Shown piece by piece: positions 1 through 52,509 of a stretch of 52,509 nt of DNA. The stretch spans positions 1 through 52,509 of the IMG/VR virus record IMGVR_UViG_3300026473_000017; one strand, 5' to 3'. The DNA is from a virus. The position numbers and the translations under genes are program-made. The notes beneath the pieces were generated by a model. The model saw only the letters and a program-made list of their open reading frames with translations, searched no databases and was not told the DNA's origin. How positions within the stretch are numbered: position 1 is the first letter of the stretch; every line of letters starts with the position of its first letter.

Positions 1-435
1 GACTATGCAATTTTCAAAAGTAAGTCCACGCATAAATCCCAGTGGTTTAGGTAATATATCCCCATTTTTTAGTGCATATTCGTAAAATCCTTTGCCAAGG
101 CTGCGACTAAAGATTTCATCAAATGGTTCTAAATAGGGCGCGTATTTTTCCTCTAGTGTACCTGGAAGAAATCCTAATCCACGACCAGTTTCTACATTAG
201 GTCTGGTTAGGATAATACGCTTTATGCGACGGTGAAATAATTCACCGGCCGCATAACTAGCTGCAATATAAGTTTTTCCTGTGCCAGCACTGCCTATACC
301 AAATACTATATCATTTTCATGTATAGCGCGTAGGTATGTTTCTTGAATATAGTTTAGTGGTTTAACATCACGAAAACCAAATTCAAGTGGTATTACATTA
401 GAGTTACGCTGTTTTTTGCTAGAGCTTTTACTCAT
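1..435 (-). CDS. phoH: PhoH-like ATPase, partial (C-terminal end outside window)
   Basis: The reading frame from an ATG at 435 runs open for 145 codons to the window edge, so the C-terminal part is missing. I translated it by hand. A Walker A loop, GSAGTGKT, falls at residues 48-55. It is followed by a helix and the segment RIILTRPNVETGRGLGFLPG, the characteristic TRP..E.G..LGFLPG signature of PhoH. The short basic N-terminus (SKSSSKKQR) precedes the ATPase core. PhoH proteins are cytoplasmic P-loop ATPases, carried by many phages as auxiliary genes; their role in infection is not settled. Here the gene is the last in the window of a long late-type operon, about 20 bp after a small exported-protein gene. 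Family identity is secure; a link to phosphate starvation cannot be read from the sequence. Confidence 0.93.
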   Translation of the reverse strand, partial: MSKSSSKKQRNSNVIPLEFGFRDVKPLNYIQETYLRAIHENDIVFGIGSAGTGKTYIAASYAAGELFHRRIKRIILTRPNVETGRGLGFLPGTLEEKYAPYLEPFDEIFSRSLGKGFYEYALKNGDILPKPLGFMRGLTFENCIV

Positions 436-455
436 GGGCCGCCTATAGGTTAATT

Positions 456-773
456 TCACTTTTTATCGGGTACTTTGGTGCCTTCCAACTTCTCGTGTAC
501 CTTAACCTCTTTGCAGACTTGTTCAGGCTTGCCGTCTTTGCCCATAACAGGCTTGCCGTCTTTTACCTTATCAATACAAGCCTTTTCCTTTTTAGCTTCG
601 TCTTTTTTACTAGGAGCTTTTTCTTCTTTTTTGCTAGGCTCATCCTTTTTTGCATCTGCTTTAGCAGGAGCTTTTTCTTCTTTCTTTTGTGGCTCGTCTT
701 TTTTAGCCTCTGCTGCTAGTACTGGTTGTACTAGTAGACTAGTAGCAAAAAGTGCAATTAAAAATTTTTGCAT
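456..773 (-). CDS. Small secreted Lys/Glu/Ala-rich protein
   Basis: 105 aa. Residues 1-20 form a clear Sec signal peptide (MQKF, hydrophobic core, cleavage after VLA). The mature part starts with alternating KKDEP/KKEEKAPAK repeats, a highly charged low-complexity stretch of about 45 residues. It ends in a short lysine-rich segment with two cysteines (ACIDKV and EQVCKEV) that could form one disulphide in the periplasm. No catalytic motif is visible and I do not recognise a family. It lies between a two-TM protein and phoH and shares their orientation, so it is probably co-transcribed as part of the exported-protein cassette. Its function is unknown; a periplasmic or envelope-associated role is inferred from the signal peptide alone. 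Confidence 0.8.
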   Translation of the reverse strand: MQKFLIALFATSLLVQPVLAAEAKKDEPQKKEEKAPAKADAKKDEPSKKEEKAPSKKDEAKKEKACIDKVKDGKPVMGKDGKPEQVCKEVKVHEKLEGTKVPDKK

Positions 774-784
774 AAATTTTCCTT

Positions 785-1234
785 TTATAGTTCAGGGAAT
801 TGTGGTTGTGGTGGCATTAGTTTTCCACCAAAACCTACGGTAACACCTTGATTACCACTTTGTGGCATTTGACTAACTGTAATACCACCGCTACCAATTG
901 TTACTGTTGGTTGTGGTGGCGGAGTAGGTGGTTTATCCCAACCTTTATTAGCAGCAGCTAGTGCCTGTTTTTGCGCTTCTTTATCACCGCTTGCTAACAT
1001 AATACCCGACAGTGTGCCTGTTAAAAATGTAGCAATAGGAATAATTAGCTCAAAAAATTTATTATCTACTGGACTTATACCGTTCATAGGTTGTGTAACA
1101 AATATAAGACTGTAGAGTACAACAAAAACAATACCAAATAGTGTAAGAGCTAGTACCATGCCAATAAAAAACTTAAGCCTAGCCATTAGCTCATCTTCTG
1201 TATAACGTGGGCCTTCCCATAGGTCTTTAATCAT
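785..1234 (-). CDS. Two-TM inner-membrane protein with Pro/Gly-rich tail
   Basis: About 149 aa from the ATG at 1234. A TTG two codons upstream (1240) extends the frame, but the ATG has an AAGGA sequence about 7 bases upstream and overlaps the previous stop as ATGA, so I prefer it. Hydrophobic segments at roughly residues 21-46 and 60-82 are predicted membrane helices. The region after about residue 95 is rich in Pro, Gly and Gln (PPTPPPQPT) and looks disordered. The size and two-helix hairpin are compatible with a holin, but the long proline-rich tail and distance from the endolysin argue against a confident call. It belongs to the run of membrane and exported proteins at 0.5-5.6 kb. Confidence 0.8.
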   Translation of the reverse strand: MIKDLWEGPRYTEDELMARLKFFIGMVLALTLFGIVFVVLYSLIFVTQPMNGISPVDNKFFELIIPIATFLTGTLSGIMLASGDKEAQKQALAAANKGWDKPPTPPPQPTVTIGSGGITVSQMPQSGNQGVTVGFGGKLMPPQPQFPEL

Positions 1235-1449
1235 TTGCAATCCTTTGGTGCACTAACACTGGCAGGTTGTTTGTTACTAGTGTTATTAGCTTTTTCATAT
1301 GGTGTTAAATCTTCTGGGCAGGTACCGTTAGCGCTACAATAAGGACGTTTACATACCTTATGTTCCCAATTATCAGGATTTTGACAAGGATAACGGTACA
1401 TATCAGTACAACTAGCTAATAGTAGTGTTAATAGGGCTATCCTAACCAT
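1231..1449 (-). CDS. Cysteine-rich outer-membrane lipoprotein
   Basis: The frame is open from an ATG at 1464, but the ATG at 1449 gives a normal lipoprotein signal (MVRIALLTLLLASC) without the acidic MDVDT prefix, so 1449 is the likelier start. The lipobox LLAS-C puts the lipidated Cys at residue 14. Asp is not at +2 (Thr is), which favours outer-membrane sorting in Gram-negatives. The mature 59 residues hold five further Cys in a compact YRYPCQNP...CKRPYCSANGTCP arrangement and then a Ser/Asn tail. I recall similar short CTD-YRYPCQ lipoproteins in T4-like marine phages, without a known function. It overlaps the upstream membrane-protein gene by 13 bases and the downstream one by ATGA. Confidence 0.78.
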   Translation of the reverse strand: MVRIALLTLLLASCTDMYRYPCQNPDNWEHKVCKRPYCSANGTCPEDLTPYEKANNTSNKQPASVSAPKDCK

Positions 1450-1964
1450 GGTATCCACATCCATAGTGCTTGAGTAACTAATAAACTGCCAAGTGCACCT
1501 ACTACAGTGCTAACCCAAAACATTGGCATACTAGCTGCAAGTATACTAGCAGTTAATAATACAATACTAATTTGTAGTACGCTACCACTCCAGGTAAACC
1601 AAGGACTACGCTGCTTAGCTTGATCACGTTCTGCTTCTAGCGCTTTGGCTTTTTCCATGATTTCCTTTTTATCGTCACTCATGCGCTTAGCTTCTGCTAA
1701 AAACTTATCACGATTTTCTGGTTTTTGTGCTTCTGCTGCGCTAATCTCGTAGAGAACGCCACGAACATTCTTAGCCTGATACCAAGCCCACATATTATTA
1801 GCTTGTATAGTATTATTTTGTATTTTACTACTATTTGATCCGCCAATCATAGTATTGATTGCTAGTAGCGCGGCTAAAAATACAATAACAAATCCGGCTT
1901 TGTCCTTGATTTTAGCTTCTTTTTCACTACGAGTTAATGGTTTAGGTTCTGGTTTATCACTCAT
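1437..1964 (-). CDS. DUF4337-like membrane protein
   Basis: 175 aa with a good AAGGA ribosome site before the ATG. A charged N-terminus precedes TM1 (about residues 23-41). A periplasmic or cytoplasmic helix follows, carrying the NNMWAWYQAKNVR motif at about 56-68, and two TM helices lie near the C-terminus (about 128-148 and 150-170). The WAWYQAK sequence placed after a first TM, with a helical middle and C-terminal TM pair, is what I associate with the DUF4337 family, whose function is unknown. The central part (residues 75-118) is strongly charged and helical and probably a coiled coil. It lies between a coiled-coil TM protein and a lipoprotein in the exported cassette. Confidence 0.75.
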   Translation of the reverse strand: MSDKPEPKPLTRSEKEAKIKDKAGFVIVFLAALLAINTMIGGSNSSKIQNNTIQANNMWAWYQAKNVRGVLYEISAAEAQKPENRDKFLAEAKRMSDDKKEIMEKAKALEAERDQAKQRSPWFTWSGSVLQISIVLLTASILAASMPMFWVSTVVGALGSLLVTQALWMWIPWLG

Positions 1965-1972
1965 ACTAGTCC

Positions 1973-2626
1973 TTACTTGTTAGCTAGTGGATTATCTAGT
2001 GCTTTTTTAAGATCTTCACTAATTTTCTTGTCAAGTGCCTTTAATTTAGCATCAACTTCACGATTATTAGCTGCAATAGCTTTAGCATTATCAGCACTCA
2101 TCTTATTCATTTCTTTAGTAGCAGCATTAAGTGATTGATCGGCTGCTTTTTGTATAGATCTAACCTCAACCTTAATTTCCTGCACAGTTTTATCTAGTTC
2201 ACGCTGCTGCGTTTTGTTGCTGGACTCTACGCTTTCAACTACCTTTTCAAGTCTACGTATATCACCTTTAAGATCATTTTTAATATCGCGCGTATACTCA
2301 GCAGTTTTATCTGATCCTTCCTGCACAGCCCTAGCAGTTTTAGTAGAATTTTCCTCTATAACTGCCAGTCGTTTATCAAATTCGCTAAAATCTGGTGCTA
2401 CATACTCGGCAATCTTCTTTTTCATGCCTATATAGTCTTTGTAAACTTCAAAAGCACCATATAATGCACCTAGTACACTGCTTAATAGTGTAGCCACAAT
2501 CATTAATTTAGCAGGCGTAAAATCATAACCACCTACACTAATAACAGTATCTTTACTAGCATACTTTTTAGCCGCAGCTTCTAGTTCTTCTACTTTTTTG
2601 TCTAAGTTTACTTTTTCTTCACTCAC
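1973..2626 (-). CDS. Single-TM protein with long coiled coil
   Basis: About 217 aa. The frame is open to a GTG at 2638, but the GTG at 2626 (MSEEKVNLDKK) has a GGAGG sequence five bases upstream and follows the previous stop by two bases, so I take 2626. One membrane helix lies at about residues 41-61 (AKLMIVATLLSSVLGALYG). From about residue 75 to the end the protein is almost entirely charged helix with heptad spacing (EFDKRLAVIEEN..., DLKGDIRRLEKVVESVESS) and is a predicted coiled coil, ending in alternating Lys/Ala/Asp. It could form a trimer or dimer anchored in the inner membrane and project into cytoplasm or periplasm. No function is recognised. It is the fourth gene of the exported cassette. 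Confidence 0.78.
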   Translation of the reverse strand: MSEEKVNLDKKVEELEAAAKKYASKDTVISVGGYDFTPAKLMIVATLLSSVLGALYGAFEVYKDYIGMKKKIAEYVAPDFSEFDKRLAVIEENSTKTARAVQEGSDKTAEYTRDIKNDLKGDIRRLEKVVESVESSNKTQQRELDKTVQEIKVEVRSIQKAADQSLNAATKEMNKMSADNAKAIAANNREVDAKLKALDKKISEDLKKALDNPLANK

Positions 2627-2628
2627 GG

Positions 2629-4413
2629 CTACCTCCACTGTTGGTTTATCATCTGCTGGTGCAGCTCATCGCTGCGTAAGTTTTGCAGTGCACGTCTATT
2701 ATCTATGGTACGTTGATTACGATAAATTTCCTTGGGTTGATAAAAACTAACGTCTGCTAGTGTTATTAAATAAGAATTAAATCCTATAGGTATTTGTGCA
2801 ATATTAGATATCGATAAGTTACCTGCTATCTCACTATCTTGAACGTTTTGTCTAACAGTGCTAACTTTACTATCTTGCTTAGCTTCTTCAGTGATCGGTC
2901 TACTATCTAATACACTGTTTAATGGGTCTGCCTTATTAGTTAAAAAATTAGACTGCTGCGTTGGTATATCTTGAGTTTGTCCTAATAGTGGATTTAAGGA
3001 TATTAGTTGTAAAGATGATGTTGCGCTACTACCTAAAGACTGAACTAAACTACTAGAACTATTAATTATTGTAGATGTATTTACTACTTCTTGTATATTA
3101 GCTTGAGTAGTAATATTTGATGTAGCTATAGACTGTTGTTTTGTTTTGTTATCTTGTGATACTGTTACAACAGCACTTGTTGTTTGCTGACTAGGATTTT
3201 GTAGAACACTAAATTGTTGTGGTGAACCTTGTAGTTGAAAAGTACTAGAACTGTTACTGGTAGGAGCTTGAAATAAGCTCAAAGATTGTTGACTTTTACT
3301 ATCTTTACTAGTTGCTAAAATAACTGCTTGTTGTTGCGTACTAATGCCTGCTTCTGCGCTTAGTCTAGCAAACCTTGAAGCAACTTGTTCTGCTTGTTTT
3401 ACAACCTGCTGAGTTAATTTTTCAGTTTCTTGCACTGCTGCTGTAGACGCATCTAATGATATTCGCTGCTCACGTTGCTGATTATCATCTATTTTTATAA
3501 GAGTAGTTATTAATCTATCAATATTAACATCTATTGGTCTTAGCTCTTCGTTAAATTCTAATTCTACTACGCCAGGTTCTTTTTCAAATAAATCCTGTTT
3601 GTCAAGTGGTTTAGGTTTAGATTGTTCTTGATAAGTAACAGCTACAGTATATGTGGTATCTTCTGTTTTAACTACATCATTATTTGTAGTAGTAGTTAAG
3701 TTCTTTTGTAATGCTTCTTGAAATTTTGGACAGTCTGGGCTGTACAGTGGGTTATTAACACAAGGATCTGGTTTGTATTTAAGTTGAAAACTAACATTAG
3801 TAATTTCTGGGCCATAAGGTCCTGCCCAATAATTATTATCCATACCTACAAAACCAAATTGAACATTGCTAACTTCATTTGGGCGTCTAAGTTTAGTCCA
3901 GTCTTGGCTCCAGTTATATGTTGTCCAGTTATGTATAAAATTTAAGTTATAGTTATAGCTTTCTAGTATAGTACTTCCGCCTTTGTCGTACAAATTAACA
4001 TAAGCGCTTAATTGATCTAATCTACCATCATCCCAACCATTTCCATTTTTACTGCTCCAACTAAATAGAAAACCTGTTGTTACTAGATTAGTTCCACTAT
4101 ATGGCAGTGATTTTGCTACGTTAGCATATTGATAAAGATTACCTAACCCATAACTAAAGTTAATATTACCATCTGGGCGAATCATAGGATTAGGGCCGCA
4201 ATATCCAGGATCTCCAGGTGCCCAACATGTAAGTGCTGGTACAAATGTTCCGCCTTGCCAGGTACTTGAAGAGGCTGTAGCAGTTTGAGTATTATTAACT
4301 AAGTTTCCAGTAATGTCTAAGCTACTAGTTTGTGCAAAACCTGGTAGTATTGATAGGGTCATTAATACTAGCAATATAGCCCAAACTACAGCTTTATCTT
4401 TTAGCCTAGCCAT
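2629..4413 (-). CDS. Secreted Gln/Ser/Thr-rich protein with N-terminal globular domain
   Basis: 594 aa. Residues 1-28 are a Sec signal peptide (VVWAILLVLMTLSILPGFA). Residues about 30-215 are a Trp/Tyr/Asn-rich globular domain with four Cys (LTCWAPGDPGYCG and DPCVNNPLYSPDCPKF). The pattern (a sheet-rich region with NGNGWDDGRLDQLSAYVNLYD) resembles a jelly-roll, but I cannot name a family. Residues about 285-355 are helical and charged. From about 355 to 520 the chain is low complexity, rich in Gln, Ser, Thr and Asn (QGSPQQFSVLQNPSQQTT). The C-terminus returns to a folded-looking tail with Arg-rich end. It overlaps the next secreted Asn-rich gene by 8 bases, so the two are made together. A periplasmic or extracellular location is inferred. 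I recall comparable proteins beside Asn-rich partners in marine myoviruses, but this is memory only. Confidence 0.8.
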   Translation of the reverse strand: MARLKDKAVVWAILLVLMTLSILPGFAQTSSLDITGNLVNNTQTATASSSTWQGGTFVPALTCWAPGDPGYCGPNPMIRPDGNINFSYGLGNLYQYANVAKSLPYSGTNLVTTGFLFSWSSKNGNGWDDGRLDQLSAYVNLYDKGGSTILESYNYNLNFIHNWTTYNWSQDWTKLRRPNEVSNVQFGFVGMDNNYWAGPYGPEITNVSFQLKYKPDPCVNNPLYSPDCPKFQEALQKNLTTTTNNDVVKTEDTTYTVAVTYQEQSKPKPLDKQDLFEKEPGVVELEFNEELRPIDVNIDRLITTLIKIDDNQQREQRISLDASTAAVQETEKLTQQVVKQAEQVASRFARLSAEAGISTQQQAVILATSKDSKSQQSLSLFQAPTSNSSSTFQLQGSPQQFSVLQNPSQQTTSAVVTVSQDNKTKQQSIATSNITTQANIQEVVNTSTIINSSSSLVQSLGSSATSSLQLISLNPLLGQTQDIPTQQSNFLTNKADPLNSVLDSRPITEEAKQDSKVSTVRQNVQDSEIAGNLSISNIAQIPIGFNSYLITLADVSFYQPKEIYRNQRTIDNRRALQNLRSDELHQQMINQQWR

Positions 4414-5632
4414 TCTCTTTAACTAGCTTGGGCAACTTATCAGGATTCTTTGCCCAAGCTTCTTTAGCTTGTTCACCAATTAACCCCTCATAGGGACAAG
4501 GCGTACCTGCCATCATCATAGCATCAAACACCCGTCTATCCTGACACATGGTAGCTACCGCAGCTACTTTCATACCCATGTCAAATAATGTTTTTGATAG
4601 TTTTAGTCGCTCACAATTCATATCTCGCTGTGTACCGCCTAGGGCCATACCAAATATCTGAGTTTGAACTGCTCCGCTTTGACCAGTAGTACAAAGATCT
4701 GGACTACCACCACTCATCATTGCTGGTGCTATAGCTGTTGGTGGCGGTTGAATTACACGTTGAGTAACCGTAGTTTCATTAATGTTACGATTAGTCATTT
4801 CACCAGTTTGAATATTTTGATTAATACTGTTACTAATATTGTTATTAGTGTTAACATTATTAGATGCTGAAACACTCTGACTATAATTTCTATTAGTCAT
4901 ATCACCAGTTTGCACGTTGTTTACAGTGCTGTTACTAGTAGTAACATTGTTATTGTTATAGGTCATTGTACCAGTGTTTATGTTTTCAACTTTACTAGTA
5001 CTAGTACTAACATTGTTATTATTTAGCGTTTGCGTACCAGTATTAATATTTTCATTTCTGCTGGTGCTAGTTGTAGCATTATTATTGTTGTATGTCATAG
5101 TACCACTATTAACGTTATTGTTGTTGTAAGTCATAGTACCACTATTAATGTTTTCGTTTTTATTTGTACTACTAGTAATATTGTTGTTGTTGTAAGTCAT
5201 AGTACCAGTATTAACATTATTGTTGTTGTAGGTCATAGTACCACTATTATTGTTATTATTTGTATAAGTTACACTACCACTCATACGATTGTCGTTAATA
5301 TTAGTAGCTGTACCACTTTGTACATTATTGTTAGTGTTGATATTTGTACTAGTGCTTGTATTAGTATTTGCATTAACTGAGTTACTATTTACTGTACTAG
5401 TAGATGTTGCAGTACTATTACTAGTACTTATGTTATTAGTAGTAACAGTACTGGTACTATTGCTAGTACTGTTAGTATCTACTAAGCTTCTGCCACCGTC
5501 ATAGTTACCTTGATCAATTAATCCGGTTGTGCTAGTTGTAGTGCCAGCAGTAGTATTTTGTGTACTAGTATTAGTTTGGGCTAATACTGATGTTGTTAGT
5601 GCTATTAAAAGAAAGGCTAATACTCGTTTCAT
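4406..5632 (-). CDS. Secreted Asn/Thr/Ser-repeat protein with Cys-containing C-terminal domain
   Basis: 408 aa with an AGGAG site six bases before the ATG. Residues 1-18 are a signal peptide (cleavage after VLA). Residues about 19-290 consist almost wholly of Asn, Thr, Ser, Val and Gly in imperfect repeats of the form NVNSGTMTYNNNNV; GTMTYNNNN occurs at least six times. Variants TGTQTLNNNNV and TGDMTNRNY continue the period. Such Asn ladders suit a beta-solenoid or amyloid-like fold. After a Pro-rich linker (VIQPPPTAIAP) comes a compact C-terminal domain, about 305-408, with Cys in DLCTTG, MNCERLKL, TMCQDRR and TPCPYEG and a helical KLSKTLFDMGMKVAAV stretch. The C-terminal domain resembles a conserved domain I remember in T4-like cyanophages and pelagiphages. 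Function unknown; it is exported right after lysis genes. Confidence 0.82.
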   Translation of the reverse strand: MKRVLAFLLIALTTSVLAQTNTSTQNTTAGTTTSTTGLIDQGNYDGGRSLVDTNSTSNSTSTVTTNNISTSNSTATSTSTVNSNSVNANTNTSTSTNINTNNNVQSGTATNINDNRMSGSVTYTNNNNNSGTMTYNNNNVNTGTMTYNNNNITSSTNKNENINSGTMTYNNNNVNSGTMTYNNNNATTSTSRNENINTGTQTLNNNNVSTSTSKVENINTGTMTYNNNNVTTSNSTVNNVQTGDMTNRNYSQSVSASNNVNTNNNISNSINQNIQTGEMTNRNINETTVTQRVIQPPPTAIAPAMMSGGSPDLCTTGQSGAVQTQIFGMALGGTQRDMNCERLKLSKTLFDMGMKVAAVATMCQDRRVFDAMMMAGTPCPYEGLIGEQAKEAWAKNPDKLPKLVKENG

Positions 5633-5652
5633 ATTAGTCTCCTAGACTAAGT

Positions 5653-6267
5653 TTAATGAGCTAGTACGTGTAAACAATGCTCATAGTGTTTTTTTCTATC
5701 TTCTAAGCCAATTGTACCACCATTGATACGTTTTGTTAATGTTAAAATATCCTGCTTATCTGCCCACTGATTGAGATTGTTTGATTCCCAAAACCAGCAA
5801 GCACTTTGTGCAGCACCTTCAAAGGTTTCCATGTACTCTGACGCCTCTTCAGGGCTAATCTGTAGGCTAGCTGCAAACCAGCTGTAGTTATCTCGGCCAG
5901 TTACCTGTATTAATCCACGCCCACAGAATCGCCAGCCATCTCCCGACTCCTCAGGACCATTGCCCATGCGACTTGCATATACACGATTAGCAATCTTTTG
6001 TGGTTGCTTTTCGTATTGCTGCGCCAATGCATCTGTGGGAAAATACTTGGGAAATACTTTACGTAGGCTTTGCCAGCGGTAGTTTAGGTTTTCCTTAATA
6101 AACACAAAACCACCCGACTCATGTGCACACTGTGCTAAAAAGGCAGCTATACGATCTGGTGTGTTTATCTCATATTGTGGTAGTAATTGTTCTAGTGCAT
6201 GATGCCAGTAGCTAACATATTGATTTTTTGGTATAACCTGCTTAAGTTGATCTAGTGTTAATTCCAT
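5653..6267 (-). CDS. GH19 chitinase-like endolysin
   Basis: 204 aa, AAGGA ribosome site six bases before the ATG. The sequence reads as a complete glycoside hydrolase family 19 lysin: AQCAHESGGF with the probable catalytic Glu at residue 50, a second acidic residue nine positions on in KENLNY, and the substrate-cleft block GDGWRFCGRGLIQVTGRDNY at about 108-127. The C-terminal TKRINGGTIGLEDRKKHYE segment is also family-typical. GH19 phage lysins cleave the glycan strand of peptidoglycan. There is no signal peptide, so a holin must release it. It lies directly downstream of a lipoprotein and a coiled-coil membrane protein with 1-base overlap, forming a lysis cassette. High confidence. Confidence 0.95.
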   Translation of the reverse strand: MELTLDQLKQVIPKNQYVSYWHHALEQLLPQYEINTPDRIAAFLAQCAHESGGFVFIKENLNYRWQSLRKVFPKYFPTDALAQQYEKQPQKIANRVYASRMGNGPEESGDGWRFCGRGLIQVTGRDNYSWFAASLQISPEEASEYMETFEGAAQSACWFWESNNLNQWADKQDILTLTKRINGGTIGLEDRKKHYEHCLHVLAH

Positions 6268-6527
6268 TACTTGTCCTTTTTCCAGTGAGTGTTATACCAC
6301 TTAACCCAGCTATCGTTATTTAGTTTACAAAGGTGATATAGCTGGTAGTTTTGTTGTACTAGGTCTACAAGTTCTGCCATGCTTACAGCTTGTGCGTCTA
6401 TGGTTTTTAATACTTCGCATTGCGTAAGCATTGTTGGATCAGGTACATTTGGCCAGGGCGGATTTACCTTAAAAGTTTGTAAACACCCAGCTAGTGGTAA
6501 TGCTAGTATGAATACTATCCATTTCAT
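6267..6527 (-). CDS. Lipoprotein, probable outer-membrane spanin subunit (Rz1-like)
   Basis: 86 aa. Lipobox LAG-C with the lipidated Cys at residue 15 (MKWIVFILALPLAGC). The mature part has a Pro-rich start (VNPPWPNVPDP), two more Cys (TQCEVL and YHLCKL) and a helical centre (SMAELVDLVQQNYQLYH), ending in Trp/Lys-rich residues. The position between an inner-membrane coiled-coil protein and the endolysin, with 4-base and 1-base overlaps, is the usual place of an o-spanin. The proline content supports this, but Rz1 proteins are too divergent for sequence alone to prove it. It may equally be a conserved phage lipoprotein of other function. Confidence 0.65.
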   Translation of the reverse strand: MKWIVFILALPLAGCLQTFKVNPPWPNVPDPTMLTQCEVLKTIDAQAVSMAELVDLVQQNYQLYHLCKLNNDSWVKWYNTHWKKDK

Positions 6528-7078
6528 TGTTTTATACCTCTGGCTGTATTATTTAATCGTTCTACATATAACTCAGGTACAGTAGGACAATTTTTAGCAT
6601 TTGCTAATACATCTTCCAATTTTTTATTAGCAGCTTGTTTATCCTTTTCGCCTAGAGCAGCATATTTGTCCTGTTCAGCCTTACTAAGTGTTGCCAATAC
6701 ATTTTGCACTGTAGCGTCCTTGGACTTTAACACCTCAATAAAACGCTTGTTTTGCTGACGTTCACGTTCTGCTGAAAGCTTAAGTTCTTTCAGTTTAGCT
6801 TCTCGTTCCAATTTAAGTTCGTTATTAGCTAGCTCTTGCTGTTTGGCTGCAGCTTCTGCTTTAGCAGTTTCTTCAGCCAATTTAGCTTGCCAGTAGTTGT
6901 TATTCCAATTTGCACCCATGAAAAATACTGTAAGTGCAAATAGTGGAATACAACTGTAGTGTACAACTTTAGCTTGTGGTATTAGGTGTGCAAAAAATCT
7001 GGTTATAAAAAATAGTAGTACACAAGCGGTAGCCAACAGTGGAAAAAACCAATCAGGTATAAAATTTAATAAGAACAC
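6524..7078 (-). CDS. Inner-membrane coiled-coil protein, probable i-spanin (Rz-like)
   Basis: 184 aa starting at a GTG at 7078, which has AAGGAG five bases upstream. Two hydrophobic segments (about residues 7-30 and 38-56) are followed by a long coiled coil of Glu/Lys/Ala/Leu from about 62 to 160. The end, KNCPTVPELYVERLNNTA, resembles the Cys-Pro-containing C-termini of Rz-type spanins. The coiled coil would span the periplasm to meet the partner lipoprotein encoded immediately downstream. Classical Rz has one TM helix; the extra hydrophobic segment could mean a holin-spanin hybrid or a different topology. No separate, obvious holin gene is adjacent. Confidence 0.62.
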   Translation of the reverse strand: MFLLNFIPDWFFPLLATACVLLFFITRFFAHLIPQAKVVHYSCIPLFALTVFFMGANWNNNYWQAKLAEETAKAEAAAKQQELANNELKLEREAKLKELKLSAERERQQNKRFIEVLKSKDATVQNVLATLSKAEQDKYAALGEKDKQAANKKLEDVLANAKNCPTVPELYVERLNNTARGIKQ

Positions 7079-7080
7079 TA

Positions 7081-8151
7081 CTACTCCTTAAGTAAATAAT
7101 GTGCTAGATTATCCCTCATTCTACTATCATGTGGTGATAGTTCTACGGCTAATTTGCCGTGGTGTATAGCTTCACTAAAATAACCTAGATTATAACTGCT
7201 AAGAGCTAGTAAGTCATGCGGCTTACCTGTCCATACTTCAGGATCACAGGTATATACTAGTTGTTTGTCCACTATACTAACTGCTTGTTTACTAGCATAG
7301 TAACACTCTAGCCACTGTTGTTGACTATAACAATTTAGTGCTAGGTCAACCCAAGGTTCACGAGTATTAGGCGCTTCAATACAAGCTAGTCTATGCCAAC
7401 GCTGTGCAGTTACCAGATCACCTAAATTTTCATAGCACTTGCCTAGTAGCCGCATAGCATAGCAACGTTCATTAGGCCAAGTACTGCCTGGTAATTCTAG
7501 GTAGTTGTTTAGCGCACCTATGGCCTCACTCCACAGGTTATAAAAGGTTAGTTCACGTGCAAAGTAAAAAGCATTGCGTGAACAGTGTGGGTCTTCGCTA
7601 ACGGCTAGTCGTAATAGGTCTAAGTATTGGCTGCGGCTTTTTGTTGGATCTGGATGGTGTGATACTAGTAGTTTATCTGTGTGTGCATAAACTTCTTGAA
7701 TACGTCCATCAGCACGCGGATACTCATGCACTGGATGATGCCAGTGATAGCCGTAGCGATGATGTATTTTTTCATAGTAAAATAGTATATTATGCCCCCA
7801 ATCAAATTTATAGCGCAATCTAGTAGTGCCTTCAGTCCACACACGCTCGATTTCTTCACGCCAGCCAGGTTCTAGGACTTCATCAAGATCTAGGCTAATG
7901 CATACGTCATAGTCACCAGGTATTAGATTAAGAGCAGTATCACGTGCAGTATCAAATCGCCAGGGTTTTACTGCTATGTTGTAAACTTGTGCACCACACT
8001 CTTTTAACAACTCTGCTGTACCATCAGTACTGCCTGTATCACAAACTAGTATTAAATCGGCAAGGCTAGCACTATTACAAAATCGTTGTACAAATTGTTG
8101 CTCATTTTTACTAATAGCATAAACACATATTTTTAACTTGCTTGAACGCAT
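7081..8151 (-). CDS. GT2 family glycosyltransferase with TPR-like C-terminus
   Basis: 356 aa. The N-terminal 200 residues show a GT-A fold family 2 enzyme: LKICVYAISKNEQQF at 6-20, the nucleotide-binding VCDTGSTDGTAELL around 36-49, and the metal-binding DLD at 88-90 in SLDLDEVLEPGW. The His/Trp-rich block HRYGYHWHHPVHEYPRADG at about 131-149 is typical of the bacterial and phage glycosyltransferases that carry TPR repeats. The C-terminal 150 residues are helical pairs (YFARELTFYNLWSEAIGALNNYL, LGKCYENLGDLVTAQRW) that look like TPRs. It would transfer a sugar from a nucleotide donor in the cytoplasm. The acceptor is unknown. It sits between the fibre region and the lysis genes, so either virion fibres or host envelope could be the target. 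Confidence 0.88.
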   Translation of the reverse strand: MRSSKLKICVYAISKNEQQFVQRFCNSASLADLILVCDTGSTDGTAELLKECGAQVYNIAVKPWRFDTARDTALNLIPGDYDVCISLDLDEVLEPGWREEIERVWTEGTTRLRYKFDWGHNILFYYEKIHHRYGYHWHHPVHEYPRADGRIQEVYAHTDKLLVSHHPDPTKSRSQYLDLLRLAVSEDPHCSRNAFYFARELTFYNLWSEAIGALNNYLELPGSTWPNERCYAMRLLGKCYENLGDLVTAQRWHRLACIEAPNTREPWVDLALNCYSQQQWLECYYASKQAVSIVDKQLVYTCDPEVWTGKPHDLLALSSYNLGYFSEAIHHGKLAVELSPHDSRMRDNLAHYLLKE

Positions 8152-8160
8152 AAAATTATT

Positions 8161-9024
8161 TTAACTAGAAAAAGTAACTGTTTGGCCGCTAGCGGCACTA
8201 GTAACAGTATAGGTTTTATATCCGCTGGAGTTGTTTAATTGGTAAACAACTCCAGCACTAAAGTTAGCTGAAAAACTATCTGGTATACGCAAAACTACAA
8301 CGCCACTGCCACCAGCTTGACCATTTTGAGCAGTGCCGTGTTCTCCACCGCCTCCACCACCAGTGTTTGCACCGCCTGGTGTGCCACTTTGATTAGCACC
8401 TTGACCTAAGCCACCACCGCCAATACCAGCTGTGCCGCCAGTGCCAGTAGTAGCAAATCCTGCACCGCCACCACCGCCACCATAATAACTACCAGTAATT
8501 GCACTTTGCACGCCAGCACCACCGCTGCCACCAGCAGCTACACTAACACCGCCAGGTCCACCTGCACCGCCACCACCCCCACCGCGACGACTGCCGGTTA
8601 AACCGCCACCTTCGCCGCCTGGGTAGCCTTGGCTGGCATTGCCACCCATGCCGCCTTGGCCCCAGCCACCGCCGCCACTAGCACCGTCGCCGCCAGTAGT
8701 ATAGGTGGGATTACTGCTGCCCCAACCAGCACCACGACCACCACCATAGGCAACTATACCAGCAAACTGTGAAAGACCGCCTTGAGTAGCTGGTATAGTA
8801 GGAGTAGAGTTATAATATTGGCCAACACCACCTAAGCCCACAGTTAGTGTATACGCGCTGTTTAAGCTATAGCCTATAATGTTTAAGCTTTCAACTACAC
8901 CACCACCTCCGCCACCGCCACCTGCTCCACTGCCGCCACCTCCACCACCACCTACTACTAGGTAGCTAACGCTTAGTGGAACTACGCGCGGTAGTTTGCC
9001 AAATCTTAGTAGTGGACTACTCAT
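8161..9024 (-). CDS. Glycine-rich tail-fibre adhesin
   Basis: 287 aa. After about 20 residues comes SYLVVGGGGGGG, the entry motif of the phage glycine-rich domain. About 200 residues with clusters of five to eight glycines follow (GGGGWGQGGMGG, GSYYGGGGGGAG), then the exit motif GGSGVVVLRIP and a short C-terminal beta tip (SGYKTYTVTSAASGQTVTF). Polyglycine-II bundles of this kind form the distal receptor-binding tips of T4-like long tail fibres; here the same role is inferred. Its C-terminal tip is homologous to that of the neighbouring 1436-aa protein. The codons are CTAG-rich like the phage backbone, unlike the equivalent domain in the neighbour, so this is the long-resident copy. Confidence 0.82.
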   Translation of the reverse strand: MSSPLLRFGKLPRVVPLSVSYLVVGGGGGGGSGAGGGGGGGGVVESLNIIGYSLNSAYTLTVGLGGVGQYYNSTPTIPATQGGLSQFAGIVAYGGGRGAGWGSSNPTYTTGGDGASGGGGWGQGGMGGNASQGYPGGEGGGLTGSRRGGGGGGAGGPGGVSVAAGGSGGAGVQSAITGSYYGGGGGGAGFATTGTGGTAGIGGGGLGQGANQSGTPGGANTGGGGGGEHGTAQNGQAGGSGVVVLRIPDSFSANFSAGVVYQLNNSSGYKTYTVTSAASGQTVTFSS

Positions 9025-9362
9025 GTTGCTAATACTTGCCAGCTACTGCTAGACTCATTCCAGGTGTAAATGGCACCATCACTAGGATATGGCTGTGGTG
9101 CCGTCCACTGGCAAGTTGTTGTATCTAGTTGCCAGCTTGGATAAGGTTGTAATGGTATAAATGCGTCTAATGTTGGATTATAACTATAACCAATGCCAGC
9201 ATAGTTTTTGCGTATGTTGGCATTATAACTAGTACGTACACAAGGTTGACCACGCTCACTGGCATAGAACTGTTCCCAGTCTATGCCTAGTGTGCCTTCA
9301 TCGCGTCCCACAATAACCTCAGTTACAATATTATTACTATCTAAAAATGCATAGTGTGCCAT
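9021..9362 (-). CDS. Small conserved virion-associated protein (MAHYAFLD family), paralogue 1
   Basis: The start at 9362 is chosen because it gives MAHYAFLD, matching the MAHFAKID start of its paralogue at 22517-22879; the frame is open to a TTG at 9374. 113 aa. The core [20 protein letters not shown], followed by DAFIPLQPYPSWQLD and [10 protein letters not shown], is shared almost residue for residue with the paralogue. I know this family from T4-like cyanophages and pelagiphages, where it lies among tail-fibre genes and has no assigned function. The Trp/Pro-rich second half suggests a small beta-rich domain that may bind or cap a fibre. It begins six bases after the stop region of the giant LamG protein. 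Confidence 0.82.
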   Translation of the reverse strand: MAHYAFLDSNNIVTEVIVGRDEGTLGIDWEQFYASERGQPCVRTSYNANIRKNYAGIGYSYNPTLDAFIPLQPYPSWQLDTTTCQWTAPQPYPSDGAIYTWNESSSSWQVLAT

Positions 9363-9367
9363 GTTAA

Positions 9368-12300
9368 TCACCAACTAATAGTGCCGGTACCGGCAGTAAA
9401 TTTATAAACTCGGTACCCAGCTCGGGTAACCGTATCGATTGTATAGACTAAGCCTAGGCTGGCTTTTAGTGGTTTAAACGTGCTTGGATAAGCAATAATG
9501 ACGATACCGGAGCCACCTGCTCCTGAAGTCCCGCCAGGAGTGCTGTTAAATCCACCGCCACCGCCACCGCCAGTGTTTGTGCCACCTGGTTGTGCTGACG
9601 GGCCAGAAGGTGCATTACCTCCATCACCTCCGCCGCCCAATCCACCACTTTTCGTAAGAAAAGATGCGCTTCCACCACCACCACCAGCATAAGTTACTAA
9701 AGAACCGGAAATAGAAGAAGCTGTTCCGTCACCTCCCTCACCTTGCCCATCAGTATTTCCCGCCTCTCCAGCTCCACCGCCACCGCCTCCAGAATTTGGT
9801 GAAGTTGCAGAATACGATCCACCAGCATTTCCTTGCCCAGCCGGAGAAGCAGCGCCGCCATTACTAGGAGAAGGTGTACCCCCGCCACCGCCTGACCCAC
9901 CAGCTCTTCCGGCAATTCCAGGGGAAGTTCCTCCACCACCTCCGCCACCGCCAGCAGCAACAACACCTGGAATGGTAAATGCGCTTGGACTTGTTCCACC
10001 AACAATAGACGATGGGAATCCATCATTTGAAGTTCCAGCGGCGGTTAATCCTGGACCACCACCGCCTACTGTAATTACATAGTTCGTTGCAGCCGAAACA
10101 GTAGTTGCACCTGTGATAAACCCTCCGGCACCGCCACCACCACCAAGGCCAGAAGAAAAGTTTTCTCTACCGCCACCACCACCCCCACCAACCACAAGAT
10201 AGTCAACCGTACTAGGTGCAACCATGCTAGTGGTTAAGGTGCTCAGCACACCACTGTCTGGGTGGGCTTTGGTTGGGGCTGTGAAGTTAGTTGTGTAGCG
10301 TGCGAAACCTTTGGTGATGCGGAGGTCATCGATGTAGCCGTTTAATGGGGCTAGATTATCAAAACCTGATGCAATAGAAATCCTTCCAGGGCAAGTCATT
10401 GTTGTTGAGTAGGTAGCCGTTGCAGACTGCACACCATTCATATAAACAGCAAGGGTACTACCTGATCTGGCTAAAACAATATGCGTCCAAGTGCTTGCGC
10501 TTAATGCAGATGCTGCTGTTATTCGGTCAGCATTGCTTGTAAAAAGAGCCAGCCTGCTAGAAGAGTTAATATAAAACGCCCACCCAGAATCTGTTCCTGA
10601 TGCCCTAGTGTCAATTAACACAATAGCACCGGCTACCGAAGTAGGATAAACCCACATCTCAACCGTAAAGTCGCCTGTGTTGAACGACAACAAGTCCGTT
10701 GATCTTCCTACCAAATAGTCAGCCGTCCCATCAAAGTACATGCTGCCGCTTCCATACTTCTTAATGCTGGTTGTGACCACACCAGCGTTACCTACGGTCT
10801 CGATGATATTTTTACCAGTGCTATCAATGATTCCGGCATTGGTGAAATTAAGTAGTAGACTGGTGTTGTCAAGGAGGGGAAGTGGGCCACTGGGTGGGGT
10901 AAAGTTGCTGGTGTATACGGCAGTGCCTTTGACAATTCTGGTTGAGCCAATGTAGCCCGTCCAATAATTGCTTGCAGGGCTAAATAAGGTTCCGACATAT
11001 ATCGCAGGAGTTGCAAGCTGGAAAGATGAATTTGAAACCGGAGTTCCTTGAGATACACCATCTTTGTACAAACTGATCGTTCCGGCGTTTCTGACTAAGG
11101 CTAGATGGGTCCAAGTGTCGTTAGTGATTGTTGCTCCGCCAAACGTCCAATTAGTCCAAGAAGCTCCGTTTGTAGATACGTCAACGGTAATCGTGTTTCC
11201 TGAGGTCCACAAAATCAGCGCACTGTAGTTGGCGTTTCCAATCGTCAGTATGCGTGGATATGTAGATGCTTGCGTGGACGATCTGTATACCCAGGTTTCT
11301 ATCGTGAAGTCGCCGGATGAAATATTGAAGGCGTCACTAGAAGCCAGATTTAGATAATCCCCACTCCCATCAAAATACGCCGACCCACCATGCACAGCAG
11401 CATCATAGGCAAACGGTGCAAAGGGTGAGAAGGGGGTGACACGGGGGGAGCCGCCAACCGTGAGGGTTTTGGGGCTAACGCTGTTATCAACAAAACGGTT
11501 GCTTTGCAGCGTTAGGATTGAAGTTGCTGATCCTGTGATTGCTGAGATATTAGTTCCGGCAGACTGAGTTGCTGTTAGCGGCGCGGTGGGCGGAGTGAAG
11601 GCTCCTGTGTATACCGCAATGCCTTTTACAGCCCGAAAATTAGAGATAAACCCATTGACACCGTAGTTGTTAGCCCAGTTAATACCACCAATAAAAAGAC
11701 CAATTTGAGCTTGTGTATATGTATAGGTTCCTGTGGCTTTTAGTACTCCGTCTTGATAGATTTTGTAGGTGTTGGCTGCATCTCTAACAACAGCAAAATG
11801 GTACCAAGTTCCAGCAGTTGGAACAAAGGAATAAGATACTCTTACAGATTCATCAACATCTAAAACAATCGTGTTATTGCTAACCAGCCTAAATCCAGCT
11901 TCAGTTTGACCACTAGAGCCAAATGCAAAAATAACTTGATCCGCGTTTCCAGAAGCTGTGTTCCAATTTACCCAACACTCTGCTGTAAAATTTCCGCTGC
12001 CAAAATTAAAATCTGCGTGACTAGCAACAGATAAACAATCAGTAGACCCGTTGAATGAATTCGACCAACCACTATTGCTAAAAGGACTGAACGTACCCTG
12101 CGCTACGTTTGCTCCACTGGGACGAGTAATCACATGTTGATATTCGCTTTCGTCCTGGAACCCAATGGTGTTGTAGGCACCGCGTTCTTGTAAGGTGAGT
12201 AGGGCTGTCTGCGTTCCCGTGATTGCCTGTATATTTGTTCCAGCAGATTGAGTTGCGGCTAGGGGTGCGGTGGGTGGGGTAAAAGCTGTGGTGTATACGG

Positions 12301-13678
12301 GAGAACCTAGTACAACTCTTAAACTTGAAATATATCCAGGAAAATCCGAGGTTCCTGTTATTCCACCGCCAACTTTCAAAGAATCTTGGGTTGTATACGC
12401 TTGGTTTGTGGTTTGAGTTCCTCTAGATACACCATTTACATAGAGCGTTATAGTTCCAGAATTTCTTACAACTGCAATATGCACCCATTGATTTGTTGTT
12501 ATTCCTGTATAAGTGATTCCTGGGCTACCCGTTGAATCCCACCAGTAAATAGCAGTTCCACTAGTCCTTAAAGAAAGAAGCCACCGATTAGCAAAAGCTG
12601 ATGAACCATTCTGCCAAGTTCCTGCAATAACCGCGTCTGTCCCTGGTGTGCCTGTTGAATAAACCCAACCCTCAATACAAAAATCTGATGAACTTCCAAG
12701 TGTAAAAGCAGCATTACTTGCCGCACTCAAATAATCCCCACTACCATCAAAGTACCCCGACCCACTAGTGGTATCACTATCAAGAAATGAGCTAAAGCTG
12801 GAGATGCGAGTTTCGCCACTTGGTGTAAGAGTCAAGCCACCAGACTTGGCAGCGTTGGGTGTGGTGCTATCGATGAATCGATTGGATTGACAGGTAAGTA
12901 GGCTAACGGTGCCCGTTAAGGACGCTGCTACACCAGTTCCTGTATGCCCAACCGATGACGAGGTAAGGGTCGATGTGGTCGGCGTAAAGTTTCCGGTAAA
13001 TAAGGCTTGACCTTTGATAAGCCGAAAATTAGAAAGATGGCCGTTGAAGTAGTAGTTATCCGATGTTGTGTACCAGCGTCCAAGTACCGCAATTGTGTGC
13101 GTTACATCACGATTGCTTGTCATTGAACCAGCGGCTACACCATTGATATATAAAGTTACGTTGTTTGTGCCAGACCCGCTGCGTACCACGGCCAAATGCG
13201 ACCAGGTTTGAAGCCTGACGTTTGACGTTGAGTAAAATGCATCTTGACTTGCATCGTTTCCTAGCTTTACTTGAAGCTGACCGTCACCTGTGTTCCTAAA
13301 TCCAAAAGCTAATCCCGCATTTCCCGTAGTGGGATCAGAACTGTAGATCCCACCCCAATTTGGTATAGAAACTGGATATACCCAGCATTCAGCAGTGAAG
13401 TCACCCGTTGAAAGAGCAAGTGCGGCTGAAGACGACGTGGTTACAAAGTCCCCAGTACCATCGAAATACGCACTCCAACTAGTGTTATACGGACTAAAAC
13501 TAGTACCACGCACATCACCACTATTAGTAAGCCTAAAGTTATTTGAACTAGCATCGGAAAAGGCATTGTAGTCGCGACCAGTATTTACATCGCCTTTAAG
13601 GTGTAGGCTTACTAGGTTATAGTAAGGATCAACTTGTACAGCACTGGTTTTTTGAGTTGCTATTAATAGCTCATTCAT
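9368..13678 (-). CDS. Giant tail-fibre adhesin: five LamG-like lectin domains and a glycine-rich domain
   Basis: 1436 aa. A short N-terminal segment (about 1-40) is followed by five concanavalin/LamG-like jelly-rolls, marked by the recurring FDGTGDF / FDGSGDYL motif near residues 73, 309, 548, 769 and 984. Each domain has the later signature strands FTAECWVYP / WTHLALVRN and closes with RIVKGTAVYTSNFTPPT. From about 1158 to 1405 comes a glycine-rich domain (VDYLVVGGGGGGG to [11 protein letters not shown]), then a beta tip (TRAGYRVYKFTAGTG). This layout is a bead-string of sugar-binding folds with a polyglycine tip, so a role in receptor binding or host-surface attachment is inferred. The first 80 codons use CTAG-rich phage-type DNA, but the lectin core is compositionally different, suggesting domain acquisition. 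No signal peptide. Confidence 0.88.
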   Translation of the reverse strand: MNELLIATQKTSAVQVDPYYNLVSLHLKGDVNTGRDYNAFSDASSNNFRLTNSGDVRGTSFSPYNTSWSAYFDGTGDFVTTSSSAALALSTGDFTAECWVYPVSIPNWGGIYSSDPTTGNAGLAFGFRNTGDGQLQVKLGNDASQDAFYSTSNVRLQTWSHLAVVRSGSGTNNVTLYINGVAAGSMTSNRDVTHTIAVLGRWYTTSDNYYFNGHLSNFRLIKGQALFTGNFTPTTSTLTSSSVGHTGTGVAASLTGTVSLLTCQSNRFIDSTTPNAAKSGGLTLTPSGETRISSFSSFLDSDTTSGSGYFDGSGDYLSAASNAAFTLGSSSDFCIEGWVYSTGTPGTDAVIAGTWQNGSSAFANRWLLSLRTSGTAIYWWDSTGSPGITYTGITTNQWVHIAVVRNSGTITLYVNGVSRGTQTTNQAYTTQDSLKVGGGITGTSDFPGYISSLRVVLGSPVYTTAFTPPTAPLAATQSAGTNIQAITGTQTALLTLQERGAYNTIGFQDESEYQHVITRPSGANVAQGTFSPFSNSGWSNSFNGSTDCLSVASHADFNFGSGNFTAECWVNWNTASGNADQVIFAFGSSGQTEAGFRLVSNNTIVLDVDESVRVSYSFVPTAGTWYHFAVVRDAANTYKIYQDGVLKATGTYTYTQAQIGLFIGGINWANNYGVNGFISNFRAVKGIAVYTGAFTPPTAPLTATQSAGTNISAITGSATSILTLQSNRFVDNSVSPKTLTVGGSPRVTPFSPFAPFAYDAAVHGGSAYFDGSGDYLNLASSDAFNISSGDFTIETWVYRSSTQASTYPRILTIGNANYSALILWTSGNTITVDVSTNGASWTNWTFGGATITNDTWTHLALVRNAGTISLYKDGVSQGTPVSNSSFQLATPAIYVGTLFSPASNYWTGYIGSTRIVKGTAVYTSNFTPPSGPLPLLDNTSLLLNFTNAGIIDSTGKNIIETVGNAGVVTTSIKKYGSGSMYFDGTADYLVGRSTDLLSFNTGDFTVEMWVYPTSVAGAIVLIDTRASGTDSGWAFYINSSSRLALFTSNADRITAASALSASTWTHIVLARSGSTLAVYMNGVQSATATYSTTMTCPGRISIASGFDNLAPLNGYIDDLRITKGFARYTTNFTAPTKAHPDSGVLSTLTTSMVAPSTVDYLVVGGGGGGGRENFSSGLGGGGGAGGFITGATTVSAATNYVITVGGGGPGLTAAGTSNDGFPSSIVGGTSPSAFTIPGVVAAGGGGGGGGTSPGIAGRAGGSGGGGGTPSPSNGGAASPAGQGNAGGSYSATSPNSGGGGGGAGEAGNTDGQGEGGDGTASSISGSLVTYAGGGGGSASFLTKSGGLGGGGDGGNAPSGPSAQPGGTNTGGGGGGGFNSTPGGTSGAGGSGIVIIAYPSTFKPLKASLGLVYTIDTVTRAGYRVYKFTAGTGTISW
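9498..9514 (-). repeat. Shared boundary sequence at end of glycine-rich domain
   Basis: A 17-base string, ATGACGATACCGGAGCC on the plus strand, occurs here, at 23754-23770 and at 24786-24802. It encodes the exit motif of the glycine-rich domains (GSGIVI). All three lie at the same domain edge in different genes or domains, a probable recombination joint. Confidence 0.82.
10190..10207 (-). repeat. Shared boundary sequence at start of glycine-rich domain
   Basis: An 18-base string, AACCACAAGATAGTCAAC on the plus strand, occurs here and at 24686-24703. It encodes the entry motif VDYLVV of the glycine-rich domain in both proteins. The third homologous edge at about 8950 encodes SYLVVG with different codons, so identity at the two sites reflects recent exchange. 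Confidence 0.78.
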
Positions 13679-14202
13679 TTTACATCTAGTCCAATAACAA
13701 ATACCATATAGGTGGTAGTAGCCAAGTCGTAGACAACACCTAGTAGGTCTACACCAGTGGTGGTTAGTGTAGGCGGTGTGCCACCAGCATATTTGGTGTT
13801 GGCAGGCCAGGTTATAGTAGTACTGCCACCGTTTGTTATGCGCAGGTAAACTACCTGCGATTCGCCACTGCTAGGTGCATTTGAAAATGCAAAAGTTGTA
13901 GCAGCTGCTAGTGTTATAGTATGTATGGTATGTGTAGCTAGGTTAATGGTAACTGTGGCGCTAGCAGTACTTTGCGTGCCAATATCATTAACTTTGATCT
14001 TTTGCGCTGGCAGTGTAAGACGTTTGGGCAGTGTGATTTGCTGGCTAGTATCCACTTGCAGTGCATTTGTGCCAGCGGTTTTTAAGTTAAGTGCACCGCT
14101 AGCAATCTCTACAAAGGTACTGCCGCCTGCTTGAATATTAAGGTCATTGGTAGCATCAGCAGTGCTAGCTATACCATTTTGTGCATTGATTACATTAGCC
14201 AT
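13675..14202 (-). CDS. Tail-fibre/virion surface protein
   Basis: 175 aa, Thr/Ala/Ile-rich and beta-predicted. It begins MANVINAQNGIASTADATND and contains LNIQAGGSTFVEIASGALNLKT, a pattern common in phage fibre shafts. The second half, NLATHTIHTITLAAATTFAFSN followed by GGSTTITWPANTKYAGG and VYDLATTTYMVFVIG, is a short jelly-roll-like head that recurs in many phage fibre genes. The 21577 protein ends with a related FTIDD...GTVITFINQT...YWLI block. It overlaps the giant LamG gene by ATGA, so it is probably co-assembled with that fibre. No enzymatic motif. The precise role is not determined. Confidence 0.7.
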   Translation of the reverse strand: MANVINAQNGIASTADATNDLNIQAGGSTFVEIASGALNLKTAGTNALQVDTSQQITLPKRLTLPAQKIKVNDIGTQSTASATVTINLATHTIHTITLAAATTFAFSNAPSSGESQVVYLRITNGGSTTITWPANTKYAGGTPPTLTTTGVDLLGVVYDLATTTYMVFVIGLDVK

Positions 14203-14217
14203 TTGTTATATTCCTAT

Positions 14218-14667
14218 TTATTGCCAAACATTAGCGGGAGGTGCTGGCCATGTTACCACAGCTTGTGGGTTTGTTGCTATTTGGCGAAGTTGTGCGCGAT
14301 AGGTGGCAAACTCCTGCTTATTAACCAGTGTTACATCAGCCAACTGCGTCCAATCTGTGCTGGCTAGTAGCTGCTTGGCTTGCCGCTCATTTTGTGCTGC
14401 TAGGGCCAATTGCTCAGCTTGTAGTTCTTCACTAGTTTTGGCACGTGCCTTCACTACATATACAACTCCATCTTCAATATAAGCAGGCACACGCTCTAGG
14501 ACCTGTGTTTGTGCATCATACTGCTTGCGCTCTTGAATAGGTACCAAATTTTCACCGGCTAAAAATTCCTGTGTGGGTCCGGCCTGTGGAAAACTAGTAT
14601 TGGGAAATAGGTCTGCTAGTGCAGCTTGATCATAGATTTGGCCATTAATTACTCGTGCATATAACAT
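14218..14667 (-). CDS. Tail-fibre assembly chaperone-like protein
   Basis: 149 aa with AAGGAACTAAA ahead of the ATG. The N-terminal half (YARVINGQIYDQAALADLFPNTSFP) is a small beta domain. A helix of Ala/Gln/Glu follows (SEELQAEQLALAAQNERQAKQLL), and the C-terminal motif LASTDWTQLADVTLVNKQEFATYRAQLRQI is the DWTQL...YR..LR.I signature of phage fibre assembly chaperone-type proteins. These assist trimerisation or attach to fibre tips. It lies between the two fibre-associated genes and directly downstream of a second protein with a related DWM block, both following the 2085-aa adhesin. Good family-level confidence, low certainty on which fibre it serves. Confidence 0.75.
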   Translation of the reverse strand: MLYARVINGQIYDQAALADLFPNTSFPQAGPTQEFLAGENLVPIQERKQYDAQTQVLERVPAYIEDGVVYVVKARAKTSEELQAEQLALAAQNERQAKQLLASTDWTQLADVTLVNKQEFATYRAQLRQIATNPQAVVTWPAPPANVWQ

Positions 14668-14676
14668 TTTAGTTCC

Positions 14677-15318
14677 TTATACTAGTGTAGCTATTTGGCT
14701 AGTAGTTAGTGTATCAACACTTAGTTGTTCAGGTGGTGCTGCTAATACCTGTTCAACGGGTGTTTGTTGCTCAACTAACACCTGCTGAACAGGTGTTGGT
14801 TGTAGTTGTGGTACAGGTAGATCTGGTTGAACACTGCTTGGCACGTACTTTTGACTGCCTGGACTAACTAAATCTATTAACTCCTCTACAGTAGTTGCAG
14901 CTAGTATACTAGCTTCTAGCTGATTACAGTTTGCAACAATCTCTGTGCGCGCTTGTTCCACCACAGGTGGAACAGCTATATTGCGCTCTAGTTTTCTAAT
15001 CAGCATCCAGTCTGTTTCTTGCAGCTGTTGATTGCAGTTTTGTTTGTTAGCTGCAATATACTGCTGTTTTAAACTATCCAAGTCTTTGGCTGTAGCAGTG
15101 TATACTCTATGTGGTATACCATTAAATAGTTGTATACTACTATTAGTCCAATAGAAGCGCTGATCAGGTTCTTGACTTTCTACTACCTCTAAAATACCTA
15201 AGCTGGATAAATCAACTAAATTTCGCCAGTCAGGACCATAGTCAATACTATCAATTACTAAGCTGCGGCCAGGCTCAATAGTGCCTGTAATTTCACCACT
15301 TTTAACTATTACAAACAT
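14677..15318 (-). CDS. Tail-fibre chaperone-like protein with Pro/Gln-rich tail
   Basis: 213 aa, GAGGT ribosome site. The N-terminal 60 residues are a small beta domain (FVIVKSGEITGTIEPGRSLVIDS). A helical middle, KQNCNQQLQETDWMLIRKLERN to EIVANCNQLEASILAATTVEEL, resembles the TDWMxIRKxE..PP..V...R..V...C..IE block of phage tail-fibre assembly proteins. The C-terminal 60 residues are Pro/Gln/Val-rich repeats (PVQQVLVEQQTPVEQVLAAP), probably a flexible linker. It follows the 2085-aa adhesin by 4 bases, so it is a candidate chaperone for that protein. It may be a distant paralogue of the next gene. Confidence 0.68.
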   Translation of the reverse strand: MFVIVKSGEITGTIEPGRSLVIDSIDYGPDWRNLVDLSSLGILEVVESQEPDQRFYWTNSSIQLFNGIPHRVYTATAKDLDSLKQQYIAANKQNCNQQLQETDWMLIRKLERNIAVPPVVEQARTEIVANCNQLEASILAATTVEELIDLVSPGSQKYVPSSVQPDLPVPQLQPTPVQQVLVEQQTPVEQVLAAPPEQLSVDTLTTSQIATLV

Positions 15319-15322
15319 ATTT

Positions 15323-18300
15323 TTACCTCGCTAGGCTATATTTAAAGGGGTTTTCAGCAAAGGCTGCGTAGATATAAGTACTACCACTGGCGTTTCTGCC
15401 TATGTTAGTGTTTCTAATTTTAAACCCATTTGATAAAAAATCTCTATCAGCATAAGTTCCTTCACTATTACTAAGATTCGGATATAGTTCTGAATCTGCA
15501 ACATTGTAGCTGTTGCGTTTAGTATCATACAAATTCCAATTTTCCGTATTGTCGGACCGTTTTATCATAATCCAAGCCGGTCTAAATCCTGTGTAGACAA
15601 ACGGTCCATCTGTGCTGCCGTTGCCTGTATAACTACCAAAAGCTGAGAAACCAGGAACTTCAGCAAAACAATAAGCAATTAGATTTACTCCAGTAAGTCC
15701 ATTGTCTGATGCACCTCGAACACCAAAAGTGCTGCTAGTAACTCCGCTGCCTGTACCTGACCAAATACCAGCATCACTAACGCTTGCACCACTAGTATGA
15801 AGATATAAATATGCATTTACACCAGTCATTTGTGTATATACTATCCAAGCGCTTGTTGTACGTCCTTTGACAATTATAAATTTTGGAGCAACGCCAAGAC
15901 CATGACCAACACTATTTCCACCGACAACTCCTGTATAGGAAACTATAGAAAATCCTGTAGTTGGATTTGCGCGAACCTGAGCACTAATAGTTCCTGCCGT
16001 GTTTGTAACGGTAGTAGTACCAGCGTCCCAAGCCCAGCCAACGTAATTCGTTCCCGATGCGTTTATGTCAGAGCCGTTTGTTATATTTACGCCATCTGCG
16101 GCAAACGTAGTAACGTAGCCGTTTGAATTGACTTGTTCAGCGGAGGTTGTGTTGGTCTGCAGGATTGCGTTTGCTCCGCGCACCGAATCGTTTATTGAAT
16201 GGTAGGCGGCGCTATTTCTAGCCTTAACCCAAAACAAATCTGGACTAAAGTTTGTTGTGAGCTTTCTGTTATTGACGCCGTCGCCGGACCAAACAAGTGC
16301 ATCAAACGCCGTGTTAGATTTAACTATACTAGGTGTTGATAGGTTTTGTGTGCACAGTGCCTTGAACCCACTAGGTGCAGTGTAGTTGAATGGGCGTTGA
16401 CCAAAATTAACAGTATAATTCATTGTTCCGCCAGAACCATCAGAAGTGCATGCAAAATATTGTAGCACGGTGAGATCAGTCACTGTCATAGTTCCTTGGG
16501 AGACACCATTTTTATAAAATGTAGCTGTTCCTGTGGGACCATCGAAAGCAATCCCAATGATATCATTTTGAGTAAAGCTGGACCAATTACCTGCCTGCTG
16601 GGTAGAATCAACCCATCTTGCTCCATCACTACGATACTGTAATCTTGGATTCCATGCAGTTGAGTTTCCAAATATTCCTACTGACCAATATGACCCTGTT
16701 TTAGATCCCATAGTAAATTCGCAATACCATTTTGATATTCCAGACACTGACATTGAAGATAATGCCATTCGTTGATCTGTGGCTGGGGTAGTCCAATCTA
16801 AATTACCGTTTGTAAAAGTTCCACCTGAATTGTTAATGGGATTTAGTGTTGCATAATTGCCGCGCACTACGCCGCCAGATACAAAATCTTGCAGCCCTGC
16901 AAAGCCAGTTGGCGGTGTATAGGCAAATGTGCTAGCACCAAAGTTGAAGGTAGCCGTGTTAGTGCCGTATGGGCGACCAACTGCTCTGTATGTTCCAGCA
17001 GTAAGCGTGAAAGCTGGATTTGCTCCAGTAGCCGGATTACTACTTGCAAACCAAGTGCCGTTTTTTCCAAAGAACAGCTTGTTGTTATCTAAATCAAAAG
17101 CGCACATGAAGACATCACCAGCAGCCAACGACGCTGCATATGCAGCCGGCGAGTTGCCATTGAACTTTTGACCTTTTTCCAGCACATAGGCATATGAAGT
17201 TGCTTCCTGCCCCGGATAAGTCGATGAGCTATTGCCCTGGCTAATACCTATGCTGGTATCAGTGCCTGCACTAACTAAAGTTGCTTCAAAGTACCACTTG
17301 CCTGAAGAAACGGCTGTTGTAGTATTGGCTTTATTGTAACCGGCTCCGGCTACGCCGGTAAGAGTTAAGTTGCCGTTGCTTAGGGTAACTGAGCTTGATG
17401 TAGCATCAAAAGTTGCATAACTACCTGCTACTGGCGCATCAATACCATATGGTGTAGGTGTATCTACTAGGCTATCATTACCAGCACCACTAGCCACACT
17501 AAAGTTTACAGGCGTCCACTGCTTGTGGCCAATGTCTAGGACATTGTGTGCAAAGGTGCGTACAGGCGGTGTAAATGTACCTGTATAGCGTGCATACTTG
17601 GTTATTCTAAGGTCCTGTATGTAGCCGTTATAATAATTAGCATTTTCAACACTGGTGCCAATTCGGAGATAAGTATTGTCATCAGGCATTGCAGATGCGT
17701 TAGTGCCTGATGCAACTTCAACTCCGTTTTGATACATTTTGAAAGAATTACCATTTCTTACAACAGCAACATGAGTCCAAGTATTAGCTATAATGTCTGT
17801 ATTAGATGTTATGAAAGGCCAACCAAAAGAAGTATAAAATGCCAGTCTAGCTGCTGTACCATTCATCCAAAGCATCCAACCAGTAACTGTTGCTGTTGCT
17901 CGTCTGTCTAGAATGTCTTGTCGAGTGCTTACATTTGCAGTATACATCCAAAATTCTATTGTCCAATTGCCTGAACCAAAATTAATAGAATTGCTACTTG
18001 GCACATTAACAGAATCACCCGTACCATCAAAATATAAACTGCCTTTAGCAGATATAAGTGATTTTTTCAGCGCGGTAACGTTACTGGCATTGCCTAGGGT
18101 TTCTAGAACATTTTTGCCGGTATAGTCAACTATGCCAGCGTTGGTAAAGTTCAGTAAGAGGCTAGTGCCTGGTATTGCTGTAAGTGGACCACTGGGTGGG
18201 GTAAAGGCTGCGGTGTATACAGCGGTGCCTTTGACTACTCGCATGCTGCCAAGATAAAAAGGAGATGTCGCCAAACCAGCACCGTCTGCGGCAGTCGCTC

Positions 18301-21300
18301 CAATTGCAAACCCACCTGTATTTGTATCAATCGTTCCGCTATTTGTAGCCGTGGCGCTTACAACTCCATTGATGTAACTGGTAAACGTACTACCGCTTCT
18401 AACAAACGCAAAGTGGTTCCATTGATTAAATACCCAGTTAGCCGTACCTAGCATATTGACGGCCCAGCTACCACCAATAGCACACAAATATTGAATCTTT
18501 GTGCCGTCTGTATATGCGGCGATTCCTGCTATTGTATTAGACCCTCTTTTCGCAAACAGCCCTCCAAAACTTGCGCCGGAAAAAAACCAGCCTTCAATAG
18601 TAAAGTCAGAGTTACCTAAATTCAGTGCATCGTTATTTGCAACTGTTAAATAATCTCCACTACCCTCAAAGTAGCCCGAACCGCCATAAGCGGCAGCACT
18701 CCAGCTAGCACTGGGGGTGAATGGAGAGAAGGCTTGTACGGAGGTGTTTCCGTTTACTGTGATGGTGAGTGGGCTAGATGCCGGTATATTGACACCGTTA
18801 CTGTCTAGGAAGCGGTTGCTTTGGCAGGTAAGCAGCGAACATTCTGTACCCTGTGGTGGGTTTGTGCCGCCTGTGGTGCGGGTTAGTGGGGTGGTTGGAG
18901 GTGTAAACGCTGATGTGTAGACAGCACGGCCTTTGACGATGCGAACATTTGACATGTAGCCAAAATACTCTTGAGTCCCGACTCCAGACCTGCCAATAGT
19001 TACCGCTTGTGCTGCGTAATTATTTGCATCACTACCACTGGTACTTAATTGCCCATTTACATAAATTCTTGTGGTTCCAGATTCCCTCGATACTGCAATA
19101 TGACTCCACTGGTTAGGGGCAACCGTTCCTCCGCTTGTGTAAAGTGCGCTACCAGTTCCAGTTGTTGGATTGTAATAAGCAATTCTATTTTGATAATAAA
19201 AAAGCGTACCGCCGTTTGTGGCGTGTTCAATGATGTAAAAATTACCAGAGCCAGATGTCCACGTTGAAGCAGTAGGAAACACCCATACTTCCCACGTAAA
19301 ATCGCTAGTTCCATAAGCAAAAGCAGCGTTGCTTGCCAAACTTAAAGAATCGACACTCCCATCAAAATAATTCCCCCACCCAGTCTGTGAGAACGGGCTA
19401 AACGTACCTTGTGTGGCATTGCCGTTTCTAGTAATAACATGATTAAACTGAGAACTATCCTGAAAGCCGCTGTTGTTGTAGTTAGCACGGTCTTGTAGGG
19501 TAAGAAGTTGAGTTCCTGAAATGGCGGTAACAGGAGTGGTTGGTACTGTAGTTCCAGCAATAGCAGTTCCATCTACAAATCTTACATCTGCAATGTAACC
19601 AACTACAGAAACAGGGCTACCTGCATAAGGCCTTTGGCCAATATGCACGGTTTGACTGGCATTACCAAAAGTATCTGTCTTAGTTATAGAGCCTACGGTG
19701 GCACCGTTTAAGTAAGCAGTTACAGTGTTGCCACTTCTCGAGAATGACACAAAATACCACTGCCCTGGTACAAACGTATTTGCAGCAGAATAAATCTGTG
19801 CTGCACCACCGCCACCGTTAATATAGTAACCAAACGTACCATTCTCAACTGTGACCATCCAATTACCTGATGTGGTACTGGTGTTGGCGTGATTGCCTAA
19901 GATAACTTGTTGATTACTAGATAATGTGTAAAACCAAAAGCTCACTGTAAAGTTGCCAGTAGTTGCAAACTGCCCAGTAGTAGGCGTAGCTAGAAAATCC
20001 CCATTACCATCAAAGTAGCCTGACCCACTAGTAGTGTCAGTTTCTAGAAATGGGGAGAAGCTGGCTACGGTTACATCACCGTTCTTAGTTATTGTTAACG
20101 GGCTTGATGCTGGCGTATTAACACCATTACTATCCAAAAATCTGTTAGACTGAAGCGTTAAAAATTGGACGTTTGTTGCGCCTTGACTTGTTCTGGTCAA
20201 TGGCGAAGTGCTAGGCGTAAACCCAGAAGTACTATAAACGGCAACTTTAGAAAATCTTACGTTACTTAAATAACCAGGAAAACTTTGAGCCGCTATATCG
20301 CCTGAGTTAGTGCCAATTACCATATTGGCTGTAGAACCTAAAGCGGCAGATTTAGAAACGGAGCTTAAAAGAGTTCCGTTTTGGAACGTGTAAACAGTTC
20401 CAGAGCTTCTCATGACGCAAATATGAACCCAAACGTTTGCGTAATTAGACATGGAGCCTATATAAGCGCCTGACCCACCCCATTCAACATACACCTGTCT
20501 GGCATTTGCTGACCCACTTCCATAGCCAATAGTCAAATTAGGATTGGATGCTGCGGTCATTATCCCAACTTGAGATTTATCGGATGTAACATACATCCAC
20601 CATTCTGCCGTAAAGTCTCCAGTAGAAACAGAAAAATCTGAATTTGTGTATTGAATGTAGTCGCTTGCACCATCGAAATATGCACTCCAACTAGTCCCAT
20701 ACGGACTAAAACTGCTGCTGCGTGTGTCGCCGTTAACTGTAATAGGAAAACCATTGCCATTATTTTGACCGCTTTTATCACTAAAGCAGTTATAGCCGCT
20801 GGTATTAGCAGGATTGCCGCTAAGGTGTAGTGTCGTATATGGCCACAGTTCATCACCAGTTTGTGCAGTGTTGCAACCTAAGTTTAGCGCACTACTATTA
20901 TCGCTAAATGGCAAGCGAAAGCCATTAGTACCATAGGTACCTGTATAGGCACTAGGTGTCCAAACGCCTGTGGTTGCACTGGTTGCACCAAAAGCTGCTG
21001 GTGTTAGCTGTTGGCCGTCGATAAAGTGAACGTCGGCTATATAGCCGTTAAACCAACCATAGGCACCAATCTCAGAACCTATGTTATGGACTGTAGTCGC
21101 GTTAACCCAAGTGTCATAGTTTTGCGAGGGATATGTGGCTGTGTCAAAGGATGTTATCTGAACACCGTTAATATACAGCTTGACGCGATCGGACGCTGTA
21201 GCTTGCGTGGTATCAACTGCACACACAAGGTGATACCACGCAGACGAATCGCGAAATACTTGTGTTGTAATAAGGTTTAGATTTGGAGTATCAGAGATGA

Positions 21301-21580
21301 AGTTTCTGAAATAGAGCTTGTTTGATGTAGCGTCAAACTCGCATCGAAAGGTACTTTGTCCAGTGTTTAACGCCGAAAACAGTATGTTTGTAGTCGCAAA
21401 ATTAGTGCGTTTAATCCAACCACTCCAAGTCCAGGTTTTGCGATTGCCAGCTACTGGAGGTGTCCAGCTTAAATATGCGCTATCGCTGCTGTTAAATCTT
21501 AAACTACGCTCAATTTGATAAGCTGTAACAGCTGCTGCAGGTGGCTTACCACTGGCTAATAAATTAAGTATGCCTGTCAT
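15323..21580 (-). CDS. Giant tail-fibre adhesin: six LamG-like, two SPRY-like domains and a conserved C-terminal domain
   Basis: 2085 aa, the largest protein here. A first LamG-like domain near residues 25-215 (LRFNSSDSAYLSW ... TWSGWIKR) is followed by five more marked by FDG motifs near 302, 522, 740, 970 and 1185. Two SPRY-like domains then follow at roughly 1390-1560 (SSGKWYFEATL ... DLDNNKLFFGKNGTWF) and 1573-1737 (SKWYCEFTMG ... IAFDGPTGTATFYKNG). The last 330 residues (DLFWVKARNSAAYHSIND ... AFAENPFKYS) are a domain widespread in phage fibres, which I recall as DUF7483-like. LamG and SPRY folds bind sugars or proteins, so the molecule looks like an extended multi-ligand adhesin. Domains 2-6 are repeats of each other and of the 1436-aa protein. 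Base composition of the core differs from neighbours. Confidence 0.88.
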   Translation of the reverse strand: MTGILNLLASGKPPAAAVTAYQIERSLRFNSSDSAYLSWTPPVAGNRKTWTWSGWIKRTNFATTNILFSALNTGQSTFRCEFDATSNKLYFRNFISDTPNLNLITTQVFRDSSAWYHLVCAVDTTQATASDRVKLYINGVQITSFDTATYPSQNYDTWVNATTVHNIGSEIGAYGWFNGYIADVHFIDGQQLTPAAFGATSATTGVWTPSAYTGTYGTNGFRLPFSDNSSALNLGCNTAQTGDELWPYTTLHLSGNPANTSGYNCFSDKSGQNNGNGFPITVNGDTRSSSFSPYGTSWSAYFDGASDYIQYTNSDFSVSTGDFTAEWWMYVTSDKSQVGIMTAASNPNLTIGYGSGSANARQVYVEWGGSGAYIGSMSNYANVWVHICVMRSSGTVYTFQNGTLLSSVSKSAALGSTANMVIGTNSGDIAAQSFPGYLSNVRFSKVAVYSTSGFTPSTSPLTRTSQGATNVQFLTLQSNRFLDSNGVNTPASSPLTITKNGDVTVASFSPFLETDTTSGSGYFDGNGDFLATPTTGQFATTGNFTVSFWFYTLSSNQQVILGNHANTSTTSGNWMVTVENGTFGYYINGGGGAAQIYSAANTFVPGQWYFVSFSRSGNTVTAYLNGATVGSITKTDTFGNASQTVHIGQRPYAGSPVSVVGYIADVRFVDGTAIAGTTVPTTPVTAISGTQLLTLQDRANYNNSGFQDSSQFNHVITRNGNATQGTFSPFSQTGWGNYFDGSVDSLSLASNAAFAYGTSDFTWEVWVFPTASTWTSGSGNFYIIEHATNGGTLFYYQNRIAYYNPTTGTGSALYTSGGTVAPNQWSHIAVSRESGTTRIYVNGQLSTSGSDANNYAAQAVTIGRSGVGTQEYFGYMSNVRIVKGRAVYTSAFTPPTTPLTRTTGGTNPPQGTECSLLTCQSNRFLDSNGVNIPASSPLTITVNGNTSVQAFSPFTPSASWSAAAYGGSGYFEGSGDYLTVANNDALNLGNSDFTIEGWFFSGASFGGLFAKRGSNTIAGIAAYTDGTKIQYLCAIGGSWAVNMLGTANWVFNQWNHFAFVRSGSTFTSYINGVVSATATNSGTIDTNTGGFAIGATAADGAGLATSPFYLGSMRVVKGTAVYTAAFTPPSGPLTAIPGTSLLLNFTNAGIVDYTGKNVLETLGNASNVTALKKSLISAKGSLYFDGTGDSVNVPSSNSINFGSGNWTIEFWMYTANVSTRQDILDRRATATVTGWMLWMNGTAARLAFYTSFGWPFITSNTDIIANTWTHVAVVRNGNSFKMYQNGVEVASGTNASAMPDDNTYLRIGTSVENANYYNGYIQDLRITKYARYTGTFTPPVRTFAHNVLDIGHKQWTPVNFSVASGAGNDSLVDTPTPYGIDAPVAGSYATFDATSSSVTLSNGNLTLTGVAGAGYNKANTTTAVSSGKWYFEATLVSAGTDTSIGISQGNSSSTYPGQEATSYAYVLEKGQKFNGNSPAAYAASLAAGDVFMCAFDLDNNKLFFGKNGTWFASSNPATGANPAFTLTAGTYRAVGRPYGTNTATFNFGASTFAYTPPTGFAGLQDFVSGGVVRGNYATLNPINNSGGTFTNGNLDWTTPATDQRMALSSMSVSGISKWYCEFTMGSKTGSYWSVGIFGNSTAWNPRLQYRSDGARWVDSTQQAGNWSSFTQNDIIGIAFDGPTGTATFYKNGVSQGTMTVTDLTVLQYFACTSDGSGGTMNYTVNFGQRPFNYTAPSGFKALCTQNLSTPSIVKSNTAFDALVWSGDGVNNRKLTTNFSPDLFWVKARNSAAYHSINDSVRGANAILQTNTTSAEQVNSNGYVTTFAADGVNITNGSDINASGTNYVGWAWDAGTTTVTNTAGTISAQVRANPTTGFSIVSYTGVVGGNSVGHGLGVAPKFIIVKGRTTSAWIVYTQMTGVNAYLYLHTSGASVSDAGIWSGTGSGVTSSTFGVRGASDNGLTGVNLIAYCFAEVPGFSAFGSYTGNGSTDGPFVYTGFRPAWIMIKRSDNTENWNLYDTKRNSYNVADSELYPNLSNSEGTYADRDFLSNGFKIRNTNIGRNASGSTYIYAAFAENPFKYSLAR

Positions 21581-22314
21581 GTTAGTCCGTTTCCATTAAT
21601 TAACCAGTAGTTTGTAGCTACTTTAACACAAGTTGCTAGACCATACTGTGCTAGTACACGACTTCCCTGAGTACCTGTGCCTGCTAGATATAAGTTATTT
21701 GCTGTTGAGCAAGTAATAGTTAGTTGCTGTGAAGTTTGATTAATAAATGTAATTACTGTGCCTGCATCATAGGCTAGTGTGTCATCAATGGTAAATATTC
21801 TAGCACTAGCATCAGTGCTAGGATGTATAAGCGTTTTTCCACTATCACCTAGTACAGTGGTATAGTTAGCACTTTGACTATTGGTAGGAGTATTTACATA
21901 GCCTAGGGTGCTAGTATCTACTGGTAGAGTATATGTATTTGTAGCAGCTACAGCAGGCGCATTAAGTGTTGCACTGCCACTGGTACTACCAGCTAGTTTT
22001 AGGTTGCCACTATTAAAGGTTTGAGCTGCTGTAAAGGTATTTGCCACACTAGTGCTAACATTACCAGCAGCACCTTGTGGCCCGGTTGGTCCTGTGGCAC
22101 CTGTGGTGCCTGTGGTACCTTGTGGCCCAGTTGGGCCTGTTGGCCCTGTATCACCTTTGGTAGCATACGGCAAACTAGTCCAACTAGTACTGCCATTGCC
22201 TACCTTAAATTTATTGGTGTCGGTTTCAACACCTAATTCACCAGCAGCTAGTGTAGGATTTGCACTAGTCCAAGCTGCTGCCGTACCTCGTCTAAGTTGA
22301 ATTTGTTGTGGCAT
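21577..22314 (-). CDS. Collagen-like fibre protein with Mtd-N-type head
   Basis: 245 aa. The N-terminal 50 residues (QIQLRRGTAAAWTSANPTLAAGELG and FKVGNGSTSWTSLPY) match the short domain found at the start of Mtd and many phage fibre proteins. A collagen-like stretch of [13 protein letters not shown] triplets runs about residues 55-85. A fibre shaft (FTAAQTFNSGNLKL...YTLPVDTSTLGY) and a beta-rich head (FTIDDTLAYDAGTVITFINQ ... GLATCVKVATNYWLI) complete it. Collagen triplets should form a trimeric rod that displays the head. It is the gene upstream of the 2085-aa adhesin with ATGA overlap. No C-type lectin variable region typical of diversified Mtd is visible. Confidence 0.82.
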   Translation of the reverse strand: MPQQIQLRRGTAAAWTSANPTLAAGELGVETDTNKFKVGNGSTSWTSLPYATKGDTGPTGPTGPQGTTGTTGATGPTGPQGAAGNVSTSVANTFTAAQTFNSGNLKLAGSTSGSATLNAPAVAATNTYTLPVDTSTLGYVNTPTNSQSANYTTVLGDSGKTLIHPSTDASARIFTIDDTLAYDAGTVITFINQTSQQLTITCSTANNLYLAGTGTQGSRVLAQYGLATCVKVATNYWLINGNGLT

Positions 22315-22520
22315 TAGATAGTACCTCCATCAATAGCCAGTATAGATAGATAGCTAGAATCTGGAAATCCGCCATCAATTACTGTGTTACCACCTCCAGC
22401 AGTACCATTAGCTGCTAGTGTAACTTGCCCTTGACTGTTTACTGTGATATTAGCATTAGTATAACTGCCTGCTGTAACACCAGTTGTAGCAATATTTTTA
22501 TCATTGATTTTGGTTGTCAT
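22314..22520 (-). CDS. Short fibre fragment, duplicate of a fibre C-terminal module
   Basis: 68 aa. The middle, [20 protein letters not shown] followed by TLAANG, is nearly identical to a segment close to the C-terminus of the collagen-like protein at 26129-27889 ([18 protein letters not shown]). It is tightly overlapped on both sides (1 base and 4 bases), so it is translated rather than debris. It is likely a short spacer or plug protein that arose by duplication of the larger fibre's end. Confidence that it is a real gene comes mainly from the overlaps and conserved module. Confidence 0.68.
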
Positions 22521-22879
22521 AGTTCAGTCCTTTGCCAACTTGTGGTATTTTCGTTCCAACTATACATTTGTCCATCTTGTGGATATGGTTGAGGTGCTGT
22601 CCACTGACACGTTTGTTCGTCTAATTGCCAGCTGTTAAACGGTTTAGGTGGAATAAATGCATTTCTTACGCTATCGTAAGTATAACCTATGCCAGCATAG
22701 TTTTTGCGAAAATTGCCGTTATAACTAGTTTGCCGCCAAGTTCCACCAAGAATTTTTTCTAAGTGAGCAGCACCAATATGCTCACGCTCAACACCACTAC
22801 TATCACTAGTATCACGATTGTCTACAACAACTACTTGAGTAACTAGGTTATTTTCGTCAATTTTTGCAAAATGTGCCAT
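22517..22879 (-). CDS. Small conserved virion-associated protein (MAHFAKID family), paralogue 2
   Basis: 120 aa. Begins [21 protein letters not shown] and has the same core as the gene at 9021-9362: [61 protein letters not shown]. It carries an additional segment [21 protein letters not shown], which looks like the full-length family form, where paralogue 1 has a shorter and divergent version. It is adjacent to the 2OG oxygenase gene and a small RFLGIDTAMHLL protein, a neighbourhood I recall from marine T4-like phages, so these three may have moved together. Function unknown. Confidence 0.85.
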
Positions 22880-22882
22880 AGG

Positions 22883-23485
22883 TTAAATTTCCAATTTAAG
22901 TCCAGTTAAGTCCATTTCTTCTCCGACTACACCAACTGGAAAAGTGTTAAACGATAGTGAGATGCGAGTATCTTCACCTTTAATTTCAGGAACCATGTGG
23001 GTTAGTGACGATGGAAATAATATTAGCTTGCCAGCAGTAACCTCAAACCACCAGCTTTCGCTATTATATGCGTTCCACTCTTGTGGTGGAAACTTAATTT
23101 GCTGCCAGCCATCTTTGTAGAAGTAAATCCGATCATCAGGGTTTGTTTGCACATAAAACACGCCACTGATATAGCTGTTGGGATGTGCGTGTTTGTGGTG
23201 GTACTGACCTTGCTCGCTATAGTTGCACCAGCTTTGCGTCACTCTCAGACTTACATTGTGCTTAGGATTGACTGTGGACTTGAAGTATTCCGAAACAGCA
23301 TCCTCGATGAACGAACGTAGATTCGTCAGCACAGGGTTACGAAGTACGAAGTTATCAGTGCTTGTCGTATTTCCCTGATTCGGTCTTGTCTGTAACTCAC
23401 GGATGAAGAACAACTCCTCATCGCTTAATGAACGACCTAGCTCAGCAAAGCCTACAGGTGTCGGAAACAGATTATGCAATTGCAT
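22883..23485 (-). CDS. 2OG-Fe(II) oxygenase superfamily protein
   Basis: 200 aa from the ATG at 23485; a TTG at 23491 would add two residues but sits too close to the AAGGA site. The jelly-roll core carries the metal motif at about residues 96-102 (HHKHAHP, with His99 and His101 the likely first ligands), then the SGVFYV strand, a distal His at about 163 (LTHMVPEI) and an Arg at about 174 (EDTRISLSFN) placed to bind 2-oxoglutarate. This is the small phage form of the oxygenase (PF13759-like). Such enzymes hydroxylate protein, nucleic-acid or small-molecule substrates with O2 and 2-oxoglutarate. The substrate is unknown here; its position amid collagen-like and adhesin genes raises fibre hydroxylation as a possibility. 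Confidence 0.88.
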   Translation of the reverse strand: MQLHNLFPTPVGFAELGRSLSDEELFFIRELQTRPNQGNTTSTDNFVLRNPVLTNLRSFIEDAVSEYFKSTVNPKHNVSLRVTQSWCNYSEQGQYHHKHAHPNSYISGVFYVQTNPDDRIYFYKDGWQQIKFPPQEWNAYNSESWWFEVTAGKLILFPSSLTHMVPEIKGEDTRISLSFNTFPVGVVGEEMDLTGLKLEI

Positions 23486-23726
23486 CTTCAATTTCCTTTT
23501 GCTTGATGCCCATTTCTTCTAACTGTTCAGGTAGCCAGATCGTAGGGATTGAATCTTCAAACTCTCTGATCTTGTCTATCACCCAATAGACTTCTTCAAT
23601 ACTCGGACAAGGTCTAGGATCATCCCAGCGTGTAAAGACGTTGTTAGAGATTTCCCACTTAGCACCCGGACGAAGCAAGTGCATGGCTGTGTCAATCCCC
23701 AGAAACCTAAATACCTTTGTTGTCAT
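23472..23726 (-). CDS. Small conserved phage protein (RFLGIDTAMHLLRPGAKW family)
   Basis: 84 aa. TKVFRFLGIDTAMHLLRPG and the following WEISNNVFTRWDDPRPCP form a well-conserved block that I recall from T4-like cyanophage tail-fibre regions. The helical C-terminus (EEVYWVIDKIREFEDS ... WLPEQLEEM) ends in acidic residues. The 3' end overlaps the oxygenase start by 14 bases, implying translational coupling. No catalytic residues are evident; a structural or assembly role is inferred only from context. Confidence 0.78.
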   Translation of the reverse strand: MTTKVFRFLGIDTAMHLLRPGAKWEISNNVFTRWDDPRPCPSIEEVYWVIDKIREFEDSIPTIWLPEQLEEMGIKQKEIEDAIA

Positions 23727-23734
23727 AGACCCTC

Positions 23735-25756
23735 TTATTGATTTATTTTTATGATGACGATACCGGAGCCGCCGTTTGTTGCTACATCATTATTTGGGTT
23801 TAGCTGCCCACTGCCGCCACCAGCCCCGCCTCCGGTATTTGTAGTTCCTGGCGTAGCGGCGGTTAATGTAAATCCGGAACTAACTCCACTAATACTTCCA
23901 TCCCCGCCGCCACCTTTTTGTGAAGTAGTTGATGTTCCTCCACCTAAACCCATTGAATACCCAGAACCATTAGCAACAGCTCCACCACCACCGCCAGCAT
24001 AATATATGGAAGAGCCGGTTATACTAGATGCCGTTGCCGCCCCACCATTACCACCAACCGTCCCACCATTTGCTCCGGCCCCACCAGATCCGCCGCCGCC
24101 GCCCGAACCATAATTACCGCTAGGGCCAGCAGAAGATCCTCCATCATAGCCCTGTCTTGCGCTAATACCTGTTCCGCTTAAAGCGCCTGTAATTGTTGTG
24201 CTTGAAACAGTTTGGCTTGCGCTAACAGTATATGTTCCCGCTCCGCCTGTTCCTGTTCCTAGAGCTGTTATTGTGGTTCCAGCAGTTACACCAGTTCCGC
24301 TAAGAATCATTCCAACTAAAAATGTATTTGTTACTGTCCCACCAACAGTAAGCGTAGTTCCAGAAATAGACGATGCCGTACCGGATGCAGATGGGTTCCC
24401 TGTTCCAGCTGCTGTAAATGCACTTGTTGACCCACCACCACCACCAGAACCCCCAGAACTGGCTGCGTTACCACCAAAATTTCCACCGCCACGAGCCCCA
24501 AAACCACCTCCGAGTGAAGTAATAGGGCCAAAGGCTGAATTGGAACCGTTTGTGTTATAACCCCCGCCACCGCCGACAGTGATTGTGTAGTCGGTTCCTG
24601 CTGTAACACTTAATCCTGTTCCAGTACGAAGGCCACCAGCGCCCCCTCCTCCGGCATAATATCCATTACCACCACCGCCACCCGCAACCACAAGATAGTC
24701 AACGCTGGTTACACCTGTCGGGCATTTCCACGTAGTCGTGCCTTTGAATACAAAGACGGTTTGGCTAGGTACGGTGTACTTTAGGATGACGATACCGGAG
24801 CCGCCTGTGCCGCCGTTTGTTTTGTTAGCAGGAGTATCACCATAACCACCACCACCCCCACCACCTGTGTTTGCTGTGCCGTCGCCTCCAGCAACACTAG
24901 CAGTAGCTGAACCATTTCCACCTCCGCCAGTGCCGCCAGTGCCGCCAGTTTTTGGAGAAACCGTATTCGTTCCTCCACCGCCGCCACCAGCATAAGTAAC
25001 ACTACTTCCAGAAATAGTTGATGCTGTTCCTGCGCCACCATTCCCGCCAGCCGAACTCGTGGCCGCTGCCGCTGCACTTCCTGCGCCACTAGCACCACCC
25101 CCGCCACCTCCTGCTGCATAGGAAGTGCCAGGGCCAGAACCAACACCGCCGTTTGACCCTTGCGAAGGAGATGTTGATGGTGTATTTCCATTTCCAGAAG
25201 ATGAATTTCCTGTATGCGAACTTCCACCCCCAGAACCACCATTAGCACCCGTTACGGTTCCGTAAGGAGCAGGACTTCCCGGAACAAGAAAACCACCGCC
25301 ACCGCCACCGCCATAAGCCTTGAAAGTATTTGTACCGGCTCCAGAGGGGTTTTCCGTAATCGGCGATCCAGCAATAGAACTATCCGTACCATTATTGCCA
25401 ATAGTTCCAGGCGAGCCTGTTGATCTAGCGCCGCCTCCACCAACAGTAATAGTGTAATCAGTTCCCGCAGTGACAGATAAACCTGTTCCCGTCCTAAATC
25501 CACCCGCACCGCCGCCACCGCCTATCCCCGTTCCACCCCCACCCCCACCAGCGACAACCAAATACTCAACCTCTGTCACCCCAGCAGGGCAAGTCCACGT
25601 ACTGGTAGCTGTAAAGGTTTGGATGACGGTGTAGCCAAATACTGGCCAAGTGCCGCTTTGCTTAGCTACTAGTTGCTCCATTAAAGACCAAATGCCTTTA
25701 GCAGAGCTAACGGTTGGTTGATTAGCAGCTCCAATAATGCCGCCATTACCGCGCAT
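23735..25756 (-). CDS. Glycine-rich tail-fibre adhesin with two glycine-rich domains
   Basis: 673 aa. A short N-terminus ([19 protein letters not shown]) leads to two tandem glycine-rich domains. The first runs from [13 protein letters not shown] (about residue 65) to [10 protein letters not shown] (about 325); the second from [13 protein letters not shown] (about 355) to [12 protein letters not shown] at the very end. Each is entered through a short beta segment ([16 protein letters not shown] and [16 protein letters not shown]). Within the second lies a non-glycine insertion of about 70 residues ([20 protein letters not shown] ... [10 protein letters not shown]). This is a polyglycine-type receptor-binding fibre tip, paralogous to the C-terminal part of the 1436-aa protein and to the 287-aa protein. 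DNA composition is G/C-richer and CTAG-poor except at its first codons. Confidence 0.84.
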
Positions 25757-26127
25757 TAGCTAATCTCCTCATAACTTACTACTATTTCTAGTAGGCTAGT
25801 AGCTGTAGTTTGTGCACGAACTATATCACCTTCTTCTAGATAAATATTAGCATCTTTGCTAATAACTACAAGGCTGGAATCGGCAGGTACAATTATTGTT
25901 TTAGCTAGATAAAAATTTGTTCCAGCACCTTCACTGCTATCATAAAATACTACATTAACTTCGGCGTTATTAGTTCCGTGTACGTTAGACACAATAATAC
26001 TATTTATCTTAAATACTTTATTACTGGCTGCACTATTAGTTACTATATCTAATAAACTTGCAGTAAGGGCCTTACCAACGGTTTTACCAATAATGGTTGT
26101 AACATTGACTATATTTGGTGCTGCCAT
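25756..26127 (-). CDS. Virion structural protein, small beta-rich
   Basis: 123 aa. I take the ATG at 26127 ([16 protein letters not shown]) because a GGAGGAT ribosome site precedes it; the frame extends ten codons further to 26157 inside the previous gene. The sequence [20 protein letters not shown] then [33 protein letters not shown] and [29 protein letters not shown] is an all-beta domain typical of a family I recall as a structural protein in marine myoviruses. It overlaps the glycine-rich adhesin start by one base (TAATG). Function probably structural, linking or decorating a fibre. Confidence 0.78.
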
Positions 26128-26128
26128 A

Positions 26129-27889
26129 TTATCCTCCAAATACCATTGCCATGGCAATAGCCTTTCCTGTTGTTATTCCACCACCGCTACCGTTAGCTGC
26201 TAAAGTAATTCTACCATAAGTATCTACTGTAATATTAGCATTTGTATAACTGCCTGCGGTAACGCCGCTGGTGGCAAGGCTAACAGTTCCTGTAGTAGTA
26301 ATTGGTCCGCCAGTTAATCCAGCACCAGTTGATATTTGCTGTACACTACCGCCACCGCCTCCACCCATTACACGAATCTGAATGTTCACACCGGTTGCAG
26401 GAGCAGTGGTAAATACTACATTACTACCTGAAACAGTATAATCAGTAGTTGGTACTTGTGTAACACCGTTTTCTAATACTAGAATATTATTTACAGTAAT
26501 TCCGCTAACGGCGGCAAATGTGGTTGTACTACCGTCTCCGGTATACGTATAAGTTGAATATGCTACCCCACCACCAGCCGATAAAGCAATTGTAATAGAA
26601 CCATTACCATTAGTAATATCTATGCCTGAACCAGCGGTTAGGGTTGCTTTAGTAAGTGTATTGCCGGTAGAGTTACCAATTAATAATTGACCATTAGTAA
26701 AAGTTGTTTGTCCTGTACCACCATTTGCAGGAATTAAAGTACCAGCAAGCGTAATAGTTCCTGTAGTGGTTATAGGTCCGCCAGTCGCTGTAAGACCTGT
26801 GGTTCCACCAGATATATTTACACTTTGCACAGTGCCGCTAGCACCTCCTACACCAGTAACACTGCTAGACATGCCAGTATCGCCAGCTACTAACCAACGT
26901 TGACCTGGTAGTATAGTAATACTAGCACCTGCACCAATAGTTACTGGTCCAACACTTAGCGCGTTTTTACCATTAGTAATTATATATGGTGTAGTAATAG
27001 TTTGGCTAGTTTCTAAGACTGGTCCACTGCTACCACCCCCACCACCAGTACTAGCAATAGTAATAGTATTTGCGTCGTTTCTAGTAATGGTTACATTATC
27101 GCCAGCCTGTAATTTAACGTCGTCTGTGCTAGCATCGCTGCCAGTTAATCGTAAGTTAGCACCGCCTGTGGCTGTTTCAGCACTAATAGCATAAGTAGCT
27201 CCACTACCACCGCCACCACTAACTGTAACTGTAACTGCTCCACTAGTATTAGTTGCGGTTACTCCGCTGCCAACAAAATTAAAGCTAGTTACGTTGCTAG
27301 TTAACAGTGTGCCTTCATCACTAACACTAACTGCGCTGCCTGCACCTTGTGCACCGGTTGGTCCTATGGCACCTGTTGGACCTGCTGCACCTGTAGGGCC
27401 TGCTGTACCTTGTGCACCTGTAGGACCTGCTGTACCTGCTGTACCTTGTGGTCCTGTGGGTCCTGCACTGCCTGCTGTACCTTGTGGTCCTGTGGGTCCT
27501 GCACTGCCTGCTGTACCTTGTGGTCCTGTGGGTCCTGCTGCTCCACTAGCACCTGTAGGACCTGCACTACCTTGTGGTCCTGTTGGACCTGCTACAGTAC
27601 TAGCTGCACCTTGAGGACCTGTAGGTCCTGCTGCTCCTGCACTACCTTGTGGCCCTGTGGGACCAGCTACTGTACTAGCTGCACCTTGAGGACCTGTAGG
27701 ACCTGCTATACCTTGTGCACCTGTAGGGCCTGCTACTGTACTAGCCGGACCAGTTGGCCCAGTTGGTCCTTGAACTCCTTGACCTGTGTTTAATGATTCC
27801 CAGCCTTTGCCGTTCCATTTCCAAGTACGTCCATTAAAGCTATAGGTATCATTAACACTAGGATTTGATGGAAAATTAATATCTGGCAT
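26129..27889 (-). CDS. Collagen-like tail fibre protein
   Basis: 586 aa. Residues 1-35 are a short conserved head ([27 protein letters not shown]) of a kind repeated at many phage fibre starts. Residues about 38-190 are Gly-Xaa-Yaa triplets, dominated by GPTGPQGxAG and AxGPTG, with three near-identical 12-residue units near residues 115-152 encoded by a 36-base tandem repeat. Beta-rich shaft domains follow ([62 protein letters not shown]). A C-terminal [18 protein letters not shown] module is duplicated in the 68-aa protein. The collagen stretch should form a trimeric rigid rod. It belongs to the operon starting at about 31.54 kb. Confidence 0.86.
27436..27543 (-). repeat. 36-bp tandem repeat in collagen-like gene
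   Basis: Two exact copies of a 36-base unit and a third that matches for its first 30 bases lie head to tail at 27436-27471, 27472-27507 and 27508-27543. The unit encodes a 12-residue collagen-like block (Gly-Pro-Thr, Gly-Pro-Gln, Gly-Thr-Ala, Gly-Ser-Ala). Because the third-codon positions are also identical, this is recent duplication and not just selection on the protein. Confidence 0.88.
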
Positions 27890-27934
27890 AATTTTTCCAA
27901 TGCTTAATAACTCTTATAGAAAGCGTATTATTCA

Positions 27935-30484
27935 TTATCTAATAACCTTTCCATAAATAGTGGTTCCGCCATCTCTGGACCAAATTAATATAAAGTCTAA
28001 GTTAGTTAAAACTATGCCAGATTGACTAAAAGTTGTAGTTAGTGAGCCATCACTCTTAATCCAGTTTATTGTAGGCCAAGTAATCACTGCACCACTAGAT
28101 TGTACATTTTGAGCTTCTATTAACAATTCTGTTAGTTGACCACTAGCCAACCAATTAGTAAAACTTACAGTGTAATTACCGCCAGTAACTGCCCAAATTT
28201 GATAATTGCTGTTACTAAGATTGAACGCACCAGTATTTGCGCTAGTATAGGGTGTAAGATTTTGACTAGGGCCAGTAGGACCTTGTGGTCCAATTAGTGA
28301 ACCGTTTCTAGTTTCTACCCACTGTAGTGAGTTACCATCATTTATATAAGTATACTCAATACCAGTACTGCTTTCAATCCATCTATCACCTAGTTGTGGA
28401 CTAACTGGTGCAGTATCGCTAAAAGTAAATGCTACTGTACCTTGTTGGCCTGTTGGTCCTGTTGGACCAGTGTTGCCTGTATTACCTATACTACCTGTAG
28501 GACCTGTAGGACCTGCTACTGTGCTAGCTGCACCTTGTGCACCTGTGGGTCCTGTGGGACCAAGTGCACCTTGAGCACCTGTAGGACCAGCTACTGTGCT
28601 AGCCGCACCTTGTGGACCTGTAGGACCTGTAGGACCAACAACACCTTGTGGACCTATAGCACCTGTGGGACCTGTAGGTCCTGCTGGACCTTGCAGACCT
28701 TGAGCACCTGTAGGACCTAGTGCAGTACTAGCTGGTCCTGTAGGACCTTGTGGTCCAACAATTGTGCCAGCATCAAACCAGTTACTGCCATTCCACACCC
28801 ATAAGTGTCCAGTGCTAGTAACAATGTAGGCATCATTAACTGTGTTATTACTGGCTGGTAGGTTAGCTACTTGTGCAACTTCGCCACGCAGTGTAATATT
28901 AATACCTTGTGGACCAGTATTACCTGTAGGACCTGTAGGACCTGCTACTGTACTAGCTGCACCTGTGGCACCTGTAGGACCTGTACTACCTGTTGGTCCA
29001 CTAATTACTCCTACATCTTGCCACGTAGTACCTGTCCATACCCAAAGATGACTGTCAGCGGTTACTAAGTAAGCATCGCCTATAGCACCTGTATGCGTAT
29101 TAGGGTATCCTGGTATATTACTTGCACTAGCCACACTACCAATAATTTGTACACTGGTACCATCATTGCCTTTGGCACCTGTGGGTCCTGTAGGACCTTG
29201 TGGTCCAAGTGCACCAGTAGGCCCTTGCACACCTTGACTGCCACTAGCGCCGCTGGCTCCTGTAGGGCCTGTGGGACCTGCTGCACCTGCTGTGCCTGCT
29301 ATACCTTGAGCACCTGCTGCACCTGTGGGACCTGTAGGACCTGCTACAGTGCTAGCACTACCTGTTGGGCCTGCTGGACCTTGTTGACCTTGTTGGCCTG
29401 TAGGCCCTGTTGGTCCGGCTACTGTACTAGCTGCACCTTGTGGACCTGTGTTACCTTGAGCACCTGTAGGTCCTGTAGGTCCTGCTACTGTACTAGCTGC
29501 ACCTTGAGCTCCTGTAGGTCCAGTGCTGCCTGTAGGCCCTGTTGGTCCTGCTACTGTACTAGCTGGGCCTTGAACACCTTGTATACCTTGTGCACCTGTA
29601 GGTCCTGTTGGGCCTGCCACAGTGCTGGCAGGGCCTTGTACCCCTTGTATACCCTGTGCACCTGTAGGTCCTGTGCTACCTGTAGGGCCAGGCACTGTGC
29701 TAGCTGGGCCTTGTACCCCTTGTATACCTACTGGCCCTGTAGGACCTGTAGGACCTGTAGCACCTTGTTGACCTTGTGCACCTGTAGGGCCTGTGGCACC
29801 TTGTATTTGACCGCTGTCTGCCCAGGTACTACCTGTCCATACATATAGGTGACCATCTTGAGTAACAACATAACTGTCACCTACTGTATTATTACTAGCA
29901 GGTAATTGCACAACAGTAGCAACACTGCCTTTTAATTGTACACCTTGACCTTGTGGACCTGTAGGTCCTGCTATAGTACTAGCTGCACCTTGAGCACCTG
30001 TAGGTCCTGTGTTACCTTGAGCACCTGTAGGTCCTGTAGGACCTGCTATAGTGCTAGCTGCTCCTGTTGGTCCTGTGGGTCCTGTAGCACCTGTAGGTCC
30101 TACTATGTTACTAGCTGCACCTGTGGGACCCATAACGCCTGTGGCACCTGTTGGGCCTATAGCACCTGTAGCACCTTGTGGTCCTACAATAGCACCAGCA
30201 TCAATCCAAGTACTAGTACTAGCCTGCCAAACATATAGGTGATTATTTTGTGTTACTATATAGGCGTCAGCATCTTGATTATTACTGCTAGGTAGACCAG
30301 CTACTGTAGCTGCAGTACCTTTAACACTAATACCCTGACCTGCAATACCTTGAGCACCTGTTGGCCCTGTGGGACCGACTACGGTACTGGCTGGCCCAGT
30401 TGGGCCCATCATGCCGCCGGCAATAACTCTGGTTTGTGTATTATCAATTACAATAGTGCTGGTATTAGTTTGTACAATACTCAT
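27935..30484 (-). CDS. Large collagen-like fibre with repeated Trp/Tyr-rich lectin-like modules
   Basis: 849 aa. Collagen triplets ([10 protein letters not shown], with [11 protein letters not shown] breaks) occupy about 450 residues in several blocks. Between them are four copies of a roughly 50-residue module with VxLPASNN...[20 protein letters not shown] and DAGxIxGPxG, near residues 52-105, 176-226, about 420-480 and about 515-570. A fifth divergent copy, [19 protein letters not shown], comes near residue 710. The Trp/Tyr/His content suggests carbohydrate binding. The C-terminal 120 residues are a beta head ([21 protein letters not shown]). This would be a rod-and-bead fibre. It follows the 199-aa protein with ATGA overlap. 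Confidence 0.86.
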
Positions 30485-31080
30485 CGTATTACATCCTTTA
30501 CCACAGTTATATTGCCAGCAATAAACGGAGTTACATTGCCACTAGTATCTGTTAATTCCATGCCGTAAACGGCAGTAGTAAAGTTAAATTGCGCTGTTTG
30601 TTGAGCAGTTAATGTAACTGTTATTGTACTATTATTTGTATCTAGTACAATGCCTCCACCAGCTCCACTATTTAGTGCTAGTATAACTGTATCACTATTA
30701 ACATTTGCTCTAATTTGTAATACAGCACTATAGTATTGCAGCGGATAAGGAGCATAATACTCTACTGTTCCGCCAGTAGTATAATTAGTATAGCCACTAC
30801 TATTAATACTATTAACAGTTAATGTGCTGGCTGTAACATTATTAACAAAATGATAATCATCATCACCAGTACTATTAATTTCTTTCATACCACCAACATT
30901 GGTAATTCTAATACGCCATCCAGGTGGTATACTGTGTGCGGCACTAGTAGTAATTATACAAGGTCCGCTCTTACTAATAGACTGTACATTAGCATAATAC
31001 TTGGTATCGGTTTCCCAGCGATATACTTGTTTAAAGGTAGTACCCTGATAAATTTTATAATTAACTTTTGCAGGAACCAT
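30481..31080 (-). CDS. Virion protein with baseplate-type N-terminal domain
   Basis: 199 aa. Begins [21 protein letters not shown], the opening strand of a domain common to upper-baseplate and tail-spike attachment proteins. An inserted segment about 33-95 ([20 protein letters not shown], then [20 protein letters not shown]) is the compact beta unit often inserted in phage proteins and reminiscent of FCCH-like repeats. The C-terminal part ([19 protein letters not shown] ... [22 protein letters not shown]) completes the first fold. It is the usual attachment platform for fibres encoded next to it, here the 849-aa collagen-like protein. Function by context. Confidence 0.7.
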
Positions 31081-31081
31081 A

Positions 31082-31426
31082 CTAGACCTTTACCTTTCTA
31101 AGAGCTGCCAGTTTCTTAAAACTATTTAACTCCGTAGTAAGCGCAGCAATTTCTTCCTGCAACTTATTATTTTCAATGCTAAGTTTAGTTAGTTGACTGT
31201 TTAATTCAACTATATCTAATTGTAGCTTAGTTAATTCTTCAGTAAGCTTACTATTATGCTGGCCCATGCGCTCCAACTCTTCATGCATCATCTTGATTAC
31301 ACTTGTTTCTGCATCAGTACTACGCCAGTCTTTTAATAATTTTTGCACTCCTACTGATAGTGCAATTATAGCCATAGCTGCTACGCTAATTGTTTGTACC
31401 AGGCTGTGATTTTCTACGACTTCCAT
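31082..31426 (-). CDS. Single-TM coiled-coil protein
   Basis: 114 aa, AGGAG ribosome site five bases before the ATG. A membrane helix at about residues 10-28 (VQTISVAAMAIIALSVGVQKLL) is followed by an unbroken coiled coil from about 45 to 105 (MHEELERMGQHNSKLTEELTKLQ...). It is the first gene after the 31.55-kb promoter, with a leader of about 118 bases. Possible roles are a holin-like or spanin-like membrane protein expressed with the fibres; neither can be shown. It does not resemble a tail protein. Confidence 0.76.
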   Translation of the reverse strand: MEVVENHSLVQTISVAAMAIIALSVGVQKLLKDWRSTDAETSVIKMMHEELERMGQHNSKLTEELTKLQLDIVELNSQLTKLSIENNKLQEEIAALTTELNSFKKLAALRKVKV

Positions 31427-31550
31427 TGCAGCTCCTATTTGTTAGCAGTGATTAAGATACAAGTTTAGTTGTAGCTAGGCTGCCAACTGTGTTTTAGTGG
31501 CACTGCTTATTGTCAAGTAAAAATATTTAAACCTTTTTTGACTCTTGTAT

Positions 31551-31579
31551 ATTATAGCACAAGGGCAAGAGGTTGTCAA
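31551..31579 (-). promoter_or_regulatory. Consensus sigma70 promoter, extended -10
   Basis: On the minus strand TTGACA (31579-31574) is followed by exactly 17 bases and TATAAT (31556-31551), with TGC immediately before the -10 (extended -10). The last part of the spacer plus -10, CCCTTGTGCTATAAT, is identical to the promoter at 46152-46180. It begins four bases after the U-tract of a terminator and drives the 31426 gene and the fibre operon. Transcription should start near 31544. Confidence 0.9.
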
Positions 31580-31583
31580 CTAT

Positions 31584-31621
31584 AAAAAATGCCCTGCTTA
31601 ATCAATATTAAGCAGGGCATT
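31584..31621 (-). terminator. Intrinsic terminator after the 32-kb genes
   Basis: A perfect 15-bp stem (31607-31621 pairing with 31588-31602, AATGCCCTGCTTAAT and its complement) with a 4-base loop is followed on the minus strand by a T run. This is a strong rho-independent terminator for transcripts coming from the tape-measure/tip/fibre genes. There is no T run on the plus side, so it acts in one direction. Confidence 0.9.
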
Positions 31622-31748
31622 ACCGTGAACTTTTTCAGTTCTTTATAGACCCTTTTGCGGTATCCAAGTTGGTTTAGTCAGCTCAGTCGCCAGGTCATAG
31701 TAGTTTTGTTATGTAAAATTTTTTAATTATCTAATATAATTTATTTGT

Positions 31749-32051
31749 TTAGTTCCACGGTAGTGGTTTATTAACGGTTGGTGGTGTAATTTTATCTTGT
31801 ATTCTTTGAGTTAATAATTCCTCTGTTCCAGTTTTACTTATTTTGTTCCATACCCAATCAAAAATTTCATTTTGTGTTAAGTTTTCATAGGCTACAAACA
31901 CTTCACCTGGTGGATCAACTAGTGTAATACCTTCTATAGTTTCTGTAACACCATTGTTAGATGCTGTAAGCATCCAATTTACTAAAACTACAACATCTTG
32001 CAAATTATTGTAACTTGGTTTAACCTCTAATCTAATAATTGACCAATTCAT
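31749..32051 (-). CDS. Small conserved phage protein (DUF7936-like)
   Basis: 100 aa. The layout WSIIRLEVKPSYNNLQDVVV then LVNWMLTAS, GVTETIEGITLVDPPGE and the ending YENLTQNEIFDWVWNKI is one I recall from small proteins next to tail-fibre genes in many aquatic phages (DUF7936-like). Trp pairs in the first strand and the LT..EI.DWVW helix are the diagnostic parts. It lies just downstream of the S74 fibre and is the last gene before the terminator at 31.6 kb. Function unknown; probably virion or fibre associated. Confidence 0.75.
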   Translation of the reverse strand: MNWSIIRLEVKPSYNNLQDVVVLVNWMLTASNNGVTETIEGITLVDPPGEVFVAYENLTQNEIFDWVWNKISKTGTEELLTQRIQDKITPPTVNKPLPWN

Positions 32052-32065
32052 TTTAACTCCAATAT

Positions 32066-35000
32066 TTATACTTGTGTTTTTAGCAATTCAATTTCTAATT
32101 TGAGCTCTTGAATTGCTTTTACTAGTGGAACTATAAGTTTTGAATAACTAATACCTTGTAGAATTTTTTTACCGTCGATTATATCATAAATACATAATTC
32201 GTCATTTACCAACTCTACATCCTCAGCAATTAAACCATATTGTATATCTGTTTCTATATCACTAGTATATCTACCAAGCTTATCTTTCTTTTTAAAATTA
32301 AAAGTTATTGGCTGCAGATTATATATCCAATTAGTATTAGGTAATGGGCTAATGTTAGTCTTACTAGCACGTGTTGAACTTAAGTAACCAAGCATACCTG
32401 AACTATCTACATAAACATCGCGACCTGTTACTGTAGTATTATATACTTCTGGAACTTTAATACGACCTAAATAATCTATATTTACTCTTAGCGTTCCGCC
32501 AATGCCTGTACCTTGACCAATATGAATTCCGTCATTTACACCATCACTGATATTAGCACCTATATACCACTGTGTTGCAGCACCTGCTGATCTTAATAGT
32601 ATTTGGGGTACATCTTTTTGAAATGTAAGGTTAGAAGTAAGTGTACCGGCACTAACCGTACCAGTTGCACCTGTAGGACCTGTAGGACCTGCTACTCCCT
32701 GTGTACCTTGAGTGCCCTGCGTACCTTGCGTACCTTGTGGACCTGTAGGACCTGCTACTCCTTGCGTACCTTGTGGACCTGTAGGACCTGCTACTCCTTG
32801 CGTACCTTGCGTACCTTGTGGGCCTGTTGGACCGGCTATGCCCTGCGGCCCTGTTGGACCTGTAGGTCCTTGTGGCCCGCTGGCTGTGCCCCAGGTACCA
32901 TCACTTCGTAAAAATGAGCCAGTGCCGCCTGGTGGTGGAGGTATTAGGTACCCGCCCCAACCAAAGTTTCTAAAAGTGTAGTCGCCACCACTGGTAGTTC
33001 CTAGATCTGTTACTGCTGTGCTGCGTAATTGTAATGGTCTAACGGCATTACTGGTTATTACAAAGCCACCATTAGTTATCTCTCTGCCAACAATAGTTGC
33101 CATAGCACTATTGTCATAGTCTAAGATTTTCTTACTAACTCCAGCACTAATACCATAATAACCACCACTTGCAGCAGGATTTACAAGTTGTGGACTATCA
33201 GTCCAAGTACCGTTACCAATTAATACTTGTGTAGCTGTGCCACCACTAGGTAAACCAGAAACACTACTCCAAGTACCATCAGCACGTAAATATGTTGTAG
33301 TATTATTAGGTGGCGCACTAATAGTTACACTACCATATCTAAAAGTTCCGCTACGAATATTTAATGCATATCCGGCTGAATCACCAATTGAAACTTCTGT
33401 ACCACCTTGAGCATTATAAAATCTACCGGCCGCACTATAACTAGATGAGTCAGAGTATCCTAAATATCCTTGTGCTAGGTATCCATAATTAACGGAACCA
33501 TAGGCACCTTTTTTTACTGTTACGCCATAATTGGTAGTCCAACTGCCTAGTTCGCTAGTAATTGTTGAGTCTATAGTTCTAGCAAAATAAGCGGCGGATT
33601 CGCCTATTGTACCAGCAGGATTTGGAAGTACGGTTATAGCTCCATATACAACATTAAAAAGTCCTAATACTGGAGTAAGATTTAGTAATGGTGAAGCGCT
33701 TGTTCCAAGACCACCAAAATAACCTAGTAATTCATCGGAATTATTATAAATAGCTACTTTATTAGCATCAGTTTTATTTATTTCAATGCGCTGAGCACCA
33801 CTTACACCTGTTACTAATTGACCACGTAAATATGCATTAGTAGCGTATAAGCTTCCTTCAGTTCTGTTTAAATAATATCCTGTATTGCTAGTAAATGTAC
33901 CGCCACTAGGTGTGCCTCCAGTCCAGTTATCACTGCGTATATCTTGAAATACACTAGCAGCAATTGGTACACTCCATATTGTAGTATTTGCTGGTATGCT
34001 TTCTAAGGTAGTAGCATTAGGATTATATCTGCCAAAACTATACCAAACTACTTGACCAACTGTAGCACTAGGTGCTGTTAGACTATAATCTACAGGAGCG
34101 GTTGCACCACTAGTATTGCTGGGTGCTGTTGTTAGTAGTGCATCACTTTGACTACGTAATCTATAGGCTGTTATAGTACGTATACCCTCTAGTCCAGTTG
34201 TACCGGCACTGCCTGGATTACCTTGTGGGCCGGTTGGACCTGTGGCTCCTGGTAAACCATTGGTTCCATTAGTACCCGCCTTACTTTTACTAATAGAAAA
34301 GTCTTTTGTTAATGTAGGGTAACCTGTTCTAGTAGCAGTAATTGTGCTAATTGCACTATCTGTTCCACTAGCTAATGTGTTGACAGTAAGCGTTATATTA
34401 CTAGTGCCTGTGCCAGTTAATGTGGTCGTTAAACCGGTCCCATCACTTTTAGTAATAGTCCATAAACTTGTTTCATTAGTAATGCCACGAAATATTGCAG
34501 CATATGTAACTGCACCAGTATAACTAGTTACACTACCACTACTATCTGCTGGTACTGTATGTGATTCATTAGTTAATAAAAATGTTAGTGCATCACTACC
34601 ATTATCACCACGCCAAATAGTCACAGTATCACTAAGTGTTCCTAGCGTAGCAACTACTTTTACATATCTAACTGTAGTTGTGCCTAAGCTATTAAAGTTA
34701 GCTGCAGTAAGTGTTCTAATATCGCCGGTGCCAGTTAGTGTAATACTGCCTAAACTAGTATTACTACTATTATATGCAGTAGCTGTAAATGTTACTGCAC
34801 CTGTTATATTTTGTTTATTTGCGGTAAACGTAATACTAGCGGGATAATTGGCTGTGGTAGCCAAATTATTATCAAAAATAAAAGCCCAATCAGTAGGGTC
34901 AAGTGTTAGTAGTGCTACTCCGCTTTCTGTAGTAGCACTTGATTGAGCTGATATAGTATAACTATCAGGATCTATTTTACTAATATAGGCGTACTTTACA

Positions 35001-35263
35001 TAATAGGTTGTATTAGCTAATAAATCTGTTAGTGTTAGCTTGCTTTGAAAAGTAGCGTCATATTTTAGTGTACTAGCATCTGGTGTAAAACCACTAGTTG
35101 TACTAGCCCAAACTTTTAAGTTAACTAGGTCATCGCGCTGTACTAATTCCTCTACCTGAGTAGATAGAGGACTGTTAGTATCATCATCAATATATATCTT
35201 GCCTGTGGGTACAGTAAAATATAATTCTAAAGATTTTGGACCTGGTGTAATTGTTAATGCCAT
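32066..35263 (-). CDS. Tail fibre with collagen-like rod and C-terminal S74 autoproteolytic chaperone
   Basis: 1065 aa. The N-terminus ([20 protein letters not shown], later [18 protein letters not shown]) holds an Fn3-like domain. Ig-like repeats follow ([20 protein letters not shown]) and a short collagen block ([16 protein letters not shown]). The centre is a long beta shaft with [17 protein letters not shown] second collagen block ([13 protein letters not shown]) lies near residues 785-855. The last 105 residues are a peptidase S74 intramolecular chaperone, with the Ser963 ... Lys968 dyad in [20 protein letters not shown], and a C-terminal helix [20 protein letters not shown]. This domain trimerises the fibre and then cuts itself off. 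It directly follows the J-like protein, the normal place for a tip-attached side fibre. Confidence 0.9.
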
Positions 35264-35272
35264 ATACTTTCC

Positions 35273-38200
35273 TTACTGTAAGGTCTGAATCTTTATACTA
35301 CCTACAGCACTAGTAGTACTATAAACATCAGTGTTATCTAGTGCTCTGCAAGCTATTCTATAATTAACTCCACTACTACTTATTCTGCCAGTATCTCTAG
35401 GCAAGTTTAGTAGATTAAATACTGCTTGTGTTCTACTTTGTATTTCTAGCATATTTGTACTATCCCAGCTAGTTGTCCAAAAATCTGCACTACCGCTACT
35501 AGTTGTTCTATATAGTCTAAATACATATGTTTTATGGTTTGCTGGTTCAGTACCAGTAATTATAGGTTTAACTATAATATTAGTACCTTGTAACGTAATA
35601 GCCACATCAGTAACAGCAAACGGATTATCACTTTTACCATCTACATAAAATATCTGTTCATCGCTCCAGGGACCAAACACACTAGCAGTACTATTAGAAT
35701 ACCTAGCACGAGTTTTATAAGTATAACCGGTTTTGAGTCCAACAACTGTTAAACTGCCAGTATCCTTATTAACCAAATATGTATTTTGTGGATCTAGGTC
35801 GTTGAATACACTGTTCGATTCAATTACTTGTAGCTGAACATGCGTTGTATTAGCTGTTAAATCCGTAGGATTACTAAAGCTAATAATGGTTGTATTAGCA
35901 TAGTTGCCATTAGATATTTCTGTGCTGTAATAGGTGTTACTAGAAACATTTGTTACTTTGGGTGCTTTAATAATAGTATTTTTTACTATATCTGTATTTT
36001 GTAGCGTGATATTAGAATTAAAGTGTATATATTCGTTATCTAAGTCTTTAGTATAAATATCAGGACTATAATCAGCTAACACCAATCTGGCGCTTACGTT
36101 TGAAGTAGGTTCAACACTAAGTACTATAAGATCTTGGCTAACACTATTGTTTTCGCCAATCATTACTAGATTATCGGCTTCTACACCAGTAAAACTAGTT
36201 GTAGTAGTAACTGTAGTATAATAGTTACTAGTACCTACATTTTGAATAGCTCTAGTAACTGATCCAGAACCTTCAGTAGTTGTAAGTGCATTAGTTCTAA
36301 TAGTTATACTATAAGATTTGGTACTATCCAACAGCACTGCTTCAGTAAGCGTTATAGTATTTCCACTAATACTTTTAATTCTAGCAGATCCAACGCCCCA
36401 GAGCGGAACGTCGTGTGTTACTTTTACTAAATCACCGCGTGTACATACTAGGTACTCAAAATCACTATTTAGTGAGTAAGTTTCGGGTCGCAGTTTTAAT
36501 TGTGCTAGGTGCCAGCTTGCAAAATATCTAATTTGATCTGGATTAGTTACACCAGGTAGTGTTAGTTGTTCAAATATTTCCGCACCTTTAACAGCTCTGC
36601 CACTAGTACCTTGTGTAGTAAATGCTTGACCATTTCCACTGCCACTAGCTGCTGCTACAAAGGTATCGCCTACTACATAAACTACACCACTAGTACCTGC
36701 CGCAGTATTCCACTGCTGTTGCGTAGTAGTTCCCAGTTTAGTAATCTTATACGTTCTGCCGGTAACAAAACTGCCGCTAGTAACTATATAACCATCTGTT
36801 TCGCCGTAACCATAGTTGTAAACAATGATTTCGTCAGCTTGATAAGCTTTAGTTTCGTTTGCAAATGCTATTCTAAATGCATCTGGTATTCTAACTAATG
36901 TTTTTGTACTTTCGAATCCCCAGCTGTTATGTGGAGTAAAATGTTGAATAGTATGTGATCTAAGTCTATCTATTACAACACTCCACTTACCATTAACATA
37001 AGTAGGACTAGCCATACCTGCAGCACAAATATCGCGTAGCAATTCCATTAAATTTTGCGTACTAGATATAACGTTATTATAGGCTAATATAGGTTGGTTG
37101 TAGTTTACCTTGTACTCAGCAGCTGAATTAGCATTGCAAAAATTATACCAGCTGGCTATAGTAGGCCAATCTATTTCGCTGTCATTAACACTATAACTAT
37201 TAGCAGTATGTTGTAGTACATGCACAAATAAACTTGCTGGATTATTTGTTGCACCATACGTATAAGTGCCGTTACTAGCAATATTTATTTTTGCTATAGT
37301 TTGTACCATAGCATTTACGCCTTGCAGCGTACCATTTACTTTATTAGTACTTTGTACCTTAATAGCAGTTCTAGCTAAATTACGCGGCTCTTCTGCAATT
37401 ACTGTACCGCTATTATTTCGCAGTTTTCGTTTAGGCAGTGGTTTAAGTGGTGGATTATCTATACTGTCATATGCACTAACTACCTGCAGCGATACTCTAG
37501 AAGCTACACGCCAGTCTGCTATTTGTTCTGGGTCATCATTGGTAATACGTTTAACACGTACAGCATAAGTATTTCTAGGTATATTTTCTAGTTTATATAC
37601 ATAGTTAAATGCATCTTTGTAATTTCTGCTAATTGTAATTATTTTATAACCGCGTGTTGGTAGTACATTTTGTACACCATCATAAACAAATCTAATTACA
37701 CAAGCTATACCTGCTGATGATTGTCCCGTATTTCCAACTGCTTGAGCGCTAGTAGCAGTAACTCTAATAGTATGCGTACCAGCACCTAAGTAGACTTCTT
37801 TGGTAGTAAAGCTTCTAAAGTTTTTGCTTACACTAACTACTGGTGTACTAGTACCAACTGTAACATTATCAATGTATACCTGGCCATAATCATCAGCTGA
37901 AAAATCTAATAGGTAGGTACCATCATATGGAGCAGTAAATGTTGTTTGTTGATCAAAGCTAACGCTAGTAGATATATCTGCAGTGCCCCAAACGCCGTAT
38001 TGCTTTAAAAAATTATGCCAAATATCATCAGTTCTAGTAACGTTTGTTATGTTGGCAAAATTAGTTCTACTGTTAAATACAGTTAGTTGTGTTACAGCAT
38101 TAGCACTGCTAAGTGTTGTGCTAGTTAAACTACCAGCGCTAACCGTAATATTAAATGCTGGTAAGAAAAGTGTTTCTGCACCACCACTACTATAGTCTTG

Positions 38201-40012
38201 CTTAGTAGATTGTGTTAGTGAAAAGTTAAGGCCGCTTTTGACCAGCGTGGTATAACCACTAGTATGATCTGTTTGATTAGATATGTTATTACCGCTGTCT
38301 AGTGTAAAGCTGTACAGTCGTAAATACCCGCTGGGAATTTGTGGTTCAAAAATAAAGTCACGCTGTGTGCCTAATAGTTGAGTATATGCAGTGCTATTTA
38401 AATAGGACTTATAAGCTGCACTAGGATTACTACTATTAGTATCGCTAGCAGCTCCGGCAAATATAGTTAAGCTGTCTGCATTTGGTCGCAAACAAGCAGT
38501 AAATCGTTGATAAATAGTAGCTGAAGTAGTTTCATTAATAACCCATAGTTGCGGTACATCTACCTGCTCAGTTTTACTGCTGCTTAAATTATAATAATCA
38601 ATATTACTACTAGCGGTACTATCTAGGTTAGGATTAGTTTGTACTTGATTAGCAGGTACAATTTCAATTCCTAGGCTAACATTAAACTTGTCTGTTTTAC
38701 CATCTTTGGTATAAATAGCCCGCAAACCTTCAGGAAAATTAAAGGCAACATCAATGCTAGTAGCTGGTTGTGTAAATGTTACTAGTGTCCAAGGATTTCC
38801 GTCATTGTTATTATTTACAAGTTCAACTGGACTAGCTGGTAGTTGTTGTACATCGCTAGGATAATAGCTGTTAAAGGTATCTGCTTGTGCTTGAGTTTCA
38901 GTAGTTAATCCACCTAGTGTATAAGCTACCTCTGTGTTATTATATAATAGTTTGTCACTATGTAATTCACTAAGCGGTGTAGCACCAACACTAATAGTAT
39001 TTTCATCAACTTGCAGTGGGCCAAATCCCCAGATGATTAATAAGTGTAGTAGGTTGGTATTGGTTAGTGTTTCTATATATGGTGTTGCACCTAGTACACC
39101 AGTAACACGATTGCGTCCAAGTACTACTGGAATTGCACCAAATGGGTTGGCTTGATTTTGACTGCCAGTAAATAGGCTAGCACCAATTGTTTGTCCTGGA
39201 TCTTTTACCTCAGGGGGTCTAATAGGAAATGCTGCGTTGATGAGTACAGTACCAGCAATTTGTATAATTGCGCTGCCAACTGCGGCAGTGCCGCCAACTG
39301 CAGCACCTACTTTTGCAGCTATTACTGGATCTTGAGAGATTACAAATACTGCAATCATTAATACTAGGCGTAATCCTTGACGTCCTTGAGCAACTACTCT
39401 ATAGTTGATATTTTGTCCAGCATTAATAATTGTAGTATTCCACTGTTCTTGTGGTACTATTACACCGTCTATAGTTAACAGCAGCTTATTAGCTAGTCGT
39501 TTGCCTAGCTTATACTTATCAATAATATAGCTAGCGAATTCGCTGCATGTAGTACCTACACGCACACCTTCTAGTACAGTATTAGACCACTGCAGTGGAT
39601 GCGGTTTGCCAGTAGCTATAATGCTAGTAGGTTTATATCTGTAAAATCCTAGTAGTCTGCGTTTCCAGCTAAAGTTATCTAGGCGTTCAATTACGCTATC
39701 TAAACCATCTCTGCTGTGTATAAATCGTTGATCGCCTATGTATATGCCAATATGAGCTGGTTCGCCTAGGATATTGAACAAACATAGGTCACCTGGATGT
39801 GGGTTAGCAACTGGCTCCCAACCATCCTTATAATAGTCAATAGCAGCTACAACCTTAGGGTCATAGCTGCCAGCGTATAATTCTGTATAGCTAGGCAATT
39901 CTATGCCTAGCTCGTGCTTGTAAAATAGTCTGGCTAATCCCCAGCAGTCTACACCTTGTGTGCTTCTACCATTTTCTTTATATGGTAAGCCAATATATTT
40001 ATTATAATTCAT
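35273..40012 (-). CDS. Fused NlpC/P60 peptidase, I-like segment and J-like tail tip protein
   Basis: 1579 aa. Residues 1-127 are an NlpC/P60 cysteine peptidase (GVDCWGLARLF with Cys23, PAHIGIYIG with His87). Residues about 165-265 carry a lambda I-like piece with a small ubiquitin-like beta portion (LLLTIDGVIVPQEQWN) and a Gly/Ala-rich hydrophobic segment (IAAKVGAAVGGTAAVGSAII). Beyond PIRPPEVKDPGQ begins the J-like tip protein (VPVVLGRNRVTGVLGATPYI; later FNFCNANSAAEYK, MELLRDICAAGMASPTYVNGKW). A jelly-roll-like insertion lies near 655-790 (APYDGTYLLDFSADDYGQVYID). The C-terminal 300 residues have Fn3-like strands (YKTRARYSNSTASVFGPWSDEQ). In lambda these functions are three genes, K, I and J. 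The fused form would deliver peptidoglycan hydrolysis and receptor binding on one chain. Confidence 0.85.
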   Translation of the reverse strand: MNYNKYIGLPYKENGRSTQGVDCWGLARLFYKHELGIELPSYTELYAGSYDPKVVAAIDYYKDGWEPVANPHPGDLCLFNILGEPAHIGIYIGDQRFIHSRDGLDSVIERLDNFSWKRRLLGFYRYKPTSIIATGKPHPLQWSNTVLEGVRVGTTCSEFASYIIDKYKLGKRLANKLLLTIDGVIVPQEQWNTTIINAGQNINYRVVAQGRQGLRLVLMIAVFVISQDPVIAAKVGAAVGGTAAVGSAIIQIAGTVLINAAFPIRPPEVKDPGQTIGASLFTGSQNQANPFGAIPVVLGRNRVTGVLGATPYIETLTNTNLLHLLIIWGFGPLQVDENTISVGATPLSELHSDKLLYNNTEVAYTLGGLTTETQAQADTFNSYYPSDVQQLPASPVELVNNNNDGNPWTLVTFTQPATSIDVAFNFPEGLRAIYTKDGKTDKFNVSLGIEIVPANQVQTNPNLDSTASSNIDYYNLSSSKTEQVDVPQLWVINETTSATIYQRFTACLRPNADSLTIFAGAASDTNSSNPSAAYKSYLNSTAYTQLLGTQRDFIFEPQIPSGYLRLYSFTLDSGNNISNQTDHTSGYTTLVKSGLNFSLTQSTKQDYSSGGAETLFLPAFNITVSAGSLTSTTLSSANAVTQLTVFNSRTNFANITNVTRTDDIWHNFLKQYGVWGTADISTSVSFDQQTTFTAPYDGTYLLDFSADDYGQVYIDNVTVGTSTPVVSVSKNFRSFTTKEVYLGAGTHTIRVTATSAQAVGNTGQSSAGIACVIRFVYDGVQNVLPTRGYKIITISRNYKDAFNYVYKLENIPRNTYAVRVKRITNDDPEQIADWRVASRVSLQVVSAYDSIDNPPLKPLPKRKLRNNSGTVIAEEPRNLARTAIKVQSTNKVNGTLQGVNAMVQTIAKINIASNGTYTYGATNNPASLFVHVLQHTANSYSVNDSEIDWPTIASWYNFCNANSAAEYKVNYNQPILAYNNVISSTQNLMELLRDICAAGMASPTYVNGKWSVVIDRLRSHTIQHFTPHNSWGFESTKTLVRIPDAFRIAFANETKAYQADEIIVYNYGYGETDGYIVTSGSFVTGRTYKITKLGTTTQQQWNTAAGTSGVVYVVGDTFVAAASGSGNGQAFTTQGTSGRAVKGAEIFEQLTLPGVTNPDQIRYFASWHLAQLKLRPETYSLNSDFEYLVCTRGDLVKVTHDVPLWGVGSARIKSISGNTITLTEAVLLDSTKSYSITIRTNALTTTEGSGSVTRAIQNVGTSNYYTTVTTTTSFTGVEADNLVMIGENNSVSQDLIVLSVEPTSNVSARLVLADYSPDIYTKDLDNEYIHFNSNITLQNTDIVKNTIIKAPKVTNVSSNTYYSTEISNGNYANTTIISFSNPTDLTANTTHVQLQVIESNSVFNDLDPQNTYLVNKDTGSLTVVGLKTGYTYKTRARYSNSTASVFGPWSDEQIFYVDGKSDNPFAVTDVAITLQGTNIIVKPIITGTEPANHKTYVFRLYRTTSSGSADFWTTSWDSTNMLEIQSRTQAVFNLLNLPRDTGRISSSGVNYRIACRALDNTDVYSTTSAVGSIKIQTLQ

Positions 40013-40569
40013 TAGAACAATCCTGGAAAATATAATGGTGTAAAGTTAAAGTTAGGAAAAGGCTCACGACTAAAGCTAATCATTTCTAGTTGTAGTTGTA
40101 TACTTTCAGCGTTATAAATGGCGTTGGTAATATAAAATTTAGGAAAACTAGCTTCTATGTAGTTAGGATCACTAGCTAGTATTAATTGTATATTTACTTC
40201 AGCTGGTTTTGTAAGGTGTTGTCTAATTAAATAGATTGCTTCTTGTGTAACATAATTAAATACAATTGAGCAATTTCCTACCCCAGTTTCTTGCTCTGTG
40301 GGTAGGGTAATTTGCATTGGTAAAAATACATATCTAAGGCTGTTACTTATAACGCCATAAATTACTTCACTATCAGTAGTATCGCCTGTAATAGTGTTTG
40401 TTGTAGCTGTAGCTCCAGTAAGTCGTTGAGTAAATCCATCTGCTAAACGTATAGGATTTGCTAGATCTTCTGGATCTGTAATAGTTACAAGCATAATTAA
40501 TTGCTCGTCTGTTTCAGACGAAAACATAGCGCGTATAGCGTCTGCGGATAGTGTACTCAGTCTACTCAT
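40012..40569 (-). CDS. Tail-tip protein (lambda L-like, DUF1833 family)
   Basis: 185 aa. SADAIRAMFSSETDEQLIML then VTITDPEDLANPIRLADGF is the opening of the DUF1833 family, and EVIYGVISNSLRYVFLPMQIT with LPTEQETGVGNCSIVF continues it. The C-terminal part (FYITNAIYNAESIQLQLEM) is a beta half-barrel. The position between the M-like and J-like genes corresponds to lambda L, which docks the tip complex. Overlaps are TAATG downstream and ATGA upstream. Confidence 0.8.
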   Translation of the reverse strand: MSRLSTLSADAIRAMFSSETDEQLIMLVTITDPEDLANPIRLADGFTQRLTGATATTNTITGDTTDSEVIYGVISNSLRYVFLPMQITLPTEQETGVGNCSIVFNYVTQEAIYLIRQHLTKPAEVNIQLILASDPNYIEASFPKFYITNAIYNAESIQLQLEMISFSREPFPNFNFTPLYFPGLF

Positions 40570-40928
40570 GGTAATACTTCAAATTGTAAGTTAGTTTGCC
40601 AGTATCCTGGCGCACGATATTGAAGCGTAAAAAATTGTCCATCGCCTTGCGGCACTAGCCTACACTCAACGCTAGCACCAGTTCTAGGATGTGTAAATGT
40701 AAATCGCTTTACGCCTAGCAGGTCGGTGTTTACAAAAGTTTCTAGTGTTTGTGTTTGGCTGGTAGTCATTATAAAACTTAAACTTAGCATACTAGGTCTA
40801 CGGCCACGCAATCGCTGCTTGGCCGGACCTGCATCCATACTAGAACGAACAATATTTATGCCAATAGTTTCTTGAAAGTCTTTTTGAGGACTTTGTGGCA
40901 ATGTTACTGGCCATACAGGAATAGGCAT
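40566..40928 (-). CDS. Minor tail protein (lambda M-like)
   Basis: 120 aa. Begins PIPVWPVTLPQSPQKDFQET. It carries RSSMDAGPAKQRLRGRRPSM at about 28-48, the signature of short siphovirus minor tail proteins between tape measure and L. The rest is beta (FTFTHPRTGASVECRLVP ... YWQTNLQFEVLP). Lambda M caps the tape-measure C-terminus at the tail tip; the same is inferred here from order and size. Confidence 0.8.
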   Translation of the reverse strand: MPIPVWPVTLPQSPQKDFQETIGINIVRSSMDAGPAKQRLRGRRPSMLSLSFIMTTSQTQTLETFVNTDLLGVKRFTFTHPRTGASVECRLVPQGDGQFFTLQYRAPGYWQTNLQFEVLP

Positions 40929-40929
40929 A

Positions 40930-43900
40930 TTATCTCCTTGCTACCATTGGTCTAGCACCAAAATTATTTGTTAGTGACTGCTGTACAGCGCTGTTTGATC
41001 TAGACATTTCACCAGCTACCATTTCACCAACGATTACCTCAATGCGACGATTACCGCGACTGTCGGTAGTTTCACGAGTTTCTGCACTAGCATTGCTGTA
41101 GTTGTTTACAACAACTTCAACTTTACCTTGGCTAGTATTTTGCATAGGATACACAGTTGCTGGACCTGTTACGATTTCGGGTCCTGCTTCTCCTGCAATA
41201 CCCCATTCTCCACTTGATAGTGATCCGCCTTTAGCAAATACACCACCAAATAGTCCTGGATTTAATAGTGCATCATATGCTGAGCCATAACCTCCTCCAC
41301 CACCAAGTAAACTCTTAAATAAACCACCAAGCAAACTTCCACCAGCTTGTAATGCGGTTCTTTGCACTATACTAGCTAAGCCTTGGAAGCCGCCTTCGAA
41401 ACCCTCAATCATGCTATCAGCAAGAGCTTGAGGATTTACAGTAAAACTACGTTTAAGATTTTCACTAACTCTTTCTATTGAAGGAGTTACTGCCTCCGCC
41501 CAGCGCTCGCCAAAAACTAAACTTTCGCGTGTTACTTTACTGCCTAATACCTCAAACTTTTTTTCTTCAAACGTTTTTTGTTCTGGTCTAACATCTGTAT
41601 AAATAAACGGGCCTTCGGCTCCACTAACTATAAAAGGTATGCGATTAGCAGCTAATAGTTCACTAGTATTTGGTGTTGGTAAATCTGCCTCAAACTGCCT
41701 GCCAGTATAAAAATCTGGAGAATCTCTACTAACTATAGGCGCAGGTTTTCCTGGCTGTCTACCTAAGCCAGTATAGCTTGATATGCTTGGTCCGACTATT
41801 GAAACATATAGTGGATCGCCTTCAGTGCCCTTAGGCTGCAGCATAGTTTCTGGTGTTTGCTTGCCACTGGCTAGGCCAACACGACCTAGTACGGTTTTGG
41901 CTAGGCCCATTCCGCCGCCTAAACTACTAAGAGTTTGCTGCATAGCAGTTTTAACCTCAAATCGCAATAAGTCCTCTAAGAAACTATTTATTAGATTTTT
42001 AAAGTTAAGTTTGCCTGTTTTTGTAAACTCTACTACGGCATCAGTCATGCGATCAAAGCTACGAACAAATGCATCTGCATATGCCTCTTCGCGTAGTGTA
42101 AATTGATTTTGTGCTTCTAGTAGCTGTCGTTGGCCTTCGGCTGTTAGTTTATATTGTTTTTCTAGTGCGCTTAGTCGGTCTAGTTCTAGTGCATATGCTT
42201 CGCTTGCTCTTATTTGTTGTGGAGTAGCTGCTCCTGAGTCGTCCCCAATTCCGCCAGATTTTACAGCATCTCTAGCTGCTTGTGCTCTGCTTTCTTGTAA
42301 TTGAAATAAATTATTTGCTAATTCTCGTTCTATTCTTTGTTCTTGTATACGTTTACGTTGATTTCTGATTTGGTCATCAGTTAATATTTTAAATCTATCT
42401 GCTTGACCTAATAGTTCTTCTTCTAATTTTAATCTATTATCTAGTCTTAGTGTTTCTAAATTTCTTAACTCGCGCTGTAAAGCTAGCTCTTTGTCTAATT
42501 TTTGATATTTTATATCTAAGATTGATAGGTAGTCTTGATTATTTTGATTTACTTGTCTTATGTTTTCAGACTGATCAAATAGTTCTAAATTAATCTGGCT
42601 TTCTAATCGAGCTCTACGTTCTAATTCATTGGCAGCTTCTTGTGCCAATGTCTTATTGGTATCACCTTTAGCAGTAGAAACTAGTTCTCTGCCAGTTCTA
42701 ATGGCAATATCTACTTGTTTTTGGCCTTCTTCCACTAACTTTTTGCGCTGGATCTCTGCCAATTGTAACAACATGACGGACTTTGTTCCTATACCATACT
42801 CAGTATCGGTAACAACAGAATTAATACTATTTTCTAATCCTTTTATAAAAGTATTTAATACTTTTATTTTATCATCGGCTGCTAGTGCAATATCAGCAAG
42901 TGCAGTATTAAAATCTTCTATAGAACTTTTAATACCTTTTTGTTGTTGAGCTAGTGCTAGCTTTTGTCTGCGCTCTACTAACGCATAAAGTGCTGGATTA
43001 TAAATAGCTGCTGATCTTAGTTCTGCTAATGTTCCGCCAGAAAATAGCTCTTCTGCTCTGCCAGCTTCACCAATTCTGCCTGCTAATTTTACTGCGCGCG
43101 GTATATTTTCTGCGGTTTTGGGTAGATTTTTTAGTTCTTCAATATCTGCTAGACGCTGAATTTGTATGCGTAGTAAATCTTGAGAAGCACTAAGCATTTC
43201 TTGGCTGTTTATCAATTTAAAGTCTAGATCAATTTGTTCTTTGGCTAACTTATTGCTTAGCTGAATGCCTGCTTCAGTACTAACTGGAAATTTACTTAAT
43301 ATGTATTTTTGCTGTTCTACAACTGCTTGTCTTAATTTTGTACTAAACGCATCTAAACTTCTAGCAATAGTGGCTCCAACACTCTTTTCTATTAGTAGCT
43401 GTGTTTCATTCGCTATTTGTTTAGTTTTTTCTTTTAAATCTTCGGCGGCTTTTTTGGCCTTATTCAGTGTGTCTTCAACTTCACTTACACTTTTTTGCAG
43501 TTTAGGGTCCACATAAACTAAACCAGTAAACGGGTCTATTATCTGTGAATCAATTATCATTTGATTTAGTCTAGCTACTTCTTTTTCTGCATCAGCAGCG
43601 ATACTAGTTAGTTCTTTATATCTAGGCGCGGCATCTTTATAAGCATTTACTTGCTTGGCTATTTCCAGTGCTACACTAGGATCAAAAATTGTTAGATCTA
43701 CTTTAGACAGTTTGTCTAATGCACCTAATTGAGCATTAAAGTCTACTTGTTTTAGTGCTTTAGATAGTGTGTCTGCAAGACTAATACTAGTTCTAAAAAA
43801 TTGTGCTACGGGACTAGTATCCTTTAAACTATTATTAAAAGCTTGTTGAGCTTTTGTAGCAGCTTCAGTACTAGATTCTAAGTCTCTTAAATAAATAGTG

Positions 43901-46110
43901 CTTTCTTTAAATTTTTCGTTAACACCGGCCTGATCCACACCAAGCTGTTGTATAACTTTGCCATATGTTTCTGCATCTAAGCCTTTTAGTGCATTTGTAA
44001 ATGTTTCTGTATTAACTAGTGCAGTATCGCCCAGCTTTAGTGTTTTAAAGAACTTTTGACTAAGCTCGTCTCGCATTGGGCCTTCAGGTACACTTTTTAT
44101 AGCTGCTACTAAACTTTTACCAATGCTTTTTGAGGTTGATTCTTGCAAACTGTCAACAAATGGCGTTACATCTTTTATACGATCCCAAATAAAATCCCAA
44201 TATCCTGCAGCTTCTTGTGCTTCTATGAATCCTTTAGTAACATTTTTTAGTGATTGTGTTAACTCGTCTAGACTATTACTAAAAGCTATTATAGCATCGC
44301 CACTAATACTGTCTTTATACTTATCAGCAGTATCTTTGGCTGTTTGGGTGGTATCATTGAGTATATCCAAGCTTTTATTTAGTGCTTGTGTTTGCTCGTT
44401 GTTTTTACTAAATATACTATCAAGCACCTGAAATACTGCAACTGCTGCACCAATTACAAAAAAGAATCTGCTAAATGCACTGGCAGCTATTTCTATACCA
44501 CGAGTTACGGCGGCTAATGTACCTAGCGTAACTGTTTTAAACTTACCCATTTTGCTAAGATCTTTACTAGCTGCGGTTTCTTTGTATAGTTCCTGCACAG
44601 CTCCGCGTACGCCCATTGTATCAACATTTTCTGCTACACGACTACGTATTTCTAGCTCAGCATAACGTTGACGTGCAGCTCGGGTCAGCTGTTCACGTTG
44701 CCAAATAGCACTACCAAACTTAGCTTGCTTATCCATTTGATCGTTGGTTTTATCATAGGCAGCATTAAGTTGATTTCTAATATTTTTAATTTCACTATCA
44801 ATTCGCAATACTTCTTTAGCAGCTGCAACTTGATCTTGTCTGTGCTTTACTGTACTAGTTTCATATTTATCAATATCTTTTGCTAGTTTTAATCGGTCTT
44901 TATCGCTTAATTCTTTAGCAGTAGTTACTTGTTTAAAGCTACTACTTTCTAGTGTACGCTTATCTGTTACAGATTTGGTAAGGCTTTGCTGTGCGGCTTT
45001 TAGCTGTTTTTCTAACTCAGGTATTCCAGCAGCTGCAGCTGTTTTACTATAGAATACCCCTTGAAACGCTTCATTAACATCGCCCATGCGATCTTTAGCA
45101 GCTTTTGCAGCGTCCTTTAATCCAGCTTGCCAGCTAGTTAATGCTGGTATAGCTTGCTTGGTAATCTTTATAGCGGCTAGTGCAATAGCTGCACCTATAA
45201 GCCCAGTATTGTCTGCTAATAATTTAGCTATAGGAGTAATAATACTATTAACTGTGCTTAGTATACTTTGTGCAACATCTTTTAATTGTGCTAGTAGTTT
45301 ATCATATGGATTACCGGCTTGCGCTATTTCGCCAAATTTTTGACGTCCTTCTTCTAGTACAGCATTTGCAAAAGCTTGACGACGCTCAAAATCTGTTAGC
45401 TGGGCTTCAGTTTTACCTACTTTGCGAGCATACTCTTCTGCAGCTTTACCTGTTTTTGTAAACAATCCAAGTTCGTCTAATAATTCAGGTTCTAGCTTAG
45501 TAATACCGCGAGTAAGTCTGCTAACAGCATCGCTCATATCTAAGCCCAATGCCTGACTAGCACCTTTAGCTACTTTGCCTAATTCAATAAACTGTGAGCT
45601 AGATAATCCGCTGCTTACTGCTTTAGCAGTTGCTTGCATAGATTCGCGAAAACTAATAGCCCCGTCTGTTACGTCACTAAACTGTTTGGCTAAGCTGCCC
45701 ATGGAAGTGCCGCTAGCAGCACTTAGTTGTTGCAAGCCCTTAACCATAATATCTGTTTGCATTGCTTCACGCAGTGCACTAAATGCAGCGGTAACAGCAA
45801 ATATATTAGCAGCATAGGTAGCATATAATCTTACTAACCCACCAAGGCCACGAGCTTGGTCTGCAAAATCACGTGCGCTAGCACCGCCTACTCCAGCAGC
45901 ACCACGTGCACGATTATACTCCTCAACCTCCCCACCTGCCACGCCACCATAACTTGCGCGCATAGCTCTACTGCCAGATTTAGTTCCGGTCATCAATCTT
46001 TGAGCTTTTTCTAGCTCGTTATTAAGCTGTTTGGCATCGTTAGTACGTTGTTTTATAGTACTAGACTGATCTTGAACGCTTAAGTCAATATTTATTTTAT
46101 TACCTGCCAT
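40930..46110 (-). CDS. Tape measure protein
   Basis: 1726 aa, by far the longest protein of the tail core. N-terminal coiled coil (QRTNDAKQLNNELEKAQRLM); a conserved block GLQQLSAASGTSMGSLAKQF with SLSSSQFIELGKVAKGASQALGLDM; hydrophobic segments at about 290-320 (STVNSIITPIAKLLA ... GAAIALAAIKI) and 545-575 (FFFVIGAAVAVFQVLDSIF); then long charged helical repeats to about 1440. The end carries SGEWGIAGEAGPEIVTG, a motif found near the C-terminus of many tape measures. It sets tail length and contributes to DNA ejection. By the usual 1.5 angstrom per residue the tail would be about 250 nm. Driven by its own promoter at 46.16 kb with GGAG ribosome site. Confidence 0.93.
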   Translation of the reverse strand: MAGNKINIDLSVQDQSSTIKQRTNDAKQLNNELEKAQRLMTGTKSGSRAMRASYGGVAGGEVEEYNRARGAAGVGGASARDFADQARGLGGLVRLYATYAANIFAVTAAFSALREAMQTDIMVKGLQQLSAASGTSMGSLAKQFSDVTDGAISFRESMQATAKAVSSGLSSSQFIELGKVAKGASQALGLDMSDAVSRLTRGITKLEPELLDELGLFTKTGKAAEEYARKVGKTEAQLTDFERRQAFANAVLEEGRQKFGEIAQAGNPYDKLLAQLKDVAQSILSTVNSIITPIAKLLADNTGLIGAAIALAAIKITKQAIPALTSWQAGLKDAAKAAKDRMGDVNEAFQGVFYSKTAAAAGIPELEKQLKAAQQSLTKSVTDKRTLESSSFKQVTTAKELSDKDRLKLAKDIDKYETSTVKHRQDQVAAAKEVLRIDSEIKNIRNQLNAAYDKTNDQMDKQAKFGSAIWQREQLTRAARQRYAELEIRSRVAENVDTMGVRGAVQELYKETAASKDLSKMGKFKTVTLGTLAAVTRGIEIAASAFSRFFFVIGAAVAVFQVLDSIFSKNNEQTQALNKSLDILNDTTQTAKDTADKYKDSISGDAIIAFSNSLDELTQSLKNVTKGFIEAQEAAGYWDFIWDRIKDVTPFVDSLQESTSKSIGKSLVAAIKSVPEGPMRDELSQKFFKTLKLGDTALVNTETFTNALKGLDAETYGKVIQQLGVDQAGVNEKFKESTIYLRDLESSTEAATKAQQAFNNSLKDTSPVAQFFRTSISLADTLSKALKQVDFNAQLGALDKLSKVDLTIFDPSVALEIAKQVNAYKDAAPRYKELTSIAADAEKEVARLNQMIIDSQIIDPFTGLVYVDPKLQKSVSEVEDTLNKAKKAAEDLKEKTKQIANETQLLIEKSVGATIARSLDAFSTKLRQAVVEQQKYILSKFPVSTEAGIQLSNKLAKEQIDLDFKLINSQEMLSASQDLLRIQIQRLADIEELKNLPKTAENIPRAVKLAGRIGEAGRAEELFSGGTLAELRSAAIYNPALYALVERRQKLALAQQQKGIKSSIEDFNTALADIALAADDKIKVLNTFIKGLENSINSVVTDTEYGIGTKSVMLLQLAEIQRKKLVEEGQKQVDIAIRTGRELVSTAKGDTNKTLAQEAANELERRARLESQINLELFDQSENIRQVNQNNQDYLSILDIKYQKLDKELALQRELRNLETLRLDNRLKLEEELLGQADRFKILTDDQIRNQRKRIQEQRIERELANNLFQLQESRAQAARDAVKSGGIGDDSGAATPQQIRASEAYALELDRLSALEKQYKLTAEGQRQLLEAQNQFTLREEAYADAFVRSFDRMTDAVVEFTKTGKLNFKNLINSFLEDLLRFEVKTAMQQTLSSLGGGMGLAKTVLGRVGLASGKQTPETMLQPKGTEGDPLYVSIVGPSISSYTGLGRQPGKPAPIVSRDSPDFYTGRQFEADLPTPNTSELLAANRIPFIVSGAEGPFIYTDVRPEQKTFEEKKFEVLGSKVTRESLVFGERWAEAVTPSIERVSENLKRSFTVNPQALADSMIEGFEGGFQGLASIVQRTALQAGGSLLGGLFKSLLGGGGGYGSAYDALLNPGLFGGVFAKGGSLSSGEWGIAGEAGPEIVTGPATVYPMQNTSQGKVEVVVNNYSNASAETRETTDSRGNRRIEVIVGEMVAGEMSRSNSAVQQSLTNNFGARPMVARR

Positions 46111-46151
46111 ATTTACTCCAGGCTTAGTAAGATTTGCACAGATTTACACCA

Positions 46152-46180
46152 ATTATAGCACAAGGGTAAATAAATGTCAA
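46152..46180 (-). promoter_or_regulatory. Consensus sigma70 promoter, extended -10 (tape measure)
   Basis: Minus strand TTGACA (46180-46175), 17-base spacer, TATAAT (46157-46152), TGC before the -10. The CCCTTGTGCTATAAT part is identical to that of the 31.55-kb promoter, while the first half of the spacer is different. It lies between the terminator at 46201-46232 and the tape-measure ATG at 46110, so it starts a new transcript near 46145. Confidence 0.9.
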
Positions 46181-46200
46181 TAGCAAAAATTTCTAGTAAT

Positions 46201-46232
46201 AAAAAAGCCTACTAACTACTGCTAGCAGGCTT
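46201..46232 (-). terminator. Intrinsic terminator after tail-chaperone genes
   Basis: Minus strand hairpin AAGCCTGCTA / TAGTAGGCTT (46232-46223 with 46214-46205, one wobble pair) and an 8-base loop is followed by a T run (complement of 46206-46201). It overlaps the stop codon of the tail-chaperone extension. It ends the head/tail-tube transcript just before the tape-measure promoter. Confidence 0.82.
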
Positions 46233-46547
46233 CTTTTGTTCTCTATATTTAGCTATTTGTTGGCTTCGTATGCTATCAATCGTTTTAATAAGCATAACTA
46301 TTAATTTGTGATCACTAGGCTCTATTTCTGTATACTGCAATATTTCTGTTAGTCCAATATAGCTTTTGCCTAGGTACGATCCACTAAAACCTTCCCACTC
46401 ATCACGCAGCATACGATAAACTAACATTGCTTGCTGCACTTCTAGTGGCATATCATCTAGTTCAACTGGAATTTCGCTTTCAACAGGCTCTGAACCCATC
46501 ATAGAGCACATCTCAAGATACATTTCTTTTGTAACGCCACCAACCAT
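46212..46547 (-). CDS. Tail assembly chaperone, frameshift-extension part (lambda T-like)
   Basis: As drawn, from an ATG at 46547, it is 111 aa (KEMYLEMCSMMG ... LVYRMLRDEWEGFSGSYLGK ... EILQYTEIEP). The frame is open further upstream without a stop through the end of the gene at 46583-46999 to the G GGA AAC site at 46613-46607. So the natural product is very probably a -1 frameshift fusion of about 262 aa (131 from the first frame plus 131 from this one). In lambda the analogous gpGT binds the tape measure. The ATG at 46547 has no good ribosome site (AAAATTTA before it), supporting expression by frameshift only. Confidence 0.85.
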   Translation of the reverse strand: MVGGVTKEMYLEMCSMMGSEPVESEIPVELDDMPLEVQQAMLVYRMLRDEWEGFSGSYLGKSYIGLTEILQYTEIEPSDHKLIVMLIKTIDSIRSQQIAKYREQKKPASSS

Positions 46548-46582
46548 TAAATTTTCAAAATAATTGGCTAGCTGAGATTCGA

Positions 46583-46999
46583 CTACTTGGAGCTGTTCTT
46601 GGAAAAGTTTCCCAGGTCTGTAACCTGCTCACTAATAAAGCTATCAAAATTACCACTATTTTTCATTAAATATAGTGCGTTTTCACTAGTAAAGTTTAGC
46701 TCATCTTCTTGGTCAAGATGTGCAACTTCTACAGGTGCTAATTGTTCTAAGTATTTAATTTTTAAACCACGCCAGCCTTTTACAGCATTTTCTACATATA
46801 GTTGTAGGAAAAGATCGTCATTTAATTCTTCTTGAGGTTGACGATTTTTAAACGTAGTTTTTGTAGCTTTTTTGCGAATATTAATAAGTGTTTCACGACT
46901 TAAAAAAGCCACATCAATAATAAAACCTGGCATACCAGGATATTCTACCTCAACACTTTTAGAGGGTACTAATAAAGATTTTAAACTAAGATCTGCCAT
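46583..46999 (-). CDS. Tail assembly chaperone (lambda G-like)
   Basis: 138 aa. SLKSLLVPSKSVEVEYPGMP and FIIDVAFLSRETLINIRKKA are typical of the first tail chaperone in siphoviruses (TAC): a small mixed beta/helix domain followed by an acidic helical region (QPQEELNDDLFLQLYVENAV). Located between major tail protein and tape measure, as in lambda. Near its 3' end a slippery heptamer lets some ribosomes move to the -1 frame. The unshifted product ends SKNSSK. Confidence 0.85.
   Translation of the reverse strand: MADLSLKSLLVPSKSVEVEYPGMPGFIIDVAFLSRETLINIRKKATKTTFKNRQPQEELNDDLFLQLYVENAVKGWRGLKIKYLEQLAPVEVAHLDQEDELNFTSENALYLMKNSGNFDSFISEQVTDLGNFSKNSSK
46607..46613 (-). promoter_or_regulatory. -1 ribosomal frameshift slippery heptamer
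   Basis: Minus strand GGGAAAC in frame as CT-G GGA AAC, i.e. X XXY YYZ with tRNAs re-pairing on GGG AAA. Lambda uses G GGA AAG at the same junction of G and T. The zero frame stops at 46583, 21 bases after the heptamer; the -1 frame is open to 46212. I see no strong downstream pseudoknot by eye. Confidence 0.88.
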
Positions 47000-47016
47000 T
47001 TGTTTTTAAGGTTAGT

Positions 47017-47039
47017 GAGACCGGCATTATACCGGTCTC
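47017..47039 (-). other. Stem-loop after major tail protein gene
   Basis: Perfect 8-bp GC-rich stem GAGACCGG/CCGGTCTC with a 7-base loop. It lies in the 52-base spacer between the major tail protein stop and the tail-chaperone start. On the minus strand no T run follows, so it is not a classical terminator. It may stabilise or mark the 3' end of the abundant upstream message. Confidence 0.75.
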
Positions 47040-47051
47040 GGTTGATAAAAC

Positions 47052-48299
47052 TTATGCGTAATATTTGACGTTAATTTCGTTAGCTTCTTCAAGATCAAAG
47101 TTGCGAACGCCACCAATTGTATCAGTACCTTGAGCCGTAAAGTTAATAGTTGTACTAATAACTTGCTCAGTAGCAACTGTTGGAATAGTAAGCACTACAC
47201 CAGGCATTTCGATTTCTACACGATCATTAGCGGTAGAACCACCAATTACAAGTTTCATGTAAAATCTAGGATCTACTGTGGTACTGCTACCTGCTAGCAA
47301 ATCTTGTAGCAATTGTATAGTTTGTTTACGTCCAGTGCTTGGGTCGCTAGTATTATTGGCACCAGTAGCACTACCACTACGTAGATATGCTGTAACACTA
47401 CCACTAATTGCACGTGTACCAGCAAAATATGTAACTGGATTGTTAACAATACCCAGGTTAGCAGGTGTTAAGTAACTAACGTTGTTGCTAATTGTTAGGT
47501 TACCACCAGTAATGGGTAGGTTGTAATAGGTAGTTGTAGCAGGGGGTGTTCCTGGACTGCCCAGGCCTGCCTGTAGTGTAAAGGTGCTAAGCTTGTTGGC
47601 AATAAACGCAGCTGTAGTAATCTTTTGTGTAAATGTACTAGCATTAAATATGCCACTACCAGTAAATGTGCCACTACCAATTGCTGTTGGGCCGGTAACT
47701 GGTCTAATTGCTTTAGCTTGTCCTGCCCAAGCAATGCTGGCAATAGCGTCAATACCGAAATCAATAGTTGCTGTGTTTAACACACAATCATCAATTAAAA
47801 AGCATGCTGTGTCCATAATAACAATTAAACCAAAGCGTTGTAGCTGGTGCTTGTTACTATTTGTAGCTACTACAGTGGCAGGAGTTTCTGGAGTAACTGT
47901 ACTATCACCGTTTGTCCAAGCTGGATTAGTTCCACCAATTGGATCAACAGCAAACATTGCGTTCCACAATACACTTTCTTCAGCTGTAAGAATAGTGTTG
48001 TCGTCATATGGACGAATGTAAGTAGTCATGTTAAAATCAACAGGATCTAGCTGTGTGTTGAAAGTACGCTGTCCACGTACAGGTACAGCACCTGTTTCAT
48101 TTAGTGTAACTGTTTCCGACGTAGTATTTTGACTAAACCCAAAACCGTCTAATACTTGAATTTCACGGGTATTAGTATTACTAATTACAGCATTACCGCC
48201 AACTGCTAGAGCTCCACCAATAACTCCTAGAGCAGAACCTGTATCACCTACTGCAGTAGTAAAAAACACTCTACTATTACGAAGTAAATTAAAACTCAT
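47052..48299 (-). CDS. Major tail protein (tail tube)
   Basis: 415 aa. SFNLLRNSRVFFTTAVGDTG opens a beta-rich tail tube protein. IQVLDGFGFSQNTTSETVTLNE and QLDPVDFNMTTYIRPYDDNT are the tube-forming strands found in large siphovirus MTPs. The Gly/Thr-rich middle (IGSGTFTGSGIFNASTFTQK) is likely a surface loop or domain. The 3' part repeats the theme (VIEMPGVVLTIPTVATEQVIS). Its place before the TAC pair and after the terminator gene confirms it. It is flanked by 78- and 52-base spacers with stem-loops, unlike the tight junctions elsewhere. Confidence 0.85.
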   Translation of the reverse strand: MSFNLLRNSRVFFTTAVGDTGSALGVIGGALAVGGNAVISNTNTREIQVLDGFGFSQNTTSETVTLNETGAVPVRGQRTFNTQLDPVDFNMTTYIRPYDDNTILTAEESVLWNAMFAVDPIGGTNPAWTNGDSTVTPETPATVVATNSNKHQLQRFGLIVIMDTACFLIDDCVLNTATIDFGIDAIASIAWAGQAKAIRPVTGPTAIGSGTFTGSGIFNASTFTQKITTAAFIANKLSTFTLQAGLGSPGTPPATTTYYNLPITGGNLTISNNVSYLTPANLGIVNNPVTYFAGTRAISGSVTAYLRSGSATGANNTSDPSTGRKQTIQLLQDLLAGSSTTVDPRFYMKLVIGGSTANDRVEIEMPGVVLTIPTVATEQVISTTINFTAQGTDTIGGVRNFDLEEANEINVKYYA

Positions 48300-48319
48300 G
48301 TTTTTATCCCTTTTTATGG

Positions 48320-48371
48320 GTATTCAGCTAGCCTTGACTAGACGTTTATCTGTACCAGGCTTTATGAATAC
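48320..48371 (-). other. Stem-loop in leader of major tail protein gene
   Basis: GTATTCA (48320-48326) pairs with TGAATAC (48365-48371), and AGCCT (48330-48334) with AGGCT (48357-48361), across a small internal loop. The structure fills most of the 78-base spacer before the major tail protein start and ends just before its AAAGGGA ribosome site. No T run. It could be a processing site or translational enhancer. Confidence 0.6.
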
Positions 48372-48377
48372 GGTTGC

Positions 48378-48818
48378 TTACATAATCTGGTATCTGACCT
48401 GTAAGTTAATCTCGCCAACTGCATAGGGAGCTAATAGGCCCTCGTCCGTAGTTATTGAGTCTATTAATATTTCTGTTGTTGTATAAGCATTTGTTGAATC
48501 ATATACTAATTGACGATTTGCATCTATGCAAGTTTCTAGATCAGCTAATAGTTGCTCTAGTTGTTCTTGAGAACTATCCTCACTTTTACAGTAAACTTTT
48601 ACACATACTCCAAGCATGCCCCAGGCAAAATCTGCAGGATGATATTCACGCAATTCAGTTCCTGGTGTTAAATATACTCCAGGAAAGTCATTAATCTCAT
48701 CCCAGAATTTTAGTTTGGCAAAGCTTTGATTTTTTAAGTCTGTTATATAAGGAGCTGTACCGTCTATAATCTTAAATTTTTCAGCTAGGGCGCTTACTAT
48801 TTGTGTTCGTTTTGTCAT
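48378..48818 (-). CDS. Tail terminator / tail completion protein
   Basis: 146 aa. TQIVSALAEKFKIIDGTAPY begins the helix typical of tail terminators, with the beta-sheet part FPGVYLTPGTELREYHPADF following. The later SQEQLEQLLADLETCIDANR helix and the GEINLQVRYQI end strand are the pattern of lambda U/HK97 gp10-type neck proteins. Located between a 526-aa protein and the tail tube gene, so it is probably the ring that stops tail-tube growth. Confidence 0.76.
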   Translation of the reverse strand: MTKRTQIVSALAEKFKIIDGTAPYITDLKNQSFAKLKFWDEINDFPGVYLTPGTELREYHPADFAWGMLGVCVKVYCKSEDSSQEQLEQLLADLETCIDANRQLVYDSTNAYTTTEILIDSITTDEGLLAPYAVGEINLQVRYQIM

Positions 48819-50395
48819 ACTAATACGGCCCTTAACTTAGTTATTTTAGCTTGTGTGGCTAGTTGGCGTATACTTTTGCTTATTAGCAGTTTAGGGTCTC
48901 TGCTTCTAGGATACTGCTGCTTGCCGCCACCGCTAAAAGTTGCATATGGATTACGCATATAATTATAGTATGCGGTTATCATTCCCTCACGACTTTGAGT
49001 TAGTCTTTCTACTACTACACTTTCAGCAAATCTACCGCTACGTAAGTTTAGTACATCACGTCTACTGCCGTTACCCATGTTTTGTTTTACAGTTTTGATA
49101 AGGTGGGCTGATAATAACTCTTGTAAAGTTTTTAAAGAAGTTTCTTTAGCCGCAATTTTAGAGGCTACAACTCTAGTATTAGCAGACATTTTTGTCTTTT
49201 TTATAGCTTGCTTTAGCTTATCTGCTGCTTGCTTAAACTCTTTAACAGGTTGACTAATATCTAACACTTCTTTATGTTTTTGTTTAATAGGTCTTGGTTT
49301 TATTTTAACAGACTGTGTTTTAGTAGATTTGCCTGTTTTTATTACTTCACCTATTTGCTTAGCTATACCATCTTTAATAGTTATTGAGCCAGGCGTATTA
49401 ATTAACTGCTCGCTTAAAAATTTTGCATTTTTAACAATTGGATCGTACAAACCTTGCTCACTTAGCGGAGATTTTAGTTCTTCTGCTTTAGCTAAAATTT
49501 CTTGAACTACAGGTTTTAAGGTTGCTATTAAGTTGCTGATTGCCGCTTCAGCGGCCGATTCCTCTCTAGCACTAGCTGCTTTAATTAAATTATTTAATTG
49601 ACGCCCTGCTTGTTGTAATAAATCTCCAGCTTTTTTATTATCTTCTTGAAACTGTAACTCCGTAATTAAACTAGGATTATCACCAAGAACATTTTTTACT
49701 GCATCTATAAATACTTGGGATTCTGTAATTAAATTACTGGTTAAAAAATCCGCATCTAAAATAGCTTTTAGTACACTTTCTAGTGCATTTATAGCTGTTT
49801 GATCTTCGAGACCTGGCATAGAAATAGTAAAATCTCTATATGTAGCACTAACTTCTTGACTAAACTTGGCTTGTATACCAAGCGCAACTTTAGCTTTTAA
49901 AAAGAATATTCCAGCTAAGTGACCACTCTCAACATTATCTTTGAGTAATTGTAATGTTGCAGCAGGTAGTCCAGGTATTTTATCACTTATAAACTGTATA
50001 AAATAATCTCGTAATTTCTTTTCAGGTACTTTTTCTATTCTAAAATCTCCAGCACCATATTCTTTAACTGTTTCTGTTTGTTCTATATAACCTACAAATG
50101 TAGTAAAAAAATTATCGTTATTTAGTAGACTAGCAACTATTTCTTTAGTTTTTTCATCTTCTAGTTTATCTACTAATTTTCTATTTAGTGCTGTAATGCC
50201 TTCTAGCGTTAAACTAGAAGTATGGTAATCTTTACTTTGGAATCGCTTTCTAATATCCTTAGTATCTATTACTGCCTTAAACAATTCTTTTCTAGTTAAT
50301 TTCTTAAAACTAGCTAGGTCTACTTTATTATTCTTATCACCATAAATGTCAATTATACGCGCTCGCAGTATTGGTGAAAACTGAGCTATACTCAT
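48815..50395 (-). CDS. Large virion neck protein, HK97 gp10-like C-terminal domain
   Basis: 526 aa. Residues 1-400 are largely helical and charged (RARIIDIYGDKNNKVDLASF, KTKEIVASLLNNDNFFTTF, KSTKTQSVKIKPRPIKQKH) with no family I recognise. The last 100 residues (VLNLRSGRFAESVVVERLTQ, REGMITAYYNYMRNPYATFS, DPKLLISKSIRQLATQA) look like the sGR...S...v.......Y..Y.....P....I.KS motif of HK97 gp10-type proteins. In HK97-like phages the place between connector and tail terminator is held by a short gp10-like protein, so this one has an unusually long helical extension. It may also contribute the head-closure function, which has no separate gene here. Confidence 0.62.
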   Translation of the reverse strand: MSIAQFSPILRARIIDIYGDKNNKVDLASFKKLTRKELFKAVIDTKDIRKRFQSKDYHTSSLTLEGITALNRKLVDKLEDEKTKEIVASLLNNDNFFTTFVGYIEQTETVKEYGAGDFRIEKVPEKKLRDYFIQFISDKIPGLPAATLQLLKDNVESGHLAGIFFLKAKVALGIQAKFSQEVSATYRDFTISMPGLEDQTAINALESVLKAILDADFLTSNLITESQVFIDAVKNVLGDNPSLITELQFQEDNKKAGDLLQQAGRQLNNLIKAASAREESAAEAAISNLIATLKPVVQEILAKAEELKSPLSEQGLYDPIVKNAKFLSEQLINTPGSITIKDGIAKQIGEVIKTGKSTKTQSVKIKPRPIKQKHKEVLDISQPVKEFKQAADKLKQAIKKTKMSANTRVVASKIAAKETSLKTLQELLSAHLIKTVKQNMGNGSRRDVLNLRSGRFAESVVVERLTQSREGMITAYYNYMRNPYATFSGGGKQQYPRSRDPKLLISKSIRQLATQAKITKLRAVLV

Positions 50396-50958
50396 TACGC
50401 ATAATCCGCAATATACTGATCCAATACCCGCTTAATATGTGCTGGAAAATTTGTACTAGCAACATACTGTATTTGCGTTACGTTTGGAGTTACGTCACGA
50501 TTTACATGCACAGCGCTGTTATTTTTTGTATAATATTCTAGCAGATCAAATGCAGCTAATTGTAAATCTTCTGGTACAGTATCATAACCACCATAATATA
50601 CAATTTGATAACCACGTAAATACTCGCGAAAACCATATGAATTTAATGAAACTAATATATCACCGTCTAGTACATAATCGGTAAACTCTGTTAGGGCAGT
50701 ATAAGTCTGACCATAGTCTGTGCTTATGCTAAAACTATCTATAGTTACTACAGGGGTTTCTTGTAATAGGATTTTATTGAATCCACCATTATAAACCTCT
50801 GTTTTTAAATCGTTATAATAATCAACAAAAGTTCTGCGACAATAGGTTTTAATAAGCTGGCTAATTTTTGGAATTAGCAGGTCAATTTCAGCGTCCCTAT
50901 TATTAGTAGTAATACCAAGATATTTTTTATAATCTGTTCTAGTAATTAGGTCAGCCAT
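50395..50958 (-). CDS. Head-tail connector protein (HK97 gp6-like)
   Basis: 187 aa, AGGAGG ribosome site. LITRTDYKKYLGITTNNRDA then EIDLLIPKISQLIKTYCRRT is the helical start of gp6/connector proteins. A beta insertion follows (FNKILLQETPVVTIDSFSIS, YVLDGDILVSLNSYGFREYL), then PEDLQLAAFDLLEYYTKNNS and a C-terminal helix. The family forms the ring below the portal. Position right after the capsid gene agrees. Confidence in the family is good. Confidence 0.82.
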   Translation of the reverse strand: MADLITRTDYKKYLGITTNNRDAEIDLLIPKISQLIKTYCRRTFVDYYNDLKTEVYNGGFNKILLQETPVVTIDSFSISTDYGQTYTALTEFTDYVLDGDILVSLNSYGFREYLRGYQIVYYGGYDTVPEDLQLAAFDLLEYYTKNNSAVHVNRDVTPNVTQIQYVASTNFPAHIKRVLDQYIADYA

Positions 50959-50970
50959 AAATCCTCCTGT

Positions 50971-51028
50971 GTCTCTAAAACCTGCTAGATCAGGCTTTAG
51001 AGACAGGGCTCGTATGAACCCTGCCTAA
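50971..51028 (-). other. Two tandem stem-loops after the capsid gene
   Basis: In the 76-base spacer after the capsid stop, the minus strand first forms AGGCAGGG/CCCTGTCT (51028-51003, with one wobble). It then forms a 14-bp stem GTCTCTAAAGCCTG/CAGGTTTTAGAGAC (51004-50991 with 50984-50971, one wobble, 6-base loop CTAG-containing). The second stops just before the AGGAGG of the connector gene. A T tetrad lies within the stem, none follows it. Confidence 0.72.
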
Positions 51029-51034
51029 GTTTAA

Positions 51035-52450
51035 TTAAACGTAACGAACTGTTACAACACCACTACCTTCATTGCTTGTTAAGCGGCTCATAGCGATACG
51101 CATACTAGCAACGATAACACGACGCTGATTGATAACTTCGTCATCTGTGTCAATACGCATTGCACGATGATTACCAACAACAAAGTTGCGTGGGTTAACT
51201 ATAACGGCTAGTGCATCGTTAGCAGCTGCACCTGTCATTTGTGCACTAACAACAACTGGAGTTTGGGCGATTAGTCCAACTTGACCAGTAATTAGTGTGT
51301 TACGTGACTCACTAATCTTGTCTGTGCTTTGGAAAGTAGCATCTTCTAGTAGATCATAATATGCTGCTTGGCTAACAAAGCAGATTAATTCGCTAGGCTC
51401 TAAGCCCCAAACACCTAATGCACGACGAGCAGCCTGGAATTTAGCAAATGTAAATCCTGTTGCTCCAGTACCACCAACTGCAACTGTTGGGCTGCTTGTA
51501 GCGCTACCATCATAAAATGCTAGACCATTGATACCAGCCGCATATGTTGTAGCACCAACGTCATTACCTAGGAGCATAGACTTGTCTAGTGTCTTAGCCA
51601 TACGACGTGTGATTGCATCGCGGATGATAGGTACTAGGGCAATAAGACCATCTTCCTCTTCTTCAAAGGCGATGTACTCTTTGGTAGCTAGCTTAGCGCT
51701 GCTGATCTCAATGTCTTTGAGCGCATGTGTGCGAGCTGTACCACTGCTAGCTGCAGCACCAAAATCACTGTTTGCTACCCAGGTTGCATCTGCACCAGCA
51801 TCTGGATTGATAGGCAGCTTCATGAAAGGCTGTGGCATGTTGATCTGACGGATTGTACCAGCAACAACTAGCTGACGACGAATCTCGTTTTCCATGTTGG
51901 TGCTAACTTCTAGTTCCCAAACTTGACCTGGTAGGCGAACTGCACCACCTGCTCCACCACCCGATCCAGCAGCACCAGCTGTACCGCCACTAGCGTACTT
52001 TTGTACTAGGCTCTTGGCATACTTGGTTTCTTCGATAGGCTTTTTAGTGATCTTGCTGATAAATACAGCTGCTTCTTTTTCTGCGTATGTAGCACCACCG
52101 TCGCTGCTCTTAACATCACTAAACTGCATACGGCTCTTTTGAATAGCTTCTAGCTCAGCAGCTTTTTCACGTAGTGCACTCTCTAGACCTTCTAGGGCGC
52201 TCTTGTGGCTGTCAGCTTGCTCGGCTAAGCGCTTTTCAACTTCAGCTAATAGCTTTTCTGCACCTGTGTCAACTGTTTGAACTGCGCTAACAGCAGCCTT
52301 AATTTTAGCTTGTAGCTGTGCTTCTTCATCAGCTTTACGCTGCGCTTCTTCAGCAGCTTTAGTTTGAGCCTCTACAACAGCACGTGCTGTTTCAGCAGCA
52401 GCCTTAGCAGCAGCGTCGGCCAATAATTTTTCTAACTCTTTTGGATCCAT
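51035..52450 (-). CDS. Major capsid protein, HK97 fold, with N-terminal helical delta-like region
   Basis: 471 aa from an ATG at 52450 with AAGGA 7 bases upstream. Residues 1-110 are almost pure charged helix rich in Ala, Glu, Lys and Gln (KAAEEAQRKADEEAQLQAKI), a scaffold-like delta domain expected to be removed by the capsid protease. The HK97-fold core runs from about 165, with GQVWELEVSTNMENEIRRQL and VGLIAQTPVVVSAQMTGAAA and a C-terminal RVIVASMRIAMSRLTSNEG. A Gly-rich linker (GGTAGAAGSGGGAGGAVRLP) is near residue 153-172. The frame is open upstream to the window edge (19 more codons), so an upstream fusion cannot be excluded. The gene is followed by two stem-loops. Confidence 0.9.
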   Translation of the reverse strand: MDPKELEKLLADAAAKAAAETARAVVEAQTKAAEEAQRKADEEAQLQAKIKAAVSAVQTVDTGAEKLLAEVEKRLAEQADSHKSALEGLESALREKAAELEAIQKSRMQFSDVKSSDGGATYAEKEAAVFISKITKKPIEETKYAKSLVQKYASGGTAGAAGSGGGAGGAVRLPGQVWELEVSTNMENEIRRQLVVAGTIRQINMPQPFMKLPINPDAGADATWVANSDFGAAASSGTARTHALKDIEISSAKLATKEYIAFEEEEDGLIALVPIIRDAITRRMAKTLDKSMLLGNDVGATTYAAGINGLAFYDGSATSSPTVAVGGTGATGFTFAKFQAARRALGVWGLEPSELICFVSQAAYYDLLEDATFQSTDKISESRNTLITGQVGLIAQTPVVVSAQMTGAAANDALAVIVNPRNFVVGNHRAMRIDTDDEVINQRRVIVASMRIAMSRLTSNEGSGVVTVRYV

Positions 52451-52509
52451 GTTCCATTCCTTTTTGGTTTCGCTATTTGCGTTTGTAGAGGACTCTAGCC
52501 CTTTAGCTG

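Follow-up and report, generated by a model that had tools for sequence, protein, structure and literature searches.

A three-gene phage cassette with exchangeable lectin-like heads, possibly displayed from the envelope of infected aquatic bacteria

The window analysed here is a viral DNA of 52,509 nucleotides (IMG/VR record IMGVR_UViG_3300026473_000017, positions 1 to 52,509). Its minus strand carries seven consecutive ORFs between positions 456 and 5632, which the initial annotation had described as exported or membrane proteins lying directly after the lysis genes; all seven were found at the coordinates given there. The upstream lysis genes (5653..7078, minus strand) were assigned with PHROGs as an endolysin (5653-6267; phrog_181, E 7.9e-77), an Rz1-like lipoprotein (6267-6527; phrog_2425, E 7.5e-6, and phrog_456, E 8e-4) and an Rz-like protein (6524-7078; phrog_312, E 5.6e-4). 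By a crude hydropathy criterion, each of the seven cassette ORFs scores as having a signal peptide or TM helix. A crude signal-peptide test is unspecific, as 324 of 783 other neighbour genes pass too; over the window the hydropathy criterion flagged 15 of 40 genes, a few clearly in error (e.g., the Gly-rich protein at 8161-9024), and with 15 flagged genes among 40 a run of seven or more arose in 0.9% of shuffles. The claim that none of the seven resembles a virion part stood for six, which had no match to virion families in Pfam or PHROGs, whereas the 221-aa coiled coil gave weak matches (E >= 0.02) to long tail proteins. A defence-system library search returned nothing for the two secreted proteins (408 and 594 aa), and scans of the window for tRNAs and promoters added nothing.

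In two pattern scans of aquatic viral contigs, the cassette was confirmed in 525 stretches and in at least 598, respectively. Loci were drawn from the best 80 of the 525 matches and the best 80 of the at least 598, together with 30 from genome contigs and 7 phage records; the C-terminal domain was present in 199 of 201 sources, and 124 loci were non-redundant at 90% identity of that domain. Four further phage records were examined outside the locus counts. As judged by these sequence comparisons, the broadly conserved unit elsewhere is three of the seven genes (window 5632-1976, minus strand), termed here core genes 1 to 3. All three were recognized by profile in 76 of the 88 non-redundant loci with enough sequence, in line with the earlier expectation that the exported pair would recur in other phages in conserved order. 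The seven-gene set is real in the window, but its other four members are accessory. These are a DUF4337 membrane protein (1437..1964; Pfam PF14235, E 1.2e-31), a small protein with a lipobox (1231..1464; ORF and sequence), a TM protein of phrog_25359 (785..1240; E 1.3e-18) and a predicted secreted Lys/Glu/Ala-rich protein (456..773; ORF and composition), all on the minus strand and found in 16, 14, 14 and 7 of the 124 non-redundant loci, respectively. Clusters 6, 5 and 8 of a marine variant occur all together in 19 of the 124 loci; a chaperone-usher pilus reading of this variant was dropped, as no pilus family was matched in Pfam or PHROGs. Relatives of core gene 1 were detected in 11 of 50,697 phage records and in the 525 viral contig stretches of the first scan, and searches of one literature library found no description of the cassette.

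Core gene 1 (4406..5632, minus strand; defined by its ORF and relatives) codes for a predicted secreted protein of 408 aa. The signal peptide is placed at residues ~1-19 (5576..5632) by hydropathy and by the sequence MKRVLAFLLIALTTSVLAQ. It is followed by an Asn/Thr/Ser array (residues ~20-290; 4763..5575) with units of 10-12 residues, recognized by autocorrelation and low-confidence AF2 beta strands, and by a helical C-terminal domain (residues 291-408; 4409..4762). The Asn/Thr/Ser richness and short-period repeats reported initially were confirmed: the 271 residues between the signal peptide and the C-terminal domain include 78 N, 63 T and 37 S, and autocorrelation yields repeat lags of 2, 10, 12, 22, 24, 34, 44, 46 and 56 (z ~5 to 10). 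A long array (at least 150 aa before the four-Cys domain) occurs in 63 of the 124 loci, many marine members being devoid of one. In the pooled Asn arrays of 63 loci, the significant repeat lags are even in 760 of 760 cases; the spacing of individual residues is even in 1068 of 2366 cases for V/I/M/L/Y/F and in 2615 of 5057 for N. DNA slippage as the origin of the array was rejected, since codon identity at the repeat lags equals expectation. The AF2 model of the array consists of alternating strands in a 22-residue double repeat, at a pLDDT of ~40-60. From its repeat pattern, the array fits a beta-solenoid or amyloid-like stalk, AlphaFold being weak over this region.

The C-terminal domain of core gene 1 is modelled with a pLDDT of 85-95 at residues 341-400, and its alignment has Cys in 19 of 19 sequences at each of four columns. 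When searched inside the full-length model, it matched nothing in the PDB (Foldseek, VIA) and only uncharacterised phage proteins in BFVD. This domain and the head of the 594-aa protein are the two folded domains that the earlier reading missed. The window protein matches phrog_20531 (E 6.4e-10), a library entry without function or described partner genes. For AF2, alignments of 49 and 41 rows were used, with the window protein first and the others being 48 and 40 of the 60 sequences listed per gene.

Core gene 2 (2629..4413, minus strand; ORF, AF2 and motif profile) codes for a predicted secreted protein of 594 aa, composed of a head, a linker and a C-terminal motif. The Gln/Ser/Thr-rich linker (residues ~240-535; 2809..3696) contains a helix at residues 298-368 and, according to AF2 and composition, is otherwise mostly disordered. 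A beta-solenoid had been envisaged for both secreted proteins; structure prediction leaves it a low-confidence option for the 408-aa array, whereas the 594-aa protein is predicted to be disordered in its Gln/Ser/Thr-rich part. The C-terminal motif, FYxPKEIYxNQxTxDNxRA...LHxxMVxQQY (residues 536-594; 2632..2808; alignment and profile), has a profile match at 97 of the 111 eligible loci, with low AF2 confidence (~50-70). No direct relative of the 594-aa protein was found in phages by tblastn; relatives of core gene 2 were reached through the neighbour genes and the C-terminal motif.

The head (residues 29-218; 3760..4329) is predicted to be an FBA/Fbs-like beta-sandwich. Structure searches with the window head model gave a Foldseek E of 5.2e-7 and, with VIA, a Z of 13.1 to 2rj2 (rmsd 3.1, 156 aligned), unrelated beta-sandwiches coming next at a Z of 10.7. 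The model shows the Fbs SBD's 10-strand beta-sandwich. A head profile (34 of the 41 alignment rows) matched PDB chains at E 2.6e-5, and 7 of the 9 chains listed are F-box FBA proteins. The Pfam FBA model scored 19.8 bits on the window head, below its curated cut-off of 32.4, and matched only 8 of 34 heads at E <= 1. Like the FBA domain of Fbs1, Fbs2 and FBG3, the window head combines this fold with the loop GxDxxfWaGxYGPxVxN. Unlike the FBA F-box proteins, core gene 2 is predicted to be secreted and continues into a linker and a phage-specific tail; no F-box was matched in the 594-aa protein (Pfam, E <= 1). The modelled fold resembles the glycan-recognition fold of Fbs1/Fbs2, and the head is a candidate lectin. 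According to PMC4603797, Tyr279-Trp280 of Fbs1 is essential for GlcNAc-GlcNAc binding, and FBG3 retains the sugar-site residues, yet fails to bind any sugar. At the corresponding site, 24 of 34 heads have an aromatic-Trp pair and 33 of 34 the Trp, residues of the kind that FBG3 retains without sugar binding.

Among the 97 core gene 2 proteins, 51 heads are of the FBA type, 19 are NIDO-like and 27 are neither. The 19 share one profile, which is linked to the nidogen-like (NIDO) extracellular domain by weak scores: of its 18 rows, 4 matched Pfam NIDO (best E 3.8e-5), and a search for a relative with a solved structure found none. CBM_4_9 was matched weakly (E 0.009 and 0.02) by 2 of 6 pelagiphage or MedDCM gene-2 proteins, and depositors named gene 2 of HTVC033P and of MedDCM S28-C10 "putative carbohydrate binding domain containing protein". 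Two loci (L072 and L134) share 90% identity in the endolysin, 83% in the coil and 85% in the CT, as opposed to 23% in the head, which points to a head swap. Because the conserved C-terminal motif is joined to unrelated heads, the tail of core gene 2 would provide the anchoring and the head would confer specificity. Fast change of the head may also reflect drift in a loosely constrained domain. The exchangeable lectin-like head is the main addition of this analysis to the earlier reading.

Core gene 3 (1973..2638, minus strand; alignment) codes for a 221-aa protein with one TM helix near its N-terminus and a coiled coil ending in NPLANK. Translation probably begins at the GTG of position 2626, since relatives start with MSEEK. 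The coil varies in length and the tip is fixed: NPL is invariant in 25 of 25 aligned sequences, and a downstream ORF ending in NP[LM] was found in 88 of 88 eligible loci, compared to 8 of 83 for an upstream control. An identity with Zorya ZorA was rejected, as the similarity is confined to the coiled-coil tail (residues 64-216, at most 23 bits), NCBIfam ZorA scores 15 bits against a cut-off of 190, and no MotA/ExbB/TolQ membrane domain was matched ahead of the tail.

Among the carriers are pelagi- and roseophages whose annotations or names mark them as podo- or myoviruses, T4-like contigs that have a phrog_262 DNA polymerase, and the window phage, which is long-tailed with a tail terminator and a major tail protein. 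Since the cassette is present in phages with unlike tails, a non-virion role in the host envelope, as the initial annotation had suggested, is favoured. A structural role in or on the virion, as a fibre or decoration that joins the particle once the cell has lysed, is very improbable: tail spikes also have lectin-like heads and CBM-like folds (as rows of the structure searches show), but the proteins bear predicted export signals, one partner would lie in the inner membrane, virion families were unmatched and the tails of the carriers differ. Virion mass spectrometry or proteomics of a carrier phage was not found in the literature searched.

We consider it somewhat short of an even chance that the products of the cassette are exported and assemble into a glycan-binding complex, which is anchored in the envelope and acts on the infected cell. 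N-terminal export signals are predicted from sequence for core genes 1 and 2, and the membrane coil of core gene 3 would serve as the anchor, presenting its NPL tip. Either the tail motif of core gene 2 or the four-Cys domain of core gene 1 may dock on this coil in the periplasm; the Asn array would form a beta-solenoid or amyloid-like stalk, and the core gene 2 heads would bind glycans of the host surface or envelope. The likeliest benefit would be a surface masked or altered during infection (superinfection exclusion), possibly by masking of the receptor. Nothing found accounts for a crossing of the outer membrane by the products of core genes 1 and 2.

The position of the cassette after the Rz-like, Rz1-like and endolysin genes, seen in the window and, with the same three clusters, in 11 of the 124 loci, lends some weight to an accessory role in lysis or release, which we regard as unlikely but as the foremost alternative. 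The membrane coil and its long flexible secreted partner would span the envelope from the inner membrane through the wall to the outer membrane and aid breakage of a thin envelope or lysis timing, in a spanin-type or wall-binding manner, with a GlcNAc-GlcNAc-type head binding peptidoglycan. An endolysin or lysozyme cluster lies within 6-7 genes of the cassette in 27 of the 124 loci, and a lysozyme or peptidase M15 is annotated within about five genes in the roseophages CRP-207 and CRP-810 and the pelagiphages HTVC033P and HTVC023P. Like the Rz/Rz1 spanins, core gene 3 has a TM helix and a coiled coil, here of variable length with a fixed tip, and adjoins lysis genes in some loci. Unlike them, it ends in an NPL tip and its partners lack a lipobox: in the window, neither core gene 1 nor core gene 2 has the lipobox of an o-spanin, and the lipobox protein at 1231-1464 occurs in only 14 of the 124 loci. 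Moreover, the window has separate Rz/Rz1 candidates, the cassette lies beside a divergent DNA polymerase gene in 20 of the 124 loci, and swappable unrelated heads would be odd if the wall target is conserved.

An extracellular fibre, in which the core gene 1 product polymerises in an amyloid-like manner outside the cell with core gene 2 as a sticky tip, so that infected cells or debris keep new hosts near, is improbable. The strictly even array lags, the codons free of signs of recent slippage and the modelled alternating strands speak for it; the low array pLDDT, the restriction of long arrays to about half of the loci and the failure of the parity to extend to every residue class speak against it. 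The comparison with curli bears on the same question. In PMC9599517, PMC9004378 and PMC7029224, phage-encoded curli or type VIII secretion is described for pelagiphages (HTVC008M, Melnitz and HTVC023P-type clades), with a disputed role in aggregation, superinfection defence or lysis timing; such a retention of new hosts is proposed for phage curli in PMC7029224 as "sibling capture". Pelagiphage curli resemble the cassette in their exported, repeat-rich and possibly amyloid proteins and in occurring in phages of the same aquatic hosts. The CsgG pore (PF03783) was found in 0 of 26 records, some of which may be fragments (HTVC008M control, E 1.8e-54), and the curlin repeat (PF07012) likewise in 0 of 26 (E. 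coli control positive). The fibre is thus left without a known secretion route, and membership of the cassette in the curli system was rejected; of the earlier curli analogy, the strict two-residue alternation of the Asn array survives. HTVC008M has CsgG and lacks the four-Cys domain, whereas the reverse is true for its relative Mosig (two phages only). Replacement of curli by the cassette at the same locus was rejected, as the places differ in these two phages. A holin reading of a Mosig gene was also dropped, its only match being phrog_6637, of unknown function.

Returning to the envelope-anchored glycan-binding complex, we tentatively propose, with appreciably less than an even chance, a widespread phage system in which the infected cell displays exchangeable lectin heads from its envelope. 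An NPL-tipped inner-membrane coil would anchor the head-linker-tail protein and the Asn-ladder four-Cys protein. Phages of related hosts would use the system as an alternative to curli, and swaps among FBA, NIDO and CBM heads would track host glycans. Frequent though it is in aquatic viral contigs, the cassette has had no assigned role, and it offers a concrete handle on the dispute over curli genes in pelagiphages. If lectins do decorate infected cells in this way, the cassette would represent a new phage route to changing the host surface in abundant bacteria such as SAR11.

Seven minus-strand ORFs occupy positions 456-5632 of this 52.5-kb virus record and directly follow lysis genes, as the initial annotation had described; these are endolysin, Rz-like and Rz1-like genes. 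A hydrophobic segment, claimed for all seven proteins, was found in each by a crude test that also flags other genes (15 of 40 window genes in all); the chance of a run of seven or more among genes so flagged is 0.9%. Only one of the seven passes the Pfam cut-off, a DUF4337 membrane protein (1437-1964, E 1.2e-31), which recurs in 16 of 124 non-redundant related loci, on either strand and in varying places. The cassette adjoins a partial PhoH-like gene (1-435) that clusters with one in a related locus, L072, matching phrog_170 PhoH. The phage is long-tailed (major tail protein phrog_3575, tail terminator phrog_3907, head-tail adaptor phrog_442), and a very large tail-fibre-like protein set with collagen-like and other repeats lies at 9368-35263, many of its members matching several tail fibre PHROGs.

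Three of the seven genes form a conserved unit: gene 1 (408 aa, 4406-5632), gene 2 (594 aa, 2629-4413) and gene 3 (221 aa, 1973-2638), the last encoding a coil ending in NPL. A search of 50,697 phage records found the four-Cys C-terminal domain of gene 1 in 11 (six pelagiphages, two roseophages and three uncultured); at least 598 stretches of viral contigs also have it. The titles of thirty genome-contig loci name bacteria and archaea that are unrelated, in most cases MAGs, as would be expected of phage contigs binned together with their hosts. By BLAST clusters, gene 2 occurs in 86 and gene 3 in 99 of the 124 loci, and the other four window genes in 16, 14, 14 and 7. By profile, all three core genes are present in 76 of the 88 loci with 4.5 kb downstream; in the remaining 12, pelagiphages and roseophages among them, the tail motif of gene 2 falls below the threshold used. 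A downstream ORF ending in NP[LM] is found in all 88 (87 of these by profile), against 8 of 83 in the upstream control (2 of 83 by profile). The same gene order, which had been proposed as a check, is readable by eye in HTVC115P, HTVC202P, HTVC023P, Mosig, HTVC033P, Baldr and MedDCM S28-C10; the coil gene lies five genes beyond gene 2 in HTVC115P, and one small gene separates core genes in both HTVC023P and Baldr. In CRP-207 and CRP-810 an unrelated gene comes after the four-Cys domain. A marine variant (L106:9288-11400 and like loci) has a short gene-1 protein, a gene 2 of about 290-300 aa and three extra small secreted proteins (165, 125 and 140 aa) before the coil; 19 of the 124 loci have the clusters of all three, with no informative match in the families searched. 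Downstream of the cassette in pelagiphage HTVC115P, gp46 (L085:12336-12785) is annotated as a toxin-activating lysine-acyltransferase.

In the 63 loci where 150 residues or more precede the four-Cys domain, this region is 32% N, 24% T and 15% S (6, 7 and 7% in other neighbours). Every one of the 760 autocorrelation lags with z >4 is even. Even spacing is preferred by T (80%), S (74%), G (83%) and V/I (67%), and not by N (52%), Q (48%) or a wider hydrophobic set (45%). Recent slippage was ruled out as the origin of the array, because the fraction of identical codons at repeat lags is as expected (lag 12: 0.462 vs 0.458). Structure prediction, proposed as a check for a beta-solenoid, places alternating strands at residues 179-251, at a pLDDT of only ~40-60 (AlphaFold). 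The array reads most naturally as a putative beta-solenoid or amyloid-like stalk. The C-terminal domain is predicted to be helical (pLDDT 85-95 at 341-400), its four Cys are kept in 19 of 19 rows, and no PDB relative of it was found.

For the 594-aa protein, the AlphaFold model (mean pLDDT 66.9) has a confident beta-sandwich at residues ~30-240 (pLDDT mostly >90) and a helix at 298-368; its linker is disordered and its tail poorly predicted. Structure searches match the sandwich to the domain with which F-box proteins recognise sugars (Foldseek E 5.2e-7; VIA Z 13.1 across 156 residues, unrelated sandwiches starting at Z 10.7). Run against PDB sequences, a profile of 34 heads has FBA proteins at the top (E 2.6e-5; 7 of 9 among the matches listed); 8 of the 34 match Pfam FBA at E <= 1, the window head lying below cut-off. 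According to the accessible part of PMC4603797, Fbs1 requires Phe177, Tyr279 and Trp280, yet FBG3 keeps the residues and binds no sugar. The Trp is retained in 33 of 34 heads, directly preceded by an aromatic in 24. A lectin function is thus plausible from the Fbs-like fold, the FBA profile and the retained Trp, set against FBG3 and the Pfam cut-off.

Among 97 tail-motif proteins longer than 250 aa, 51 carry FBA-like heads, 19 NIDO-like heads (4 of 18 rows match Pfam NIDO, best E 3.8e-5) and 27 neither. The heads of pelagiphage and MedDCM members are of other kinds; of six such proteins, two give weak CBM_4_9 matches (E 0.009 and 0.02), and depositors labelled HTVC033P gp45 and the MedDCM S28-C10 protein carbohydrate-binding. 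Between the related loci L072 and L134, identity is 90% for the endolysin, 83% for the coil, 85% for the C-terminal domain and 23% for the head. Over 287 pairs selected at >=80% C-terminal-domain identity, medians are 0.34 for the head, 0.25 for the linker and 0.58 for the tail motif, unrelated sequences giving ~0.2 on the same measure; endolysins (42 pairs) reach 0.69 and coils (268 pairs) 0.71. Judged by these head types and identities, heads are exchanged. In another related locus, a large protein (L097:8459-10597) carries about ten copies of a CxxNPLYSxxCPGY module (Cys-x5-Leu-Tyr/Ser...Cys-Pro-Gly-Tyr) between its head and its linker.

Like the window, 11 of the 124 loci contain all three of the Rz, Rz1 and endolysin clusters; in 27, the 6-7 genes surveyed include an endolysin or lysozyme cluster. 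In 20 loci a DNA polymerase gene (phrog_262) lies divergent to the cassette, and in some of these it is followed by UvsX and DnaB-like helicase genes; in HTVC202P the terminase gene comes after the cassette. Because its location varies, the module is not generally tied to late timing or to lysis, and it moves between phages of different build.

CsgG and CsgF occur in phages, in roles that are disputed in the accessible parts of PMC7029224, PMC9004378 and PMC9599517. Asn ladders had suggested a curli-type likeness; curli membership was not supported, CsgG and curlin repeats being found in 0 of 26 records tested. In HTVC008M, CsgG is present and the four-Cys domain absent (one weak coil match, E 0.004), whereas Mosig has the domain and lacks CsgG. 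The curli pore gene and the four-Cys cassette are mutually exclusive in these related pelagimyophages, two phages and not a rule; a same-place swap was rejected, as the two gene sets sit at different places.

Pfam, PHROGs, NCBIfam and PADLOC place none of the three core proteins in a family whose role is known, and no description of the cassette was found in the literature searched, including the accessible parts of PMC9599517, PMC9004378, PMC7029224, PMC9038755, PMC10504331 and PMC4603797. The analysis shows the gene order, the domains and the exchange of heads; we infer the assembly of a complex, its membrane side, its ligand and its benefit: the gene 3 product would be an inner-membrane anchor, that of gene 2 an adhesin carrying the head, and that of gene 1 a stalk or cap, the complex binding envelope glycans while infection runs. 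Aggregation ranks third among the possible benefits, behind help with lysis, which ranks second. The heads change more quickly than the other parts, so masking or superinfection exclusion is placed first and may be what the complex provides.
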